From Acidobacteriota bacterium (GTDB lineage Bacteria; Acidobacteriota; Terriglobia; Bryobacterales; Bryobacteraceae): 64,000 bases of DNA. Below the pieces are notes generated by a model. It was not told the origin of the DNA and did no database searches. It saw only the letters and a program-made list of their open reading frames with translations. A program made the position numbers and the translations under genes. This document shows positions 1-64,000 of this stretch, piece after piece (position 1 is the stretch's first letter; each line of letters begins with the position of its first letter). The DNA lies in contig QHXW01000367.1 in the NCBI GenBank assembly GCA_003223115.1, forward strand, positions 1 to 64,000, given 5' to 3'.

Positions 1-299
1 ACAAAGATGAAGTTCCCGCAATAGGTTTACAAATAAGTCAGCGTGAATTTCAGGCAGGCTTTGACCACTTTCGTTCTGTTGTCACTGCAGTCGTCGCGGT
101 AGCCATCACAGCAGCGAGCTGATGCTGGTGGAAAGCTAGGGCTGTCCTCGATAGCTAAAAGTTCTATGGCTGATCTGAGCGTAGCTCACGTTGCCAACAT
201 GGCGTTTGAAGGACTGGGCGCGGTGGCCTTCTCCGCGGCAGTGACGGAAGCCGCCGAGCACCCCGAATCCGTGTCCCGCTAAGTGCCGGGGGGTTCGGT
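1..299. other. No recognisable gene
   Basis: No frame in this stretch gives a convincing protein. It precedes the first recognisable part of a decayed PD40 gene. The upstream part of that gene may once have been here, but I cannot recognise it. Confidence 0.4.
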
Positions 300-1701
300 T
301 TGACACAGGGCTCAGCCTCAGGGGGAGAGACCGCGCCAATCCTGACATCATTCGATGTATGGAACGCTTACGATATCTCACCGAGCCATTCCGAGTTGCT
401 TGTCAGCAACTTCCTCGGTACGGCAACGAAGGCGCCACTGTGGGAGACATCTTGGCTCACGACGGAACATGGTCATCGGATGGATAGCTGATTATTTATG
501 GGCGAGGGAGCGATCTATACCGGGCGAATAGCGATGGCTCGGATTCTCAAAAAGTTCCGAGATTACCGGGAAATCGCGTCGACACTTCGGTGGTCGTCAG
601 ACGGGCGAGTCTTACGATTCACTGTCCAGGATCTCAAAACGAACGCACACTCGCTATGGGGGGTGTTAGCGGACGTTAGCTGACGGCACTCCACTCCAGC
701 CTCTGCTCGCAGGCTGGAACCGGCCACCGGAAGAATGTTGCGTCCACTGGGCTCCAGATGGGCAGTATTTCGTTTTCCAGTCCACTCGCAACGGTGTCAC
801 CAATGTCTGGGCGATGCGCGAAAAAGGGGTTACTTTCGCAAGACGAATCGGCAGCCAGTCATGTTGACCGCGGGGCCCATGGACTTCGGGTCTCCTGTTC
901 CGAACAAACAAAGAAATAAGCTTTTTGTGATCGACGCGCAGCCGCGCGGTGAGTTGGTAAGCTACGACTGGCTTACGTGGCTTATCCCGAAGGGACTCTG
1001 GCGAAGCAGGACAGATGGGAGCGAACGGCTACAACTCAGCTTCACGGCCATGTGAGCCTTCCAACCTCATTGGTCCCCTGACGGAAAACGGATTGCCTTC
1101 ATGGCCACTACGCCCGGAAAGCCGTAGCAGATCGATGTCGTATCGGCTCAAGGCGGCACTCCCCAACAAATTGACCACAGATGAGCGCGATCATGCCGAC
1201 CCGGATTGGTCCCCGGATGGAACGTCATTAGTCTTTGGAGGCGAGCCGTTGCCGGTTGGCAAAGCCACCAGCGGCATCTCTGTCCTCGACCTCAGAACCA
1301 ACAACACCTCTACGGTGTCCGGTTCGGAGGGTCTGTTCTCTCCACACTGGTCTCCCGATGGTCGGTATGTCGCCGCCATCTCAAGCGATGGCCAAAAGTT
1401 GCTCGGCTTCGATTTCACGACGAGAGAATGGGCAGACTGGGCCACGATATTTGTGGGTTATGTGAACTGGTCGCGGGATGGAAGATACATCTACTTCGAC
1501 AGCTCGGCTGGGAGCGAACCCTTTAACCGCCTGCGGATCAGCAACCGCAAACTACAGCGTATCGCTAACCTGAAAGATCTGGGGCGGCAAGCGGTAGGAG
1601 TGTTCGGGACGTGGACCGGCCTCGCCCCGGACGATTCGCCGCTGGCACTGCGCGATATCGGCAGCCAGGAAATCTACGCCCTGGATTTGGAAGCGCCGTA
1701 G
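300..1701 (+). pseudogene. Decayed PD40/TolB-like beta-propeller gene
   Basis: The remains match the C-terminal PD40 (WD40-like) propeller found in many acidobacterial winged-helix or serine/threonine kinase proteins. Recognisable blades are spread over all three forward frames: GGETAPI and SPSHSELLVSNF near 320-420, SSDG then IIYGRGSDLYRANSDGSDSQ near 470-560, SSDGRVLRFTVQDLKTNAHS near 590-650, HWAPDGQYFVFQSTRNG near 750-800, LTAGPMDFGSP near 860-900, and HWSPDGKRIAFMATTPGKP near 1065-1125. A 160-residue run then stays in one frame to 1701 and ends with the usual APDDSP...EIYALDLE terminus. The frames are separated by at least five frameshifts or stops, including an apparent Gln-to-TAG change near 495. 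No start codon or DNA-binding domain is visible. Only the last segment (from about 1190) could still be read as one ORF. Confidence 0.85.
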
Positions 1702-2072
1702 TCGTGCTTCGGCCCAAACCCAGTCGCAGACAGGCATGTGAGGACTGTTTTGAAGGGCATTTCTAACTTCAACAGATAGATGTGATAAATCCTCTTCGCA
1801 CCTGACGACAGGATCGGGCGATCATCAGGTGACCGACTTACGGCGGGGGCCCCCAGCGCCCTCTACTGCAACCGCGCGTACTCTTTTTTCACCGCCGGTA
1901 GCAGCAACGTCCGCGCCGGCATCCTGGGCCAGGAAGTCCCGGCACGCCTGCTTGCTCTCGCGCGCGAGCCTTCTGTTCGGCCCCGCAGCTCCTCCACCTG
2001 TCAGCGCCCGCAACTTCAGATGTGATACATTTCTGCGATACTCAGCGGCCCGTTGTCTCAGTTGGAGGTATT
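1702..2072. other. Intergenic region without a supported gene
   Basis: About 370 bases with no convincing protein in either direction. Short arginine-rich open frames exist but resemble no family. A perfect 10-bp repeat (AGATGTGATA) occurs at 1778-1787 and 2018-2027. A Shine-Dalgarno sequence (GGAGG, 2064-2068) lies just before the next start. Confidence 0.5.
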
Positions 2073-2597
2073 ATGAACGCGAAATTCTTGATTTTGGGAA
2101 CCACCGTCGGCGGCATCGTTCTGTTCGTGTGGGGCGGGCTCACGCACGCGGTTCTGCCGCAGCCAATCCGTGAGTTCAAAGACGCCCGGGCGGTGGTGCA
2201 GACGATACGGGCGAACACCGAAGGCAACGCGGTCTATTTCGCTCGCCAGGGCGTTTTCACTTCCGTGGCCTTCCGGCCCGATTTCGGCGATAAGACGCAG
2301 AATATTACATCCAGCCTCATCATTCAGTTCTGTACCGACTGCCTGTCCGCCCTGCTGCTTTGCCTTGCTGTCACCCGGCTCAGCGCAAATTCGACGATGG
2401 GACGTGCCGACTGGCTTCTGGTGCTCGGCCTGGCTGCCTTCACACTCAAGATAGTGCCTTACTGGAACTGGTACGGCTTTTCGACTTCGTTCATCGCCAT
2501 GGAGGCCTTGGATCTGGTCGGCAAATTCTTCATCGGCGGCCTGGTATTAAGTGCATTGCTGAACAAGACAACGAGAGTGAAGGCGGCGGACGCGTGA
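2073..2597 (+). CDS. Small four-helix membrane protein of unknown function
   Basis: A 174-residue protein. I chose the ATG at 2073 because GGAGG lies five bases upstream and because it places the first hydrophobic segment at the N terminus; an in-frame ATG at 2022 lacks this. Predicted membrane segments are at about residues 5-28, 85-105, 112-130 and 145-162. The loop between the first two is about 55 residues and contains DARAVVQTIRAN and ARQGVFTS. The arrangement suggests an inner-membrane protein with a sizeable extracytoplasmic loop. I do not recognise the family. It lies 24 bases upstream of an aminotransferase gene in the same direction and could be co-transcribed with it, but nothing links their functions. 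Confidence 0.75.
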   Translation: MNAKFLILGTTVGGIVLFVWGGLTHAVLPQPIREFKDARAVVQTIRANTEGNAVYFARQGVFTSVAFRPDFGDKTQNITSSLIIQFCTDCLSALLLCLAVTRLSANSTMGRADWLLVLGLAAFTLKIVPYWNWYGFSTSFIAMEALDLVGKFFIGGLVLSALLNKTTRVKAADA

Positions 2598-2621
2598 ATC
2601 TGTAAGAGATAATCGAATGAT

Positions 2622-3764
2622 ATGAAGTTGCCCCCTTTTCTGCTGGATCAATGGCTGGATCAGAAGTTTTCCGCGAATACATCCATTGAATATGATCTTG
2701 GGTCGAGCACCGGTCCGGTCTGGACCTTCCGCGAGTTGCTTGCACTGGCTGGCGATGGCGGTCTAGATCGGCTGCTCGATACGGCCTTGAGCTATACGCC
2801 CGCCGGCGGATCGCCCGAATTACGGCAGGCGATCGCGGCCATGGACAATGTCGATCCGGACGCCGTGCAGGTGGTGACGGGGGCGGCTGAAGCGCTCGTG
2901 ATTCTGTTTTTCCTGGCGGCTGAGCCGGGCATCAACGTGGTGCTCCCGAGCCCTGGATTTCCTACCAATATGGCGTTGCCCGAAGGTCTGAACATCGAGA
3001 TCCGGCGCTACACGCTGCGTCCGGAGAACGGGTTCGCCGTTGACCTCGACAAGATCCGCGGGCTGGTGGACCGGAACACGCGCATCGCTCTGGTGAATTC
3101 ACCCCATAATCCGACTGGCGCTGTTCTGAGCGATCGGGAAATGGAAAGTCTGCACAATTATTGTGCGGAGCGTGGCGTCCAGTTCGTCTCTGATGAGGTC
3201 TACCATCCCATTTACCACGGCCCGGAAATGCGTTCCGCTGCCAGGCTGCCGCACGCGACGGTGCTGGGTGATTTCTCGAAGGCGCTTTGCCTGAGCGGAT
3301 TGCGTGTGGGTTGGATCATCGAGCATGACGCGGAGCGGCGGAAGCGCTACATGAATGCGCGCAGCTATTTCACGGTCTCGAATTCGGCCCTGGGCGAGCG
3401 GCTGGCTACCGTGGCTGCACAGAATCGCGAGACGATCTATGGGCGGGCACGGCGCATCGCAGCCAGCAATCTTGCCTTACTCGACCAGCTCTTCAGAGAG
3501 CACTCCGGCATTTTGCAATGGGTCAGGCCGCGCGGGGGCATGACTGCATTCCCGTGGCTGGCCGAGGGAGGAGATGCGCGCGAGTTCTGCCGCAGGCTGG
3601 CTGCACGCGGCGTGTTGATGGCTCCGGGCGACTGCTTCGGCATGCCCTCGCATTTCCGCCTGGGCTTCGCCACCAGTGGGGAGCGCTTCCAGACCGGCCT
3701 CGATCGCTTCAACGAATTCTTGAGCACCGAAGCCTTCGCCGCGACATCTGGCGCACGGCACTGA
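2622..3764 (+). CDS. PLP-dependent class I/II aminotransferase
   Basis: A 380-residue fold-type I PLP enzyme of the aspartate aminotransferase superfamily. Visible family features are SYTPAGGSPELRQAI in the N-terminal part, NSPHNPTG (the Asn-Pro signature contacting substrate and cofactor) near residue 160, SDEVYHP (cofactor-binding Asp) near 190, and FSKALCLSGLRVGW with the Schiff-base lysine at residue 220. A C-terminal Arg within HFRLGFA probably binds the substrate carboxylate. The opening LLDQWLDQKF resembles the capreomycidine-synthase/VioD-like branch, but no biosynthetic cluster is nearby, so the substrate cannot be named. A cytoplasmic role in amino-acid metabolism is likely. Length is normal and no lesion is seen. 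Confidence 0.9.
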   Translation: MKLPPFLLDQWLDQKFSANTSIEYDLGSSTGPVWTFRELLALAGDGGLDRLLDTALSYTPAGGSPELRQAIAAMDNVDPDAVQVVTGAAEALVILFFLAAEPGINVVLPSPGFPTNMALPEGLNIEIRRYTLRPENGFAVDLDKIRGLVDRNTRIALVNSPHNPTGAVLSDREMESLHNYCAERGVQFVSDEVYHPIYHGPEMRSAARLPHATVLGDFSKALCLSGLRVGWIIEHDAERRKRYMNARSYFTVSNSALGERLATVAAQNRETIYGRARRIAASNLALLDQLFREHSGILQWVRPRGGMTAFPWLAEGGDAREFCRRLAARGVLMAPGDCFGMPSHFRLGFATSGERFQTGLDRFNEFLSTEAFAATSGARH

Positions 3765-3837
3765 GGCGCGACCAAGCGCTTAGCCCGTTAACTATCACTC
3801 GCTCCGCAAGTTCTCTCTGACGCTAAAGCCGCTCGCC

Positions 3838-5946
3838 TTACTGCGTGATTCCCACCTGGCTCATCAGCCACGCGTATTCAAACGCGGTGTCGTGCAGCTT
3901 GTCATAGCGGCCCGATGATCCGCCATGCCCGGCGCCCATGTTGATCTTCAGCAACAGCGGACTGCTATCCTTTTTCACGCGGCGCAAACGCGCTACATAT
4001 TTGGCAGGCTCCCAATACATCACCTGACTGTCGTTGATGCTGGTGGTCACGAGTATTGCGGGATAAGCCCGGCTTTCCAGGTTGTCGTAGGGGCTGTAGC
4101 TCTTCATGTAATCGTAGGCGGCTTTCTCGTTGGGGTTGCCCCATTCCAGGTACTCACCAATGGTCAGCGGCAAACTCGCGTCCATCATGGTGTTCATCAC
4201 GTCGACAAACGGCACGGCCGTATGAACAGCGTGAAAAAGATCCGGCCGCAGATTTACGACCGCACCCATCAGCAGCCCACCCGCGCTGCCGCCCTCAATG
4301 ACTAGCCGATCCTTGGAGGTCCATTTCTCCTTGATCAGGTATTCAGCGCTGTCGATGAAATCGAAAAAGGTGTTCTTCTTTTTCATGAGCATGCCATCGT
4401 CATGCCACACTTCGCCCAATTCATTTCCACCGCGAATGTGCGCGATCACATATGTCATGCCGCGGTCGAGCACGCTCAACCGGACGCTCGAGAACGTAGC
4501 CGGCATACCGATACCGTAGGAGCCGTAACCGTAGAGGAACAGAGGAGCGGTGCCGTCCCGCTTCAGCCCTTTCTTATAGACAACCGATAACGGAATCTTG
4601 ACGCCATCCCGGGCTGTCGCCCAGAGCCGCTCTGACACGTATTGCGTGGGATCGTAGCCACCCAGCACCTCCTGCTGCTTTAACAACGTAGCCTTGTGAG
4701 CGCTCATGTCGTAATCAAAGATGCTCGAGGGCGTAATGAGGCTCTGATAGCTATAGCGAAACAGGTGGGTATCGTATTCGGGATTGCCCGCTGGAAATAC
4801 GGAGTAGACCGGTTCTGAAAACGGGATGGTGGTCCAGTCTCCGGTCTTGAAATTCAGTACCCGCACCCGGTTCAATGCGTCTGACTTTTCGTAAGTCACG
4901 GCGTAGTTCTTGAACAGCGCGATATCCTCGATGAGCACATCCTTGTGGTGCGGCAAGAATTCCTTCCAGTTCGCCGAGCTAGGATCGGCAACAGGCGCGG
5001 TCACGACGCGATAGTTCTTTGCATTCTTGTTCGTTCGGATGTAGAAGAGACCCTCGCGGTGGTCCAGATCGTACTTGTGATCTTTCTCGCGAGCCAGAAA
5101 AAGCTTCAATGTGGTGTCGGGCTGGTCCGCCGGCAAGTACCGGAACTCGGTCGAGTCAGTTGCTCCAATCTCGAGAAAAATGAATTTCCTGTCTCGCGTC
5201 CGTGTCACGCCAATCCGGTACAACTCATTCTTCTCGTTGTAGACTTCCTCCGGGTGATTGGAGCCCACCACGTACCGGAATAAGAGATCCGAGCGCTTGG
5301 TCACCGGGTCTTCGGTTACAAAAAACACCGTTTTGTTATCGGAGGCCCAGGTGAGCGACGTCACGCGCTCCGCTGTGTCGGATAAGAGCCGGCCGGTGCG
5401 CAGATCTTTTACATGAAACTTGTACTGCCGGAAGCCGGTCGTGTCGGCGGTGTACGCCAGCAGATTTCCGTCATCACTGACATGAAATGCTCCCAGACTC
5501 AAGAATTTCAGACCTTTGGCCAATTCATTCAGATCCAGGATGATTTCTTCTGGAGCGTCAACGCTACCCTTGCGGCGACACTGAATCGGATACTGCTTGC
5601 CTTCCTCGGTACGCGAATAGTAATAGTAGCCGCCGTCACGAACGGGCACGCTGAGGTCGGTTTGCTTGATGTGCCCGAGCATTTCCTTGTAGAGCGCATC
5701 TTCAAAACCTTTCAGGTGTTTGGACATCTCCGCGGTGTAGGCGTTCTCCGCCTCGAGGTACTGGATGACTTCCGGATTCTTCTTGTCACGCAACCAGTAG
5801 TAGTTGTCGATGACGGTTTCGCCGTGGCGAACGTCACGGTGCTCGCTGCGTTTAGCGAAGGGCGGTTGAGGCACGGTTTCTGTTATTGCGAGGCCACCCG
5901 AAAACAGGGCCATGAAAGTTCCAAACCGAAGAAATGGACGCGGCAT
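3838..5946 (-). CDS. ptrB: Oligopeptidase B-like serine peptidase (S9A)
   Basis: A 702-residue prolyl-oligopeptidase-family enzyme, close in length and motif layout to oligopeptidase B, which cleaves short peptides after Arg or Lys. The N-terminal part (about residues 30-420) is the seven-bladed propeller that gates the active site, starting with the typical DNYYWLRDKKNPEV. The alpha/beta-hydrolase domain follows, with GGSAGG containing Ser554, SINDSQV containing Asp639, and GAGHGG containing His674, so the catalytic triad is complete. Residues 1-23 are hydrophobic and may be a signal peptide; periplasmic location is therefore possible although classical OpB is cytoplasmic. The gene is divergent from the POTRA gene starting near 6011 and stands alone. 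I infer substrate preference from family only. Confidence 0.93.
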   Translation of the reverse strand: MPRPFLRFGTFMALFSGGLAITETVPQPPFAKRSEHRDVRHGETVIDNYYWLRDKKNPEVIQYLEAENAYTAEMSKHLKGFEDALYKEMLGHIKQTDLSVPVRDGGYYYYSRTEEGKQYPIQCRRKGSVDAPEEIILDLNELAKGLKFLSLGAFHVSDDGNLLAYTADTTGFRQYKFHVKDLRTGRLLSDTAERVTSLTWASDNKTVFFVTEDPVTKRSDLLFRYVVGSNHPEEVYNEKNELYRIGVTRTRDRKFIFLEIGATDSTEFRYLPADQPDTTLKLFLAREKDHKYDLDHREGLFYIRTNKNAKNYRVVTAPVADPSSANWKEFLPHHKDVLIEDIALFKNYAVTYEKSDALNRVRVLNFKTGDWTTIPFSEPVYSVFPAGNPEYDTHLFRYSYQSLITPSSIFDYDMSAHKATLLKQQEVLGGYDPTQYVSERLWATARDGVKIPLSVVYKKGLKRDGTAPLFLYGYGSYGIGMPATFSSVRLSVLDRGMTYVIAHIRGGNELGEVWHDDGMLMKKKNTFFDFIDSAEYLIKEKWTSKDRLVIEGGSAGGLLMGAVVNLRPDLFHAVHTAVPFVDVMNTMMDASLPLTIGEYLEWGNPNEKAAYDYMKSYSPYDNLESRAYPAILVTTSINDSQVMYWEPAKYVARLRRVKKDSSPLLLKINMGAGHGGSSGRYDKLHDTAFEYAWLMSQVGITQ

Positions 5947-6010
5947 CGATTCTCCATGAGTTCAACAGGTCGCTCCCGATGAGGGACGTCTCATTAGTTT
6001 AGGCCAGGGC

Positions 6011-7963
6011 GTGGCGAATCTGCACGAGCGGCGCCAAATGGAGCGGCGCCAAATGATGGACCGGCATTTGCCTAATACCGGTAGTTGCATGTGCTGGACG
6101 TGGATATTCTTCCTGACTCGTTTGGGATCCAAGAGCTACGATCTTAAGCCAGGGCACTGGCCGAACCACTGGTGTCTATTCGAAAGACGGCTCTTCTTCA
6201 CGCGCCGTTTCATAGGTTTGGGATTGCTGCTCGCTGGTGCAATTCGAGCCGGCAAGAAGGCGGTTCCGGAGGTTGATCCCGCACCACTGGTGAAGTCCGT
6301 CGCGGTAATGGGGACCAGAGTGCCGGTGAATTTGAGGACACAGGCGGGCCAACTCTACGACGCCCGCGTTGCCGGAAAAGATGTCCACGAACTCTGGAGC
6401 ACCGGCCGCTTCGACGACATTCGGGCCGAAACCAGAGCGACGCCGGATGGAATTGCCGTGGTTTTTCGCGTCATCGAATCACCGGAGCTGCGCTTGCACG
6501 CAATGCGGATTGACCCCTCCAGCTTCGGCCTGCGCCTGAAAGCCGCTGAAGGGACACCGATTGACCGGCGACGCGTGCAGGAAATGGCGCTCGAGGCCGG
6601 CAGACAACTCGAAGCCCAGGGCTACGTGAACGCCCGGGTGGATTACAACCTGGCGCCTGTTTCGAAACACCAGGCTGACTTACGGCTGATTCTGCGGGCG
6701 GGCGACGCGGTGGATGTCAAGGAAGTCGAATTTCAAGGTGACTTGGGATTGGAGCGCAAGGAACTCGACGGGGCTCTGCGCGCCCTGCGAATCCGGCGCA
6801 TGCTGCCCGCAATACCGGGGCTATGGGGCGGATGGAGACTATTTCCCGCCTATAGCGAGGGAGCGGTGGATTCAGACCTGAGCCGCCTTCGTTCATTGTA
6901 TTTGTCGAAAGGCTTCTTCGATCCCAATGTACGGCTCGGCGGTGTGGAGATACGTGAAAAAGCCGCCGCTGTCAAGATCCTGGTCGAGGCCGGACCACGG
7001 TATCGCGTACGCGAATGGAGCATTTCTGGTGCCGGTGTTGTGGCCGCTCGGGTCCATCCCAGTGACCTGCGTTCGGGCGAACTCTGCTCCTGTTTGGCGG
7101 CCAGACGGCGCGACCGCGAGCGCCTGGGCATCCTCGACTTTTCGGTCAGGCTGAAAGTTGACCGAGTAACCAATGAAACTGGCTTGGCCGGCGGCCCTCC
7201 CGACGTGAATTTGACCACTGCAATCCATGAAGGGCAGCCGTACCGCGTCGGCCGCATCGAATTTTTCGGCAATCATCGGTACACCGATGCCGCTGTTCGC
7301 AGCAACTTCGTGCTCGAAGAAGGCCGCTGGTTCGACCGTCAATTGCTGCGCAAGAGTATTGCGAGACTGAACCGCACCATGCAATTCGAACCCTTGGATG
7401 AGAGCGCGGTTCAAATTCATCCCAACCCGCAAACCGGGTACGCAGATGTCACGGTCCGTCTGGCGGAGCGCAAACGCCGTGCCTGGTCTGTTTCGGGGCC
7501 GGTTGGACCGCTGAGCTTCGCCGGACCGCTTCAAGCCTCCCTCAGCTCACGACTGCCGGCGTGGGGGCAAGGCATATTGGAGTTGTCGACCTACACGGCC
7601 TCCATCAGTCTTTTGGCTTTTGCCCATCCGCTGCTGCCGTTGCTGCCCATTTCCTCGAAGCGGCATGTGCTTCCCATATTAGCGCTCGAGCGTCCCTTTA
7701 CGCCTGGAGAGGGGTGGAAATCCGGCTTCGTTGTTGCCCCGCAGATAGGATGGCGGCGGTCAATTCTGAGCTATGCGGCCACACAGATTCAGCAGCGCCT
7801 CTGGCCGGCGCTCAGCCGCAGCCAGGATCTGAACCCGGGCTTGACCATCCTGGTCGAACGCCCACAGGGCGACATCCCGCTGACTTGCGAGCAGCCCAAG
7901 CCACGTTTCGCGAAGCCGCGCTCGATGGCCGCGATTGCAATCCGATTGCTCGGGGCGTTCTAG
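6011..7963 (+). CDS. POTRA-domain outer-membrane assembly (BamA/Omp85-like) protein
   Basis: Up to 650 residues from a GTG at 6011. Several POTRA-like repeats can be followed: a hydrophobic export segment (FIGLGLLLAGAIRAG, about residues 67-81), SVAVMGTRVPVNLRTQ, VKEVEFQGDLGL, YRVREWSISGAGVV, and YRVGRIEFFGNHRYTD. From about residue 495 (WSVSGPVGPLSFAGPLQAS) there is a short beta-rich tail rather than a full 16-strand barrel. The start is uncertain: no start codon lies directly before the export segment, and the first 27 codons include a 15-bp tandem duplication (6026-6055), so an internal ATG such as 6089 is possible. The likely role is envelope protein assembly or export at the outer membrane. 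The partner is unknown. Confidence 0.8.
   Translation: MANLHERRQMERRQMMDRHLPNTGSCMCWTWIFFLTRLGSKSYDLKPGHWPNHWCLFERRLFFTRRFIGLGLLLAGAIRAGKKAVPEVDPAPLVKSVAVMGTRVPVNLRTQAGQLYDARVAGKDVHELWSTGRFDDIRAETRATPDGIAVVFRVIESPELRLHAMRIDPSSFGLRLKAAEGTPIDRRRVQEMALEAGRQLEAQGYVNARVDYNLAPVSKHQADLRLILRAGDAVDVKEVEFQGDLGLERKELDGALRALRIRRMLPAIPGLWGGWRLFPAYSEGAVDSDLSRLRSLYLSKGFFDPNVRLGGVEIREKAAAVKILVEAGPRYRVREWSISGAGVVAARVHPSDLRSGELCSCLAARRRDRERLGILDFSVRLKVDRVTNETGLAGGPPDVNLTTAIHEGQPYRVGRIEFFGNHRYTDAAVRSNFVLEEGRWFDRQLLRKSIARLNRTMQFEPLDESAVQIHPNPQTGYADVTVRLAERKRRAWSVSGPVGPLSFAGPLQASLSSRLPAWGQGILELSTYTASISLLAFAHPLLPLLPISSKRHVLPILALERPFTPGEGWKSGFVVAPQIGWRRSILSYAATQIQQRLWPALSRSQDLNPGLTILVERPQGDIPLTCEQPKPRFAKPRSMAAIAIRLLGAF
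6026..6055 (+). repeat. Perfect 15-bp tandem duplication
   Basis: GAGCGGCGCCAAATG occurs twice in direct contact (6026-6040 and 6041-6055). If translated it gives ERRQM twice at the start of the POTRA protein. It is in frame and so does not break the gene. Confidence 0.97.
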
Positions 7964-8104
7964 ACTCGAGTTTTGCAGTTTTTGAAGCTTTTCAGACGGA
8001 AAATCTGAGCCCGTAATGTCCAAAAACTCGATCTGTTTGAATGTAATGATGGTTGCGAGATGACCAGGTTGTCCAGACCCCCGTCCTCAACACGACGTAA
8101 ACAC

Positions 8105-8150
8105 AACGTTACTTCGCCCGGAAATCGCCTCTTAACGTTGGCCTAACGTT
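8105..8150. repeat. Three AACGTT hexamers before a hypothetical gene
   Basis: The self-complementary hexamer AACGTT occurs at 8105-8110, 8134-8139 and 8145-8150. The last two are 11 bp apart, about one helical turn. They lie 70-115 bases upstream of the gene at 8221 and could be regulator half-sites. No other support exists. Confidence 0.35.
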
Positions 8151-8220
8151 CTACGAACAACCCGGCGAAGACCTGTGTTTCCAGTGTGATCAAGTTTTCG
8201 GATACTACGGGGTTGAGCCG

Positions 8221-8817
8221 ATGGTGAGAGGGCTGGTGCAATGTGAATGGCAGAAGGTCGCCCTGCATGAACTCACCGCGCGGACTTTCGTTCTCAACTT
8301 TCAGGGGGCCAAGGCGGCCATCGACGCAGAATTGTCCACCTGTTACATCAGAGCTGCGTGGCAGGTTCTCTGGATTTTCTCCGAGGATTACGGGCTCAAA
8401 CCAGACGAAATCGAGACCGAATGCGATGGCCTATCCGCAGGCGATTTTGCGCACGTGCCCTACGAGACGAATGATCACGAGGCCGCACACCTGCTGCACT
8501 ATTTGAAGCCCGAGCACAACGGATTGCACGTCCGGACGGGACAGGAGAGGTTCGTCGACGTTGAATTTCGCCATCGCGAGCTTTTCGCGTTTACATGCGA
8601 GGCCTATTCCCGTGTGATGCGCCATCGCGAGCGCAAGTCGCGGGTCTCATTCGCCGAGAAGATGCGGGAGGGCGCCTTCTCATTCCCAAGGGGCCACATT
8701 GAAGAAGTGGCCGCACTGGTGCTCAATGCTGCTCGCGCTCGGAATGGTTGGCGGGTGATACACGAAGCTTCGGTGATCCATAAAATCCGTAGGCACGCTA
8801 AAACGGTCGGCCGATGA
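8221..8817 (+). CDS. Hypothetical protein
   Basis: A 198-residue frame that I do not recognise. The open frame continues upstream of the ATG at 8221 to at least 8111 (PLNVGLTFYEQPGED...), so the true N terminus may lie further up or be truncated. The composition is that of a soluble cytoplasmic protein, with no signal peptide or membrane segment. It is rich in His, Glu and Arg; EFRHRELFAFTCEAYSRV and NDHEAAHLLHYL are its most distinctive parts. The last 20 codons or so converge on the DUF3368 gene on the other strand. It may be a relic, since both neighbours downstream are damaged. Confidence 0.45.
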   Translation: MVRGLVQCEWQKVALHELTARTFVLNFQGAKAAIDAELSTCYIRAAWQVLWIFSEDYGLKPDEIETECDGLSAGDFAHVPYETNDHEAAHLLHYLKPEHNGLHVRTGQERFVDVEFRHRELFAFTCEAYSRVMRHRERKSRVSFAEKMREGAFSFPRGHIEEVAALVLNAARARNGWRVIHEASVIHKIRRHAKTVGR

Positions 8818-8831
8818 GAAGGTCGGCAAGC

Positions 8832-9327
8832 TCATTCGCCAGCCTTTCTGAGAACTGCTGCGTGCTGCGTGGGTTTCCGCCGTCAAGCGGAATCCTAAAC
8901 GGTTAAGATGTTCGATTACCGGCTCGATGCGGGGAATCCGGCCTTCCACTGTCGCGGACAGTAGGATCCCGAGCGTACCCGTGAAACGCAACTTCAGTGC
9001 CGAGGCATAAGACCGCCCAAGTCGTTCGTCCAGAATCACCACGGAGCCTGGAACCTGCATTCCTAGCGCCAACACTTCCTTCTCCCCGGCACCCAGATCC
9101 GTCGCCGTGGGCACTTTTTCTAATCCTTTTGGGGCCTGAATCTTCATCCAGGGCAGGGCGCGGACGTCGGGCAAATCAATACCAATAGTCCTGCCCTGAT
9201 CCAATTCATCCACGACCGCGGGCGGAACAACAATGCGAGTGTAGAACTGAGGAAGCAAATGCAGCAAACCGACCGGGTGCAGGTACTGAATCGGCGAAGT
9301 ATCGCAGATCGCCTCAGGCACTTTCAA
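8832..9327 (-). pseudogene. DUF3368 PIN-like toxin gene with 7-bp frameshift
   Basis: The protein resembles the DUF3368 PIN-domain family (VapC-like putative ribonuclease toxins, usually about 160 residues). It starts with a TTG at 9327: MKVPEAICDTSPIQYL carries the first PIN acidic residue, IVVPPAVVDEL follows, then GAGEKEVLALG and VILDERLGRSYA, then TGTLGILLSATVEGRIP. The frame is broken at 8857-8870 by GCTGCGT repeated twice. Read as it stands, the frame runs past the normal end to 8680 with an unrelated tail. Removing one copy gives HAAVLRKAGE and a stop at 8832, which is the normal family ending and makes 162 residues. The start overlaps the end of the antitoxin remnant. Probably inactive, although the lesion affects only the last few residues. 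Confidence 0.85.
8857..8870 (+). repeat. Perfect 7-bp tandem duplication causing a frameshift
   Basis: GCTGCGT occurs twice in contact (8857-8863, 8864-8870) inside the 3' end of the DUF3368 gene. Removing one copy restores the family C terminus. Confidence 0.9.
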
Positions 9328-9449
9328 GATCGTGGGTCAGATCTTCTTCGCTGAGGTCGAATGTGTTCACGCCATAATCCGCCAAGTGGCTGAGGAAATA
9401 TGGCTTCGGCACGCCAGCAAGCTGGGCGGCGGCGCTGATGGAGCCAAAT
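9314..9449 (-). pseudogene. C-terminal remnant of a UPF0175 antitoxin
   Basis: About 45 codons survive on the minus strand: AAAQLAGVPKPYFLSHLADY followed by GVNTFDLSEEDLTHDLESA and a TGA at 9316-9314. This is the C-terminal half of the UPF0175 family, the usual antitoxin partner of DUF3368. The N-terminal DNA-contacting half is missing: homology stops at about 9449, where an SBBP-repeat fragment on the other strand begins. The stop lies 11 bases inside the toxin's TTG start, the overlap expected of a coupled toxin-antitoxin operon. With neither promoter nor start codon left, this copy cannot function. Confidence 0.75.
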
Positions 9450-9451
9450 TT

Positions 9452-9565
9452 GACACCACGCCAGGCGCGTTTCAATCCAAGGGCTACCTAGGCCATGGGG
9501 ATGCGTTCGTTTTCAAACTGAACCCGTATGGCACGCGTCTGCTGTATTCGACGCTAGTTTTCTAG
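9452..9565 (+). pseudogene. Fragment of an SBBP-repeat protein
   Basis: Thirty-eight codons read DTTPGAFQSKG then GDAFVFKLNPYGTRLLYSTL, the signature of a single SBBP beta-propeller repeat, which occurs in long tandem arrays in acidobacterial secreted proteins. Only one repeat and a stop remain. The upstream part of the open frame (from 9332) is antisense to the antitoxin remnant and is not SBBP sequence. This is a truncated 3' piece of a lost gene. Confidence 0.75.
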
Positions 9566-9847
9566 AAGAATCCCTAACCCGGCGTAGCCGGAACCAAAAA
9601 AGGGTATACAAGTCCGATTCTTTTGGAATGGCCACCAAACCCGCATGGATAAAGGGCCACACGGCACTATCGAAAAATATCTTGCCAGAAAAAACATCGA
9701 TTCCATGATAAAGGTACTAACAGTCCGCTCGCTTACGGTCGCGGTGTGCGCGAAGCGAACAGATGAGCAGACCGGCGAAAGCCCGGATACCACGCGGGGT
9801 TCCCGCCGGTCCCACCGGAGGTCCCGGCTCGGTGTGGGCCAAATGAA
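9566..9847. other. Intergenic region downstream of the deacetylase-like gene
   Basis: Nearly 280 bases with no supported gene. A GC-rich imperfect palindrome (CCGCTCGCTTACGGTCGCGG, about 9725-9744) resembles a REP-type unit, but it was not seen repeated elsewhere in the window. Confidence 0.4.
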
Positions 9848-11626
9848 CTATGGATGCAGAATCAATAGCCTTCCGTCGAGTTTTAGGCGGGTTGTAAATG
9901 GAATATCGGCGCCCTGGCTGTCTCGGACATCGATCGCGTCCCAGCGCGGGTCCGATTCCAGCACGAGCGTCAGCCCTGCGGGCAAGTCAGCCCGCGGTTG
10001 GCTCAGGCGAATCAGAACATGGTTTTCGCTGATAGCGCGCTCCACACGAATCGAGGCGCGAGCCCGCGCGAAAAGGCCGAAGCGCGCGACGCTGCCAATC
10101 CACACAGGTTTCTTCCGGCACGCTTGTAGCAGGCGCTCCTCAGCCGCTAACTTGTAGGTGGTGTCTGTCGGGTGGATCAGCAGGCACGTGATGTTGTTAT
10201 TCTCGGCATTTGCCTCGACGATCTCGGTCCATTGCGCCACAACCCGGTCCTGGCTGGCAGGGGTCAGATAGCCCATGGAGTCGTCTAAGGTGACGGGTAT
10301 TTCGATTATGCTGCTTGCCGCCGAACCCAGATGGCTTTCCCGCAGAGGACGGTACGCATAGTTCGTGAGAGTATCACCGGCCGCTCGCGTCGAATCCACT
10401 AGATAACCAGCGGTTTCGAGCGCGCTGATGAGCTGGGGAGGATGGCTGAGCTCACCGGCGCGAAATGCAACCGTGTGCTGGCCCGGAATATCCCGTTCCA
10501 GCAGTTGCTTGCTGACTTCCACTTCTCCAAACACTGTGGGCGCCGACTGGGGCCGGTACGTAGCAAAGCGCACTGCGGCCTCGCCCAGGGGAAACCTGTT
10601 AAAAGCCTTCAGGTGGGAAACGCTATGAGAGCCCAGATCAAATCCGCGCTTAAAGATCTCGCGTAAGTAGACGCTATTTTGAGAAGTGTAATAACCGGCG
10701 TCCGTGGAATCAGAAAAATACTTTGTAGTCACGAAGAAAGTGCTGGTGGCGCCGTAGCGTTGCTCGAGCGCAGCGAACGCGACTGAATTGCGGAAGGATT
10801 CGCGGGCGTCAATGTCGTGACTCAACAGAAGAGCGCTCTCGAACCCGTCAGGAATGGTGTGCACCAGCAAGAACGGATGAACATTGGCTTCATAGATTGC
10901 CCGTAGCAGCAAGCGGATAACATCCGCTGACGGTGCGAAAACATTGGCCCACTGTGGCTCGGCCTCATAGCTCTGGCCCAGCGCCAGCCGAAGCGTTGAA
11001 TCGCTGAACGACAGACCCAGTGAATAAGCAATTCCGCGCCCATAGTCATGGCGAACGAAGCCAGCCGCGCGGCCGGGAAACCTTCCAAGCACGACTGCGC
11101 CGGTCGGCTGGTATTGCGTGGTCCAGTTCAATTCGCGGTACCGTTTGGAATCGCCCAGCACGATGTCGCGTTCCTGGGGCCGATTGACATATCGAAACGC
11201 TGGATCATTGCCCGTAAGCTGCAATCCGAAATTTTCACGGCTGGTGGAAAAACCGTTAATCCCGAAAAGGGGGAAGTACTGGTTTCCCTGAACGTGTGTG
11301 GCGAAGAGCACGCCACCGCGCTCTACAAACGAATAAAGCAACTCGCGGCTGGCGGGCGAGAACGCGGTATTTGTCATTGCCCCCGCAATGATTACCATGG
11401 GCGATCGTATCGCGGAGACGACGCTTGCAGTGGTCTCGTAGGGCACGCCCAGCATTTCCAGGTCACTCTCCGCCGCCGTGACCTCGCTGGTATCTCTTGC
11501 TGCAACCTGCAGCACGGCTACGCCTGTGGAAAGCTTCGTGGGTGGCGTGGAGCCGAAGGCCAACGGCAAATACAATACAAAGAGGGCGACACCCGATCTC
11601 ACTTCCAAAGCCGATCTCATTTCCAA
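9848..11626 (-). CDS. Secreted polysaccharide-deacetylase-like protein
   Basis: A 592-residue exported protein. Residues 1-26 form a signal peptide (VALFVLYLPLAFGS). Residues 30-260 resemble a glutamine-amidotransferase-like fold, with VVIIAGAMTN and RGGVLFATHVQGNQYFPLFG. Residues 265-480 carry NodB-type elements: LLLSHDIDARESF (paired metal-binding and catalytic Asp), SHSVSH (the HxxxH metal-binding motif), RAGELSHPPQLISALE, and ITCLLIHPTD. A beta-rich tail of about 100 residues ends the protein. The likely role is deacetylation or other ester or amide cleavage on a surface polysaccharide in the periplasm. It overlaps the upstream gene by 10 bases, so the two are probably co-translated. The substrate is unknown. 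Confidence 0.75.
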   Translation of the reverse strand: MEMRSALEVRSGVALFVLYLPLAFGSTPPTKLSTGVAVLQVAARDTSEVTAAESDLEMLGVPYETTASVVSAIRSPMVIIAGAMTNTAFSPASRELLYSFVERGGVLFATHVQGNQYFPLFGINGFSTSRENFGLQLTGNDPAFRYVNRPQERDIVLGDSKRYRELNWTTQYQPTGAVVLGRFPGRAAGFVRHDYGRGIAYSLGLSFSDSTLRLALGQSYEAEPQWANVFAPSADVIRLLLRAIYEANVHPFLLVHTIPDGFESALLLSHDIDARESFRNSVAFAALEQRYGATSTFFVTTKYFSDSTDAGYYTSQNSVYLREIFKRGFDLGSHSVSHLKAFNRFPLGEAAVRFATYRPQSAPTVFGEVEVSKQLLERDIPGQHTVAFRAGELSHPPQLISALETAGYLVDSTRAAGDTLTNYAYRPLRESHLGSAASSIIEIPVTLDDSMGYLTPASQDRVVAQWTEIVEANAENNNITCLLIHPTDTTYKLAAEERLLQACRKKPVWIGSVARFGLFARARASIRVERAISENHVLIRLSQPRADLPAGLTLVLESDPRWDAIDVRDSQGADIPFTTRLKLDGRLLILHP

Positions 11627-12960
11627 AATTGCTCCGCCCTGGCATTACCCTTCATGGCTTCGGCTACAAATACGAGCCAGCTGGATGCCGCCACGCTCGG
11701 AGAATCGCTCATCTGGTGCGGCATTTCCCGGGAGGCGTATCGTAGGCCGTTTGAGGCCACCTGAAGCGGCTGCAAGGCCTGGACGATTTTTCGAGCCCGA
11801 TCCGGCTGCCCCATGCGCAAGTAGGCGAGCGCGACGCCCAGCGTGCCTTCAGACCACACCAGCGGCAGATCGCGCCATTGTTTTCGCGGCTCGCCGGGGA
11901 AATAAAACTTACCAATCTCAAAGCTGGGATAAATGGGCTCGTCGAAATAGGGGCGATAACCCGCGGCATCGCCGTCGCGTGACGCGTAAGTCTCCATGCT
12001 TCGCAGTGCCGTTTGCGCCTTGTCCGCCTCGCCGGCGGCGATCAGAAAGAGCGCGCCCCAGGAAGCGCAATCCAATGCTTTTACGGAGTCGCGCTGGCCG
12101 CCAGGAGAAAAGCCTTCATCAAACTGGCTGATGCGCTCATCCCACTCCACTCGCAGAAGCCCGCGCCGGATTCGATCGGCTGCATCTTTCCAACGCGGTT
12201 CCCCGGTAAGTTGCAAGAGCGCGCGCAGAAAGAACCAGGAGCTAATGTTGTTTTCCGTGCTGAAACCGAGTGCCGGCGAATCCAGATATTCTTCGATGAC
12301 GTCGCGCGCATCCGGCCGGTAACTGAGACGTATGCTGCCATAGCCCTGCCGCAGCAACCCATAACAAAGATGCTCCGGCCGAGTCGATTCGAGTGAAAGC
12401 AAGTAGTTCCCAAGCCGCACGGCCGTGGCCAGAAAGGAGGTTCTTTCGCGCGCGCAGCCGGCATCCTGAGCCGCGCAGGGCGGCGCATGAGCCAGGTAGA
12501 ACGTGAATGCGTAACCGGCCCATCCGATGCTACCGGCCCGGACGAGGGCACTATCGTGTTCAGATTCATCGGGCCAGCTATTGGCCGTGCTGTAGCTGAA
12601 CCATAGACTGCCATCGGGACGCACAAGTCTCGCCAGAGCCTGAAGGGTGAGGTTTGCGGCGTCCATCCGTCCTGAGATCGTGAAGCTCAGGGCGGCGAGT
12701 GCATCATCATAAGTTGCCGAACGGTGAAAGCCGGTGGGAAGCTTCGCGGGTGAAACGTCATAGCTGATCAACAGGTGCCGCCGGGAGGGATCTGGGTCGG
12801 GCACTACATGATTGGGTGTGACTTGGCCTCGAAGCCAGTTTTGGCTCGCGATATTCCAGTCATCGAGAGATTGTCCCGTACAGGCGAGCGTGCAGAAGGG
12901 CCCTATAGTCACCAGGACAATCGAGCGATGCAGCAGTAGACTGGCGGTTCTCACTCTCAC
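11617..12960 (-). CDS. Secreted alpha/alpha-toroid (glycosidase-like) protein
   Basis: A 447-residue exported protein with an N-terminal hydrophobic segment ending LACTG, which may be a weak lipobox. The body is a series of helical hairpins typical of six-hairpin glycosidase or polysaccharide-lyase folds: ATYDDALAALSFTISGR, LARLVRPDGSLWFSYST, IGWAGYAFTFYLAH, SSWFFLRALLQLTGE, ASWGALFLIAAGE and WSEGTLGVALAYLRMG. Repeated Trp and Tyr residues suit a carbohydrate-binding cleft. It is first in a two-gene unit with the deacetylase-like gene (10-base overlap), which suggests joint action on an exopolysaccharide. I cannot assign a glycoside hydrolase family or catalytic residues. Confidence 0.7.
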   Translation of the reverse strand: MRVRTASLLLHRSIVLVTIGPFCTLACTGQSLDDWNIASQNWLRGQVTPNHVVPDPDPSRRHLLISYDVSPAKLPTGFHRSATYDDALAALSFTISGRMDAANLTLQALARLVRPDGSLWFSYSTANSWPDESEHDSALVRAGSIGWAGYAFTFYLAHAPPCAAQDAGCARERTSFLATAVRLGNYLLSLESTRPEHLCYGLLRQGYGSIRLSYRPDARDVIEEYLDSPALGFSTENNISSWFFLRALLQLTGEPRWKDAADRIRRGLLRVEWDERISQFDEGFSPGGQRDSVKALDCASWGALFLIAAGEADKAQTALRSMETYASRDGDAAGYRPYFDEPIYPSFEIGKFYFPGEPRKQWRDLPLVWSEGTLGVALAYLRMGQPDRARKIVQALQPLQVASNGLRYASREMPHQMSDSPSVAASSWLVFVAEAMKGNARAEQFWK

Positions 12961-13093
12961 CCATCGAACGCTATCCCAATTCTATGGACTCGGTTGTGTC
13001 CGCAACAAGTTATCGACGGTTTGTTTTTACGGTAAAAAAACATAGGGTGCGGCGTCCTGGCCGCGTTCAGGCCCCAGCACGGCGCCAAGTACC

Positions 13094-13906
13094 TCAAATT
13101 TGCGAATAGACGGTTGGGCTGAGGATCACGTTCGTGATACTGGAGACGATGTCCTCGAAGGTATATCTCGCCATGCTGCTGAGCTTTTTCCAATCGGGCG
13201 ATGATCCGAAGGCCTTCCAGTTCTTGGTGCGCTCCGCCAGGTCTTCGAACCCCACCATGTAAGTCAAGTTCGGCAACCGCGACCCGATGATTGTGTCTCC
13301 ATAGAAGACTTGCCGGAATCCCGCCTTGTCGAAGACATCAAATTCACCACTGTTGAACATCTCGACTTTTCTCTTGTGGTCCTGATCGGTGGGACTTTCG
13401 TACGTGCGCAGCTCAAACATGCGCGCGCGGTGTTCCGCCGTTGCCGGTGGGACCTTGAGCTTGGGCATGCCCTCAAAGGCCAGCATTAGAGAACTTTCCA
13501 AGCGCACGTAAGCGGGCTCCTTGGCAGGCGCATTCAGAAAGGGCGCACCGGCCTTGAGGAACTCCGCGTCCTGCTCCAGACGGAACTCGGCCGTCACCAG
13601 AGTCTCCACCGATGTGCTGGGCATGAGCACGTAAAACGTGGGACTTTCCGGACCGATGTCCACCGTGAAGACGCCTATAGGACTGATGCCCAGGCGGTTG
13701 AACCCCGGTACCAGCGCATCTCGAAAATATGCGTCGGCGATTTTCCGTTGCGGTCCCGACTGCAGTTGATAACGCCTCAGCTCGTAATACTCTCGTCCCT
13801 TGGCGGCATTGCTCGCGCCCTGCCCGGCTCCCGCAGAGCCGCTGGATGCGCCCGCCGCCAGAGCGGAAACTGCTAATGATGAACCCAGAAACTGTCGTCT
13901 CTTCAT
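13094..13906 (-). CDS. NIPSNAP family protein with Tat signal
   Basis: A 270-residue protein. I start it at the ATG at 13906, preceded by AGGAGG (13912-13917), rather than the longer frame, because this gives a clean twin-arginine signal: MKRRQFLGSS followed by an Ala/Gly-rich hydrophobic stretch. Two NIPSNAP (dimeric alpha/beta-barrel) units follow: YYELRRYQLQSGPQRKIADA with GFNRLGISPIGVF (about residues 50-150), and MFELRTYESPTDQDHKRKVE with FYGDTIIGSRLPNLTYMVGF (about 170-265). Such proteins are common in Acidobacteriota and Planctomycetota, often near catabolic genes. Their biochemical role is not established. Folded export to the periplasm is inferred from the signal. Confidence 0.88.
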   Translation of the reverse strand: MKRRQFLGSSLAVSALAAGASSGSAGAGQGASNAAKGREYYELRRYQLQSGPQRKIADAYFRDALVPGFNRLGISPIGVFTVDIGPESPTFYVLMPSTSVETLVTAEFRLEQDAEFLKAGAPFLNAPAKEPAYVRLESSLMLAFEGMPKLKVPPATAEHRARMFELRTYESPTDQDHKRKVEMFNSGEFDVFDKAGFRQVFYGDTIIGSRLPNLTYMVGFEDLAERTKNWKAFGSSPDWKKLSSMARYTFEDIVSSITNVILSPTVYSQI

Positions 13907-14111
13907 CGAAGTCCTCCTGAGATTGAACTCACCATCGTCCCTCTTGTCTCCTGTGCTCCTGATCTGTGACTTCCAGTCAAGCCGTTTATTTCCAACATCG
14001 GCTGTCTCCCCAAAAACTGCCGGCGCGGGAAGCCGGTAGTCGGCTGCGGTCGAAGTCACAGGCTGTTCAATCCGGCACCGCCGGAGGCATGGCTGACTTC
14101 TGACTCCTGAT

Positions 14112-15485
14112 CTACCGTTCTTCGGTCACCAGATACTGCTCGTACTTGGCGTCCGGCATTACGTAGATATTCAGCAACACCGTCTTTCTTTCAAATTGCG
14201 CGGAATACATGCGGTGGATCATGCCGCCGCGCAGGCTCTCTCGCACACGCGTGATGGATTTCAACTTCCGAAGAGCACCGAGAGATTTTTTGTAATCTTC
14301 GAGTGCGCTGGGAGTGAAGTAGGTGTTCGCGTTGTCTGTAAATAGCGCACGATCGATCTTGCCCTTTTTTAGTCCCGCGAGAATCGCCCGCACCTGCTGT
14401 GTATCATTTGGCGATTCGGGCGGCCGGTCAGGCAAGAAGATCAAGGTGGCTATCTGCCGCGAAAGCGGATCGATCAGATTAATGCCGTCTGCATTCGAGA
14501 GCACAACAATGGCGCCCGACCGCGTAGGGTAGAGAGTGTTCAGCGCCAGAAAGCCCGAAACCTCGCCGCCATGTTCGACAGTCGGGATGCGGCTCAACTC
14601 TCCGAGATCGAGACCCAGCGCGTAATGCGTGAAGTCTCCGTTCTTCAGCTTTACTTCCCGTGTGAACTCATCGTAGGACCTGGCGGAAAGGATTTTCTTT
14701 TCGAGGAAAGCGATGTCCCAGCGGGCGAGGTCCGAGGGCGTCATGCAAAGCTCGCCGGCCGCGAAATACCAGCCGCTTGCCTCGCGTTGAACAGGACGTG
14801 CAGGGCCCAGAGCGTAGCGCGTGTAAGCTGTAGCATCAGCGGGACTGGCCTCCGCACAATCGCCAGCCGACTGCATGCCCAGCGGCTCAAAAATCTTCTC
14901 GCGAAGAAACCGGACGAGCGGGTGGCCGGAGGCTTTCTCGAAGATTTCTCCAGCCAATACGTAATTGGTATTGCTGTACTGCCAGCGCGTGCCGGGATCG
15001 AAATTCAACGGTTTCTTTGCCCACTGGTCCAGGATCGCCCGCGGCGTCGTCGGCTTCAGCCACTCGGGAATGATGTAGTCCTGCGGTGCGTAATCTTCGT
15101 AGCCTGATGTGTGCGAGAGCAACTGGCGAATGCTCACTTCACCAGAGCGCGTGAGGTCCGGAAAGTACTTCGAGACTTTGTCATCAAGCGACAGCTTCCC
15201 CTGTTCCTCGAGGAGAAGAATCGCAGCCGCCGTGAATTGTTTGCTGATGGAGCCGACCGCATACCGGGTATTGACGTCAACCGCGCGATTTTCTGCAATG
15301 TTCGCGTGGCCGAAGGCTTTGGCGAAAGCCAACTTGCCCTGCTCCACAATGGCCACAGAGACGCCCGGAGCCCCACTTTGCGTGAGAGCCGCGGCAATTT
15401 TGCCGGACAGTTTGCTGTCCAGATCCGAGGATTGTTGCGCGAACGCGCAAAGCCCCACGGCGGTTAGGGCGAGATAGCGAGTCAT
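14112..15485 (-). CDS. Class C beta-lactamase-fold serine hydrolase
   Basis: A 457-residue exported protein. The signal peptide is MTRYLALTAVGLCAFAQ. The beta-lactamase/D-Ala-D-Ala carboxypeptidase (PF00144) domain occupies about residues 25-340: the nucleophile motif SxxK is Ser79-Ile-Ser-Lys82 in YAVGSISKQF, the tyrosine motif YSN lies in RWQYSNTNYVLAGEIF, and the third motif is HGG in VEHGGEVSGF. A C-terminal domain of about 110 residues follows and is typical of the esterase-like members. The likely role is hydrolysis of a peptidoglycan peptide, ester or amide in the periplasm. True beta-lactamase activity cannot be claimed from sequence. It sits downstream of the VWFA gene in the same direction. 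Confidence 0.88.
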   Translation of the reverse strand: MTRYLALTAVGLCAFAQQSSDLDSKLSGKIAAALTQSGAPGVSVAIVEQGKLAFAKAFGHANIAENRAVDVNTRYAVGSISKQFTAAAILLLEEQGKLSLDDKVSKYFPDLTRSGEVSIRQLLSHTSGYEDYAPQDYIIPEWLKPTTPRAILDQWAKKPLNFDPGTRWQYSNTNYVLAGEIFEKASGHPLVRFLREKIFEPLGMQSAGDCAEASPADATAYTRYALGPARPVQREASGWYFAAGELCMTPSDLARWDIAFLEKKILSARSYDEFTREVKLKNGDFTHYALGLDLGELSRIPTVEHGGEVSGFLALNTLYPTRSGAIVVLSNADGINLIDPLSRQIATLIFLPDRPPESPNDTQQVRAILAGLKKGKIDRALFTDNANTYFTPSALEDYKKSLGALRKLKSITRVRESLRGGMIHRMYSAQFERKTVLLNIYVMPDAKYEQYLVTEER

Positions 15486-15561
15486 AATCGGCTTCGAACG
15501 AGAGAAGCGCGATTATAACAACCGCTCAGCCGGCTGTGGGACGTGGATTAGTATTGCTCGC

Positions 15562-17040
15562 CTATTTGCTCTTAGTTGCGTCGTTTTTGCGGAGCTGCTG
15601 CGCGGTCGTGGCCGTGTCACTGGGACACGCCCGCCGCATGGGCTCGTCGACTTTGCGCCAGCCGCCACACGCCGGATCGTTGTCCGCTGGAGCTGCCGCG
15701 CTCGGAGGCGGGCTCGCAGGACTGTCGGCCGGCTGGGCATCCCGATTGTCGCGATCGTCGGCGCGCCGCCAACCGCCCTGAGACGCAGTAGAGTCGGTCA
15801 ACGGTCCTTGGCGCGGCCCATCCTGGTCCACGGCCGGCCGGCGCTTCAAGCGCAGGGATGGCTTGTTTGACTCGGAATGTTCGTCTCGGGCATCCGCGGG
15901 CCCCCGGTACACTTCAGTCGGCTCAGGAGGATTTGCCGCGGCCACGGCCGATCCACCCGGCGCCAGGTAAACGCGCCGGTAGCGCACGTCAGCATCGGGG
16001 TAACGCTGGCGCGCGGCGTCGGACAATTGCACCTCGATGGCGCGTTCGTCGCCCGCCTTCACTTCCTGCGGCAAGTAGAAGTGCAAAGCATAGCGCTGCC
16101 GGATTCGGGCTAGCGTGGTCTCGAGTGCCGAGGCATCATCCACGGGCATGGTGTCTCCGCCCGACATACGGGCGATCTCAGCCGTGCCGGCCGATTGCGT
16201 GTGGGACCCGATCATCACCGGCCCACCGCCACCGCCGCCACGGCCCCCGTACGGCCCGCCACGGCGACCCAGAATGATACCCCCTAGGGGCCCGCCCAGA
16301 GGCCCGCCACCGCCCCCAGGCCAGCCACCGCCGCCTGATGCGCCCGGATACCCACCACCACCGCCCCGCCGGCCGCGTCCCATGGAGCCATTTGCCATGG
16401 CGTCTGGCGCCAGCAATAGGCTCAATACCGCATCAGCCCGGGTCAGGGCGCGTGACACACCCTCCACATCCCGATTGCGCTCTGTCTGATCGTCGGTAAG
16501 GATCACGATGGCGCGTCGCGCGTTGGTTCGCCTTTCCCGCGCGATGAAGTTGGCGGCATCCAGCAAGGCGCGCGTGATGTCCGTGCCCCCGTCGAATGTC
16601 TCCTGATTGATCAACGATTCGAGTTCGCGCTCCACATCCCCGTGGCCGCTGCGGAACGGCAGACGCACTCGCGAGGAACGATCGAACACCATGATCGCCA
16701 CACGATCCTGCTCACCGAGTACGCTCAACGCCTGATGCGAGGCAGAAACGATGCGCTCGACATGCGGCCGCATGCTGGCGCTGACGTCCAGCAGCAGCAC
16801 TACATCGACCGGCAGGCTCACGGTTCCGAAATTTCGAATCTGCTGGGGGCGGCCGTCTTCGCGCAGCACAAAGTCTTCCGCTCGCAGGTTCGTGATGGTT
16901 CGGTTATCGCGATCCACTACCTGGGCGTCTACGCGAACCAGGGAGACATCACTGCGGAACACCACGTCGTCCGGCGCGGCTGAGACTTGGCACAGGCCTC
17001 CGCCAACCAGTGCAATCAACAGGAAGACAGAACGGATCAT
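15562..17040 (-). CDS. VWFA-related protein, acidobacterial type (TIGR03436-like)
   Basis: A 492-residue exported protein. After a signal peptide (FLLIALVGGGLCQVSA) comes VSLVRVDAQVVDRDNR...LREDGRPQQI, the segment that precedes the VWA domain in this acidobacterial family. The VWA domain (about residues 78-205) has an intact MIDAS DVSASM and a conserved TDD. Between about 222 and 275 is a striking Gly/Pro/Arg-rich stretch, followed by a return to VWA sequence (TAEIARMSGG, IRQRYALHFYLP). The C-terminal 150 residues are disordered and charged. The likely role is metal-dependent protein binding at the cell surface or in the periplasm. The gene was probably next to the low-complexity membrane protein gene at 19047 before the intervening segment arrived. 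Confidence 0.87.
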   Translation of the reverse strand: MIRSVFLLIALVGGGLCQVSAAPDDVVFRSDVSLVRVDAQVVDRDNRTITNLRAEDFVLREDGRPQQIRNFGTVSLPVDVVLLLDVSASMRPHVERIVSASHQALSVLGEQDRVAIMVFDRSSRVRLPFRSGHGDVERELESLINQETFDGGTDITRALLDAANFIARERRTNARRAIVILTDDQTERNRDVEGVSRALTRADAVLSLLLAPDAMANGSMGRGRRGGGGGYPGASGGGGWPGGGGGPLGGPLGGIILGRRGGPYGGRGGGGGGPVMIGSHTQSAGTAEIARMSGGDTMPVDDASALETTLARIRQRYALHFYLPQEVKAGDERAIEVQLSDAARQRYPDADVRYRRVYLAPGGSAVAAANPPEPTEVYRGPADARDEHSESNKPSLRLKRRPAVDQDGPRQGPLTDSTASQGGWRRADDRDNRDAQPADSPASPPPSAAAPADNDPACGGWRKVDEPMRRACPSDTATTAQQLRKNDATKSK

Positions 17041-17197
17041 CGGTACTCTCGGCCTCTCTTTCCGGCAGGGCTTAAATTCGAAACACTGGGGACTCAGGCA
17101 TTGATACGCATCGCCGCTGTAGGGGGTTTCAAACTTCCGGATCAGCTCCAGGCAAATCAGGAGACCTGACCGAAGTGGCCCAGGCCGGGGCTTTGGC

Positions 17198-17248
17198 AGC
17201 TACATCGACGGTGGCTGAGCCTTTGTAGGCGGAGTCTGCGCCTTGCTG
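17198..17248. repeat. 51-bp imperfect direct repeat, copy A
   Basis: Matches 19045-19095 at 47 of 51 positions in the same orientation. Copy B is the 3' end and stop of the membrane-protein gene at 19047. Copy A is therefore a detached duplicate of that gene end, followed on the minus strand by the upstream region of the VWFA gene. Confidence 0.9.
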
Positions 17249-17262
17249 TGTGGCCGTCCTGG

Positions 17263-17799
17263 TTACTCTACGTCAATCAGGTATCCGCGCAGCAATACCT
17301 TGGAAAGGCGCAGCGGGGAGCCGATCGGACCATTCCTGAGTTCAATGCATATTCGTGCCGACGAGGAAATGACGAATCCGGTTGTCAGGTGCTCGCTTGT
17401 TCCACCCACACCGTCGGATCCCAGTCGAATAGTGGACTCAAAAGAGGTGTGCCGTTTGGCCTGGTCTGTGCGGTTCTCCACGATGAGGGCGAGGATCTGC
17501 ACAAGACCGGGCGCTCCGCTGGAATAATGCCAATCGACATCGGTCACAAGCAACAACCGTCCTTCCGGAATCCTAAACACTTCCGGACTGGAAGTGCCAT
17601 CCGGGAATAGTCTCCTAAAATCCAGCCTGGCTTCACCGCAACCTTCCTTCGCGCCGCTGATCATTTCCAGCGTGACAATGTCCTTCGGTGGAATGGACAG
17701 ACGGGTGACCTCACCTGCCCACAAGGAAACAGTCGCAGCAAACATCGCGGCCTTCACGATTGAGCGCGTGACCGTCCAATTCGCAGGAATGTGTATCAT
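17263..17799 (-). CDS. Hypothetical exported protein
   Basis: A 178-residue protein from the ATG at 17799, preceded by an AGAGGTG-like ribosome-binding site. A longer GTG start at 17895 would overlap the upstream stop by four bases (GTGA) but adds an Arg/Lys-rich leader before the natural signal segment (TRSIVKAAMFAATVSLWAGEV). The mature part is beta-rich, with VTLEMISGAKEGCGEARLDF, RIPEGRLLLVTDVDW, LIVENRTDQAKRHTSFEST and LLRGYLIDVE. The pattern suggests a small beta-sandwich. I do not recognise a family. It lies with the TIGR03437-like gene inside the segment bounded by the direct repeats. Confidence 0.65.
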   Translation of the reverse strand: MIHIPANWTVTRSIVKAAMFAATVSLWAGEVTRLSIPPKDIVTLEMISGAKEGCGEARLDFRRLFPDGTSSPEVFRIPEGRLLLVTDVDWHYSSGAPGLVQILALIVENRTDQAKRHTSFESTIRLGSDGVGGTSEHLTTGFVISSSARICIELRNGPIGSPLRLSKVLLRGYLIDVE

Positions 17800-17891
17800 T
17801 CCGGCACCTCTTTGCTTTCCGACCGGCGTTAGCGTACTTATTTTGGAAGCCAATCGTTTCCTTCGTACCCGGCGCGCGTTATTCGGAACCC

Positions 17892-18889
17892 TCACTGCGG
17901 TGCAACCGCCACGCAGATTCCCGCCCCGTCAAAGGAGCCAATCCGGCGATTACTGACGGTCAGGTTCGAGAGCACCGCATCGTTGCAGGGTGCCAACCCA
18001 GCGGGTGGAGTTGGCACAACGATGTTCACCTGGTAGAGGCCACAAAACCCGGGGTCAGCCCGCTGAAAACTGGCTTGTTGGCCGGGGGTAGGATCGCAGC
18101 CGCTAGATTGTACCAGACACTCGGCCCAAAATGGTGGCCTGCCCGGCTCCGCGAGGCTCCGCGGATCCGCGTTGGGGGCGTAATTGAATGCGAGGACTAC
18201 TGGGGCAGAGGGAGCGGACGCGGGCGTAGCCTTCCCTGATGCAAGCGCGAGGGTCGTGTTGCCCAGACCAACAGCCCCGAGCACAAGCGTTTCCCCGGGC
18301 TTGGCTGGGGCAACATTAGTCACTCGGCAGCCATCCGCGTGTGTGACAATTCCTCTGGCCGCCGACGGAGCTTGCATCGCGGTGGTAATCGTATCGCCCT
18401 CGCGTGACACCTGGATCTTATCGACCTGCGGCAGCAACTCGATCGCGGCGCCGTTCGCGCCACTCTGGTCAACGATCAGTTGGGCGACATTGGAACCCAG
18501 CCCCGCAAATACGCCCATTTCGAACGGGATCTGAAGTGTGATGCCAGTAAGGAAGCCACAGCCCGTCAACTGCGCACTGGTGCACGTTTTGATCGGGAAT
18601 ACCTCCAACAGCGGAACGGGAATTGGGCCCTGCGGCGAAACCGACTGCTGAAGCGAAACCGAGACACCAGCCAGTGTTGTCGGGAGGTCCGGGCCGCTGG
18701 CGAGAACTGGCTGCCTCAGGTTGGCTCCCACTCCCTGAACAAATATCGTGACCACCTCCCCCGGCGCTACCTCGATCGGAACAGGCGGGGTAAAACCCGC
18801 TCCTACTACTATAGTGCTCGTTTGGCAGAGCAGAGCTCGTTATAGTACGACCACTAGACTAGAAGAGCCTCTCGAATGGCTCTGTTCAT
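17892..18889 (-). pseudogene. TIGR03437-like secreted protein with damaged 5' end
   Basis: From about 18831 leftward one frame reads TSTIVVGAGFTPPVPIEVAP, GEVVTIFVQGVGANL and then a beta-rich body to VSNRRIGSFDGAGICVAVAP. This is the pattern of the TIGR03437 domain common in Solibacter secreted proteins. The best continuous ORF starts at 18755, inside the conserved opening. Upstream the frame hits a TAA at 18842-18840. A plausible signal peptide begins at an ATG at 18889 (MNRAIREALL) in another frame. It would join the main frame if one copy of a CTAGA doublet at 18854-18863 were removed, leaving only the TAA. The gene is probably inactive or starts internally without a signal peptide. Confidence 0.6.
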
Positions 18890-19044
18890 CACCACACGTC
18901 CTAGCTTGGTATTGACGAATCCGCACCAGTAGATGTGGATTCGTCTAACACGAAAAGCGTCGTAATTTCGTTGAGGCCGTGTTCGACGACCATATGGCCG
19001 TGGCCGTCCAAGAGGGGAAGACAGTCTTGAGACCGGGTTCCGGG

Positions 19045-19095
19045 AGCTACATCGACGGTGGCTGAGTCTTTGTGCCCGGAGTCTGCGCCTTGCTG
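19045..19095. repeat. 51-bp imperfect direct repeat, copy B
   Basis: Covers the last codons and stop of the membrane-protein gene ending at 19047. The partner is 17198-17248 (47 of 51 identical). Confidence 0.9.
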
Positions 19096-20591
19096 CGGGT
19101 GGCGGTTTCAGCGCGACTGGATTGCTTGTGCACTTGCGCGAAATATTGCTGCACGTACTGCTGAAATATCACCGGCACCTCGTCGCGGCTGATTTCTCCG
19201 CCGGCATCGGAATGCGTGGCATTGTTTTGTGAATAGGCGGTGTGCAGCGGCTGCTGATTAGAGGGCACTTCCACCGAGATCTCGCCGGTGACGTTAGCCG
19301 AGCGCTTGCCGATGATCTCGCTGATTTTTCCCATGGCCGCGAGCTGTTCCGCCAGGCGTGCTTCCTTGTTGCCGTCTTGCTTGCCAATGCCGCTGCCCGG
19401 CTGGCTGGACGCCTGCTGATCCGAGCTCTTCCCGCCGCCCTGCGCCTGGGCATTTTGCCCGTTCTTTCCTTCGGCTCCGGCCTGCTGATTTTCGGCATCG
19501 GTGGATTCCTGACTGCCGGACTGCTGCTGGCCCTGACCGGAAGCCCCCTTCTGACCCGGCCCCGAGCGCTGAGTTGATGCCTGGTGCGCATCTTGCCCGG
19601 TGTTCGCCTGGCGCTGCCCGCTCTGCTGTTTCATGCGTGAAATGAGGCTGGACATGGCGTCGCGCAGCTTGGACACCAGACTCGAGTTCTGATCGGAGCC
19701 GCCGAGCTCGGGCTTGCCACCCTCCGCCGTCCCGTTTTGGTCCGACTTGCGATCGCCCTGCGCGCCTTCTTTGGCGCTCTCCCCCGAGTTCGCGTCTGTG
19801 CCTTCCGAGGATTCCGGATCTCCCTGCTCCCCCTCCCCCTTCTCCGAACCCGCGGACTCTGATTTCGTTTTAGCGCTGACCTGCCGTTCGACCGGGCTGT
19901 TGATGGCATCCGGCTCCTCGACGGTGTCCAGAGCGGTATTAGAGGCCGGGTCGAGCTGGCCCACTTGGTTGGGATCACCTTCGGGAATCGAGAGTCCGAT
20001 CGGTTTGGGCTGCTGGGAACGCCGCGAGCCCCCTTTCTTGCGAAGCTCGGCCTGCTCGACGGTCGAAGATCCAAACGTCTGCATCAGGATAGTGGCCAGC
20101 GGCGCCTTCAGGTCGAGCGTACGGGTCATCCCGTAGCGCAGCGCAAAAAGACAGGTAGCCACCAGCCCGAGCGCCGCAAGCGCATACGCCGCACGCGGCA
20201 TCACAAAGGGAACCGCCCGTTCCAGATCCACGTTCTCGGCCACACGCTCGGCCTGTGCCTTCTGGGCCTCACGCATAGATTCGAGGCCTTTGTCCGGCGA
20301 AACTTCGAAATGGAGCGCGGTCGAGAGCGCATCAGCCAGGTAGAGCCGCTGATCGACCAGTTGGGCGATGGCATAAGCGGAGGGGACCCGCCGCAGGATT
20401 CGATAGGACCCCACACCCAGAGTGAGGATCGAAAGCAGGGCTGCCACCGGCCAGTCCAGCAGTTGCGTGCCGGTCACCAGCACCAGAATCACTGCCGCCA
20501 TGCCGACGCTCGCGGCGAACGCGGCCTGCCCTCCGAGTTCATTCCAGACGTAACGGTTGCGCGCCCTCCGAATTAAGTTGCGAACTGTCAT
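19047..20591 (-). CDS. Membrane protein with long Gln/Ser/Gly-rich region
   Basis: A 514-residue protein from the ATG at 20591 (a GTG at 20609 adds six residues). Two hydrophobic helices at about residues 25-60 (VGMAAVILVLVTGTQLL, VAALLSILTLGVG) and a third near 140 (AAYALAALGLVATCLFAL) anchor it in the inner membrane. Between helices 2 and 3 lies a helical part with AIAQLVDQRLYLADALSTAL. Residues 190-430 are extremely low-complexity, rich in Gln, Ser, Gly, Asn and Glu, and presumably disordered. The layout recalls DUF4175-like large membrane proteins that neighbour VWA proteins in this phylum, an assignment I hold loosely. It may be a scaffold working with the VWFA protein. Confidence 0.72.
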   Translation of the reverse strand: MTVRNLIRRARNRYVWNELGGQAAFAASVGMAAVILVLVTGTQLLDWPVAALLSILTLGVGSYRILRRVPSAYAIAQLVDQRLYLADALSTALHFEVSPDKGLESMREAQKAQAERVAENVDLERAVPFVMPRAAYALAALGLVATCLFALRYGMTRTLDLKAPLATILMQTFGSSTVEQAELRKKGGSRRSQQPKPIGLSIPEGDPNQVGQLDPASNTALDTVEEPDAINSPVERQVSAKTKSESAGSEKGEGEQGDPESSEGTDANSGESAKEGAQGDRKSDQNGTAEGGKPELGGSDQNSSLVSKLRDAMSSLISRMKQQSGQRQANTGQDAHQASTQRSGPGQKGASGQGQQQSGSQESTDAENQQAGAEGKNGQNAQAQGGGKSSDQQASSQPGSGIGKQDGNKEARLAEQLAAMGKISEIIGKRSANVTGEISVEVPSNQQPLHTAYSQNNATHSDAGGEISRDEVPVIFQQYVQQYFAQVHKQSSRAETATRSKAQTPGTKTQPPSM

Positions 20592-20754
20592 CGCTGTACC
20601 GAAAAGCACTACTCAGGGCGGGAAGCCTTTGGTGGCACCCTCACTCCAATTCTATTATCACTCGTAGTGCAATGCGGCTGCCGTTTGTCGCCTTCCAAAG
20701 TTAACAACGGCCAGAAACGTGATCTCAGGCCCTAGGCAGATTCGGGATAAAGGC

Positions 20755-22188
20755 ATGCCGGACGCTAGAATAGAAGAAGTGGACAAGCTACTCAAAGTAT
20801 TAATTGTGGATGACGAGGTCAGCCAGCGTACGGGCCTCGCGGGAATGGTAAACGCCTGGGGGATGGTGGCTGAAACAGCCTCCGAAGGTGGCCAGGCGCT
20901 CGACAAAGTATCTTCTTTTTCTCCCGATGTGATCGTTACAGATCTGAACATGCCGGGTGTAGATGGTTACCGGTTCCTGGAAAAATTACAGGAATCGGGG
21001 GATGCGCCGCCCACCATCGTCCTGACCGGATTCGGCAATATCGAAACCGGGGTGCGGACAGTACACGAGCTGGGCGCTTTCTGGTTCCTCGAAAAGCCGG
21101 TGCAGCCCAATGTGCTGCAGGTATTGTTGCGCCGTGCCGCGGCCCACAATAATTTGCGCACCACCAATCGCATTCTGGAACGCCAGCTTCTCTATAAGGG
21201 CTCCCTGGGCGAAATGGTGGGCACATCGCCGCGCATGCAGGAAATCTTTGTTCTGCTACAGCAGGCTGGTCCGACCAACGCCTGCGTGTTGATTTCCGGA
21301 GAAAGCGGAACGGGCAAAGAAATGGTAGCGCGCACGCTGCACGCGCTCAGCCCACGGCGCCAGGGTCCGTTCTTCGCCATCAACTGCGCCGCGTTACCTG
21401 AGACGCTCATCGAGAGCGAACTGTTCGGGCACGAGAAGGGCGCATTCACCGGTGCTTCGGAGCGGCGCGCAGGCTGCTTCGAAGTGGCACAGCACGGCAC
21501 TCTATTGCTCGATGAAATCGGTGAGATGCCCGCGCTGACACAGGCCAAGCTGCTTCGTATTCTGGAGGACTCCAAAGTCCGGCGGCTGGGCGGCAAGACG
21601 GAATTCGAGGTCGACGTCAGGGTTCTGGCGGCGACAAACAAGGTTCCCGAAGAGGCCGTTCGAGGCGGGCAGTTGCGCGAAGACCTCTACTACCGGCTGA
21701 ATGTATTCCACATCCATCTGCCGCCGCTGCGAGACCGCAAAGAGGACATTCCGCCGGTCACGGAATTTCTGCTCGGCGAGCTGAACCACAAACACAACTG
21801 CAAGGTGAGCGACGTCTCTCCAGACGTCCTCGAAGCATTCCAGCTCCACAATTGGCCCGGGAATGTCCGTGAGCTGCGGAATGTGCTGGAGCGCGCCGTC
21901 ATCCTGACCGGCGAAGGGACCATCGATATGAAACACCTCCCGGCATTCCTTCAGAATCGCAGCACCACCGTGCCTGTGCCGGCGCCTCCCGACGCCGATC
22001 CGTCCGACCTGGTTCAATTTTCCATTGGCACAACGGTGGAGGAAGCGGAAAAAGGGCTGATCCTGCGCACTCTCGAGCACACCAAAAACAACAAGACCCG
22101 GGCCGCCGAGATCCTGGGAATCAGTCTCAAGACACTCCACAACAAGCTCAAGGAATACGGATCGAAAGAAGTCACGGCGAACATGTAA
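20755..22188 (+). CDS. NtrC-family sigma-54 response regulator
   Basis: A 477-residue activator from the ATG at 20755 (a start at 20719 is also open). Receiver domain: about residues 12-125, with IVDDE, the phospho-acceptor Asp in VIVTDLNMPG, and LEKPVQP. AAA+ sigma-54 domain: about 155-385, with Walker A GESGTGKE, the sigma-54 contact loop GAFTGA intact, Walker B LLLDEIGEM and the arginine-finger region REDLYYRLN. A Fis-type helix-turn-helix ends the protein (NNKTRAAEILGISLKTLHNK). It activates sigma-54 promoters after phosphorylation by an unknown kinase; no kinase gene is adjacent, and the next gene is a convergent LuxR-type regulator. Confidence 0.93.
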   Translation: MPDARIEEVDKLLKVLIVDDEVSQRTGLAGMVNAWGMVAETASEGGQALDKVSSFSPDVIVTDLNMPGVDGYRFLEKLQESGDAPPTIVLTGFGNIETGVRTVHELGAFWFLEKPVQPNVLQVLLRRAAAHNNLRTTNRILERQLLYKGSLGEMVGTSPRMQEIFVLLQQAGPTNACVLISGESGTGKEMVARTLHALSPRRQGPFFAINCAALPETLIESELFGHEKGAFTGASERRAGCFEVAQHGTLLLDEIGEMPALTQAKLLRILEDSKVRRLGGKTEFEVDVRVLAATNKVPEEAVRGGQLREDLYYRLNVFHIHLPPLRDRKEDIPPVTEFLLGELNHKHNCKVSDVSPDVLEAFQLHNWPGNVRELRNVLERAVILTGEGTIDMKHLPAFLQNRSTTVPVPAPPDADPSDLVQFSIGTTVEEAEKGLILRTLEHTKNNKTRAAEILGISLKTLHNKLKEYGSKEVTANM

Positions 22189-22238
22189 ACAGCGCCGGTG
22201 GCCTTTGCAGGTGAGGTTTTGCCTGAATCCCAACCGTC

Positions 22239-22967
22239 TTACACGTGCAGTTTTTTATGAATGGCGTACAGCGCCAGCTCCAGCCGGTCTGAGACGCCTA
22301 GCTTGTCGAAGATGTTGTGCAGATGGTTCTTCACCGTCTGCTCGCTGATGAACATCTTTTCCGCCATCTGTTTGTTCTTGAACCCTTGCGCCACCAGCGA
22401 CACGATTTCCCGCTCGCGCTGGCTCAAGGGAGATCGTCCTCGCACGCGGTTCGAATCCACGGGCGCTTCTTCGTCTCCGGTGGCAAACTGGCGAATTACC
22501 GCAGCGGTGGTGTTCGAGTCCAACCAGATTTCACCGGCGTACACCTTTCGAATGCTTTTGAGAAGCAGATCGGTCGGGGACTGCTTCAGCACGATTCCCG
22601 ATGTCCCCAGCTTCATGGCCTGGACGAACTCGTTTTTGTCCTCCGAGGCGGTCAACACGATTACTTTCGTAGAACTGATCTTGGTGGCCTGTAGCCGCTC
22701 GAGAATCATGAGCCCGTGGGTACCCGGCATTCTCAGGTCGAGCAGCAGAATGTCGGGCTGGAGCTTCTCGATCGTGTCCAGCACCTCGTCGCCGTTACCG
22801 ACTTCCGCCAACAACTGAAAATCTTCCTGGGTGCCGAGCAGGCACTTGAGACCTTCACGGAAGATCGGATGGTCGTCGGCGATGACGATGCGAATCGGCT
22901 TATCCGGCTTTGGCTCTTCGGCCGAATCGGTACCGTTGCCGTTGGTTATGGCGCGCATTTCGATCAT
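22239..22967 (-). CDS. NarL/FixJ-type response regulator
   Basis: A 242-residue two-domain regulator. Receiver: about residues 25-145, with VIADDHP, the phospho-acceptor Asp in LLLDLRMPG, a conserved Thr in VIVLTASED and Lys in IVLKQSP. LuxR-type helix-turn-helix: about 175-240, with LSQREREIVSLVAQGFKNKQ and ISEQTVKNHLHNIFDKLGV. An in-frame ATG four codons in is an alternative start. No sensor kinase is adjacent, so this is an orphan regulator whose targets are unknown. It is convergent with the sigma-54 regulator and divergent from the TrmB-like gene. Confidence 0.92.
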   Translation of the reverse strand: MIEMRAITNGNGTDSAEEPKPDKPIRIVIADDHPIFREGLKCLLGTQEDFQLLAEVGNGDEVLDTIEKLQPDILLLDLRMPGTHGLMILERLQATKISSTKVIVLTASEDKNEFVQAMKLGTSGIVLKQSPTDLLLKSIRKVYAGEIWLDSNTTAAVIRQFATGDEEAPVDSNRVRGRSPLSQREREIVSLVAQGFKNKQMAEKMFISEQTVKNHLHNIFDKLGVSDRLELALYAIHKKLHV

Positions 22968-23162
22968 AGCGAATCACTGGCTCAATTGTATGGTTGGTCT
23001 AGTACTAAGTCAATGCTGGTAACCCTCAGAAATAGATCGGGTTTTCACCTGACTGAACGGCCCGGACGGCAAAACAGCTCAGGTGATTCCCCGATGGAAA
23101 CCCACACGATCCAGCGTTTCTGTTTTTGAATTTGCGGCCGGTGTTGATATTGTTATGAGTCG

Positions 23163-23981
23163 ATGGGTGAGCAAGTTGTCGAAGTTGAATTTCAACGATT
23201 CTGGCGCAGGCTGCAGCAACTCGGTTTGAACGCCTACGAATCGCGGTCTTATCTGGTGCTCCTCGGTCATCCGAAATTCAAAGCCCTCGAATTGGCTGCC
23301 CGGGCGCACGTGCCGCGACAAAAGATCTACGAAGTGCTGGACAGTCTGGTGGAAAAGGGGTTTGCGCAGGTGGTGCAGGAGAAGACCAAGCTCTTCTCGG
23401 CGGTCGAGCCCAACCTGGCCATCCCCAGCTACCTCTCACGCAAGCGGCAGCTTCTGGAGCATGAACTCACGGACCAGAGTCGCGTCGCCGCCGGGTTGAT
23501 TGACGATCTGAAGACGCTGTACTCGGAAGGACAGGGTGGACGCGGGACTCTCGATTTTCTGAGGATCGTGACCGAGCCGGCTCAAACAGCGGCCGAATAT
23601 CGCAAAATGCTGTCTGAAGTGACCAGTGAGTATCTCGAATTTTCACGCCCGCCGTATGCCGTCGATCCTCTGGACGAGAAGCTGGTGAAACAGGCGCGCG
23701 AGGGTGGCGTCGCCTGCCGGCTGTTGCTTGAATCCGCCACGCTCGACGATACGCACCGGCAGCGCCTGGGAGAATATTCAGCGGCCGGAGTGGAAGTGCG
23801 CCAAGTGGCCTCGCTGCCCATGAAGCTGGCACTGTTCGACTGCCGCCGCGGTCTGATTGCGTTGCTCGACCCTGTGATCACGCGCCCCGCGTGGACGGCG
23901 CTGGTATTCGACCACAACGGCATGGGCGAAGCACTAAAGGGTTTATTCGAGGAATACTGGAAGCGAGGAAAACCACTCTAG
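23163..23981 (+). CDS. TrmB-like transcriptional regulator
   Basis: A 272-residue protein. The N-terminal winged helix (about residues 10-80) reads LNAYESRSYLVLLGHPKFKA, ELAARAHVPRQKIYEVLDSL, VEKGFAQVV, the hallmark of the TrmB family, which is best known from archaea as sugar-responsive repressors. A helical linker (SYLSRKRQLLEHELTDQSRV) leads to a C-terminal ligand-binding-like domain resembling the phospholipase-D-type fold of TrmB (RLLLESATL, MKLALFDCRRGLIALLDP). The ligand is unknown. It is 29 bases from the end of the convergent glycosyltransferase gene. Confidence 0.82.
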   Translation: MGEQVVEVEFQRFWRRLQQLGLNAYESRSYLVLLGHPKFKALELAARAHVPRQKIYEVLDSLVEKGFAQVVQEKTKLFSAVEPNLAIPSYLSRKRQLLEHELTDQSRVAAGLIDDLKTLYSEGQGGRGTLDFLRIVTEPAQTAAEYRKMLSEVTSEYLEFSRPPYAVDPLDEKLVKQAREGGVACRLLLESATLDDTHRQRLGEYSAAGVEVRQVASLPMKLALFDCRRGLIALLDPVITRPAWTALVFDHNGMGEALKGLFEEYWKRGKPL

Positions 23982-24010
23982 GCAGACGTCGGGAGTAGAG
24001 ACAGCGGGCG

Positions 24011-24994
24011 CTACCGCGTCTCGCCCGCCACGCCGCGTTTCTTCTGGGTGAGGATTTCGCGCACCGCGTACGTGCGCCGGCCCTGGCTTTCGAAGTAAGT
24101 CCGGATCATCACCTCGCCCAGCAAACCTGTCGAAAACATCATCAGACCGGCCAGTAACAGCAGCCCGCCCAATAGCATCAATGGCCCGTGGTGCAGAAAA
24201 ATATCGTGTCCGTTGATGAGCTTGTCCGCGGCACAGTAGGCCAGAATCAGGAACCCAAGCGACGTCCCGCTCAGTCCCCACGCTCCAAAGAAATGCATGG
24301 GCCGAGTGAAATACTGCAGCAGAAAGCGAACGGTCAGGATATCGAACAGCACGCGGAAGGTGCGGCTCAGACCATAGTGCGACTCGCCAGCCGCCCGGTG
24401 CGTGTTGCGAATCGGCACTTCGGCGACGCGCGCGCCATAAAAGCTGGCCAGCGCCGGGATAAAGCGGTGCAGATCTCCGTAAAGATTGACGTCTTTCAAA
24501 ACTTCAGAGCGGTACGCCTTGAAGGTCGTGCCGAAATCCCGAAGGTCGAGGCCCGATGCGCGCGCCATGAGAAAATTCGCAATGCGCGACGGCAGCTTTC
24601 GCGTAATCGGATTATCGACACGGTCCTTGCGCCAGCCGCTGGCAATATCGAAGCCTTCGTCGATTTTCGCCAGCAGCGCCGGAATATCCTCAGGATCATG
24701 CTGCAGATCGCCATCCATGGCGATGACAATCTTGCCCTTGGCTTCGTGAAACCCCGCGGAAAGGGCGGCACTTTGTCCGAAATTGCGCCGAAGGCGGACA
24801 ACTTTCAAGCGGGGATCGGTCTCTACCAGGTTTGCCAAGAGCTCGAAACTGCGATCTGTTGATGCATCGTCCACAAAAAGGATCTCGTAGGGCCGGTGCA
24901 ACGCTTCGAGCACTGCGGTCAATCGATCGTACAGCGGCAAGATGGACTGTTCCTCGTTGTGTACGGGAACTACGATCGATAACATGACGTTCAT
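24011..24994 (-). CDS. GT2 membrane glycosyltransferase (DPM1/ArnC-like)
   Basis: A 327-residue enzyme. The GT-A domain (about residues 1-220) has LSIVVPVHNEEQSILPLYDR, LFVDDASTDRS, VIAMDGDLQHDPEDIPALL (metal-binding acidic motif) and FGTTFKAYRSEVLKDV. Two C-terminal membrane helices (about 235-260 and 270-295) place it at the inner membrane, as in polyprenyl-phosphate glycosyltransferases. It probably transfers a sugar from a nucleotide donor to undecaprenyl phosphate. The start at 24994 follows a T-rich stretch. It is the last gene after the PA2779/C39/TPR-barrel cluster, 115 bases away, so membership of that operon is likely but not certain. Confidence 0.9.
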   Translation of the reverse strand: MNVMLSIVVPVHNEEQSILPLYDRLTAVLEALHRPYEILFVDDASTDRSFELLANLVETDPRLKVVRLRRNFGQSAALSAGFHEAKGKIVIAMDGDLQHDPEDIPALLAKIDEGFDIASGWRKDRVDNPITRKLPSRIANFLMARASGLDLRDFGTTFKAYRSEVLKDVNLYGDLHRFIPALASFYGARVAEVPIRNTHRAAGESHYGLSRTFRVLFDILTVRFLLQYFTRPMHFFGAWGLSGTSLGFLILAYCAADKLINGHDIFLHHGPLMLLGGLLLLAGLMMFSTGLLGEVMIRTYFESQGRRTYAVREILTQKKRGVAGETR

Positions 24995-25109
24995 TTTATT
25001 TTATTCCAAAAAAAAACTCTGCTCAGTCATCTAGACTGGTCAAATTCGGGCAGGAGCGCCGGTCTCCCGGACCGGTCCTCAATTCCATGATATCAACGCC
25101 ACGTTTCGA

Positions 25110-26819
25110 TTAATGCGACGTGGTGAGATAGAAGGCATTCGCGCCGCTGCGCAAATCCTTCCCATAAGAGAAGACGATGCCCAAGCCGCCCAGGGTACGC
25201 ACTTTGACTTGGATGCCTGTATCCATTTGCCAATTCCGCGCCCTGAAGCTTCCTGAAGCATCCGAAATTCTGCCGGAATCGAAAAACGGGCCGATGCGGA
25301 ACTGGAACAACGTGCCGTCATAGATGCTGCGGTCCGCCTCGGAATTGAACAGAACGTAATCACGGCCTAGCGGCGCGCTACCCTTCTTGCCGTCATGGGT
25401 GCCGATGTGCGCTCGCAAAGGCAAATCGTTGTCCCGTTCGAGCCCGAGAATGAACAGCTCATCGAGAGGGACCATGCCGAATGTCTTGCCGGCGCGAAGT
25501 CTGCCTGATATCCGGTACTTGTCGCCTTCCTTCACCGGTATCCAACGCGCATCGGTGGAACCTTGAATGCGCCAAAACGCACCGAAGCCGGGCGCAAACA
25601 GCTTGCCGAATTCTCCCGAAGCGGTGGCCGTGACGGTGGCGCACTCCTCTGGGATGCGGAACAGCGGATGATCCAGTTGCGCGTGGTACTTGAGCGCCGG
25701 TCCATTGGTGAACAGCCGCGAGCTCGTGGGCGCCGTGAACCTGGCGAACGTCCTATCCGATAAAGCCAGCGCTGTTGACCAGCTCCATTCATCGTTGATC
25801 ACCGACCGGAAGTCAATGCCGCCTTCGAGTTTGTTGAGGTGCAGATCGCTAAGCTGCGCGGCGTCTCCGTGATAGGTCGTGTGCAAGTCCCAGTGCTCGA
25901 TCCTTCCGTCGAGGTAAAAGCGGAGGCGGAGTGCGGGATTCGCTTCGAGCGGCATCGACAGCGCCGCGAAAGCACGCCGTTTCTCCGGGTCGAAGCGGAG
26001 AAGCGAGGTGAAATTCACCGCCGATCGCCAGAAGTTGTAGAACTCCGGGTAAATTGTTTCGTACGGCAAGCCGCGCAGCCAGGAAACCAACGCGGCAGCT
26101 TTCGAGTTTCCCCAGCCACCCCGTTCAGCCGAGCGAAACACCAGGTCGAATTTCTGGTCTTCTTTACGCGCAACTAAATCCAGCCGGTAGCGGGAAAAAA
26201 TCTCGATCAGGTCGAGCAGCGCTTCGGTTCGCCAGAAATCGTGCAACTCGAGCGGACCCGCCGGGGCCATGGCAAAGGCGCGATCCAAAAGCACAGGATC
26301 AAGCGGCGGCACAGGTTCCATCCGAATTTGCTCGATATACGGTTTGCCGATTCGATTCCAGTATTGGAGCGCGGCTTCAAGATTGTTTTCGAGGAAATAA
26401 ACGCTCGCCAGCAGGTCGATGGCATAGCGGTCGGAGCGATCCAACCTGAGAGCGCGATCCAGATTCTTCGTCGCTTCCCGTAAATTTTTCCGCGCGAACG
26501 CCAGACCGCCCAGCTCCACCGGAAAGCGCTTATCGAGGGGCGCTTTTCTCTGGCCGGCGGCAAGAGCCTGGGCCGCTTCATCCCAACGTTGAAGCCGCGC
26601 AAGAGACATCCCGGCGTAGTAGTCCAGGTCGGGCGCGGGATTTGGCTCCCTGTGCCACAGCGCCACAATATCGGACCAACGCTCCTCCGCGTAAAGCGTT
26701 CTTACGGCGGCGAGCGTTTCTTCCGACGCACGCAAATTCGGAATGGCGCACAGAACCAGCAGGCTGAGAATTGGTGTGAGGGCGCAGATGAGCAGAGCCC
26801 GCGGCGGGGCCGGCGTCAC
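25110..26819 (-). CDS. Exported TPR protein with outer-membrane barrel-like C terminus
   Basis: A 569-residue protein. I use the GTG at 26819, whose GTGA overlaps the stop of the C39 peptidase gene; an upstream start at 26870 would run 55 bases into that gene. A signal segment (LLICALTPILSLLVLCAI) is followed by TPR-like helices (about residues 35-190: YYAGMSLARLQRWDEAAQAL, ELGGLAFARKNLREATKNLD, DLLASVYFLENNLEAALQYW). From about 200 on the sequence is amphipathic and strand-rich with many aromatics, resembling an outer-membrane barrel, ending in a surface-antigen-like part (LFQFRIGPFFDSGRIS, GGLGIVFSYGKDL). It may act as the envelope partner of the peptidase. Confidence 0.78.
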   Translation of the reverse strand: MTPAPPRALLICALTPILSLLVLCAIPNLRASEETLAAVRTLYAEERWSDIVALWHREPNPAPDLDYYAGMSLARLQRWDEAAQALAAGQRKAPLDKRFPVELGGLAFARKNLREATKNLDRALRLDRSDRYAIDLLASVYFLENNLEAALQYWNRIGKPYIEQIRMEPVPPLDPVLLDRAFAMAPAGPLELHDFWRTEALLDLIEIFSRYRLDLVARKEDQKFDLVFRSAERGGWGNSKAAALVSWLRGLPYETIYPEFYNFWRSAVNFTSLLRFDPEKRRAFAALSMPLEANPALRLRFYLDGRIEHWDLHTTYHGDAAQLSDLHLNKLEGGIDFRSVINDEWSWSTALALSDRTFARFTAPTSSRLFTNGPALKYHAQLDHPLFRIPEECATVTATASGEFGKLFAPGFGAFWRIQGSTDARWIPVKEGDKYRISGRLRAGKTFGMVPLDELFILGLERDNDLPLRAHIGTHDGKKGSAPLGRDYVLFNSEADRSIYDGTLFQFRIGPFFDSGRISDASGSFRARNWQMDTGIQVKVRTLGGLGIVFSYGKDLRSGANAFYLTTSH

Positions 26820-27364
26820 CGTGCGGGCTGAGGAACGGCGAGCAGGGTCCAATACTGCGCCGCGGCCCACTCTTTTTCAAAGCTCTGCCGGTCGACTTTA
26901 ATCAACTTGCGGCGGGCCGGATCGTTGACCATCAGAATCCCCGCAGCCGGGTCGATGCCGGCGACCACCACGTAATGAAGCGACGCGCCATTCGATTCTT
27001 TGAGACACGCGATCAGCGGTCTGCCCTTTCCGATGTGCCGCTTGAGTTCGGCCCAGTCACCCCGAAAAACGTACGGCTGAAACCCGTTTCGGCGAAAATA
27101 TCGCTCCATATCGGCGCCGCGAATGCCCTTGAGATCCTGGGAGTAGAGCGCCTGCTGGATTTGCCGCGGGTCGGCTTCAGCGCCAGCCATCACTTGTCTA
27201 CTACGCGCCCAATAGCGCATCAGCATCGCGATGGATGCCGAGCCGCAGCCATTCTTCTCCTGCTTGACAAATGGCACATCCAGCCAGACGGCTGAACCGC
27301 ACCACGATACGAGCGCCAACCCGATTGTCGAGAACCAAAGGCGCCTGGCGCGGAGACGCAGCAT
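26816..27364 (-). CDS. C39-like cysteine peptidase, PA2778-like
   Basis: A 182-residue exported protein. After a signal segment (IGLALVSWCGSAVW) comes VPFVKQEKNGCGSASIAMLM with the presumed nucleophile Cys40, then LHYVVVAGID with His130 and VNDPARRK with Asp148, a complete C39-type triad. Length and gene context match the PA2778 family of Pseudomonas, whose members also carry TPRs; here the TPRs are on the next protein, joined by a GTGA overlap. Ten bases upstream lies a PA2779-like gene, the same neighbour as in Pseudomonas. The likely role is proteolysis in the periplasm. The substrate is unknown, and the PA2779-like protein is a candidate partner or substrate. Confidence 0.85.
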   Translation of the reverse strand: MLRLRARRLWFSTIGLALVSWCGSAVWLDVPFVKQEKNGCGSASIAMLMRYWARSRQVMAGAEADPRQIQQALYSQDLKGIRGADMERYFRRNGFQPYVFRGDWAELKRHIGKGRPLIACLKESNGASLHYVVVAGIDPAAGILMVNDPARRKLIKVDRQSFEKEWAAAQYWTLLAVPQPAR

Positions 27365-27373
27365 GAACCGCGG

Positions 27374-27781
27374 TTATCTTGCGGCGACCAGCACGAGAAT
27401 GATCACAGCGGTGCCCAGGGCGATCAAAATATAAGTGATCTGCTGATTGGTGAGCGCCCCGGCTGCAAGATCGTTCTGAATTTGTTCCGTTCGCCGGGCC
27501 AGGCTGGCAACTTCTTCATCGCTCAGAGAGCTCACGGCGTGCGAGATTTTCTCAGGATCCAGCTTCATGCCTTTAAAAGCTTTTTGAGCCGGATCCGAAG
27601 CGAAAAGGCGTTCGATTTTAGCCAGATTCTGCTGACGCGTCTGCGCCGAAGTCGCGACCACATGATGCGCAGCCGAGGGTGAAACGATGTGATCGTCCGG
27701 TGAAACTCCCTGTGGCAGAGCCTGTAGAGCCCCCAACGAAATCAACGCCATCACGGTGAGCATACGTCGTGAACCTGTCAT
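27374..27781 (-). CDS. PA2779-like small membrane protein
   Basis: A 135-residue protein with a signal segment (MLTVMALISLGALQALPQG), a helical middle part (QTRQQNLAKIERLFASDPAQ, MKLDPEKISHAVSSLSDEEV, LARRTEQIQNDLAAG) and one C-terminal membrane helix (ITYILIALGTAVIILVLVAA). This is the PA2779 family layout as I know it. A good ribosome-binding site (AGGAGG) lies about ten bases before the ATG. It is first in the cluster with the C39 peptidase, and a second copy of the family is at 47983-48402. The middle part probably sits in the periplasm, anchored at its C terminus. No biochemical function is established for the family. Confidence 0.85.
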   Translation of the reverse strand: MTGSRRMLTVMALISLGALQALPQGVSPDDHIVSPSAAHHVVATSAQTRQQNLAKIERLFASDPAQKAFKGMKLDPEKISHAVSSLSDEEVASLARRTEQIQNDLAAGALTNQQITYILIALGTAVIILVLVAAR

Positions 27782-27933
27782 TATTCACTGTCCTCCTGAA
27801 CCGTTACAGTCGTGAATTTTTCTGATTATGACAGGTGATATTCAGGCTGGCAACCAAACGACCTGAAAATTTGCGCTGGGGACCACGAAAAAGGTGCCCA
27901 CTCCTTAATTGGGGCCACACTGGCGCTTCACGA

Positions 27934-28361
27934 CTACCGGACCATCACCGCGGAGCAGACAATTCCAAACGAGACACTCAAGAACAGCCAATCGATCAGC
28001 AGGCCGATCACGACGCCCCGATGCAGATTGATAAACACCGAGAGCGATAACACCAAGGGCAGCGCAAGTGCCATCCAACATAACATCCGACTCCGAACAA
28101 AATGCCGATGCGGACCCACTGAGTGACATTCAACCAGCCGATACCGCCCGTGATGGCAAAGAAAACCGCATAGGTGAACGCGGCAAGCACGATGGAACTC
28201 CACATCAGCGCAAGTCTGCGGCGCGCGGGGGGCCGGTACGTGTCTGGAGTGCGGCTGCGATACCGGTGAAAGAGTTTCAAACTCACAAGCCAGTCCATCG
28301 CAATCCCCACCGCTGCCGAAATTACCGCAGTCAGAATAATCTGCATGAACGTATTTTTCAT
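27934..28361 (-). pseudogene. Small membrane protein gene frameshifted by a 5-bp duplication
   Basis: Two overlapping frames make one protein. From the ATG at 28361, ILTAVISAAVGIAMDWLVSL, SSIVLAAFTYAVFFAITGGI and VRIGILFGVGC are three membrane helices. The continuation WMALALPLVLSLSVFINLHR and VVIGLLIDWLFLSVSFGIV lies in another frame and ends at 27934. The break falls on AACAT repeated twice (28077-28086). Removing one copy joins the frames as GVGCWMALALP and gives a 140-residue protein with four or five helices. The layout recalls DUF1761-type membrane proteins, a weak assignment. As it stands, translation continues into an unrelated C-terminal tail. Confidence 0.75.
28077..28086 (+). repeat. 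5-bp tandem duplication at a frameshift
   Basis: AACAT occurs twice in contact. Deleting one copy restores a continuous membrane-protein frame. A 5-bp repeat alone is common by chance, so the link rests on its exact position. Confidence 0.7.
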
Positions 28362-28445
28362 CGATCGCGCCGCCCGAACGAAGTGTGGACGGGGAGTCCA
28401 AAGTGAGTGTACACCGCACCCGTTGTGCCATTGTAAGCTGGCTTC

Positions 28446-29096
28446 ATGGAGAGGTTACCTTATCGCGCCACCCAAGCCGCACGGGTCTATGAGGACGTTC
28501 GGGAGATCCCTGTGGCTGTGCTCCTCGACAATGTGAGGAGCCTCTATAACGTCGGCGCTTTCTTTCGCACGGCCGATGCTGCTGGATTGCGTCGGCTCTA
28601 TTTGTGTGGCATCACCGGTCGTCCGCCGCATCGCGGTATCAGTAAAACAGCGCTCGACGCCGAAAAAAGCGTGCCGTGGGAACATGCCGCCGACTCGCTA
28701 CAAGTGATGCGAACGCTGCGTTCCGCGGGGTACGAGATGGCCGCCGTCGAAACCAGCAACACATCGGTGGATCTGTTCGACTGGAAACCGGCGTTCCCGG
28801 TCTGCCTGATCTTCGGGAACGAAATCGAGGGGATCCGGCTCGAGGTGGCGAATTGTGCTGATACGCACGTTCGAATTCCGATGTTAGGCGTCAAGCACTC
28901 CCTCAATGTCTCGACCGCCGGCGGCGTCGTCATTTATGAGCTGCTACGAAAGTACCTGAATCTAGCTGGATTGTATAGAAATACAAAGAATCGGGAATCA
29001 TCGGACCTAACTAAAGTTGACTTCTCCCATCCAAGAGCGAGCCGAATTCTGCAGTCCGGCGCCGGAAGTTGTGATAAACGCGCGACCAACCTTTAA
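28446..29096 (+). CDS. SpoU/TrmH-family RNA 2'-O-methyltransferase
   Basis: A 216-residue protein of the SPOUT superfamily, which methylates ribose 2'-OH groups in tRNA or rRNA using S-adenosylmethionine bound in a trefoil knot. The three SpoU motifs are visible: motif 1 LLDNVRSLYNVGAFFRTADA (Asn and Arg), motif 2 LIFGNEIEGI, and motif 3 IPMLGVKHSLNVSTAGGV. The last 40 residues (after YELLRKYLNL) are charged and unlike the family, so the C terminus may be extended. No RNA-binding N-terminal domain is present, as in short TrmH-like members. The exact RNA target cannot be inferred. The gene is monocistronic and divergent from the broken membrane-protein gene. Confidence 0.9.
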   Translation: MERLPYRATQAARVYEDVREIPVAVLLDNVRSLYNVGAFFRTADAAGLRRLYLCGITGRPPHRGISKTALDAEKSVPWEHAADSLQVMRTLRSAGYEMAAVETSNTSVDLFDWKPAFPVCLIFGNEIEGIRLEVANCADTHVRIPMLGVKHSLNVSTAGGVVIYELLRKYLNLAGLYRNTKNRESSDLTKVDFSHPRASRILQSGAGSCDKRATNL

Positions 29097-29138
29097 GTTA
29101 AGTAAGGCCTTTTCTTAACCCGCAGTGCCTGCAGTGGA

Positions 29139-30503
29139 TTATTCTTTCGGGCCGATCCCCAGGGTCTTCATCTTGCGGTAAAGATTACTGCGTTCGAGTC
29201 CCAGCAGCTCTGCCGTGCGGGTAACGTTGCCCTTGGTTTCCTCAAGTTTCTTCAGGATGTACTCCCGTTCGGCGGTTTCCCGCACCTCCTGCAGGCTGGC
29301 GAAGCGTTCCGACGCACGGTCGGCGCTCGAACGGCGGGTGGTCTGCAGCGGAATGTGCCGCGCATCAATACGCACCTGTGGATTGAGAATCACAATGCGC
29401 TCGATCAGATTCTTCAGCTCACGCACGTTGCCCGGCCAGTGGTACTCCCGTAAAACCTGATATGCGGAGGGCGTCAGTTCCTTGGGCTTGCGCCCGTATG
29501 CCATGGTGAACTCGCGCAAAAAGTGATCGGCGAGAAGCGGAATGTCTTCCACGCGCTCGCGCAACGGGGGCATGTGAAATGGAATCACGTTGAGACGGTA
29601 GAAGAGATCTTCGCGGAAATTGCCGCGCTCAATTTCCTGTTCCAGAGTCTTATTCGTGGCGGCCACCACGCGTACATCCACTTGTGTCCATTCCGAGGCG
29701 CCCACGGCTTCGAAACGCTGCTCCTCGAGAGCGCGAAGGACCTTGGCCTGGGTCCGGAGGCTCATGTCTCCAACTTCATCCAGGAACAGCGTTCCGCCAT
29801 CAGCTTTCTTGAATTTACCGATCTTGGTTTCGTGCGCGCCAGTGAAACTGCCCTTGATGTGTCCGAACAACTCACTTTCGATCAGTTCTTCGGGGATTGC
29901 CGCACAGTTGACTTCAACGAACGGCTCGGCCGTGCGCGGGCTGAGCGCATGAATGGCGTGCGCCACCAGTTCTTTGCCGGTTCCGCTCTCGCCATAAATC
30001 AGAACGCGGCCGTTGGTGCCCGCCATCAAGGTCATCTGCTGGCGCAGCGCTTTCATCGGCACGCTCTCGCCAATGATGCGATGCTTCGATGCGATGTCGC
30101 CGCGCAGCCGTACGTTTTCGAGGTCTAGGCGCCGGTGGTCGAGCGCGTTCTTCGCCACCACCAGCAATTTCTCAATCGAGAGCGGCTTCTCCAGAAAATC
30201 GAAGGCGCCAAGCTTTGTGGCTTTCACGGCCGTCTCGATGTTTCCATGTCCGGAAATCATCACTACCACGGGCCGGTCTGCGAACGCAATATCCTGGATA
30301 CGCGACAGCGTTTCCATGCCGTCCATGCCGGTGAGCCAGACATCCAGCAACACCAGCTCAGCCGGACTGCGCGCCAGTTCTTCCAGGCAGTCTTCCCCGC
30401 TCCCCACGGCCCGCGCCGCATACCCTTCGTCTCCCAGCACCCCGCACAGGGATTGGCGGATGCCGGGCTCATCATCTACAACCAGAATGGCCGGGAGTTT
30501 CAT
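29139..30503 (-). CDS. ntrX: NtrX-like sigma-54 response regulator
   Basis: A 454-residue regulator whose start overlaps the stop of the kinase gene by four bases (ATGA). Receiver domain: residues 5-120, with VVDDEPGIRQ, the Asp of LVLLDVWLTG and LEKPLSI. AAA+ domain: about 145-370, with GESGTGKE, HIKGSFTGAHE (the usual GAFTGA loop has Ser for Ala), TLFLDEVGDM and REDLFYRLNV. A Fis-type helix-turn-helix ends the protein (NVTRTAELLGLERSNLYRK). The pairing with an NtrY-type kinase and the LGLERSNLYRKMK ending fit NtrX, which acts in nitrogen and envelope regulation in other bacteria; the role here is inferred. Sigma-54 dependence despite the altered loop should be treated with care. Confidence 0.9.
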   Translation of the reverse strand: MKLPAILVVDDEPGIRQSLCGVLGDEGYAARAVGSGEDCLEELARSPAELVLLDVWLTGMDGMETLSRIQDIAFADRPVVVMISGHGNIETAVKATKLGAFDFLEKPLSIEKLLVVAKNALDHRRLDLENVRLRGDIASKHRIIGESVPMKALRQQMTLMAGTNGRVLIYGESGTGKELVAHAIHALSPRTAEPFVEVNCAAIPEELIESELFGHIKGSFTGAHETKIGKFKKADGGTLFLDEVGDMSLRTQAKVLRALEEQRFEAVGASEWTQVDVRVVAATNKTLEQEIERGNFREDLFYRLNVIPFHMPPLRERVEDIPLLADHFLREFTMAYGRKPKELTPSAYQVLREYHWPGNVRELKNLIERIVILNPQVRIDARHIPLQTTRRSSADRASERFASLQEVRETAEREYILKKLEETKGNVTRTAELLGLERSNLYRKMKTLGIGPKE

Positions 30504-32671
30504 GCGCGTGGGGCGGGCGTGGCGGCTGGCTCACGCACTTCACTCGCGGTCAACACACCCATGCCGTTGGCACTCGCGGATGCTGTTTCAGTGGACTTCA
30601 CTTCTTCCGCGCTATCTGCAGTCGTTGGAATTTCGATGGTAAGGCGCGTGCCCACGGGCTGGTTGTCTTCCACGCGAATGTGAGCGTTGTGGTCGCAAAG
30701 AATGTGGTTCACAATGGCCAGACCGAGCCCGGTGCCCCGGCCCTTTGTCGAAAAGTACGGCAGAAACAGCTTCTCTTTGTCCTCCGCACTGACTCCACAA
30801 CCTGTATCGGCCACCACCAGTTCGACGATATCGGCCGCCACGGAGCGTGTTGCGATGAGTATGCGCTTGACCAGAGACTCCTGCAAAGCCTCGGCGGCAT
30901 TGTCTACCAGGTTCACCACCACGCGCTTGAACTGTTCTCGATCAACGTTGACGGCCGCCAGGCCCGGCGCGAATTCAGTGCGCAGCTCGATCCCCTCCAG
31001 CCGTCCGGCAAAAACCGCGAGCGCGTTCTGAACGACCTCGTTCAAATCGCACTTCACGGGTTGCGCCGCCGGGAAACGAGCGAATTGAGCGAATTCATTG
31101 ACCAGATTCTTCACGGACTCGACCTCTTTGGTAATGGTATCGGCGCAGTCTTTGAGAATCTCTGTCACCTGATCGGAAAGGGGCGACCGTTCGAGCTGCC
31201 GGACAATACGCTCGGCCGAAAGGGCAATCGGTGTCAGCGGGTTCCTGATCTCGTGCGCGATACGCCGCGCCACTTCGTTCCAGGCCGCCGCCTTTTGGGC
31301 GCGCAGCAGGTCGCTGGTATCCTCGACCACGATCACGAATCCGGAACGCACTTTTTCTTCAAGCGCCGAAACCGTGATCGACAAGTGTCGCGTCGACCCG
31401 TTGGTGCGCAACTCCAGCGGCCGCGAGGCGGTACCGGTGCGGCGCGCCCGCTTCATGAGGTATCGGATTTCGGCCGTATCCTCGCGCGAGAACAAATCGT
31501 CAAGGCGCGATGCGCGATGTACCACATCTTCCGGCAGGATCTGCCTGAGAGCTCGGTTTACTCTCTGAATACGGCCATCCGCCGCCACTGAGATGACGCC
31601 CGTGGGTATGCTCTCGAGAATGGCTTCTGTGAAGCGGCGGCGCGCGTCCAGTTCGCGGCTGTTGCTTTCGAGCTCGCGCGTCATCTCGTTGAATCCGCGC
31701 ACCAGCCCCGCAAGCTCATCGATCGCCGGCACTTCCACCCGGTAACTCAGATTCCCGCCGCGGACCTGACGAGCGGCGTGCAGCAACGCGGCGATGGGTA
31801 CGCTGATCTGTTTCGCCAGAAACGAAGCGATCCAGGTGGCGACAAAAAGCACGAATAGGGTGATGAGAGCCAGCAACAGCACCGATGACTTCCGGACGTC
31901 CTGGCGGCTGCGGGCCAGTTGCGTATACGCGCTGTTGTAGGCCTTGATGGCTTCACGCTGCTGAGCCACGTTCACCGGAATCCGGGGCGATACCAGTACG
32001 GTGCCGACCGCTTTCCCGCCCGATCGTACCGGCCGTGAAACTACGATGGTGTCAACGCCCGGCGCGCGCAAAGCGTTTTCGGGTCCGCAACGTTCAAGCA
32101 CGGTGCCGTCCGGAAAATCCTCCACCACGGCGGCGGCGATGTTCTGCTCCCGGCAAAACCGTTCCAAGGCGTCCGGCACACGTCGACGCGAGGTCATGAG
32201 CGCCAGCGTTTCAGGCCGCCAAGCCAGCAGTTCAGCTTGAGCTTCGGCTTTTTCACGGACCTCGTCTTCCAGAACCTTCGCCAACTTGATGAAATCCAGC
32301 CGCTCGGCTTCCACTGGCCGCGTAAACCATTTGTCCAGGTTCCGGTTCAGCACCTGATAGCTGAACAGCACCATAAAAAAGACGGGAATGAAGCTCAACG
32401 CCAGCGCGCCGATCACCAGCTTGGTCTTGATGCGGGAACCCTCGCGATTGCTGCGCCGCTCTATGTACAGTTTCGCCGCAATGCGCACCAGCATGAAGCC
32501 GAGCGTCACCATCAGCAAAAAAATCAGGATGGAAACGGCCCAGAAAATGAACGTTTGTTCCGGATCGCTCGGCCCATAGCCGCCGAAATCGAAGGAACCC
32601 TGCCAGATGACCAGCGCCGCTGAAATGACCAACACGACCAGCGCGGAGCCGTAAAGAAGGCGGTTTTTCAT
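30500..32671 (-). CDS. ntrY: NtrY-like membrane sensor histidine kinase
   Basis: A 723-residue kinase. Three to four N-terminal membrane segments (about residues 8-25, 40-65, 85-110 and 270-295) enclose a periplasmic part of about 150 residues. A HAMP domain follows (ISVPIAALLHAARQVRGGNL), then PAS (ARRRFTEAILESIPTGVISV), then the dimerisation helix with the phospho-acceptor His473 in RRIAHEIRNPLTP. The ATPase domain has NLVDNAAEAL (N box), DTGCGVS (G1) and KGRGTGLGLAIV (G2). This is the NtrY order of domains. It is translationally coupled to the NtrX-like regulator, its evident partner. The signal sensed is not known. Confidence 0.93.
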   Translation of the reverse strand: MKNRLLYGSALVVLVISAALVIWQGSFDFGGYGPSDPEQTFIFWAVSILIFLLMVTLGFMLVRIAAKLYIERRSNREGSRIKTKLVIGALALSFIPVFFMVLFSYQVLNRNLDKWFTRPVEAERLDFIKLAKVLEDEVREKAEAQAELLAWRPETLALMTSRRRVPDALERFCREQNIAAAVVEDFPDGTVLERCGPENALRAPGVDTIVVSRPVRSGGKAVGTVLVSPRIPVNVAQQREAIKAYNSAYTQLARSRQDVRKSSVLLLALITLFVLFVATWIASFLAKQISVPIAALLHAARQVRGGNLSYRVEVPAIDELAGLVRGFNEMTRELESNSRELDARRRFTEAILESIPTGVISVAADGRIQRVNRALRQILPEDVVHRASRLDDLFSREDTAEIRYLMKRARRTGTASRPLELRTNGSTRHLSITVSALEEKVRSGFVIVVEDTSDLLRAQKAAAWNEVARRIAHEIRNPLTPIALSAERIVRQLERSPLSDQVTEILKDCADTITKEVESVKNLVNEFAQFARFPAAQPVKCDLNEVVQNALAVFAGRLEGIELRTEFAPGLAAVNVDREQFKRVVVNLVDNAAEALQESLVKRILIATRSVAADIVELVVADTGCGVSAEDKEKLFLPYFSTKGRGTGLGLAIVNHILCDHNAHIRVEDNQPVGTRLTIEIPTTADSAEEVKSTETASASANGMGVLTASEVREPAATPAPRA

Positions 32672-32772
32672 GGCGTAGCGGTCTTCTCTCGATTATACAG
32701 GCGTGGCGTTTGCGAGGACAGGTCAGGTGGCAAACATGCGTACGGCACGGGTTGCAGTTGGCTGTTATGTTA

Positions 32773-32786
32773 TTATGTAGCCATAA
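32773..32786. promoter_or_regulatory. Palindrome immediately before the vapB-like start
   Basis: TTATG-TAGC-CATAA is a perfect inverted repeat ending two bases before the ATG at 32789, with a further TTATG at 32765-32769. Ribbon-helix-helix antitoxins commonly bind such sites to repress their own operon. No Shine-Dalgarno sequence fits between the palindrome and the ATG, so the transcript may have a very short or no leader. Confidence 0.6.
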
Positions 32787-32788
32787 TT

Positions 32789-33031
32789 ATGCAAAGGACC
32801 ACCGTCGTGATTCCGCCGCGCCTGAAACAAATGGCCACCGCGCGCGCCCGTTCCGTAGGCGTCTCCTTCGGAGAATTCGTGCGCTGTGCTCTTGAGCGCG
32901 CCCTCTCGGAGAATTCCACCCGCCGCGGCCGCCGGCGCGATCCATTCCTGGACGACGACGTTATTTTCCGTGGAGACCTACCGGAAGATTTGTCTCGACG
33001 CCACGATGATTATCTCTACGGTGAGAAATGA
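32789..33031 (+). CDS. vapB: Ribbon-helix-helix antitoxin (VapB/CopG-like)
   Basis: An 80-residue protein. The N-terminal RTTVVIPPRLKQMATARARS with VGVSFGEFVRCALERAL forms the strand-helix-helix of the CopG/Arc class, which dimerises to bind DNA. The acidic C-terminal tail (DPFLDDDVIFRGDLPEDLSR) would wrap the toxin. The stop overlaps the start of the PIN gene by four bases (ATGA), the usual arrangement. It should neutralise the PIN toxin and autoregulate through the palindrome just upstream. Both genes look intact, unlike the other toxin-antitoxin pair in this window. Confidence 0.85.
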   Translation: MQRTTVVIPPRLKQMATARARSVGVSFGEFVRCALERALSENSTRRGRRRDPFLDDDVIFRGDLPEDLSRRHDDYLYGEK

Positions 33032-33444
33032 TGGTTTTTATTGACACCGGCGCCTTGCTGGCACGCTACCTCCAGAAGGATGCTCATCACACCCGGGCCA
33101 CCGCCGTGTGGAAGAAACTCGCGAGTCAGCCCATGTTCACTAGCAACCACGTTATAGACGAAGCCGTAACGCTTTTGGCCAGGTACGCTGGCAACCACTT
33201 CGCCGCGGATCGCGCCGAAAATATTTATGCGTCTCAGGCGCTAGAGATCCTTTACAGCACCCGGGACGACGAGCTGGAAGCTATTCGGCTGCTTCGCAAG
33301 TATGCAGACCAAGGTGTCAGCTTTACCGATTGTGTTTCGTTTGTGTTAATGAAACGCTGCCGCATTGCTACAGCCTTTACCTTCGATCACCATTTCGAGC
33401 GCGCCGGCTTCCGGGCACTGGGTCCCGGCGAAACGCGGCGGTAA
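33028..33444 (+). CDS. vapC: PIN-domain ribonuclease toxin (VapC-like)
   Basis: A 138-residue PIN protein with a full acidic site: Asp6 in VFIDTGALLARY, Glu45 in SNHVIDEAVTLL, Asp101 in VSFTDCVSFVLM and Asp120 in TFDHHFERAGF. Family members cleave tRNA or rRNA in a metal-dependent way; the target of this one is unknown. It is co-translated with the ribbon-helix-helix antitoxin. A strong hairpin lies 40 bases after its stop. No sign of decay. Confidence 0.9.
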   Translation: MMVFIDTGALLARYLQKDAHHTRATAVWKKLASQPMFTSNHVIDEAVTLLARYAGNHFAADRAENIYASQALEILYSTRDDELEAIRLLRKYADQGVSFTDCVSFVLMKRCRIATAFTFDHHFERAGFRALGPGETRR

Positions 33445-33484
33445 AGACTTCTTCGGGACGCCGTTTAATTTAGTTTAACGAAAA

Positions 33485-33508
33485 GGGCGGACCCGAAGAT
33501 CCGCCCTG
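33485..33508. terminator. Hairpin between vapC-like and TonB receptor genes
   Basis: AGGGCGGA and TCCGCCCT (8-bp arms, 8-base loop) form a strong stem between two converging genes. On the minus side it is followed by TTTC, so it may terminate the receptor transcript; a good T run is lacking on either side. Confidence 0.65.
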
Positions 33509-33538
33509 GAAATACTACCCCTCAAAACTCAATCGCCG

Positions 33539-36500
33539 TCAGAAAGTAAATCTCCCCACCAGTTGAACCGTGCGCGCGTTGCTCGGGAAAAACCCGACGT
33601 TATGCGTTCCCTGGTCGTATGCTCCGAAATCCGAGCTGCTGGGGACCAGGAAGGAGCGGCTGATGGAGTTCGTACCGTACGGGGTCACGTCGTTCAGCCA
33701 GCCGCCAACAAATTGTGCGTGATTGAAGAGATTGAAGGCCTGAGCGCCGATGTCGAAGCGGAACCGCTCCGTGATATTGATGCGCTTGGTGAGCGCTACG
33801 TCGAAGTTATTGGTATGACCGAGCGGGAACGTATTGCGTCCACCGGTAGAGCGGGCGCCAAGACCAGCCACGATGTAGCGGGCGCCAGAGTTGTTAGCGA
33901 CGTAGGCTACGGTGGTGTTCTGACACTTGGTAAGAGTTGGGAAACCAAGGCAGTAAGGCGAGTCCTTGGCTATAACTTGGCCTGTGGAACTGTACGCGGT
34001 GACGCCGCTGCCGATGTTGGCGGCCCCGGCCGGGTTGATGATAGCGCGGTCGAGGGCGTCACCGTTCAGGTTGGAATCAACGCCGCTCTGAACGGTGGCG
34101 AACTCGGGCGATTGAAACGTATAGGTACCGCTGATGTTCCAGTTGCCGACGATGTTCTTCATCATCCAGTTGCCGTTCTGGAAAGGCTTGAAGTCATAGA
34201 TCGGTGTGAAGGTGAAGCGGTGGCGGCGATCCAGAGCCGAGGAGGCCCATTCCGCGCGAAGATTCTGGAAATCCTGGGCGCGGCGCGGCGACAAAATGGT
34301 CGAGAAATTGGTCGCGGTGGAATCGTCGAAATTGTGGCTCCAGGTGTAAGCCACGATATAGGACAGGTTCTTGGAGTAGCGCTTGTTCAATTGAAGTTGC
34401 AGACCGTTATAGCGCGAGTTCCCCCAGGGGTGGTATCCCACAATGGCATTCGGGAAGTACTGCGCCAGATAGTTGTTCGATTTGGCCTTGATTTGGCCGA
34501 GGGTTGTTGTCAAACCGGCGAGCACTGACGCGTCCGGCGCCGACAGAAATGTGGGAATGAACTCATTGGGCGTTACTCTGGGAACGATATTGAGACGGGT
34601 CTGATTCCACAGGTGGACACCCTTTGTATAGACATAACGCGCTTCAACAGTGTAGTCCTTGCCGAAGACCCGCTGGACCCCCAGCGACCCGGTCAAAGCG
34701 TACGGGCGTTGATCGCTCCAGGTGTAAGAGGCGACTGCCGCGCGAGCGTCTTCGACTGATGGCGTCCCCGACGGCAGAGTTGCCGTCAAGCCGCCACCTT
34801 TCAGGAAATCGGGAGTGGAGACGCTTGGGTCCACGTCGCGCGTGGTCTGGTAGTACGGCGGAGAGGCATTCTGGTTGAGGTTGATGTACGTAAGGTTGTA
34901 TGTCCGGCTGAAACCTCCGCGGATGGACCAGATACCGTTCTTACCCGGCGAATAAGCAAAGCCGATGCGCGGCGACCAATCGTTCGGCGAAAAATGCGGC
35001 CTGTTAAAGTTGATGACGCCCGGAACGTCGGCGACGGAACTGTACTGCTGTGCCCGCGAACCAACCGGCATGGTCACATACTCATAGCGCAGGCCGAGAT
35101 TGAGGGTCAGATTCGGGCGAATGCGGAAATCATCATTGACGAATGCCGTGTGCTGCAGGAAGCCAAAGGGTACACCGTTGTTAGCGCCGACGCTACGCTC
35201 CCCAGCTACTCCGCTCAGGTTTCCACCGGTAGGCGAGAAGTCGAGCAAATACTGCTCGAGGTTGGCGTAATCGTAGTCGCCACGGGCACGTTGTACAAAG
35301 GTCCCCAGCAAAATAACGTCTGAAAACGAGTAGCCTGCCTTCAGCGTATGCCGGCCCCATGTCTTGGTGAGGTTTTCCTGGGCCTGAAGATTGTTCGCGA
35401 CCTCGCCAAAGGGCGAGTTGGGATCCGGGCCGATTTGCAGGCCGAGATCATCGAAGGTGAGGTTGGGGAACGAATCCAAACCCGGGAACGCAAAGCTTCC
35501 GGAGCCAGTGCTAGCGTTATAGCGTCTGAAAGAGATGCGCAGCTCATTCTGCATGGTGGGCGAGAAATTGTGGAACTCCGATATCGAGCCGGCATTGGCT
35601 ACCGCCGGTGAAGGCTGAAAGAACACCGGCAGCGCGGCTTGAAAGTCGATGCCCGTGGAATTGGAGTAGATGTAACGGCCGCGAACCTGGTCTTTATCGC
35701 TGATGTTCCAGTCGATGGAGACTACCCCATTGTAAGCGTTGTTGAAGTTGGGCGACGCGAACGACAGCGCACCGGTCGGGATACTCACACCGTTCACGGT
35801 GGTGGGTTTCTTGTCCGTGGTGTTCGAGCTGGCGCAATCGGGGGATGCGGACGCAGCTACCGGGACATACTTCTTGAAGATCTCCAGACTGGTCGAACTG
35901 AGGCCGCTCATGCCACTAAGAATGGACAGGCTGTCGGCGGTAGGCGCGCATACCGTTTGGCCCGGCTGAGCGGACTGGCCAATCGGATTGTACTCATAGT
36001 TGCCGAAGTAGAACAGCTTGTTCTTGATGATGGGGCCGCCCACAGTCGCGCCGAAGCGATTGCTGTCGAAGCGAGGAAGGCTGGTTTGTTGCGCACGAAC
36101 GTTGGAGGCATCCATGGCGTTCAGTTTGCGGTTCTGAAAGTACTCGTAGATGGACCCATGAAGATTGTTGTTACCGCTCTTCATTATGACGTTGAACACG
36201 CCTCCGGATGCACCGCCAAATTCGGCGCTGAACTGGTTTTGCATCAAGTTGAACTGAGAAATGGCTTCATTGGAGATAACCATCGCCGGGCCGGTGCCGT
36301 ACCGGTCGTCATTGTCCACGCCGTCGATGTTGAAGCTGTTGTTCTCCGGCCGCTGGCCTGACACGGACGGGCCGGTTCCCTGACCGATGCCTCCTGAGGT
36401 GGCGACACCGGCGCCGGTAAGGCTGAGATTATAGATGCCCGAAGTCCCAAGAGTTCTGGAGATACCGGCCAACGGGACGTCAACCGCGGTTTTCGAGTCG

Positions 36501-36910
36501 AACGTATTCTGCAACTGGGCCGTGGACGTGTCGATAATCGCGCCCGCCTCCTCAACCTCCACCACCGTGCTCACGGTGCCCACCTGCAATGTGAGGTTTA
36601 CGGCGCTGGTGTGGTTTAGCTCCATGCTGACGTCTGCCTTGGTGGCCGTCGCCATGCCTGGAGCCGCGGCCGTAATGTTGTATCGGCCCACGGGCACGTT
36701 GTTAATACGATATTCGCCGCCGGAGCCGGTCGTCGTGGTGTATTTCACTCCGGTCTCTTTGTTGATTGCGGTGATGGTCGCATTGGGGACGGCGGCTCCG
36801 CTAGCGTCCGCTACATTTCCTACCAGGACGCTATCCAGTGCCTGTCCAAACAGAACGGCGCTTAAACCGGTCAACGCCGCTATTGCCACCCAAATAGTGC
36901 TTTTGCGCAT
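33539..36910 (-). CDS. Oar-like TonB-dependent receptor 1
   Basis: A 1123-residue outer-membrane receptor of the type abundant in Acidobacteriota. The signal peptide (residues 1-23) is followed by a carboxypeptidase-regulatory-like beta-sandwich (about 28-115: GNVADASGAAVPNATITAIN, GGEYRINNVPVGRYNITA). The plug carries ENNSFNIDGVDNDDRYG and a GGASGGVFNVIMKSG motif (about 195-245). A long barrel follows and ends in aromatic VQLVGRFTF, as outer-membrane proteins do. It probably imports or senses large oligomers or polysaccharides with TonB-ExbBD; no such genes are nearby. A 15-bp palindrome lies in the upstream region (37054-37068). No lesion is seen. Confidence 0.92.
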   Translation of the reverse strand: MRKSTIWVAIAALTGLSAVLFGQALDSVLVGNVADASGAAVPNATITAINKETGVKYTTTTGSGGEYRINNVPVGRYNITAAAPGMATATKADVSMELNHTSAVNLTLQVGTVSTVVEVEEAGAIIDTSTAQLQNTFDSKTAVDVPLAGISRTLGTSGIYNLSLTGAGVATSGGIGQGTGPSVSGQRPENNSFNIDGVDNDDRYGTGPAMVISNEAISQFNLMQNQFSAEFGGASGGVFNVIMKSGNNNLHGSIYEYFQNRKLNAMDASNVRAQQTSLPRFDSNRFGATVGGPIIKNKLFYFGNYEYNPIGQSAQPGQTVCAPTADSLSILSGMSGLSSTSLEIFKKYVPVAASASPDCASSNTTDKKPTTVNGVSIPTGALSFASPNFNNAYNGVVSIDWNISDKDQVRGRYIYSNSTGIDFQAALPVFFQPSPAVANAGSISEFHNFSPTMQNELRISFRRYNASTGSGSFAFPGLDSFPNLTFDDLGLQIGPDPNSPFGEVANNLQAQENLTKTWGRHTLKAGYSFSDVILLGTFVQRARGDYDYANLEQYLLDFSPTGGNLSGVAGERSVGANNGVPFGFLQHTAFVNDDFRIRPNLTLNLGLRYEYVTMPVGSRAQQYSSVADVPGVINFNRPHFSPNDWSPRIGFAYSPGKNGIWSIRGGFSRTYNLTYINLNQNASPPYYQTTRDVDPSVSTPDFLKGGGLTATLPSGTPSVEDARAAVASYTWSDQRPYALTGSLGVQRVFGKDYTVEARYVYTKGVHLWNQTRLNIVPRVTPNEFIPTFLSAPDASVLAGLTTTLGQIKAKSNNYLAQYFPNAIVGYHPWGNSRYNGLQLQLNKRYSKNLSYIVAYTWSHNFDDSTATNFSTILSPRRAQDFQNLRAEWASSALDRRHRFTFTPIYDFKPFQNGNWMMKNIVGNWNISGTYTFQSPEFATVQSGVDSNLNGDALDRAIINPAGAANIGSGVTAYSSTGQVIAKDSPYCLGFPTLTKCQNTTVAYVANNSGARYIVAGLGARSTGGRNTFPLGHTNNFDVALTKRINITERFRFDIGAQAFNLFNHAQFVGGWLNDVTPYGTNSISRSFLVPSSSDFGAYDQGTHNVGFFPSNARTVQLVGRFTF

Positions 36911-37053
36911 AATGCTCCCGTCGAAGTTGTCGTCGAGATCAGTTCCACTTGAAGGTTCGACAAAGTTGCAGGTCTAAAAACCCTCTTTAGAAAGAACACA
37001 CTCGTGTCCCAAGACTGGAACTGTTTGCAAGAGCACTACCAAAGGCTAATACA

Positions 37054-37068
37054 ACGGTAACTTACCGT
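37054..37068. promoter_or_regulatory. Perfect 15-bp palindrome, possible operator
   Basis: ACGGTAA-C-TTACCGT, seven-base arms around a central C, lies about 145 bases upstream of the TonB receptor start. It is a candidate binding site for a dimeric regulator. Confidence 0.5.
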
Positions 37069-37180
37069 AAACTCAGAGTGTTAGAGCCATATGTGCGGAA
37101 TCGGGAATCCACTTCCTGAAATTATGCTTTCCTCTCTGTTCGTGTAAGTGATTGAGAAGATTGCGTCTTAAATAAAATGT

Positions 37181-37262
37181 CAGATTAGCGGACACTTCCA
37201 ACTTTTGTAGTCTCACCCACGTAAGCGTGGTTGCGCAGCAGCGGGTAGTGTCCTAAATCCTG
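37181..37262. repeat. Small MITE-like inverted-repeat element
   Basis: The left end CAGATTAGCGGACACT and the inverse of the right end CAGGATTTAGGACACT match at 11 of 16 positions, with a perfect 7-base GGACACT core. The interior has a hairpin CCACG-TAAG-CGTGG (37217-37230). No coding capacity and no clear target duplication. Confidence 0.35.
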
Positions 37263-37277
37263 GCTGATTGCCTGGTT

Positions 37278-37300
37278 TACTGCCCACTTTTAGGGCAGTA
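37278..37300. terminator. Hairpin downstream of the oxidoreductase gene
   Basis: TACTGCCC and GGGCAGTA (8-bp arms, 7-base loop) lie 11 bases beyond the stop of the minus-strand oxidoreductase gene. There is no T run, so the assignment is tentative. Confidence 0.5.
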
Positions 37301-37310
37301 CCCAGCAGCG

Positions 37311-38615
37311 CTACGAACGAATGTCGTCGCGGCTGAAGTCCCACTCGGTCGTGCGCTTCTCGCGAGCTGAGAGATTAATCAGATGCGCGCACGCGGCGGC
37401 GTGGTGACCGGCGGCGGCGTCTTCCACATACGGTTTGCGTGAGCGGATGGAGTCAAAGAAATGGCCAAAGTGCGGGATGGTCGAATCCTGGTGGCTTTCG
37501 TCTTTGAAGTGTTCCGGCTCTGGTTTCTTGTAGTTCTTCTCCGGCTCGACTTCGGTAGCGATCACCTTCGGGTCCCTGTAATACGCCTCTTCGAGCGCCT
37601 TGGGCCAGCTCTCGACGATCCAGTTGTTGTTCTCAACCGGCTTCTCGGGATAGAAGGTCACCCCGTCATCGATGGTCAAAGTTCCTTCGGTGCCGAGGAT
37701 CTGAAATCCCGATTCAGACGCGAACTGATTGTTGAAACTTGAACTCAGCGTGACGGTGAAACCCTCGGGGTACTCGAGAATCGCATTCAGCGTATCGGGA
37801 ACATCGCGAGATTCTTTCCAGCGGTAAAGCTCGCCCATGGCCATGGCGCGCGCGGGCACTTTGGCGTCCATTAAATAATGGATGGTGGTGCACAGGTGGA
37901 CGAACAAGTCGGTCGCGATGCCGCCTGAATAATCCGAATAACAACGCCAGCGGAAAAAGCGCTCCAGGCTGAAGGGCCTCTTGGGCGCGGGGCCGAGGAA
38001 CATTTCCCAATTGACGGTTTTCGGTGAGGCATCTGGTGGAATGGGATAAATCCACGCGCCTCCGGCCGTGTTGCGGTTATAGGCGGCGCGGATCATGGTG
38101 ATCTGCCCCAACTTCCCGGAGCGGATCAGGTCCCGGGCTTTTTGCTCGGTAACCGAGCTGACGCCCTGGCTTCCGACCTGCACGATGCGTTCGGTCTTGC
38201 GGGCAGCCTCGATGATTTCGACGCCCTCAGAGGAGCGATAAGTCAGCGGCTTTTCGGAGTACACGTCCTTGCCCGCGCGCAACGCCTCGAGGATGACCTG
38301 CTTGTGCCAATGGTCGGGAGTGGCCACCACCACCGCGTCGATGGATTTATCGGCCAGCAGATCGTGATGCGTGCGATATTGTTTGGCACGTCCATTGGTG
38401 CGGTCGATGGCACGCTCCACGCGGCCGGTGTACGCATCCACGACGCCGACTATTTCGGTATTGGGATTGGCCATCACGGCTTGCATCAGCTCATGGCCAC
38501 GTGCTCCGGTTCCAATGTGTCCCACGGTAACGCGGTCATTGGGGGCGGCCTTCGCCAACTGTCCGGCGGCCAGCGCCGCGCCGGCTTCCAGGAAACTGCG
38601 ACGATCGAGACTCAT
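37311..38615 (-). CDS. Tat-exported Gfo/Idh/MocA-family oxidoreductase
   Basis: A 434-residue protein from the ATG at 38615 (another four codons upstream). MSLDRRSFLEAGAALAAG is a twin-arginine signal of the kind common in this family in Acidobacteriota and Planctomycetota. The Rossmann domain has VGHIGTGARGHELMQ (dinucleotide binding), IVGVVDAYTGRV, AVVVATPDHWHKQV and EKPLTY with the catalytic-site Lys. The C-terminal alpha/beta domain starts near residue 165. It probably oxidises or isomerises a sugar or inositol derivative with tightly bound NAD(P). It lies 12 bases downstream of the amidase gene and near a TIM-barrel sugar isomerase, suggesting a carbohydrate-catabolism unit. Confidence 0.9.
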   Translation of the reverse strand: MSLDRRSFLEAGAALAAGQLAKAAPNDRVTVGHIGTGARGHELMQAVMANPNTEIVGVVDAYTGRVERAIDRTNGRAKQYRTHHDLLADKSIDAVVVATPDHWHKQVILEALRAGKDVYSEKPLTYRSSEGVEIIEAARKTERIVQVGSQGVSSVTEQKARDLIRSGKLGQITMIRAAYNRNTAGGAWIYPIPPDASPKTVNWEMFLGPAPKRPFSLERFFRWRCYSDYSGGIATDLFVHLCTTIHYLMDAKVPARAMAMGELYRWKESRDVPDTLNAILEYPEGFTVTLSSSFNNQFASESGFQILGTEGTLTIDDGVTFYPEKPVENNNWIVESWPKALEEAYYRDPKVIATEVEPEKNYKKPEPEHFKDESHQDSTIPHFGHFFDSIRSRKPYVEDAAAGHHAAACAHLINLSAREKRTTEWDFSRDDIRS

Positions 38616-38627
38616 ACGGTTGATCAA

Positions 38628-40016
38628 TTATACGATCTTCGGCGCGTGCTGATGAAATTCGGTGGCGTCCTCGAGCGCCGCCGCCACGCGTAGGATGAGC
38701 GCTTCGTCAAACGGCCGACCAATGATTTGCAAGCTGACCGGTAAACCGCGGCGATCGAAACCGCAAGGCATCGAGAGCGCCGGCAACCCCAGCACGTTAA
38801 TCCCACGCACCAGCCGCGTCGTCGCCAGACGCGCATCCTCGGTGACGCTGCCGATTTGCACGGTCTTTTCTACAATGCGCGGCGCAGGAATGGGCGTAGT
38901 GGGTGTAAACAGGCAATCCGCACGCTTCCACAGTTGCGCGAACTCCCGTTGAAGCATTCGGCGTAGCCGCTGCGCGTTCACATAGTCGGTGGCCGGAAGG
39001 AGACGGCCCTGATCGAGCAGAGCCAATACATCGGCGCCGAACTGGCCGCGATTGTGAATGTACTTTTCCATCAAGGCCGACGCTTCAGCCAGCAATATCA
39101 CCCGGCCCACTGCATTCAACGCTTCGATGTCGGGCACGCGCACCGGGATGATGCGTGCACCTAGCGATTCGGCTGTTGCCGCCATTTTGCGTACCGCGAC
39201 ATCGACATCGGCATCGAGGCGTTCCAAATAAAAATTCTGGGGAAGTCCGATGCGCACTTCGCGGATGGAGCACCCGGTCTCTGGCACATAGTCGCCAACA
39301 GGCTCCCGGGAGGAAGTGTCATCGCGTGGATCGCAGCCGGCAATGGCTTCGAGCACCACGGCGGCATCGCGCGCCGACCTGGTAAGCGGCCCCATGTGAT
39401 CCAGGCTGAAATCGAGCGGCATCACACCGTAGCGGCTGACGCGGCCCGAGGTCGGCTTCAAGCCGACAGTCCCGCAAAATGAGGCGGGAATACGGATGGA
39501 ACCGCCGGTGTCGCTGCCCATAGCCATGAACACCATGCCCGCAGATACCGCCACACCGGAGCCGCCGCTCGAGCCGCCCGGAATTCGTTCGAGATCCCAG
39601 GGATTGCGAATGGTTCCGAAGTGCGGATTGTTGGACGTAATCCCGTACGCCAGCTCGTGCATGCCGGCCTTGCCTACCAACACCGCTCCCGCCGCCGCCA
39701 GTTTCTCGACGACAGCCGCGTCACGTTTCGGCACATGATGCATGAAAATGACTGAGCCGCACGTAGTGCGCACGCCCGAAGTTTCGAAAACATCCTTCAC
39801 GGCGACCGGGATGCCGTGCAACGGTCCGCGATCGTGGCCCCGCGCGAGTTCTTCGTCGGCCGCTTTGGCCTGTGCGCGGGCGCGCACTTCCAGGACGGTG
39901 ATAAAGGCGTTCAGCCGGTCATTGCCTTTCTGGATACTGACGAGCGATTGCTCGACCAGTTCAGCGGAGGAGACTTCGCCATCGCGTAGTTTGCGCGCCG
40001 CCTCGAGAATCGTCAC
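38628..40016 (-). CDS. Amidase-signature enzyme (GatA/AtzE-like)
   Basis: A 462-residue amidase. The Ser-cisSer-Lys triad is visible in its usual order: VAVKDVF with the catalytic Lys (about residue 72), then GGSSGGSGVAVSAGM with both serines (about 146-160), then GSDTGGSIRIPASFCG with the acyl-serine loop. The C-terminal half is typical. It starts with GTG at 40016, whose GTGA overlaps the stop of a 59-residue upstream gene that resembles GatC or AtzG, small partners of such amidases. The substrate could be an amide, a biuret-like compound or glutaminyl-tRNA; with no gatB nearby, a catabolic amidase is more likely. Confidence 0.88.
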   Translation of the reverse strand: MTILEAARKLRDGEVSSAELVEQSLVSIQKGNDRLNAFITVLEVRARAQAKAADEELARGHDRGPLHGIPVAVKDVFETSGVRTTCGSVIFMHHVPKRDAAVVEKLAAAGAVLVGKAGMHELAYGITSNNPHFGTIRNPWDLERIPGGSSGGSGVAVSAGMVFMAMGSDTGGSIRIPASFCGTVGLKPTSGRVSRYGVMPLDFSLDHMGPLTRSARDAAVVLEAIAGCDPRDDTSSREPVGDYVPETGCSIREVRIGLPQNFYLERLDADVDVAVRKMAATAESLGARIIPVRVPDIEALNAVGRVILLAEASALMEKYIHNRGQFGADVLALLDQGRLLPATDYVNAQRLRRMLQREFAQLWKRADCLFTPTTPIPAPRIVEKTVQIGSVTEDARLATTRLVRGINVLGLPALSMPCGFDRRGLPVSLQIIGRPFDEALILRVAAALEDATEFHQHAPKIV

Positions 40017-40192
40017 TCGGAGGGCTCCGGCTGAATGCTGAACGTGATGGCCGGTTCGACGTCGTCGGGAATTTGCTTGGTGAGTGGGCGGAATCTTGTT
40101 TCGAGCTCATCGAGCGCGGGCGCGACGCGTTCGAGGTCAGCTTCGGGAATTTGCAGATTCTGGCCGTCAGCGATCTTTTTCCAGTTCTTCAT
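40013..40192 (-). CDS. Small GatC/AtzG-like amidase partner
   Basis: A 59-residue protein from the ATG at 40192, too short for usual ORF cut-offs. MKNWKKIADGQNLQIPEADL, ERVAPALDELETRFRPLTKQ and IPDDVEPAITFSIQ follow the pattern of the small amidase subunits GatC and AtzG: a helical N terminus, a conserved Leu-rich helix and a C-terminal extended part with Val-Glu-Pro. Its TGA (40015-40013) overlaps the amidase's GTG start, so translation is coupled. It probably stabilises the amidase as a heterodimer or heterotetramer. No clear ribosome-binding site precedes the start. Confidence 0.72.
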   Translation of the reverse strand: MKNWKKIADGQNLQIPEADLERVAPALDELETRFRPLTKQIPDDVEPAITFSIQPEPSE

Positions 40193-40249
40193 GGGAGTGG
40201 GAGAGGTCTATTCTACTCGAATCTTATCTGATTGTGCTTGGACCGTCTG

Positions 40250-41126
40250 TCAAGGATTCCCCTGTGGCCGCCTTGCGACATTTCCGGATTTCTCGTGCCC
40301 CCGTTCCGCGCCTGCCAGCACCAGCATGGCGGCGAGAAAGCTGAACAGCACGATTGTCACGGAAATGTAAAACGGGCCATACTCGCGCCGCAGCTTGGCT
40401 TCGAGCCAGGGCCATACCAGCAGATTGACGTATTTCAGCAGCTCCCTCGCCAGCCCCACCAGAATCGCGACTGGTGCGACGCGCAACGGGCGTATTCTGC
40501 GATTGGGGAGCAGCCAGTACACCAGAAACAGCGTCAGAATCGATATCGGTATGGCCGCAAACTTGAAGAAGGCCAGGCTGATCCAGAGCGGTACGCTGCG
40601 GCTGAACCCCAGCATGCTCCCCAGATACTGCCAGATACTGTTGCTTGAGCGCGGTCAACAAAAATGACAATGGCGCCAGTCCTCCGCATATGAAAATCAG
40701 ACCCAGGCTCAGCAATTGATTTTTCAAATAGCTGCGCTTGGTGGCTACGCCCCAAACGCGATTCAGTGCGACTTCGAGCGGCTCGAAAATTCCATTGGCG
40801 GTGATGAGCAGCAGAGCGCGCGATGTGATCTGCATGGGCCCGCGCGATTCCACCACGGCAACCAGGTTGCGCTTGATGAAATTCTGTTCGCCCGGAAAGT
40901 AATCCGCGAGTGCGATGAAGATGGCGTTCACGGCCGCAGACCAGCGAAAGCCGTAGCGGCACGGCGAGATCATCACGATGAGGAACGGAAAAAACGAGAG
41001 CAGGACACTGGCCGCCATGGCGAGCGCATGCACATGCACTTCGGTTTGCATGAAATAGCGAAGTGTCGGCTTGCAGCGCCCCACGAAGCCGGGCCGGCGC
41101 GGCTCAAGATCAGCGTCCAGAATCAT
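40250..41126 (-). pseudogene. YihY/BrkB-family membrane protein broken by a 10-bp duplication
   Basis: The protein belongs to the YihY/BrkB (UPF0761) family of inner-membrane proteins. From the ATG at 41126, VHALAMAASVLLSFFPFLIV, YFPGEQNFIKRNLVAVVESR, ALLLITANGIFEPLEVALNR and LLSLGLIFICGGLAPLSFLL are normal family sequence. At 40621-40640 CCAGATACTG occurs twice. The first copy leads into an unrelated frame, while the family sequence (MLGFSRSVPLWISLAFFKFA, LLKYVNLLVWPWLEAKLRRE, ISVTIVLFSFLAAMLVLAGA) continues in another frame to 40250. Removing one copy joins the frames as QQYLGSMLGFSRS and gives 288 residues. The lesion looks recent because no other damage is seen. A GTG start at 41177 touching the preceding gene is possible. 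Confidence 0.9.
40621..40640 (+). repeat. Perfect 10-bp tandem duplication causing a frameshift
   Basis: CCAGATACTG occurs twice in direct contact. It is the only lesion in the YihY/BrkB gene, and deletion of one copy restores the frame. Confidence 0.95.
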
Positions 41127-41176
41127 GGTTCGCGGTGTTCCTGTTGCTGTGCGCTGTCCGCAAAACCGCCGGGACA

Positions 41177-42094
41177 CTACGCGACCTTGATTCCCAGGGT
41201 GTTCTCGAGGTACTCGCGGCTGATGCGCGCGCTTTCTTTGGGGGCCCGGTTAGGCGAGGAGTCCAGCTCCACCGTCAGCCATCCGTACCAGCCGATTTGA
41301 TCCAGGTGCGCTTTGATCGCCGGGAAGTCCACGCCGCCATGGCCCAGCGGGAAAAAGATCGGATCCTTCATCGGATCGTTACGCTCGACGCGTTTTCTTG
41401 CCCCTCCGCGGGTCTCGGGCTTCGTGTCTTTGAGATGAAATTCGATGATGCGATGTCCCAGCGTGCGCGTCAGCTCCACTGGATCGATTCCGGCCATGGT
41501 GATGTGACCGGTATCCAGCACGAACCAGACGTGCCGCGGATCCGTCGCGCCCAAGATCGTGTGGATCTCATGCAGGTTTTCGAATTGCGTCCACATGTGC
41601 GCGTGCACGCCGAACTTCAAACCTTCCGCGCTGATTCTACGTCCGAGCAGATTAAACACCACGGCCATGTTCTTCAAATCCTGATCGGTGGTTCCGCCGT
41701 GGCGGCGCGGCCCGGTGTTGATCTTGAGGTGATCGCAGCCCAGGCGCTTGATGAAGCGGACCAGGTGCAGGTGTTCTTCGAGAATTTTCTCGTGCCGCGC
41801 TGAGTCCTCGAAATGCATTTCCATGCGCCCGCCGTTTGACACGGTATCGAATTTCACGCCAATGGCGTCCGTTTTCTTCAGCAGCTCTTCGGGCTGATCG
41901 AGGTACGGACCGAAATAATCGATGAAGGATTCGACATTGCGGTAACCCACTTCGTGCGCTTCACGGAATGAGAGGAAAACATCTTTCTCCCAACCGCCGC
42001 GGGTGTTGGTGGTGATGCCGACACGGTAAGCCGCTGAGGATTCCGCCGCCAGTGTGGCTGTTGCGCCTGCAATGAATGCGCGCCGGGTGAGCAT
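41177..42094 (-). CDS. Sugar phosphate isomerase/epimerase-like TIM barrel
   Basis: A 305-residue protein with an N-terminal Tat-like signal (MLTRRAFIAGATATLA) and an AP-endonuclease-2-type TIM barrel: YRVGITTNTRGG, FREAHEVGYRNVESF, FDTVSNGGRMEMHFED, LGCDHLKINTGPR, FGVHAHMW, VWFVLDTGHITMAG, IEFHLKDTKPE, and WYGWLTVELDSS. His, Asp and Glu residues at the strand ends (HAH, DTGH, HLKD, VELD) would bind the metal. It probably isomerises or dehydrates a sugar or inositol derivative and fits with the Gfo/Idh/MocA gene. It is 10 bases downstream of the amidohydrolase gene and probably in the same transcript. Confidence 0.88.
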   Translation of the reverse strand: MLTRRAFIAGATATLAAESSAAYRVGITTNTRGGWEKDVFLSFREAHEVGYRNVESFIDYFGPYLDQPEELLKKTDAIGVKFDTVSNGGRMEMHFEDSARHEKILEEHLHLVRFIKRLGCDHLKINTGPRRHGGTTDQDLKNMAVVFNLLGRRISAEGLKFGVHAHMWTQFENLHEIHTILGATDPRHVWFVLDTGHITMAGIDPVELTRTLGHRIIEFHLKDTKPETRGGARKRVERNDPMKDPIFFPLGHGGVDFPAIKAHLDQIGWYGWLTVELDSSPNRAPKESARISREYLENTLGIKVA

Positions 42095-42104
42095 GAAAAT
42101 ACCG

Positions 42105-43439
42105 CTAAATCTTATTTCCCGCGATCACGACCATATGGATCGAGCGCGTGTTGCGAATGTTCTCGAGCGGGCTCTTATCGAGCACAATGAGATCTGCCCA
42201 TTTGCCGCGCTCGAGCGTGCCCAGATCCTTCGCGCCCAGAAATTCGGCGGCGTTGTGCGTGGCGTCCGTGAGCACCTGCATGGGCTTGAGCCCGGCCTGG
42301 ACCATCAATTCCATCTCCCACTGCTCGAAATAACCTGGGAAACGCACCGGCGGACCGCTGTCGGTACCGAACCCGATTTTGACGCCGGCATCGGAGAGTG
42401 TTTTCAAATTGTGCATCGCCATTTTCAGGAACTGTGGGTATTTCGAGTAATCAGGATCGGAAGCGATCTTATGCTGGTATTCGGGGCTTTTCAATATAGC
42501 CAGAACCGTGGGTGAAACACCGCGCGTGAAAAAAGGATCGGTGAGCAATGCACCCGGCTGGGCGAAGATAAACGTGGATTCCTCGCGCGTGAGCGTGGCC
42601 GCGGCCTGCCAGGCGCCATGTTTTTTCATGGATGCGATCAGCGCGTCATCGACCGGTTGATCGCGAACGCTGTGGGCCAAGCCGTCGAGATCCGCGTCCA
42701 CCAGGGCTTTGGCATCGGCCAGATAGAACACGTGCGCGGCGACTTTGATTCCGTGCTTGTGCGCATCGGCGATGATGGCCTTGGACAGTTCCAACGGAAT
42801 TTTTTTATCGCGGCCCAGATGATCGTCCACCCAGATCTTCACGGCGTCGACTTTTTTGCCGGCCAGTTGCGCGACGTCGTTTTGCACATCGGCGGGGCTT
42901 GAGACTTCAAACGGCATGCCCTTCATGCCGGGAGCTGTAGTAGGGTATCCGTCAATGCCGGTGAACCCCCGGCCCGCCGTGAATATGCGCGTTTCGTGCG
43001 GGCGGCCGGCGCGCTGTTCGGCGCGCATCTCGAACACCAGGTCCTGGTCAGTGCCCAAACTCAGGACCGAAGTCACGCCATAGGACGCGTACAACTTGAG
43101 CTGCTTCTCGACGTTCTCGCGCGTGAAGTTCTTCGGATCCTGCGCCAGACCGACGGTGTTTCCCAGATGCCCGTGAAGATTAATGATGCCGGGCATAACG
43201 TACTTGCCAGCCAGATGTGTGACCTGGGCCCCGGCGGGGACCTTCAACTGCGACTTCGGCCCCAGCCAGTCGATGCGGCCGTCGACAATGATGATGGCGG
43301 CGTTCCCCACCGGTGCGCGGCCCGTGCCATCGATGAGCGTAAAGCCATCGAGCACCATAGTTTCAGCCCGGGACACGCCCGGCGATAGGTGCGCCAAGAC
43401 TACAAGAATTGCGGGGGCTACGGCATGAGAGATGCGCAT
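42105..43439 (-). CDS. Exported amidohydrolase-family metalloenzyme
   Basis: A 444-residue member of the imidazolonepropionase-like amidohydrolases. A signal segment (VAPAILVVLAHLSPGVSRA) precedes the typical start GFTLIDGTGRAPVGNAAIII. The metal site is seen as GIINLHGHLG (HxH), AVKIWVDDH (possible bridging Lys), KVAAHVFYL (His), and GFGTDSGPPV (Asp). KWADLIVLDKSPLENIRNTR is the conserved C-terminal composite-domain strand. It hydrolyses a cyclic amide, dipeptide or similar compound in the periplasm; the substrate is unknown. It appears to be first in a leftward unit with the TIM-barrel gene. Confidence 0.9.
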   Translation of the reverse strand: MRISHAVAPAILVVLAHLSPGVSRAETMVLDGFTLIDGTGRAPVGNAAIIIVDGRIDWLGPKSQLKVPAGAQVTHLAGKYVMPGIINLHGHLGNTVGLAQDPKNFTRENVEKQLKLYASYGVTSVLSLGTDQDLVFEMRAEQRAGRPHETRIFTAGRGFTGIDGYPTTAPGMKGMPFEVSSPADVQNDVAQLAGKKVDAVKIWVDDHLGRDKKIPLELSKAIIADAHKHGIKVAAHVFYLADAKALVDADLDGLAHSVRDQPVDDALIASMKKHGAWQAAATLTREESTFIFAQPGALLTDPFFTRGVSPTVLAILKSPEYQHKIASDPDYSKYPQFLKMAMHNLKTLSDAGVKIGFGTDSGPPVRFPGYFEQWEMELMVQAGLKPMQVLTDATHNAAEFLGAKDLGTLERGKWADLIVLDKSPLENIRNTRSIHMVVIAGNKI

Positions 43440-43476
43440 GGTGTCGGGGATTGTAGCACAGCGGTCGGGCCGCGGT

Positions 43477-43506
43477 TTGACCCCTGGCGCGAGCGTCTCT
43501 TATACT
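43477..43506 (+). promoter_or_regulatory. Sigma-70-type promoter for secG
   Basis: TTGACC (43477-43482) and TATACT (43501-43506) are separated by 18 bases. Transcription would start near 43513, five bases before the secG ATG, so the message would be almost leaderless. No Shine-Dalgarno sequence is seen before the ATG, which fits. Confidence 0.6.
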
Positions 43507-43517
43507 TAAAATTCAGC

Positions 43518-43919
43518 ATGTATATTTTGATCACCCTCATTCACATTGTGGTCTGCCTTTTCCTGATCATCGTGATCCTGCTGCAAAGCGGGAAGGCGGC
43601 AGATCTGGCGGGAGCGTTCGGCGGCATGGGATCGCAGACGGCCTTCGGGCCGCGCGGTTCAGCCACGCTGCTCTCGAAAGCCACCACGATTTCGGCGATC
43701 CTGTTCATGTGCACCTCGCTGGCGCTTTCGATTCTGGCTACCCGTAGCGCGTCCACAAGCGGCACGGTGCTGGAACGCAAGACGCCCACGAAACAAAGCC
43801 TGCCCGCGGGAGCGAACCCGTCCACAACCGGCGCACCCCCCATCAGAGTGACGCCGAGTCTGCCTGGCGGCAAACCGGCGGCCGCGCCGCAACAGACCCC
43901 GGCGCCGGCCAAGAAGTAA
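43518..43919 (+). CDS. secG: Preprotein translocase subunit SecG
   Basis: A 133-residue protein. I start it at the ATG at 43518, the only start directly before the first helix. Two membrane helices (YILITLIHIVVCLFLIIVIL and TTISAILFMCTSLALSIL) flank the conserved cytoplasmic loop with LLQSGKAADL, AGAFGG and ...TAFGPRGSATLLSK. This is the SecG signature. A Pro/Ala/Lys-rich C-terminal tail of about 50 residues is common in this phylum. SecG joins SecYE in protein export across the inner membrane. tRNA-Leu lies 14 bases downstream and may be co-transcribed, as is frequent. Confidence 0.95.
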   Translation: MYILITLIHIVVCLFLIIVILLQSGKAADLAGAFGGMGSQTAFGPRGSATLLSKATTISAILFMCTSLALSILATRSASTSGTVLERKTPTKQSLPAGANPSTTGAPPIRVTPSLPGGKPAAAPQQTPAPAKK

Positions 43920-43933
43920 GGTTCAACGAGTTT

Positions 43934-44020
43934 GCGGAGGTGGCGAAATTGGCAGACGCACAGCCTTGAGGTGGCTGCGCCCGCAAGGGCATGGGGGTTC
44001 AAGTCCCCCTCTCCGCACCA
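43934..44020 (+). tRNA. tRNA-Leu (anticodon GAG)
   Basis: An 87-base class II tRNA with encoded CCA. The acceptor stem is GCGGAGG with TCTCCGC, the anticodon stem CAGCC/GGCTG, and the loop TTGAGGT gives anticodon GAG (43968-43970). A long variable arm (GCCCGCAAGGGC) and a T arm with GGTTCAAGTCC are present. It reads CUC and CUU codons. Confidence 0.97.
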
Positions 44021-44447
44021 AATACTTTAGTAATTTAGGAACAATTAGGTGGGGCCTCTGCATCACCCGGAGCCCCGGGTGTGCGCGTTGTGGCCGAACA
44101 CCGTGACACTCAATTTTAAACGGCCTCGCCCATCCTGCTCGTCGACGATGACGATGTTGTAGCCGTCCGAACCGCTCCCGACGACGCCATCGCGCGCTTC
44201 AGATCTTGAATGCGGTCAAAATCCATCAAATCCATTAATCAAATCAAATCAAATCCATTAATTGACTTCGCTTCTACTAGCGAAGTACTATTGCTGGAAC
44301 CAAGAACGAAATCGGTTGATCGTTGCTTTTGATTTGACGTCGTCAGGGAGTTCGGCGGCAAGTCTACTGGTGGCGAGCGGCGCAAGTTGGCGCTCCGGCT
44401 GGGAGCATGCGAGTGGTATAGCTCCCTCAAAGCTCAAGGAGATGCTC
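44021..44447. other. Intergenic region with relic and AT-rich repeats
   Basis: No full gene. Around 44130-44207 the plus strand reads PILLVDDDDVVAVRTAPDDA then a stop, a possible relic of a receiver domain. Between 44215 and 44262 are overlapping short repeats of TCAAA and CAAATCCATTAA. AAGGAG (44436-44441) is the ribosome-binding site of the next gene. Confidence 0.5.
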
Positions 44448-47400
44448 ATGTCCGCAAAGAGCCTCGTGATTGCGATCCTCGGTTTTTCGTCTTTCTGGCT
44501 TGCGCCCGCGTGTCTGGCGCAAAGCTTCAACGCTTCCATCAGTGGAACGGTAACCGACCCCAGCGGCGCAGCGGTCCCGAGCGCTGAAGTTACTCTGACC
44601 TCGGTCGAAACGGGCTCGGTCGCAAAGACTACCAGCGGGCAGGATGGTCTCTATTCATTTCTCAATCTCCAAAGGGGCGGGTACGAGCTCAAGGCGTCGG
44701 CGGCCGGGTTCCGTACCTTCGTGCAAAGGGGAATTAGCATTAGCATCAAGGACACCGTGCGCGTCGACATCAAGCTCGAGGTCGGCACCGAGACCCAGGT
44801 CATAGAAGTTTCCGCGAACGTCTCTCCGATCAATTCCGACAATGGCGAACTGAAGGGAACGGTCACGCCGGAGACTATCCAGGACCTTCCGTTGATTGTG
44901 AGTGGCGCGGTGCGCAGCGCGACGTCTTTCATCATCCTGCAACCCGGCGTGAACACGGGCAACAGCGGCAACGCATTTAACGCCCGCACCAATGGAGGCC
45001 TGCAGTCCGGTGACGAGGCTGTGCTCGACGGCGCCAGCGCCCAGGAAGGTGCCATGGCTCAGAGCGGCTATGTTTCGCTCGGCACCGATATGCCGGTTTC
45101 GCCGGAGAGCGTCGGTGAAATCAGCATCCTCAGCTCCAATTATGAGCCGCAATATGGCGCCAGTCTCTCGGGCCAGATTGTGGCAACCACGAAATCCGGC
45201 ACCAACCAGTTTCATGGCAGCGCGTATTGGTTCCACCGGAACACGGCCTTGAACGCACGGCCCTTTGGCGCCAACAGCAGGCCCAAGGACCTGGAGCACG
45301 ACTTCGGGTGGTCGCTCGGCGGCCCGGCAAAGCTCCCAGGGCTGTGGACCAGCAAGAACAAAACATTCTTCTTCGCGAACTTCGAGGGATACCGCTTTAA
45401 GGGTGGCGTGAACAAGCCCATTTTGAGCGTACCGACGGACAAGATGAAACAAGGTGATTTCAGTGAATGGCCGGATCCCATTTATAATCCGGCCACAACG
45501 CACACGGTGAATGGAAAGGTCGTCCGCGACCAGTTTCCGGGCAACATCATTCCGCCGAGTCTTATTGCCAACTCACTGGCGAATGCGTGGCTGAAATTCG
45601 TTCCTTCCCCGAATCGTCCTGGCGTCCTGCATAACTATGAAGTTCCACTCCCCGTGACGACGATCGCTTTCGCAAACTCCAACGGGTGGGATCTTCGCGT
45701 CGATGAATACGTTGGCGATAAGGATCATTTCGCCGGGAATTATCATTATCGCGGCACCCATCCTTTCAACGAGACAAAACTGCCTCGCGTGATTGATACG
45801 GCGGACTTCCGTGACCCGAACTACAGCAACATCGCCCGCTTGAACTGGGATCACACCTTCACGCCGGCACTGCTGAACAATTTCAACTTTGGATATCTCG
45901 ACCTGAGAAGTAATCAGGTGAATCTCAGCGATAAACTGAAGGACCAGATTCCCAGCATTCCGGGAGTGGGAGGCACCAACCACGAGCCCGCTATGCGTTT
46001 CGATGATTACGACGGCTACGGAGGCAACGCTGGAGGCGCGGGATTCCGGCCATCCTACATCGTCAACGACCTGTTCAGTTGGGTACGCGGCACGCATACG
46101 CTCAAATTCGGCATGGAGTACCGGGGGCTCGGCGAGAACAACACCGGCGACAGCAACAACTCGGGCACCTTCAACTTCACGCGGTTGAACACGGGGCTGC
46201 TGGGCGTCACCAGCGGCAATGCCATCGCGAGCTTCCTGCTCGAGGATGTGAGCAACGCCAATGCCACGTTTTACACTCTGCTTTCGAATTACCCGCGCCA
46301 GCACGCCTGGATTTTTCACGGCGGGGACACCTGGAAAGTTACGCCCAAGCTGAGCTTGAACTATGGGCTGAGATGGGACGTCGCCACGCCCACAGCCGAG
46401 AAGCGCGACAATATGTCGTTCTTCGATTTCGGACCCAATCCCGGAGCGGATAACCGGTCCGGCCGGCTGGCGTTCGCCGGGAACAAATGGGGTTCAGCCA
46501 GCTTCGGCAAGCAATATCCGGAGAAGGTCTTCTACAAGGCATACGCGCCCCGCATCGGCTTCGCCTACAGCCCGGACACTAAGACCGTGGTGCGGGGTGG
46601 TTACGGCATCTTTTATACTCAGGCCTTCTACTCAGGCTGGGGCGGCGGCGTCGCCACCGATGGATTCAACAGCACCGTATCGTTCGCGGGCGAGCTTGGG
46701 GGACTTAAGCCGGCTTTCCTTCTGAGCCAGGGATTTCCCCAGAATTTCCAGCATCCGCCCTTCATCGATTCGGCATATCGCAACGGACAGAGTCTCAACT
46801 ACCGGCCGTTTGAGGGCAACCGGCGGCCCTATTCTCAGCAATGGAACCTGACCATCGAGAGGCAACTCCCGGGTAATTTCCTCATCACTACTGCCTACGT
46901 CGCGAATAAGGGAACGCGGTTGCCGTCGCGGATCGTGCCGATCAACGCTCTGGATCCGCAGGTTCTGTCTACTTACGGGTCCAAGCTTTACGATCAGTTC
47001 CAGCCTGGGCAGACGGTTCTGGACGGTGTTCCGATTCCTTACGCCGGATGGCGGGAACAGATGACCGGTTGCACGCCGACCGTGGCGCAAGCGCTGTTGC
47101 CGTATCCGCAATTTTGCAGCTCGCTACAGGGTGTGAACGAAAATGCCGGCAGCTCGACGTATCACTCATTTCAATTAAAAGCAGAGAGGAGATTCTCGCA
47201 GGGCATTTGGATGCTCGCTTCGTATACATTCTCGAAGCTGATCACCACCTCCGAGAACACGCAGGCGGATGCCGCCACGTGGAGCGGACTGACAGGCATT
47301 ATCTCTCCGTTCGAACGCAAGCGCAACAAAGGGCTTTCTCAAGACGACGTACCGCATGTGCTCTCCTGGGCGCTGACCTACGAACTTCCGATTGGTAAGG

Positions 47401-47936
47401 GCAAACGGTTCCTGAACAAAGGCGGATTCGCGGACAGAATCGTCGGTGGGTGGCAGTTCAATAGCATCCTCAGAGTGACCTCCGGTCCGCCGTTCTTCTT
47501 CCGATCCGGCACCTGCAACGTGCCGGAGCAGTTCCGTGTTGGCTGCATTCCCGGCGTTCTGCCGGGCGCCAATCCATGGGCGCAAAGCACGAGCAATTTC
47601 GAACCCAGCAAGCCTTTGTTCAACAAGGCGGCGTTCGAACCCGCGAACAGTTTCAACCTTTATTTCGGCAGCGGCTCCCGCATCACGAACCTAAGAGGTT
47701 TTGGTTATCACAACGAAGACTTCAGCCTGGTGAAGAACACTCACATCACCGAGAAAGTTGGCTTTCAGCTCCGCGCCGAAGCGTTTAACGTGTTCAATTT
47801 CCATATATTCAGCGCCACGGGGAACTTTGGAGGCAGCGCTATTACCACCGACGTTTCCAGCCCGAGCTTCGGATTGTGGAATGGGAGCGTCAGCGATCCG
47901 CGAAACCTGCAGATTGGGGCGAAGGTGATTTTCTGA
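44448..47936 (+). CDS. Oar-like TonB-dependent receptor 2
   Basis: A 1162-residue receptor. I choose the ATG at 44448, six bases after AAGGAG and at the start of a clean signal peptide (SLVIAILGFSSFWLAPACLA). Residues about 28-115 are the carboxypeptidase-regulatory-like domain (GTVTDPSGAAVPSAEVTLTS, DGLYSFLNLQRGGYELKASA). The plug (about 120-280) includes SGDEAVLDGASAQEG and ISILSSNYEPQYGASLSGQI. The barrel ends RNLQIGAKVIF with the aromatic terminal residue. Import of large carbohydrates or similar ligands is the expected role. A PA2779-like gene follows after 46 bases in the same direction, which suggests co-transcription. Confidence 0.92.
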   Translation: MSAKSLVIAILGFSSFWLAPACLAQSFNASISGTVTDPSGAAVPSAEVTLTSVETGSVAKTTSGQDGLYSFLNLQRGGYELKASAAGFRTFVQRGISISIKDTVRVDIKLEVGTETQVIEVSANVSPINSDNGELKGTVTPETIQDLPLIVSGAVRSATSFIILQPGVNTGNSGNAFNARTNGGLQSGDEAVLDGASAQEGAMAQSGYVSLGTDMPVSPESVGEISILSSNYEPQYGASLSGQIVATTKSGTNQFHGSAYWFHRNTALNARPFGANSRPKDLEHDFGWSLGGPAKLPGLWTSKNKTFFFANFEGYRFKGGVNKPILSVPTDKMKQGDFSEWPDPIYNPATTHTVNGKVVRDQFPGNIIPPSLIANSLANAWLKFVPSPNRPGVLHNYEVPLPVTTIAFANSNGWDLRVDEYVGDKDHFAGNYHYRGTHPFNETKLPRVIDTADFRDPNYSNIARLNWDHTFTPALLNNFNFGYLDLRSNQVNLSDKLKDQIPSIPGVGGTNHEPAMRFDDYDGYGGNAGGAGFRPSYIVNDLFSWVRGTHTLKFGMEYRGLGENNTGDSNNSGTFNFTRLNTGLLGVTSGNAIASFLLEDVSNANATFYTLLSNYPRQHAWIFHGGDTWKVTPKLSLNYGLRWDVATPTAEKRDNMSFFDFGPNPGADNRSGRLAFAGNKWGSASFGKQYPEKVFYKAYAPRIGFAYSPDTKTVVRGGYGIFYTQAFYSGWGGGVATDGFNSTVSFAGELGGLKPAFLLSQGFPQNFQHPPFIDSAYRNGQSLNYRPFEGNRRPYSQQWNLTIERQLPGNFLITTAYVANKGTRLPSRIVPINALDPQVLSTYGSKLYDQFQPGQTVLDGVPIPYAGWREQMTGCTPTVAQALLPYPQFCSSLQGVNENAGSSTYHSFQLKAERRFSQGIWMLASYTFSKLITTSENTQADAATWSGLTGIISPFERKRNKGLSQDDVPHVLSWALTYELPIGKGKRFLNKGGFADRIVGGWQFNSILRVTSGPPFFFRSGTCNVPEQFRVGCIPGVLPGANPWAQSTSNFEPSKPLFNKAAFEPANSFNLYFGSGSRITNLRGFGYHNEDFSLVKNTHITEKVGFQLRAEAFNVFNFHIFSATGNFGGSAITTDVSSPSFGLWNGSVSDPRNLQIGAKVIF

Positions 47937-47982
47937 CAAGGCCATACACTCATCTGTGAACCAAAAATCTGGAGGGCGTCCG

Positions 47983-48402
47983 ATGTTCCGTTTCGTTCGA
48001 CCGTACTTGAGTATCGTTCTGTTGTTCACGCTCGCGGTATTTCCGGCATTGCCTCAAGCCGCACCTGGGCGCGATCACATTGTTTCCGCCGCGGACCTTC
48101 ACCGGGCGGTGCGTGCGACAGGGGAGGCCCGCCAAGCGGACCTCACGAAGATTGAAAGATTCTTATCCACCGAGACCGCGAGACAAGCCCTCAAAAAGGC
48201 GGACCTGGACCCCGTTCGGATCACTCAGGCCGTTTCGGTTTTCAGCGATGAAGAGCTGTCGCGTCTCGCCGCTCTAGCCGACAAAGTCCAGAATGACGTG
48301 GTGGCAGGCGAGTCGGCCCATCGTCAAATTTTGAAATACGCGATCATCGGTGCCGCTACGTCGATACTCATCTGGGTGATCGTGACCCACAAAGCTACGT
48401 AA
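47983..48402 (+). CDS. Second PA2779-like small membrane protein
   Basis: A 139-residue protein from the ATG at 47983, preceded by GGAGG. Its layout is the same as that of the protein at 27374: a signal segment (YLSIVLLFTLAVFPALPQA), RDHIVSAADLHRAVRATGEA, RQADLTKIERFLSTETARQA, KKADLDPVRITQAVSVFSDE and a C-terminal membrane helix (KYAIIGAATSILIWVIVTH). The two share D-H-I-V-S, the LxKIERxxxx core and the xSDEExxxLA turn. Unlike the other copy there is no C39 peptidase or TPR gene beside it; it follows a TonB receptor. The function is unknown. It may serve the peptidase encoded 20 kb away. Confidence 0.82.
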   Translation: MFRFVRPYLSIVLLFTLAVFPALPQAAPGRDHIVSAADLHRAVRATGEARQADLTKIERFLSTETARQALKKADLDPVRITQAVSVFSDEELSRLAALADKVQNDVVAGESAHRQILKYAIIGAATSILIWVIVTHKAT

Positions 48403-49517
48403 GGAATCCGGGTGCGAGGGATAGTCCGCGCAACCGGGCGCCCTCCGTGGTCTCGGTGCTCAAAGCAAATAGCGCAACATGTCCGTTCTTTAATTGCACG
48501 CCGACAACAGCGCGCCGGTGCGGAAACCCGAACGCGAAGAACTCGAGCGCTTCAGGGGCGAAGGCCGCGTTGCCTAGGCCTCTGTGGCCGCTCGCAGCGA
48601 CCATCGCCTTCCTGAGATTGACACAGAAACGTTTCCTGACCCGTATCCAGATCGGCAGCGATCTGGCTGCCGGTCGCCACGATCACCGCGAGGTTACAAT
48701 AGAATAAGAATAGACCAGATGAGCGTGAGTACCGCTGGAGAACACGTCAACTAAATAAATAACTCCTTGCCAGCCGTAACATCCTTACCTTCCCTGACCG
48801 TGACAGGCAGTTGATTTGATGGAAATTGTTGGCTTTTTTGAGCTGGACATACACGAAGTCGTCGTCCTCGGCAACCCGCAGCCATTGGTCGTTAGAAATC
48901 GATGCCAGTAGCGGTCTGAATTTGTTCGCTCCTTAGCCATGATAGTCGGACATTGAAAAACACATCCGATGGGTCGCCGGAACCCGCAGCCCGATTCGAT
49001 TCCCGTATCCAGTGACCCCGCGCGCCCAAGCGAAACAACACGACCAAGCCGGGTGCAGCTCGAGAACATGATGTGGATTGCTCGGGTGAACCGCGCCCAC
49101 ATCATGCCCCTCGTTCCAGACCCGGTAGTAACCGTGGAAGACAACCTCCCGGTTCTGATGTTGGCGAGCTGATCTCGCAGATCCTGGTCGGCATTCGGTG
49201 GTTCAGCAACAAACACCAAAGTCCCCGGCCGGCTCGCTTGCCAGAGCCGAGATGGGCAAAACCTTCGAGTTCCCCTTCAAAATCGCCGAACCCGGTATCC
49301 CCACGTGCAACTCGCCATCGTTGCCGCCGCACCCCACAGAATCGATATTAACTGCCGGGTGAGACTCGCTACCGTCGAGTTCGCCAATGGCGCTGTCCAC
49401 GCTGAAGTTATTCTGGATGAACTGCCTGTCAAATTTGTACCACTTTATCTGCGCCAGCAACGCGGTCGCAGAGAGATTGAGAACCACTATGACCGCCAGC
49501 ACGCGGGTTCTTATCAT
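48395..49517 (-). pseudogene. Decayed secreted protein gene of an unnamed family
   Basis: An exported protein of about 370 residues can be followed through several frames. It begins at 49517 with a signal peptide (VLAVIVVLNLSATALLAQIK) and runs through NDGELHVGIPGSAILKGNSK, VVFHGYYRVWNEGHDVGAVH and NPHHVLELHPAW. It continues with LRVAEDDDFVYVQLKKANNF, QLPVTVREGKDVTAGKELF, then VNLRKAMVAASGH and APEALEFFAFGFPHRRAV, ending at 48395. At least four frameshifts and two stops interrupt it. I recall similar proteins in other acidobacteria but know no function. The end overlaps the converging PA2779-like gene by eight bases. Confidence 0.75.
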
Positions 49518-49532
49518 TTGCAGCCTCCGAGT

Positions 49533-51764
49533 TTAGAAGCTAAATTTGATTCTTCCCGAGATTACGCGCGGCGAGCCGTACTGGATCGGTGTTTCTTCAC
49601 TCTCTTTCGCGATCTGATAGCGGCGATCCGAAATATTGAACAGGTTAAATTCAAACCTGGCCGTCAGGTTCTCGCGCTGCCAGATTGTCACGCCGGCGCT
49701 GAAGTCCGCCGTCACATGGCCGGCCAGCCGCAGCATGCCGTTTCGAGCCGCGGTGCCGCTGCCATATCTCATCATCCAACCGGCACTTATGTCGCGCCAC
49801 CGGCGCCGGTAGAAAATCGTGGCTGTCCCGCTGTGCGGCTCATCGAACGCAGGCAAAAACTTTTGCCCGGGTGCAATCTCTTCTCCCACCGCAAATCCGC
49901 CGGAGATCGGCCCGTAGAAGAACGTTCGCTGGTAAGCATATTGCAGACGTCCTGAGATTCCCAGCCGCTCCAGATGCTTGAGATCGACCGTCGTTTCGAG
50001 GCCATACGACACGGCTCCCGCCGAATTGATCGGGAGAAAAAGCCGCGTGATGCTGATTTCCCGGTATTCAAACGGCGTAGTGCCGCGATGGTAGAAGCCG
50101 TTCAGTTCGAGAGCGACTTTGGGATGCGCCTCGCGGATTACGCCGCCCTCGAAATAATGTTGACGGTAAGGTTTGACTGGTCCCACCCGATCGGCGGCTT
50201 CGGCGGCGGCCGTCCCGAAGTGATTCGCCAGCAAGACATATTCCAGCGGATGAGGCGAGAACAGCCGGTTGTACGCAAAATGCAAGCTGCTGCGGCCGCC
50301 GGGAATATGGTAAGCGATGTTGATGCGAGGACTTACTTGACTGAACCGGTTAGTAAGATCGAAGTAGTCCCAACGTAGCCCGAGATCCGCCGCCAGGTTG
50401 GACGTCAGCGAGACATGATCCTGCAAGTAGCAGCTCGCCTGCCCGCCCACCGACTTTGCCCGGAACGTGAATGGCTCCGGATCCTCGGGAGGCAGCGGAT
50501 CTTCTCTCGAGTCGAAGGCGAAGCGCTCCCGCAGGCTGATTCGCGTCAGATCGAAGCCAGCTTTCACCATATGGTTTCGCCAGCCGCGCAGGAAATCGGA
50601 CTTGATCCCGGAGGTAAGACTAGCTCGCGAACCGTCCCCGAACGGCGTAATTGGGTCGGCCGTAGGCGCTAACCGGTCTTCCACCGTGCGCTCATAGAGC
50701 GATGTAGTCCAGAGCGTCCTGGGCGAAAACGCGTGCTGCCAGGTGAGAATGCCGGTCTGCGACCGGAGACGCCGCATCGAATTACGTCCAACTTCCTGGT
50801 CCTCCGCGATATTCGGCAACTCAAAATTCGTACCGCCGCCGGTGACAAACAGGCTCAGGCTATCGTTCGCCAGCCGGTAATCGAGCTGGCCACTTCCGCG
50901 TAAGCCAAACCCAAAGTCGTGAAGTTGCCTGGGCTCGGGTGGAGTGAGATACCACCCGGAGGTGAAGCCACTCACTGAGGCGTAGTAGCCCAGTTTGCCC
51001 CGGGTGCCGCCGTATTCGGCGAACGCGTCACGGGTGTCGAACGTGCCCACGGCTGCCCGTATGGAACCGTGGTCTTTCACGTCGAAGCCCGAGCGTGTGG
51101 TCATATCGACGATCCCACCGAACCGGTTGCCGTACTCGGCTGCGAAGGAGCCGGAGAGCAGATTGATGGTCTCGAATGACTCGGGCGTCAGACCGGCGCT
51201 GAACTGCTGCTGCGGGTTCTCGAGAAACGAAACACCGTTGATGAATTCCTGGAGCGAAACTTCATTACCGCGCACGTGGACGAAATTATCGTGGCTCCGG
51301 GTCGCGCCCGGAAACGTATAAAGAGACAAAGTGGGAATGTCGCGTTTGACCGGATCCGGCAAAGCGACCAATTCGGAATGCGTGAGAAGGCGGGATGTGC
51401 TGGTCTCGCCGAGCCGGATATCGGCAGAGCGAACTTCAACGCTTTGCGCCAACTTCTCGCGGACAGCCATCTCGATATGAACGCTTAGCGGCTGTCGCGG
51501 CCGCATGGCCATCTCGGCTTCGGCGGTGAAGTAGCCGTCGGCGGCGGTTTCCAACTCGTATTCTCCGGCTGCCAGGCCCAGGAACTGGAAGCTGCCATCG
51601 GCGCCCGTCACGCCATGCTTCTCGATACCGCCCCGCTTCAATGTAAGGGCGGCATCCGGGAGAGGCAGTCCTTCACGGCCTGTCACATGAACATCGAGCA
51701 CCGATTGGGCGAATACAGTGAAGCCGAGAAGCCAAAGCGCCGTCAACGTTGCGATTCTTGTCAC
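49533..51764 (-). CDS. TonB-dependent receptor 3 (shorter type)
   Basis: A 743-residue receptor with a signal peptide (TALWLLGFTVFAQS), a carboxypeptidase-regulatory-like domain (about residues 22-95: GREGLPLPDAALTLKRGG, GSFQFLGLAAGEYELETAAD), a plug with NFVHVRGNEVSLQEFINGVS and SFAAEYGNRFGGIVDMTTRS, and a barrel of about 500 residues ending GRIKFSF. It is closer in size to classical siderophore-type receptors than the two Oar-like ones and has the VRGNE plug motif. The ligand is unknown. It lies downstream of a decayed cytochrome/beta-helix pair that was probably once its neighbour in function or only in position. Confidence 0.9.
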   Translation of the reverse strand: MTRIATLTALWLLGFTVFAQSVLDVHVTGREGLPLPDAALTLKRGGIEKHGVTGADGSFQFLGLAAGEYELETAADGYFTAEAEMAMRPRQPLSVHIEMAVREKLAQSVEVRSADIRLGETSTSRLLTHSELVALPDPVKRDIPTLSLYTFPGATRSHDNFVHVRGNEVSLQEFINGVSFLENPQQQFSAGLTPESFETINLLSGSFAAEYGNRFGGIVDMTTRSGFDVKDHGSIRAAVGTFDTRDAFAEYGGTRGKLGYYASVSGFTSGWYLTPPEPRQLHDFGFGLRGSGQLDYRLANDSLSLFVTGGGTNFELPNIAEDQEVGRNSMRRLRSQTGILTWQHAFSPRTLWTTSLYERTVEDRLAPTADPITPFGDGSRASLTSGIKSDFLRGWRNHMVKAGFDLTRISLRERFAFDSREDPLPPEDPEPFTFRAKSVGGQASCYLQDHVSLTSNLAADLGLRWDYFDLTNRFSQVSPRINIAYHIPGGRSSLHFAYNRLFSPHPLEYVLLANHFGTAAAEAADRVGPVKPYRQHYFEGGVIREAHPKVALELNGFYHRGTTPFEYREISITRLFLPINSAGAVSYGLETTVDLKHLERLGISGRLQYAYQRTFFYGPISGGFAVGEEIAPGQKFLPAFDEPHSGTATIFYRRRWRDISAGWMMRYGSGTAARNGMLRLAGHVTADFSAGVTIWQRENLTARFEFNLFNISDRRYQIAKESEETPIQYGSPRVISGRIKFSF

Positions 51765-51915
51765 GCTGGTCTATCCCAGCAATTTTACTTGAGATGACGG
51801 TGAGGCAGAACGTGGCGCGGGCAGGCTGCGGTCGAAGCGGCGACGGCGAAAGGAATAACAACGGGACCATCAGTGGAGGCCACATAGCCAGGCCCTGTGA
51901 CGCCCCCGGCACGCC

Positions 51916-52961
51916 TCACAGCGCGCCGGCCTTCGATACCGCGCAGTTGCCTTGCGTCGAGGTGATCCATTCGCGAATGAGCGCCACACCCTCTCAGTCG
52001 CATGGGATCGGCCTGGAGCGCGGTGAGATAGAGACCGGAGGTGTTGGCGGAACCTTGGGGATTGTGGCAGTGGCCGCAGTTGGCGTCGAGATACGCGCGG
52101 GCTCGCGCATCGACCGCGCCGGTTGACGGGTCATCCCACACCGCCTCGCGCGGGATTTTCCGGCGGAGGCGCGCCTTTTAGATAGCCGATCCTGGTCCAA
52201 TACGCGAGCTGGTTGGCTCGGCCTTCAGCGTAAGAGAAATCCTTGTTCAGGTTGCGAGCCTTGGGACCGATGGGAACCACCGCTTTCGATCGGTTGTGAC
52301 AGTCCTTGCACTGGTTCGTGTTTGGAATAACGTAGTCGATGGTGTAGCGGGCGCCGGAGGGATGCGTCCAGTGCACCGTGACGGGATCGGGCGCGATCTC
52401 GAGCGTCGCCTCGGTTTGTTCGGCGTTCCACACGTAAGGCAGGCCCACTCAGCCGGAATTGGCATGTACCAGAAGGCGGGTTTCGATGATGCGCTGGTGG
52501 CCGCCTCGGCCGGCATCGGGATACGCGAAGGTCTTCGAGAAAATGGCGCCCGCCGGAAACTCGAAAGCCTTGCTCGCGTGATAGGTCGCGGAGGTTCCGG
52601 GCGGCATCCAGATAAAGCGATACTTGGTGGCATAGTCGGAGAACAATGGAGTGTTGATGTCGTAGGGCACTACGCCCGAGTTCGGTTTGAGCCGGGCGAG
52701 CTCGCCGGCGAACAGGCGCCATTCGGACAGCTTCTAGGGATATGGCTCATCCAGGTGAGCGCGAACATTGTGGCTGCCGCATGCGGCGCACAGAAGCAGG
52801 AGGAACGCGGCGAGAGGGTCGCGACCACAGGCAGGAATGCCTGGTCCACATCGCGCGCCGCGCGCAGAGGCCTGCACCGAGCCTCTCGTCAAGAACCTCC
52901 GCCTGGAGCGCCGGCCCCAGCAGTGGGAAGTGAGACTGCGGTCAGCGAAGTCAGAGAGCAA
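51916..52961 (-). pseudogene. Decayed TIGR03806-like multihaem lipoprotein
   Basis: The gene resembles the TIGR03806 (HNE_0200) family of exported c-type cytochromes. A lipoprotein-like N terminus (LAAFLLLLCAACGS) leads to PYP-stop-KLSEWRLFAG (TAG at 52736), then DINTPLFSDYATKYRFIWMP and AYPDAGRGGHQRIIETRLLV. A TGA replaces the expected Trp in NSGxVGLPYVWN (near 52451). CKDCH and, after a frameshift near 52140, CGHCH are the two haem-binding sites. A deletion then joins DPMRL out of frame to GVALIREWITSTQGNCAVSK. Four independent lesions make activity very unlikely. The adjacent beta-helix gene, its usual partner, is also broken. Confidence 0.85.
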
Positions 52962-53681
52962 CTGTGCGGAGCGAGATCGCGGCTGGGGTGTTTGAAGCCG
53001 CGCGCCGCGTCGTAATTCAAGAAGGTGACGCCGCCGTTATTTTGAATGCAGATGCGTAACCCGTCCGGGAGGTTCACACCGACCAGTTTCTTCGGATCAG
53101 CGCTACCGTCGTAAAGAATCACCGGCAGTGGTTTTCCCGCGATGGGCGCAAGCTCCGCGGCATAACGGCCGGTCGGATTGGTTCCACCGCCGCTGATGAC
53201 GTTGTCGTGAACGTAACGGCCTCGGTATACGGATAGTAGGCAGCGTCGTTGAGCGGGTTGCCCGTAGTGAAGTAGCTGATGATGGAGACGCTGGCGGAGT
53301 TGTTGTGCGTAATGGTGTTCTTGAAGACTTCTACATAGCTGGCAGCCAGCACGATCACGCCGGTACCCGTGGGAACTTTTGAAACCTTGCTGCCCTTGGC
53401 GCCGAAATTGGGCGTGTTGTTGGCGGTGATTTCATTATTGAACACCCTCGTGTTGCTGCCGGTTTTCATAGGTAGGTCGGGAACGAGAGGCCGCGGTCGA
53501 GCTGATGGCGGCCCTCAGGCAGCTCGATCACCGCGCCAGGCTTGGCGAGGATCAAGGCTTCCTGCAGGCGTTTCTGAAAATTAGGGCCGGCGGTGAGGCC
53601 GGAGTGGTTGTTGCAGCCAACCGATATAGCGATCAGCGCAACGGCGAACAGCACATTGATCAGAGAGCCAGATCGTTTCAT
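52889..53681 (-). pseudogene. Decayed TIGR03805-like parallel beta-helix protein
   Basis: The N terminus is a lipoprotein signal (ALIAISVGCNNHSG) followed by NFQKRLQEALILAKPGAVIE and LPEGRHQLDRGLS. Near 53485 the sequence jumps out of frame to VPDLPMKTGSNTRVFNNEIT, so the central helix coils are deleted, roughly half the usual gene. The rest reads GTGVIVLAASYVEVFKNTIT and NNSASVSIISYF. A second frameshift near 53190 leads to VHDNVISGGGTNPTGRYAAE and GLRICIQNNGGVTFLNYDAA. The family binds or cuts polysaccharides or acts as a surface scaffold and is normally paired with a TIGR03806 protein, as here. Confidence 0.83.
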
Positions 53682-53811
53682 AAAAGAGGATGGGAACAGG
53701 AACCAAGAAAGGATTGCCTCCGGCACTGATGAAAGCAAGGCGGGCGCTCGACTGCCCGCCGGCGCAGGTAGGGGCAGCGCTTGAGATGGGGGGCACGAGA
53801 CGGCCTAAACG

Positions 53812-53841
53812 AGATACCATGCACGGAAAACAGATACCATG
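53812..53841. repeat. Two AGATACCATG boxes upstream of the esterase gene
   Basis: AGATACCATG occurs at 53812-53821 and 53832-53841, exactly 20 bp apart (two helical turns) and 28 bases before the esterase start. This arrangement suits an activator or repressor dimer. Confidence 0.5.
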
Positions 53842-53868
53842 AGTGATTCGAGGAGTGCTTGAATCAAC

Positions 53869-55794
53869 ATGAAATCCGCGCGTGTTTTCACTTGCAGCAC
53901 ACTGATTCTCGCCGTCTGGCTGATGCCCGTTCAGGCGAGAGCGCAAAGCGATCCCGAATATCTGACGTCCATCCTTGCTCAGACCATTCAATCGCCCGTG
54001 GTCACGGCCTACCAGTTGCGCCAGTACATGATGCAACACGTGCCTCCGCTGCCGAATCCAGCCGACGCGCAGCAATGGACTGCCGAAGCCAAACGCATCC
54101 GCCGCCATCTGCTGGATGACGTGGTGTTTCACGGATGGCCCCGGGAATGGGTGAATGCCGCGCCGAAGTTCGAAGAAGCCGGCGTGATTCAAGGCAAGGG
54201 CTATCGCATTCGCAAATTTCGATACGAGATCGTGCCCGGCTTTCAATCCACGGCGTTGTTGTACGAACCGGAGAGTGACACGGGGCGGATTCCGGCGATC
54301 CTCAACGTGAATGGACACGTGGGGCCGCTGGGCAAGGCCATCGAGTACAAACAGAAGCGATGCATCAATTACGCCCGGCACGGCATTCTGGCGCTGAGCC
54401 TGGAGTGGATGGCATTCGGTGAGCTCAATCGGCCTGAAAACGACCACGCCTTTGGCGCGCATCTGGATCTGGTGGGCATGAACGGAGTCGGCCTGTTTTA
54501 TCTGGCCATGCGGCGGGGCCTGGATTTTCTCTACGAACATCCCAACGTGGACCGCGGTCGGCTGGGTGTTACCGGCCTCTCGGGCGGCGGCTGGCAGACC
54601 ATTACGCTCAGCTCGCTCGATGAGCGCGTGGTTGCGGCGGTTCCCGTCGCCGGTTTCGCTGGAATGATCACCAGCATCGAGCATCCCGAGTACATCGGCG
54701 ACGATTTCGAGCAGAACGCCACCGATTTTCGTGACGGTCAGGACTATACGCACCTGGCTGCCATGCGCGCTCCGCACCCGACTCTGCTGATCTATAACGC
54801 GGAGGACGACTGCTGTTTCCGCGGCCCCTTGGTGAAGCCGTATATCTTCGATGACATAAAGCGCTTTTTCAAGCTCTACGGAAAGGAAGACGCGTTCTGG
54901 TGGCATGAGAACAGCGATCCCGGCACGCACAACTATCAACTGGACAACCGGCAACAGTCCTATCGTTTTTTCACGAGGTATTTCAATCTTCCTCCGCTCG
55001 AGCGCGAAGTGCCGGTGGATGCCGAGATCAACAGTTATGACGAGCTGGTGGTAGGGCTGCCAAAGGACAACCTGACAATTCTGGCCCTGGCGAAACGGCG
55101 CGCCCACAGCCTTGACCGGAAACCGCTCGGCGACTCGGTATCAGAGAGGAGAAAGCTCGAGACTCTGGTGCGTTACGAGCCGGTAACCATGAAACACGCC
55201 TGGGCGGTGGCCAACACTATGAACAAGGGTGCGGCAACGCGTTCCTTCCAGTTCCAGCTGAGCAACGATTTGCCTGCAACCGGCATCCTGGTGGCCGCCA
55301 TCACCGCGCCCGACACGGCGCCCGTCACCATCGTGTTGAACGACGCTGGAAAAAAAGAATCCGTAAATGTTATTTCCGATCGTGTGAACCGGGGCGAGCA
55401 GGTGCTAGCGCTCGATCTGTTATTCCACGGCGATGCCTCTCTCGAGAAAGCCAGACTGCCGGAATATACTCAGTTGCTGGCCACCATCGGGAACCGGCCT
55501 CTGGGGATTCAGGCGGCGCAGTTGGTCGCGATCGCCCACTGGCTTCGCGATCGAGCAGGCGCCCGGCAGGTGCGGCTCGAGAGCGCCGGCCCTCGAAACC
55601 AGATCGCCGCGCTGACCGCGGCCGCCATCGAGCCTGCGTTGTTTTCCGACGTTCAGATTCGCGATGGGATGGAGAGCTTCGCAAAGCTGCTCGACGCGCC
55701 CGTCGCTTACGAAGCCGCGCCGGAACTATTTTGCCTGGACCTGTACAAGGAGTTCGACGTGGACCGGCTCACCGCCTTGGCGAAAGCCAGATAA
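53869..55794 (+). CDS. Exported alpha/beta-hydrolase (acetyl-xylan-esterase-like)
   Basis: A 641-residue protein with a signal peptide (LILAVWLMPVQARAQS). The hydrolase core (about residues 125-375) has PAILNVNGHVGPLG, the nucleophile elbow VTGLSGGGWQT with Ser near 240, NAEDDCC for the acidic residue and DPGTHNYQ with the catalytic His. It resembles the acetyl-xylan-esterase-like exported hydrolases of Acidobacteriota. Residues 390-640 form a second domain of unknown fold. It probably removes acyl or methyl esters from plant or microbial polysaccharides in the periplasm. Two 10-bp boxes precede the gene. No lesion, in contrast to its neighbours on both sides. Confidence 0.85.
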   Translation: MKSARVFTCSTLILAVWLMPVQARAQSDPEYLTSILAQTIQSPVVTAYQLRQYMMQHVPPLPNPADAQQWTAEAKRIRRHLLDDVVFHGWPREWVNAAPKFEEAGVIQGKGYRIRKFRYEIVPGFQSTALLYEPESDTGRIPAILNVNGHVGPLGKAIEYKQKRCINYARHGILALSLEWMAFGELNRPENDHAFGAHLDLVGMNGVGLFYLAMRRGLDFLYEHPNVDRGRLGVTGLSGGGWQTITLSSLDERVVAAVPVAGFAGMITSIEHPEYIGDDFEQNATDFRDGQDYTHLAAMRAPHPTLLIYNAEDDCCFRGPLVKPYIFDDIKRFFKLYGKEDAFWWHENSDPGTHNYQLDNRQQSYRFFTRYFNLPPLEREVPVDAEINSYDELVVGLPKDNLTILALAKRRAHSLDRKPLGDSVSERRKLETLVRYEPVTMKHAWAVANTMNKGAATRSFQFQLSNDLPATGILVAAITAPDTAPVTIVLNDAGKKESVNVISDRVNRGEQVLALDLLFHGDASLEKARLPEYTQLLATIGNRPLGIQAAQLVAIAHWLRDRAGARQVRLESAGPRNQIAALTAAAIEPALFSDVQIRDGMESFAKLLDAPVAYEAAPELFCLDLYKEFDVDRLTALAKAR

Positions 55795-55826
55795 AGTGCA
55801 CGCGATTCGTGCCCTGGTGCGGGCCG

Positions 55827-56793
55827 TTAAATGATGTGCCGCTCTTGCGGCGATAACTCCGGCGAATCCTCGTTGCGGTCGCGGAAATAGCCTCGGATGT
55901 CGTCGCGGAGCCGGGGTTTGTTTCCCGTGAACTGATAAACGCCCTGCCAATCACGCGAAATATCGGTGCGCGGGTCGTATTTGTTGTCGAGCAGGATGTG
56001 CCACCGGCTCCCGTAAGAGCGAGAAACCTTCGATCCATGGAAATAGTGGATCGCATGATTATCGACGTAGCCGATATTTCGCTTCAGGAGAGCGGCGCGC
56101 TCCTGCCAGCGAAGCACTGCTTCTACGTAAGGCTTACTGCACCACTGCAATTCTGACGGGGCATCTACCGCTCCCACCAGACCGAAGGCCATGTGCCAAT
56201 CAGCCGAACCCAGGATGCAGACGTCCAGCAGCCCGCCCACTGCATCGAAGGCCGAGCGGCGGCTGCGGTGCGAAGCTTCGCTCGATAATCCGAATTCCCT
56301 GCTCCATTCACGTAGTTGTATGCGAAGCTCGGCATCACGCGGAAGGGACAATGCTCGGCGGAAAGATCCGAATAGCCGGAAAAAAAGCTGGACGAAATCG
56401 TAGTGTTGGAGTTGATGGATGGCTTCAAGCGCCCAATCGCGGCGCGTCATATGGAAGTCTCCGTCGATGATGGCGCCGTAACGCCAGCCGGGTGGGAATC
56501 GCTGCACAACCAGGTTCAGAATATTTCCTTGTTTGGCCACAACTCGTGCGAGGTGCGGAGCTGCGTCATTCGGATCGGACTCGGTGACTTCAAACGGCCT
56601 GTCCCCGCAGGCGAGTTCGCCAACGTGGCAGCGCTACATTGGCACTGACGCGCATGTAATCCGGGAAGTCGTTCATTAGAATGCGTCTGGCAGCCCATCG
56701 CACCGGGTTGCTATAAGCCACGGCCACGTGGAGTATCTGGTCAGACCAGGGTCTCCAGGGTGAGTGTACATCAGGATGTCTCGTCGGCACCAT
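55827..56793 (-). pseudogene. Decayed glycosyltransferase-like gene
   Basis: The gene belongs to a family of GT2-like proteins: HVAVAYSNPVRWAARRILMN then, after a one-base insertion near 56633, VGELACGDRPFEVTESDPND, GNILNLVVQRFPPGWRYGAI, IDGDFHMTRRDWALEAIHQL and LLDVCILGSADWHMAFGLVG. Two compensating indels, the first in a run of seven Ts near 56390, scramble about 50 residues between HYDFVQLF and AFDAVGG; another frame there reads SGYSDLSAEHCPFRVMPSFA. The last 120 residues are intact to 55827. The lack of a proper start for the main ORF (it opens inside the conserved GNILNL) supports inactivity. Confidence 0.75.
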
Positions 56794-57067
56794 TTTGAAA
56801 TCCTTTTGTGATCGGACTGAGTCGCATCACCTGCGCCGGGACGCCGGCCGGGTGGGATGGGCGCCGCAGCGGATCGCGGCAACAGCCTCTTCCTCACTCC
56901 CGGTTGGGAACTAAAGGAATTAGAACCACTCCTACCCCAGTTTGAGTGGTTAACTTCGACCCCGCCCGGCGGCTCCGAGGTATCTGGCCTGGATTGCTCT
57001 CGCGAGTATTTTGGCCGGGATTAGTTTATCACGCGGTCAATCGGAGTCGGCCTGTTGGGAACCGTCA

Positions 57068-59323
57068 TCAGACGGAGGTTTTCATGAGTTCGCGCTGCAG
57101 AGCGGACATCTCGGATGCCTGTGAATGTTCACCTCCGTCTTGCACGACCGCGGTGAAGTGGAACGTGCTCCCTACGCCCGGCGCGCTTTCGGCCCAGATG
57201 TGACCCCCCATCAGGCGCACCAGGCGCGAGCAGATGGTCAGACCCAGGCCCGTGCCGCCGTACTTGCGGGCAATCGATCCGTCCGCCTGCCGGAAGGCCT
57301 CGAAAATAGCGTCGATTTTTTCAGCCGGAATTCCCACGCCCGTGTCATGGACGGAGAAGTGGAGGTTCAACATTGGGCCCTGACGGTCGTAGAGACTGAC
57401 GTGCGTCTCGATGGAGCCGGCATCGGTGAACTTGATGGCATTGTTCAGCAGATTAAGCAGCACCTGGCGGAGCCGGGTCGGATCGCCGACCACAACTTCC
57501 GGAACTTCTGGTGAAACGTTGACCAGCAGCCGGAGGCCTTTCTGTTCGGCATTGACAGAGAGCGTACCTGCTGCTTCGTTCAGGCACCCGCGAAGAGAAT
57601 AAGAAATAGGCGACAGATCCAGACGGCCCGCTTCGATTTTGGAAAAATCGAGGATATCGTTGAGCAGAGCGAGCAGCGACTTTGCCGCAGTCATGACATC
57701 CCCCAAGTACTCATTGCGCTCATCGGCACACGAAGTGTCCTGCGCCAACGCCGTCATGCCCAGGATTGCGTTCATCGGCGTGCGGATCTCGTGGCTCATG
57801 TTCGCGAGAAACTCGCTTTTGAGCTTGTTCGCCTCTTGCGCCATTCTCTTGGCCTGTTCCGCGGCCGTGAGTGCCGCAGACAGTTCGCGGTTGCTGCTGC
57901 TGAGCTGTATGGTCTGAGCCTGTACGCGCCGGCGCAGCATCATGATCCAGGCAAGCGCCACCAGGACCCCCGTCGCCAGAAGTGTCAAAATCCAAACGGA
58001 GCGCGAGAGAGTCCACAACCTGGGCTTCCGCAGCACCATGATGTCTTTGGGGGATCGAAGCAGGAGCCGGAAAGATTTCGGATCGTTGAATTCCCCACCC
58101 ACCGCGATGAGGAGGATACCGGTCAACCGAATATTGCTACCTTCTTCGAGCATGGCGCCAGGCAGTTCGTCAGTGGGCCGGTCAACCTCCGCCTCGAAGA
58201 TCTGACCGTTGGATTTCAAGCCCAGCCAATCCGCCTTACGCATGGCCTTCCAGCCCAGCAGATCCGCTTCGATTTCCACCAGATCGCCATCGTGCTCGAA
58301 CGCCTGCTCCGCCTTGATCGGGAAGGGTTGGGGTGCCGGTCCGTAGCCCAGCCGCTCGACAGTTCCATACCGCAGAATCGGGTTGTAGTCTCCGGGCGCC
58401 GGGTAGCCCACCGCCTCCACCTGGTCACCCGGCTCGAAAAGCATCTTTTGCTGCGTCTGGACCATGAGCCCTTGTTCGTGGTCGCGAATGAATAATGACC
58501 GCCCGGGCTGCTGAAAAGTAACGACGCCGCGTAATCGAACCTGCCGGCTGGAGGTCTTCTCGGGCGAGAACCGCAGCAGGTCTGCCGCATGGCGCAAGGG
58601 CAACGCGGCTTCCGTTTGCGCAGCTTCGCTGATGATGAGATCCTTCGCGGTCTGCGCGTGAATCAACACACCGGTGAGCTGTCTTCGACGGGTGAAGGTC
58701 GAGCCGCATACGCCGCGCACTACAATGCGGGCTCCAAAAAGATGGTTGAGCGATCCGCCGTAATAATTCGGAATGACCACTTTCATACGGTCCGTTCCGG
58801 ATCCCACCTCCAGGCCCACGCGATGATTTTCGACAACAACGGAAAGGACGGTACCATGCACTTCCACCCAGGCGCTGTCGTAACTGCCGGAGGCCAGATC
58901 CTCCAGCGAAACCTTTGCAGGCGGCGGCAGGACATCGGCTCCCAGAACACGGATCTGCGGGTTCTCAATTACCGGAGCGAACTCGCCGGGGCCAGTAATG
59001 CCGGCCACCTCGACCCTGTCGCCCTGCTTCACAGCCACACCTTTCTGGCACGCGACGTAGATGCCTCCAGTTGCACCCTGAACAAAAAGGTCCGGCAGGG
59101 CAGGATCGTAATGCGTGACAACGCCACGCACGAGCACCGGCAATCCTTGCGACGCCTCGCTCGGCGAGAGCGCTCTGATTTGGGCTACCCGATCAAGGGT
59201 TCTCAGCTTTGTTTGTAGAGTTTCCGGCGCGCCCGCGCACACCAGGATCGTTAGGAGAACTCCGGCCCCGGATACATTCCTGCGGAAACGAAAACCCTGA
59301 TCTGTCATCTTGTTGAAAACCAA
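57068..59323 (-). CDS. Sensor histidine kinase with duplicated periplasmic module
   Basis: A 751-residue kinase. After a signal segment ([14 protein letters not shown]), the extracytoplasmic part (about residues 35-430) contains two related modules: [20 protein letters not shown] with [13 protein letters not shown], and [20 protein letters not shown] with [12 protein letters not shown], each followed by GDxVEVxGxxxPG. These resemble OB-fold sensor units. One membrane helix (about 448-468) leads to a coiled coil, then a HisKA domain with His511 in [15 protein letters not shown] and an ATPase domain with DTGVGIP and GGTGLGL. There is no receiver domain and no adjacent regulator, so it is an orphan kinase with an unknown ligand. 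Confidence 0.9.
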
Positions 59324-59519
59324 TATTCAGTACCGTATGCGGCAGGTATCGTCGGATCGAAGGAGAACAGCTTCGTGACCCCTGCGTGGTGGGCGTTACT
59401 TCGCCCCAGTGCCCATTTGGCAGGATGCCTCGACAACAGCATCTGCTGCAAGTTGACCGAAGTTAACCGGAAGTTTTTACTGTGAACCGGGCGGCGCTGC
59501 TATTCCTGTGCAATTGCCG

Positions 59520-60638
59520 CTAAAACATCACCTTCAACGCAAACTGCAGAATTCTGGGGTCGCGCGCGACAGTGATCTGTCCGAACTGCCCGTCCGCCTG
59601 GGTATGGTCCGGATTGTAGAAGTTGACGTTATTAAAAACGTTGAACGCCTCGGCGCGAAACTGCACATTACATTGGCCTGTTCCGTGATCTTGGTGTCCT
59701 TGACCAGGGCCAGATTAGGGGCAAACGTCCGCGGGCCACGCAAGATGTTCTTTCCAGTATTGCCGAAGGTGCCGGGAGCGTTGGGTTGAAATTGAATTGA
59801 AACAGCGAGGTCTTGAACCACTGCTGGACGAGCTCGCCGTGAGAGCGGCCCGAGCTCAACTTCGCCTGCTGGATACTGGCCGCGGCGAAATCGGCCCGAT
59901 CTTCGATTGACCCCGCTGTACGAATTGTCATATCCGCTAAAGATAGTAAATGGGAAGCCTCCCTGCCACCGCACGATGGTACTCAGCCCCCAGCCATTCA
60001 CCAGCTTGCCGGCCGGTCCGCCGGCTCCGATGTGCGGAAGTTGGTACACGGCGGAAAACTTGAACGCATGAGCTACGTCATCGTCCGAGAGCCCGTAGTC
60101 GAAGCGCCGGTCAAACGGGTTGGTGCTGGAATAATAAGCACCCACGGGAGCGAAGCCGTTCAGCTCTTTGGACCATGCATAGTTCGCCAGCATGGTCAGG
60201 CCGTGGCTCAGGCGCTTTTCGACGGTGAGCCGGAGACTGTTGTAATGTGAATTAATGGCTGAATCGATGATGCCGACATGTCCGAAGTTCGGGTACGAGC
60301 GCCTGGACTGCTGGTTATCAACCGTGGATTGTCCGGGAACATAGATCGCCGGATTTCCTTCTCGCAGTCTGCGTAGCCGCCTGGCTCACCGTGAGTTGAA
60401 TGCCGGACTGCACGTAGGTGGTCAGGCCTTCCTTCTCGACGGTCAGTCGATAGCTTCCAACAGGCAATCGGGAAAATAAGTACTCGCCGCCGGCGCCTGA
60501 GCTGACCGTCTGCGTGAAGCCGGTTTCCGTATTCAGCACTGTCACCTTGGCGTCGGCTATGGCCGCGCCTGACTGGTCAACCACGGTGCCGCCTGGCGGT
60601 GGTGTAATGTCCGGGCAAGCGGCTCGGAAAAGAGACAA
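59520..60638 (-). pseudogene. TonB-receptor remnant with a large internal deletion
   Basis: The N-terminal regulatory-like domain (GGTVVDQSGAAIADAKVTVL, EYLFSRLPVGSYRLTVEKEG) runs to about 60365, where it is joined to late barrel sequence (YVPGQSTVDNQQSRRSYPNF, HYNSLRLTVEKRLSHGLTML). Roughly 700-800 residues of plug and barrel are missing. Further frameshifts near 59900 and 59660 scatter the rest: DRADFAAASIQQAKLSSGRS, then PNAPGTFGNTGKNILRGPRT, then QFALKVMF with a stop at 59520. No signal peptide remains. The order and motifs are those of the Oar-like receptors elsewhere in this window. Confidence 0.88.
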
Positions 60639-60805
60639 TCAATACCAATGAGCGGTACGAATGAACGCATCTTTGGAATCGGATCGCTCGCATAGTTGTA
60701 CTCCAGCGCGGGATGTTGTGCAGATCCTCGATAATATTAAAAGCACGGGCATTAAAAACGCAACTATTACCGTGCCTAGGTATAGCTAGACTTCCCGAAC
60801 TGATC

Positions 60806-62296
60806 ATGTATGTTGCGCACATAGCCGTGTTGGTCTGCTCAGCCTGGCTCTTGAGTGTCCCTGCATTTACGCAGGCGCCTGGAACCGCCTCCGCAGCACT
60901 GAAAGACAAAGGCGTGCAACTCATGGAGCAGGGCAGCATCCAAGAGGCCGTGACCACGTTTCGGCAGGCTCTCAAAGCTGCGCCGCGCGACACCGAACTG
61001 CTCAATGACCTGGGTGTTGCGCTGCGGAAAGACGGAGACCTGACCGGCTCGCTCGAAGCTCTCGAGAAAGCCGTGAAGCTGCGGCAAGACGACGCTCGAA
61101 TCCACAGCAACATTGCCTTGACGCTCAGTGCCATGGGCCGCGTGAACCAGGCTGTGGCTGCCATCGAAACCGCTTCACGCCTATCACCGGCGGACACCGT
61201 TGTTCGCCGCAACTTGGGCATACTGCTGCTCGAAGCCGGGAGAGCCGAGCGGGCTGAAATAGAGTTACGCAAAGCAATCGATCTCGCGCCTTCTGATGCC
61301 GAGAATCACAGAGCCCTCGGCCGCCTGTTGGCCAGGCAAAAACGCGGAGCGGACGCGCTGGTTGCATACTCCTCTGCTTTGCGATTGGCGCCGCACTCGG
61401 CCGATCTGCATCTCGAACTGGGCCACCTTTATCTGGCCACCGGAGACTCCGGGCACGCCGCTCAGGAATACCGCGCCTGCCTGGAACTCCATCCACGCCA
61501 TTCCGGATGTCATCAGGCGCAAGGTTCGCTTCTGCTGGCGGTAGGCGATCTCGCCGCGGCGGAAATCGAGTTACGACGTGCACTCGAGTCTCGCCCCGAT
61601 TCGGGCGAAGCCCATCGCGACTTGGGCGCCGTCCTTCGCAAAAAGGGCAATTTGCCGGAAGCGGCGGCGGAACTTCAAAAGGCCGTACGGTTGCTGCCGG
61701 ATGACACGGCCGCGCGTTACATGCTGGCTCAGACTCTCGAGAAGAACGGCCGCACACCCGAGGCAAATGTTCAGTTGCAGGCGGCGGACCAGGAAAATCA
61801 GCGGCGCAGGAACCTGGCTCTTGCCAATAGCGATGTGATTCTGGGAACGGAACTTCTGCAGAAAGGTGAAGCTACCGCGGCTGAAGCCAAGTTCAGGGAA
61901 GCCGTCAGCTTGAGCCCTCACGATGCGCTCGCGCACTATCACTACGGCCTCGCACTGCTCGTCCAGAATAAGCTGGACGATGCCATCGCGCAGTTCCGGA
62001 GCGCCATCGAGTTACGTCCTGACGATCCGGATGCGCTCTACTATCTGGGCTGCGCTCTTCTGAAAAAGCACGAGCCGGCACAGGCGGCAAATACGTTACA
62101 ACAGGCCCTGCGGCTGAATCCGGGCGATGCGCACGCTCGCAACGCGCTGGCCGTAGCGATGGCCGGGATGAAAGATCCCGCAGCCGCGCGTACTCAACTT
62201 CAAAACGCGCGCACACTCGAACCCGGCAATGCGCTCTATCAGCGAAATTTGAGCTGCCTTGACCGGGGACTGCGCGATTGCGAGCTGGAATTCTGA
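60806..62296 (+). CDS. Exported TPR-repeat protein
   Basis: A 496-residue protein from the ATG at 60806, directly before the signal peptide (AHIAVLVCSAWLLSVPAFTQ); the longer open frame from 60713 has no signal. Nearly all the rest is tetratricopeptide repeats, at least twelve, such as AVTTFRQALKAAPRDTELLN, DLGVALRKDGDLTGSLEALE and YYLGCALLKKHEPAQAANTL. A short Cys-containing end (LSCLDRGLRDCELEF) closes it. TPR arrays bind partner peptides; location in the periplasm or on the outer membrane is inferred. The gene is convergent with ftsZ but its role is unknown. Confidence 0.88.
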   Translation: MYVAHIAVLVCSAWLLSVPAFTQAPGTASAALKDKGVQLMEQGSIQEAVTTFRQALKAAPRDTELLNDLGVALRKDGDLTGSLEALEKAVKLRQDDARIHSNIALTLSAMGRVNQAVAAIETASRLSPADTVVRRNLGILLLEAGRAERAEIELRKAIDLAPSDAENHRALGRLLARQKRGADALVAYSSALRLAPHSADLHLELGHLYLATGDSGHAAQEYRACLELHPRHSGCHQAQGSLLLAVGDLAAAEIELRRALESRPDSGEAHRDLGAVLRKKGNLPEAAAELQKAVRLLPDDTAARYMLAQTLEKNGRTPEANVQLQAADQENQRRRNLALANSDVILGTELLQKGEATAAEAKFREAVSLSPHDALAHYHYGLALLVQNKLDDAIAQFRSAIELRPDDPDALYYLGCALLKKHEPAQAANTLQQALRLNPGDAHARNALAVAMAGMKDPAAARTQLQNARTLEPGNALYQRNLSCLDRGLRDCELEF

Positions 62297-62374
62297 TGCT
62301 CGCAGCGATTCATTCGAGCAGCCGATTTCGAAATCGCCTGATTCCGAGGAGCTTCGGTCCGCGCTCCGCTTGCC

Positions 62375-63592
62375 CTAATTCAGCAGTTTTCCCTGGCGCA
62401 AGTAGGCCGGGGTGTCGAGATCATCGGGATCGAATGTCAGGGCCGGTGCGGGTTCGAATTGCTCCGCGGATTCTTCGGCCACGGCCGCCACTGGTTCGGG
62501 CTTCGGTTCCGGCTCGCGCATCGGCTCGGGCAGGCGGACTGGCTCCTGTACCATGATGCGCGGCTCGTGGGCCACGGGCCGCTCGGCCAGGGGCGCACCC
62601 TCCGGCTGGAACCCGGTCGCAATGACTGTGATCTTCACCGCGTCTTCCATGGATTCGTTCATGATGACGCCGAAGTTGATCTGTACGTCATCACAATCCG
62701 CCGCCTCGCGGATAATGGAGCAGGCTTCATTGACCTCGTGGAGACCCAGCCGGCTGGAGCCGGTGATATTGATCAGAATGCCGCGCGAGCCCGAGATCCG
62801 CGAATCTTCGAGCAGCGGAGAACTGATGGCTTTGCGAGCAGCATCGACCGCTGCGTTGGTGCCGCGCCCCACCGCCGTCCCCATCATGGCGTAACCCATG
62901 CCCAGCATGATGGCGCGTATGTCGGAGAAATCGCGATTGATCAGTCCGGGCGTCGTGATAATGTCGGCGATGCCCTGCACTGCCTGCCGCAGAATGTCGT
63001 CCGCCACACGGAACGCTTCGAAAACGCTGGTGCCGCGGGGGACCAGCTCGAGCAGCCGGTCGTTGGGAATCGCGATGACCGTGTCCACCGTGCCCGCTAA
63101 CTCAGCCAGGCTCTTATCGGCTTGCCGCATGCGGCGCGTCCCTTCAAAGCTGAACGGCTTGGTGACTACCGCGACGGTGAGCGCATCGAGTTCTTTGGCC
63201 AGAGTAGCGACCACGGGCGCGGCTCCGGCGCCCGTGCCTCCGCCCAGACCCGCGGTGACGAAGACCATGTCGGCGCCCTGCAGCAGTTCGATAATGCGCT
63301 CGGTATCTTCAAGCGCGGCTTTGCGGCCGATGCCCGGGTCTGAGCCGGCGCCCAGACCGCTAGTCACCCTCGTGCCGATTTGCAGCTTGTTGGGCACGAT
63401 GGACGACTCGAGCGCTTGCACATCCGTGTTCATGATGTGGAACTCCACGCCTTCGAGGCCTTCGTGGATCATGCGCGCCACGGCATTCGAGCCGCCGCCG
63501 CCCACTCCGACTACCTTGATGCGCGCGCCCTTCCGGACTTCTTCCTGCAGTTCATATTTCAGCCCGTCAAAACCTGTATCGAGCAGTGCCAT
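62375..63592 (-). CDS. ftsZ: Cell division protein FtsZ
   Basis: A 405-residue tubulin-like GTPase that forms the division ring. The GTP-binding domain has [24 protein letters not shown], the tubulin signature [13 protein letters not shown], and [12 protein letters not shown]. The T7 loop ([11 protein letters not shown]) and C-terminal domain follow. Residues 320-385 are a Glu/Pro/Ala-rich linker. The end [14 protein letters not shown] is the conserved tail that binds FtsA and other partners. It lies 51 bases downstream of ftsA, as in most bacteria. Length and motifs are normal. Confidence 0.98.
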
Positions 63593-63643
63593 TGCGATCG
63601 CTCCTTGTTTTAACAGAGCAGGCGATTTCGCCTGTCCGCAGCG

Positions 63644-64000
63644 TTACCTTAGAATTCGCGCCAGCAATCCGACCGACTGGCGCTCCAGTTCGCCCTGCAC
63701 CTTCAACCGCGCCGAATACATGGCCAGACCGGCAGCCGTGGTCCACGCGGGATCATCGATCTCTTCGGGCCAATCTTTAATTCCGGCCGCCAGCCCGTTC
63801 CTTGCCTGACATCCAAGCACGCCTTCAGCGATGTCACACATCCCGCTCAAGCGCGCGCCGCCGCCCGTCAGCACCACGCCGCCCACCATCGATTTTTTCA
63901 TTCCTACCCGCACCAGCTCGCGGCGCACGAACTCAAACAGCTCTTTCGCGCGCGCTTCCAGAATGTCGTTGAGCACCCGTCTCTGTAACTCTTTCGCGGA
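63644..64000 (-). CDS. ftsA: Cell division protein FtsA, C-terminal part (runs off the window)
   Basis: The last 118 codons of an actin-like FtsA, open to the end of the window. LNDILEARAKELFEFVRREL and MVGGVVLTGGGARLSGMCDI (adenosine motif) are characteristic, and AWTTAAGLAMYSARL follows. The usual amphipathic membrane-targeting C terminus is short here (VGLLARILR). FtsA tethers FtsZ filaments to the membrane. Its position directly upstream of ftsZ supports the call. Confidence 0.95.
   Translation of the reverse strand, partial: SAKELQRRVLNDILEARAKELFEFVRRELVRVGMKKSMVGGVVLTGGGARLSGMCDIAEGVLGCQARNGLAAGIKDWPEEIDDPAWTTAAGLAMYSARLKVQGELERQSVGLLARILR

Follow-up and report, generated by a model that had tools for sequence, protein, structure and literature searches.

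A conserved C39 peptidase, PA2779-like protein and Omp85-type barrel in Acidobacteriota suggest an envelope system for C-terminal processing

Three adjacent genes in a soil Acidobacterium, encoding a PA2779-like protein, a C39 peptidase and a TPR-POTRA-Omp85 protein, form a trio whose linkage among relatives is far beyond chance, and on balance we think that these genes form a system dedicated to C-terminal processing in the cell envelope. The reading of the PA2779-like protein as the substrate of the peptidase is favored over that of a partner. The genes lie on the minus strand of the window, the whole 64,000-nt stretch of DNA that was analyzed, and have the features listed here together with the neighboring gene.

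27374..27781 (-): PA2779-like preprotein, 135 aa, with signal peptide, small domain, [A/G]G motif and C-terminal transmembrane (TM) helix
27458..27463 (-): Ala107-Gly108, presumed cleavage motif, Gly invariant in relatives
27374..27457 (-): predicted C-terminal anchor after Gly108, 27 residues plus stop, a hydrophobic helix (from sequence)
26816..27364 (-): C39 peptidase, 182 aa, with signal peptide, Cys40, His130 and Asp148 (PF13529, PF03412)
25110..26819 (-): TPR-POTRA-Omp85 outer-membrane protein, 569 aa (AF2 model, PDB fold matches)
26349..26732 (-): TPR region, residues about 30-157 (model helices, TPR profile matches)
26124..26339 (-): POTRA-like beta-alpha-alpha-beta-beta unit, residues 161-232 (model; profile match to the last POTRA of a BamA)
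25116..26045 (-): Omp85 barrel, residues 259-568 (model and fold search)
24011..24994 (-): GT2 glycosyltransferase resembling ArnC/PgfS (profile matches)

Conservation of the trio

Eighty relative loci from Acidobacteriota were collected by the C39 peptidase alone, and their flanks were then read. A PA2779-like gene lies upstream of the peptidase gene in 79 of the 80, the last locus ending at a contig end, and a TPR/barrel gene lies directly downstream in 76/77 loci, contig-truncated loci excluded. A record of Edaphobacter aggregans (L136), a culturable Acidobacterium, is among those with the trio. At the genome level, co-occurrence with the Omp85 type is 20/20, and in relatives the peptidase is accompanied by several PA2779 genes. 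A sequence-only reading of this DNA had expected homologues to be neighbors in related genomes, which the survey bears out across the phylum. It had also placed four leftward open reading frames here, all of which were found, with the peptidase gene 10 bases on from the first (it starts 9 bases past the preceding stop) and a GTGA overlap, formed by the GTG start of the TPR-POTRA-Omp85 gene and the TGA of the peptidase gene, which we confirmed.

The same reading described a tight four-gene unit, which holds for the trio and fails for its fourth member, a polyprenyl-type glycosyltransferase. GT2 homologues were found neither beside any of the 80 loci nor around the loci examined for the gene arrangements described below, and a 115 bp gap, in which a possible terminator hairpin is not significant, separates the GT2 gene from the TPR-POTRA-Omp85 gene; GT2 is thus ruled out as a member. 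A four-gene glycoconjugate system, suggested by an ArnC/PgfS-like enzyme encoded next in the same direction, is contradicted as a conserved unit by this neighborhood and is very improbable. The survey revealed no further conserved operon partners, clustering of the flanking open reading frames yielding chiefly reading-frame shadows of the three genes, with some synteny of close relatives, and intrinsic terminator and promoter signals at the locus were not above chance.

Three arrangements occur among relatives: the split form, a single-chain C39-TPR-POTRA-Omp85 protein (one such relative was modeled with pLDDT 88.1), and a C39-TPR lipoprotein without a barrel. The earlier idea that the TPRs had been moved onto a barrel protein is therefore apt for the split form, which is one arrangement of three. 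The fused form had no match in a plasmid collection. The single-chain proteins locate the peptidase to the periplasm, next to the outer membrane, and we think it very probable that it works there. The fused order of enzyme, TPR, POTRA and Omp85 also parallels the enzyme-Omp85 layout of PlpD (PMC4104836), and by analogy with the patatin domain of that protein, the C39 domain could be a type Vd-like passenger that the Omp85 barrel brings to the cell surface, where it would act outside. However, in most genomes C39 is made on its own, with a signal peptide, and it is a lipoprotein in the barrel-less form and has a partner anchored in the inner membrane; of the alternatives to the processing reading that are confined to the trio, we give this one the least credence.

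An Omp85-type barrel with a TPR arm

The AF2 model of the 569-aa protein is of high confidence (pLDDT 88.9, pTM 0.83). A search of the PDB with the model returned TamA and BamA on top, and the best 50 matches were all Omp85 proteins. The protein also has a profile match to the last POTRA and barrel of BamA. PF01103, the Pfam Omp85 family, did not match the window protein at E up to 0.1 and was matched by 3 of 21 relatives (best 7.2e-5). As modeled, the downstream protein is an Omp85-type barrel preceded by a POTRA domain. Both the TPRs and the C-terminal barrel had been anticipated from the sequence, and the POTRA domain and the barrel class had not been recognized. Weak TPR-only matches raised the candidate of a PgaA/BcsC-like polysaccharide porin, which the 50 fold matches rule out.

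The peptidase

The window enzyme is a C39 peptidase, scoring over the family cut-offs (PF13529, 52.8 bits, 8e-14, cut-off 24; PF03412, 41.1 bits, 1.9e-10, cut-off 22) and carrying Cys40, His130 and Asp148, the full catalytic set that had been noted earlier. The catalytic Cys and His are invariant in 121/121 relatives and the Asp is present in 114/121. Its nearest solved relatives are the ComA and PCAT peptidases. Judged by sequence, the enzyme falls outside the PA2778 family (NF033920), since it scores 58.8 bits against a cut-off of 150 and its C39 domain and the TPRs, which sit on the next protein, are not on one chain.

A candidate C-terminal cleavage signal

The signal peptide and C-terminal TM helix of the PA2779-like protein agree with its earlier description as a small signal-plus-anchor protein. 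It matches NF033919 at 35.3 bits (E 1e-8), below the curated cut-off of 40 bits. Members over this cut-off occur in 21/297 genomes of the phylum, and iterated profiles join the window proteins to them; by these scores, the window proteins are classed as PA2779-like and not as the PA2779 family proper.

One residue is invariant in these proteins, a Gly (109/109 relatives) that is preceded by Ala, Gly or Thr and lies just before the C-terminal TM helix. In the window the candidate cleavage segment is NDLAAGALTNQQ, with the presumed cut after Gly108. The Gly is followed by 23-28 residues in 105/109 relatives (mode 25), and before it the PA2779-like proteins have Ala at P3 and a hydrophobic residue at P4, as in known C39 leader peptides. 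The sequence-only reading lacked this motif; its idea that the protein is processed, or is a partner, fits the evidence. Where the peptidase occurs without a PA2779 match in the genome, unrelated mini-proteins lie beside it, with GGG and a helix ending 24-25 residues later, and one PA2779-free locus (L166) keeps only the GG-TM end. The sole genome with a PA2779-like protein and Omp85 but without C39 (G065) encodes a PA2779-like protein that has no such Gly. The weight of this comparison is limited, since it is a single genome; in a search for more C39-less PA2779 loci, one further genome of its class was examined and the gene was not found there.

These observations, together with the intact active site, the several PA2779 genes per peptidase, the conserved linkage, the fusions and the Omp85 fold, support the processing reading, and C39 probably cuts the PA2779-like protein. 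Against this, most of the C39 sites known so far read GG, GA or GS, with Gly at P2, where Ala is usual here. In addition, a helix of the PA2779-like proteins, LxxxELxxLA, resembles C39 leader peptides but lies farther from the site than it should, by 8-11 residues, and neither this helix nor the P4 hydrophobic residue occurs in the mini-proteins.

The leader-like helix and the constant length after the Gly would also suit a different product, in which the PA2779 domain would serve as a carrier, much like a leader, and the hydrophobic peptide of about 25 residues would be the active, membrane-acting or secreted species. We regard this as unlikely, because the alignment shows mainly hydrophobicity to be conserved in the C-terminal piece, whereas polar positions are conserved in the domain, and a freed peptide would remain in the inner membrane. 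Marginally less likely is that the PA2779-like protein tethers the inner membrane to Omp85, or acts as a regulator between the two, with C39 cleavage as a regulated off-switch rather than maturation. In favor of this role, the C39-less genome keeps the PA2779-like protein and Omp85 without the Gly, but it is one case, and the barrel-less and mini-protein systems retain peptidase and signal without Omp85.

The window holds a second PA2779-like gene, missed in the earlier reading, which has an Ala-Gly motif at 48304-48309 and no C39 gene of its own. Its product is presumed to be a further substrate.

47983..48402 (+): second PA2779-like gene, 139 aa (NF033919, 37.0 bits, cut-off 40)

Proposed route and significance

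C39 peptidases are familiar as enzymes that trim leader peptides in the cytoplasm. In the processing reading, the signal peptide would carry the PA2779-like preprotein across the inner membrane, where the C-terminal helix would anchor it with its domain in the periplasm. C39, held at the outer membrane by TPR-POTRA-Omp85 (as one polypeptide in fused relatives, and presumably also in the split form), would cut after the invariant Gly of [A/G]G, on the side of the helix that faces the periplasm, and release the N-terminal part. The TPR/POTRA arm may then capture the product and the Omp85 barrel translocate or insert it at the outer membrane, which is the weakest step. Export or assembly of the product by Omp85 is possible, and we propose it tentatively; since the PA2778 and mini-protein forms have no barrel, export through Omp85 would not be universal. 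The earlier suggestion of an envelope system for peptide processing or export fits this scheme. More doubtful is a general new route of outer-membrane secretion or assembly, in which a periplasmic C39 sorting enzyme recognizes diverse proteins by an [A/G]G-TM signal at their C-terminus and passes the freed product to the attached TPR-POTRA-Omp85 translocon.

A literature search found no functional study of PA2778 or PA2779, which are both named families, and came upon neither the Omp85 link nor the C-terminal signal. The Omp85 protein of the trio appears to be a pore of an uncatalogued kind, and it would be part of a previously undescribed route of processing or secretion in the envelope. For a large set of periplasmic C39 enzymes, the trio supplies a concrete candidate for the substrate and for the site of cleavage, and gene fusion links these enzymes physically to an Omp85 architecture unlisted in an earlier superfamily survey. 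A further implication is a signal for C-terminal processing that is handled by a soluble cysteine peptidase and not by an intramembrane protease or sortase.

Comparison with known systems

The closest counterpart is the PA2778/PA2779 pair (NF033920, NF033919; Pfam DUF6627), named after P. aeruginosa genes, in which the same two gene families are adjacent. The window proteins differ in falling under both curated cut-offs and in having the TPRs and an Omp85 barrel on a third protein. A pair on an Azoarcus plasmid, annotated PA2778/PA2779, also has AGG before the TM helix but, unlike the trio, has no Omp85 neighbor.

FapD of the Pseudomonas functional amyloid system is likewise a periplasmic C39 peptidase, which requires its catalytic Cys and works with an outer-membrane channel (PMC5557850); in the published accounts it has no known substrate (PMC5557850, PMC6173800). 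The trimeric FapF forms a 12-strand channel with a coiled coil, whereas the barrel of the trio is Omp85, and a C-terminal anchor motif is not described for FapD/FapF. The FapD profile did not match the window peptidase at E up to 0.1 and gave 15.8 bits for a fused relative (cut-off 330). With this result, an Omp85 barrel and no other conserved neighbor, Fap amyloid secretion was rejected as the identity of the trio.

The GlyGly-CTERM/rhombosortase system combines a signal peptide, a glycine motif and a C-terminal TM helix with a dedicated protease, which is encoded adjacently if there is a single target (PMC3237569). The PA2779-like proteins resemble this plan in signal peptide, glycine motif and TM helix, and of the C-terminal basic cluster of GlyGly-CTERM proteins they have no more than a terminal R, H or K. 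Rhombosortase is a rhomboid, whereas the enzyme of the trio is a soluble C39 cysteine peptidase. The GlyGly-CTERM model was absent from the NCBIfam matches of the window proteins and relatives tested. For nearly all genomes, rhombosortase is ruled out as the enzyme that acts on the Gly-TM end, with a score over the cut-off in 1/32; the best score in the window genome is 48.1 bits (cut-off 84).

The peptidase shares its domain family with the double-glycine leader peptidases PCAT and ComA, along with a Gly-type site, P3 Ala and P4 hydrophobic residue. It differs in having a signal peptide, which would make it periplasmic, and no ABC transporter, and its presumed site precedes a C-terminal anchor and has mostly Ala at P2. 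By model and fold search, the third protein resembles the Omp85 superfamily (BamA, TamA, FhaC/TpsB, PlpD) in its POTRA domain and barrel. To these it adds a TPR arm and an attached or linked C39 peptidase, an architecture found in none of ten Omp85 subfamilies surveyed (PMC4104836).

A conserved three-gene cassette

The window covers 64 kb of a 79 kb contig from a draft genome of 9.1 Mb. The sequence-only reading had placed four leftward genes in one tight unit, and all four open reading frames were found where it located them. A second PA2779-like gene lies elsewhere in the window.

PA2779-like, C39, TPR and GT2 genes in the window
27374-27781 (-): PA2779-like gene; NF033919, 35.3 bits against a cut-off of 40
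26816-27364 (-): C39 peptidase gene; C39 families above cut-off, NF033920 58.8 of 150 bits
25110-26819 (-): TPR protein gene; GTGA overlap with the C39 gene, TPR model matches
24011-24994 (-): GT2 gene; GT2/ArnC-like match, ArnC/PgfS polyprenyl-phosphate type
47983-48402 (+): second PA2779-like gene; 47 bases 3' of an Oar-like outer-membrane barrel gene

Scanning a C39 alignment against 84,980 species, one genome each, left 80 loci, all Acidobacteriota by record titles. A PA2779-like gene lies upstream of C39 in 79 of the 80, the remaining locus being cut by a contig end, and a TPR/barrel gene is the immediate downstream neighbour in all but one (L098) of the 77 loci whose contig extends far enough (76 loci). 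The expectation that these homologues would be neighbours in related genomes is thus borne out. No GT2 homologue was near the trio in any of the 80 loci, and no other widely conserved neighbour was found. The conserved unit is a three-gene cassette; GT2 was rejected as a member for lack of linkage to the trio in relatives. A TrmB-type regulator gene (23163-23981, +) adjoins the GT2 gene and is convergent with it.

Among 297 sampled genomes of the phylum, all 20 with the full-length TPR-barrel type also carry PA2779 and C39. At E up to 2e-17, C39 occurs in 37 of the genomes; PA2779 occurs in 33, and 31 have both. The Fisher p of about 1e-33 overstates this association because the test takes no account of common descent, but many families show the pairing. 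Within 61 close relatives the cassette is patchy, with clear full-length TPR-barrel matches only in the window's genome and seven others, and none in the two same-genus genomes.

The window's genome also encodes a second, distant C39-type domain (G000:C163:35405-35803, +; E 7e-9) in an ORF of 295 aa. The barrel gene 5' of the second PA2779-like gene (stop at 47936) is OMP_b-brl_4, and in two related genomes (L183, L173) a PA2779-like gene standing alone likewise follows an OMP_b-brl_4 gene. Chance may explain this adjacency, since the window's genome has at least 61 OMP_b-brl_4 genes.

The third protein and its arrangements

Family searches with the TPR protein gave only very weak barrel matches. 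In its AlphaFold2 model (21 relatives; mean pLDDT 88.9, pTM 0.83), TPR helices lead into a beta-alpha-alpha-beta-beta unit (161-232) and then a barrel with some 15 strands (259-568), so that the C-terminal half does model as a barrel, as had been proposed. The top 50 matches of this model in a PDB fold search were all Omp85 proteins, among them TamA (8.9e-14), BamA and Sam50, and a polysaccharide porin identity was rejected on this ground. An ORF identified as BamA by Pfam is matched by a POTRA-plus-barrel profile (6e-9) across its last POTRA and the start of its barrel, and 3 of 21 relatives match PF01103. Based on these results, we identify the third protein as a TPR-POTRA-Omp85 protein rather than a generic barrel. 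Another such protein (L188 5110-6849, -; 580 aa) has no recognised PA2779-like or C39 gene nearby.

Three ARRANGEMENTS were seen: split, fused in one chain, and barrel-less. The suggestion that the TPRs had moved onto the barrel protein describes the split form, found in the window and most relatives, but not the other two. C39-TPR-POTRA-Omp85 is one chain at seven loci (L077-L081, L178, L181); its model (pLDDT 88.1, pTM 0.84) places C39 at 25-175, TPR at 201-294, POTRA at 300-370 and the barrel at 393-678, with TamA and BamA again the top fold matches. C39-TPR without a barrel, the PA2778 form, occurs at L072-L076 and L083, and no Omp85 neighbour was found at the Azoarcus PA2779/PA2778 pair. 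Read by eye, the barrel-less proteins carry lipoprotein-type signals and the others ordinary-looking signal peptides; the peptidase is predicted to be periplasmic in all three arrangements.

A probable C-terminal glycine signal

Alignment of 109 unique PA2779-like proteins shows a single invariant column, a Gly just before the C-terminal helix. The residue ahead of it is Ala in 99, Gly in 9 and Thr in 1, and 23-28 residues follow it in 105 of the proteins (mode 25), with R, H or K as last residue in 70. Numbered from a presumed cleavage after this Gly, P3 is Ala in 94 and P4 is bulky and hydrophobic in 92%. Recognition of C39 leader peptides relies on L(-12)xxxE(-8)L(-7) together with a hydrophobic position -4 and, in most cases, Ala at position -3 (PMC6959990, PMC6363468), matching the P3 and P4 preferences seen here. 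An LxxxELxxLA pattern is also present (L 105/109, E 82, L 96, L 98, A 92), 11 residues further upstream than in leader peptides (8 in the Azoarcus protein); as a recognition feature this likeness is suggestive only.

PA2779-like proteins as putative C39 substrates

Six of the 297 genomes have a strong C39 without a PA2779 match. All five PA2779-negative C39 genomes inspected encode, beside the peptidase gene, an unrelated mini-protein some 74-79 residues long. It consists of a signal peptide, a short mature segment, GGG (within ITASDAGGG) and a TM helix ending 24-25 residues after GGG. The two scanned gave no significant Pfam or NCBIfam match.

Mini-protein genes beside C39-TPR genes
L167: 5995-6240
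L168: 5532-6155
L182: 4133-4384
L169: 3941-4450 and 5592-6029
L170: 4178-4546 and 4550-4918

At L166, from a further genome, the PA2779 domain is lost and the GG-TM end kept. Across these loci it is the C-terminal end, not the domain, that travels with C39. ORFs with a signal peptide, [A/G/T]G and TM on the same strand within 1.5 kb of C39 were found at 98 of 117 loci, compared to one in 608 kb of flanking DNA, a scan with independent weight only in PA2779-negative loci because it was designed with PA2779 in mind. A single peptidase is often accompanied by several PA2779 genes, as tandem copies or at other sites of the genome, as expected for substrates. In a single case, G065, a genome with PA2779-like and TPR-POTRA-Omp85 genes (L187 4195-6191, -) and no C39 match, the PA2779-like protein has NQARNMMSMSVDRSDVN in place of [A/G]G. 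The catalytic Cys and His of C39 are kept in 121/121 relatives. Among 32 of these genomes, just one has an above-cut-off match to rhombosortase, which is the enzyme known to act on Gly-TM ends.

Proposed mechanism

The sequences show a conserved operon, a gene fusion, an intact active site and a Gly that never varies and whose spacing from the C-terminus is almost constant; the Omp85/POTRA fold comes from the model. We propose that the PA2779-like preprotein is exported by Sec and anchored by its C-terminal helix, that C39 would cleave after the Gly on the periplasmic face, and that the N-terminal part would be released. Least certainly, this product may pass through, or into, the outer membrane via the Omp85 protein; assembly into or transport across the outer membrane is the proposed default role of uncharacterised Omp85 proteins (PMC4104836). 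Alternatively, the C-terminal peptide could be the product, C39 itself could be exported to the surface, or the PA2779-like protein could serve as a regulated tether. The unit first noticed is real and interesting, but it took in one gene too many, and the features that allow it to be interpreted were missed.

Comparison with known systems

In the open-licence literature searched, PA2778 and PA2779 appear as names only, and a subscription-journal description could exist. None of the ten Omp85 subfamilies listed by Heinz and Lithgow (PMC4104836) includes a TPR or C39 form, and the word "TPR" is absent from that paper. The trio combines C39 processing, Omp85 machines and C-terminal sorting signals, a combination for which we found no description in the open-licence literature. 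The closest experimental precedent is FapD, a periplasmic C39 peptidase of unknown target; amyloid export via FapF depends on its catalytic Cys (PMC5557850, PMC6173800). FapF does not belong to the Omp85 proteins. In its logic, the GlyGly-CTERM/rhombosortase system (PMC3237569) comes nearest to the trio.
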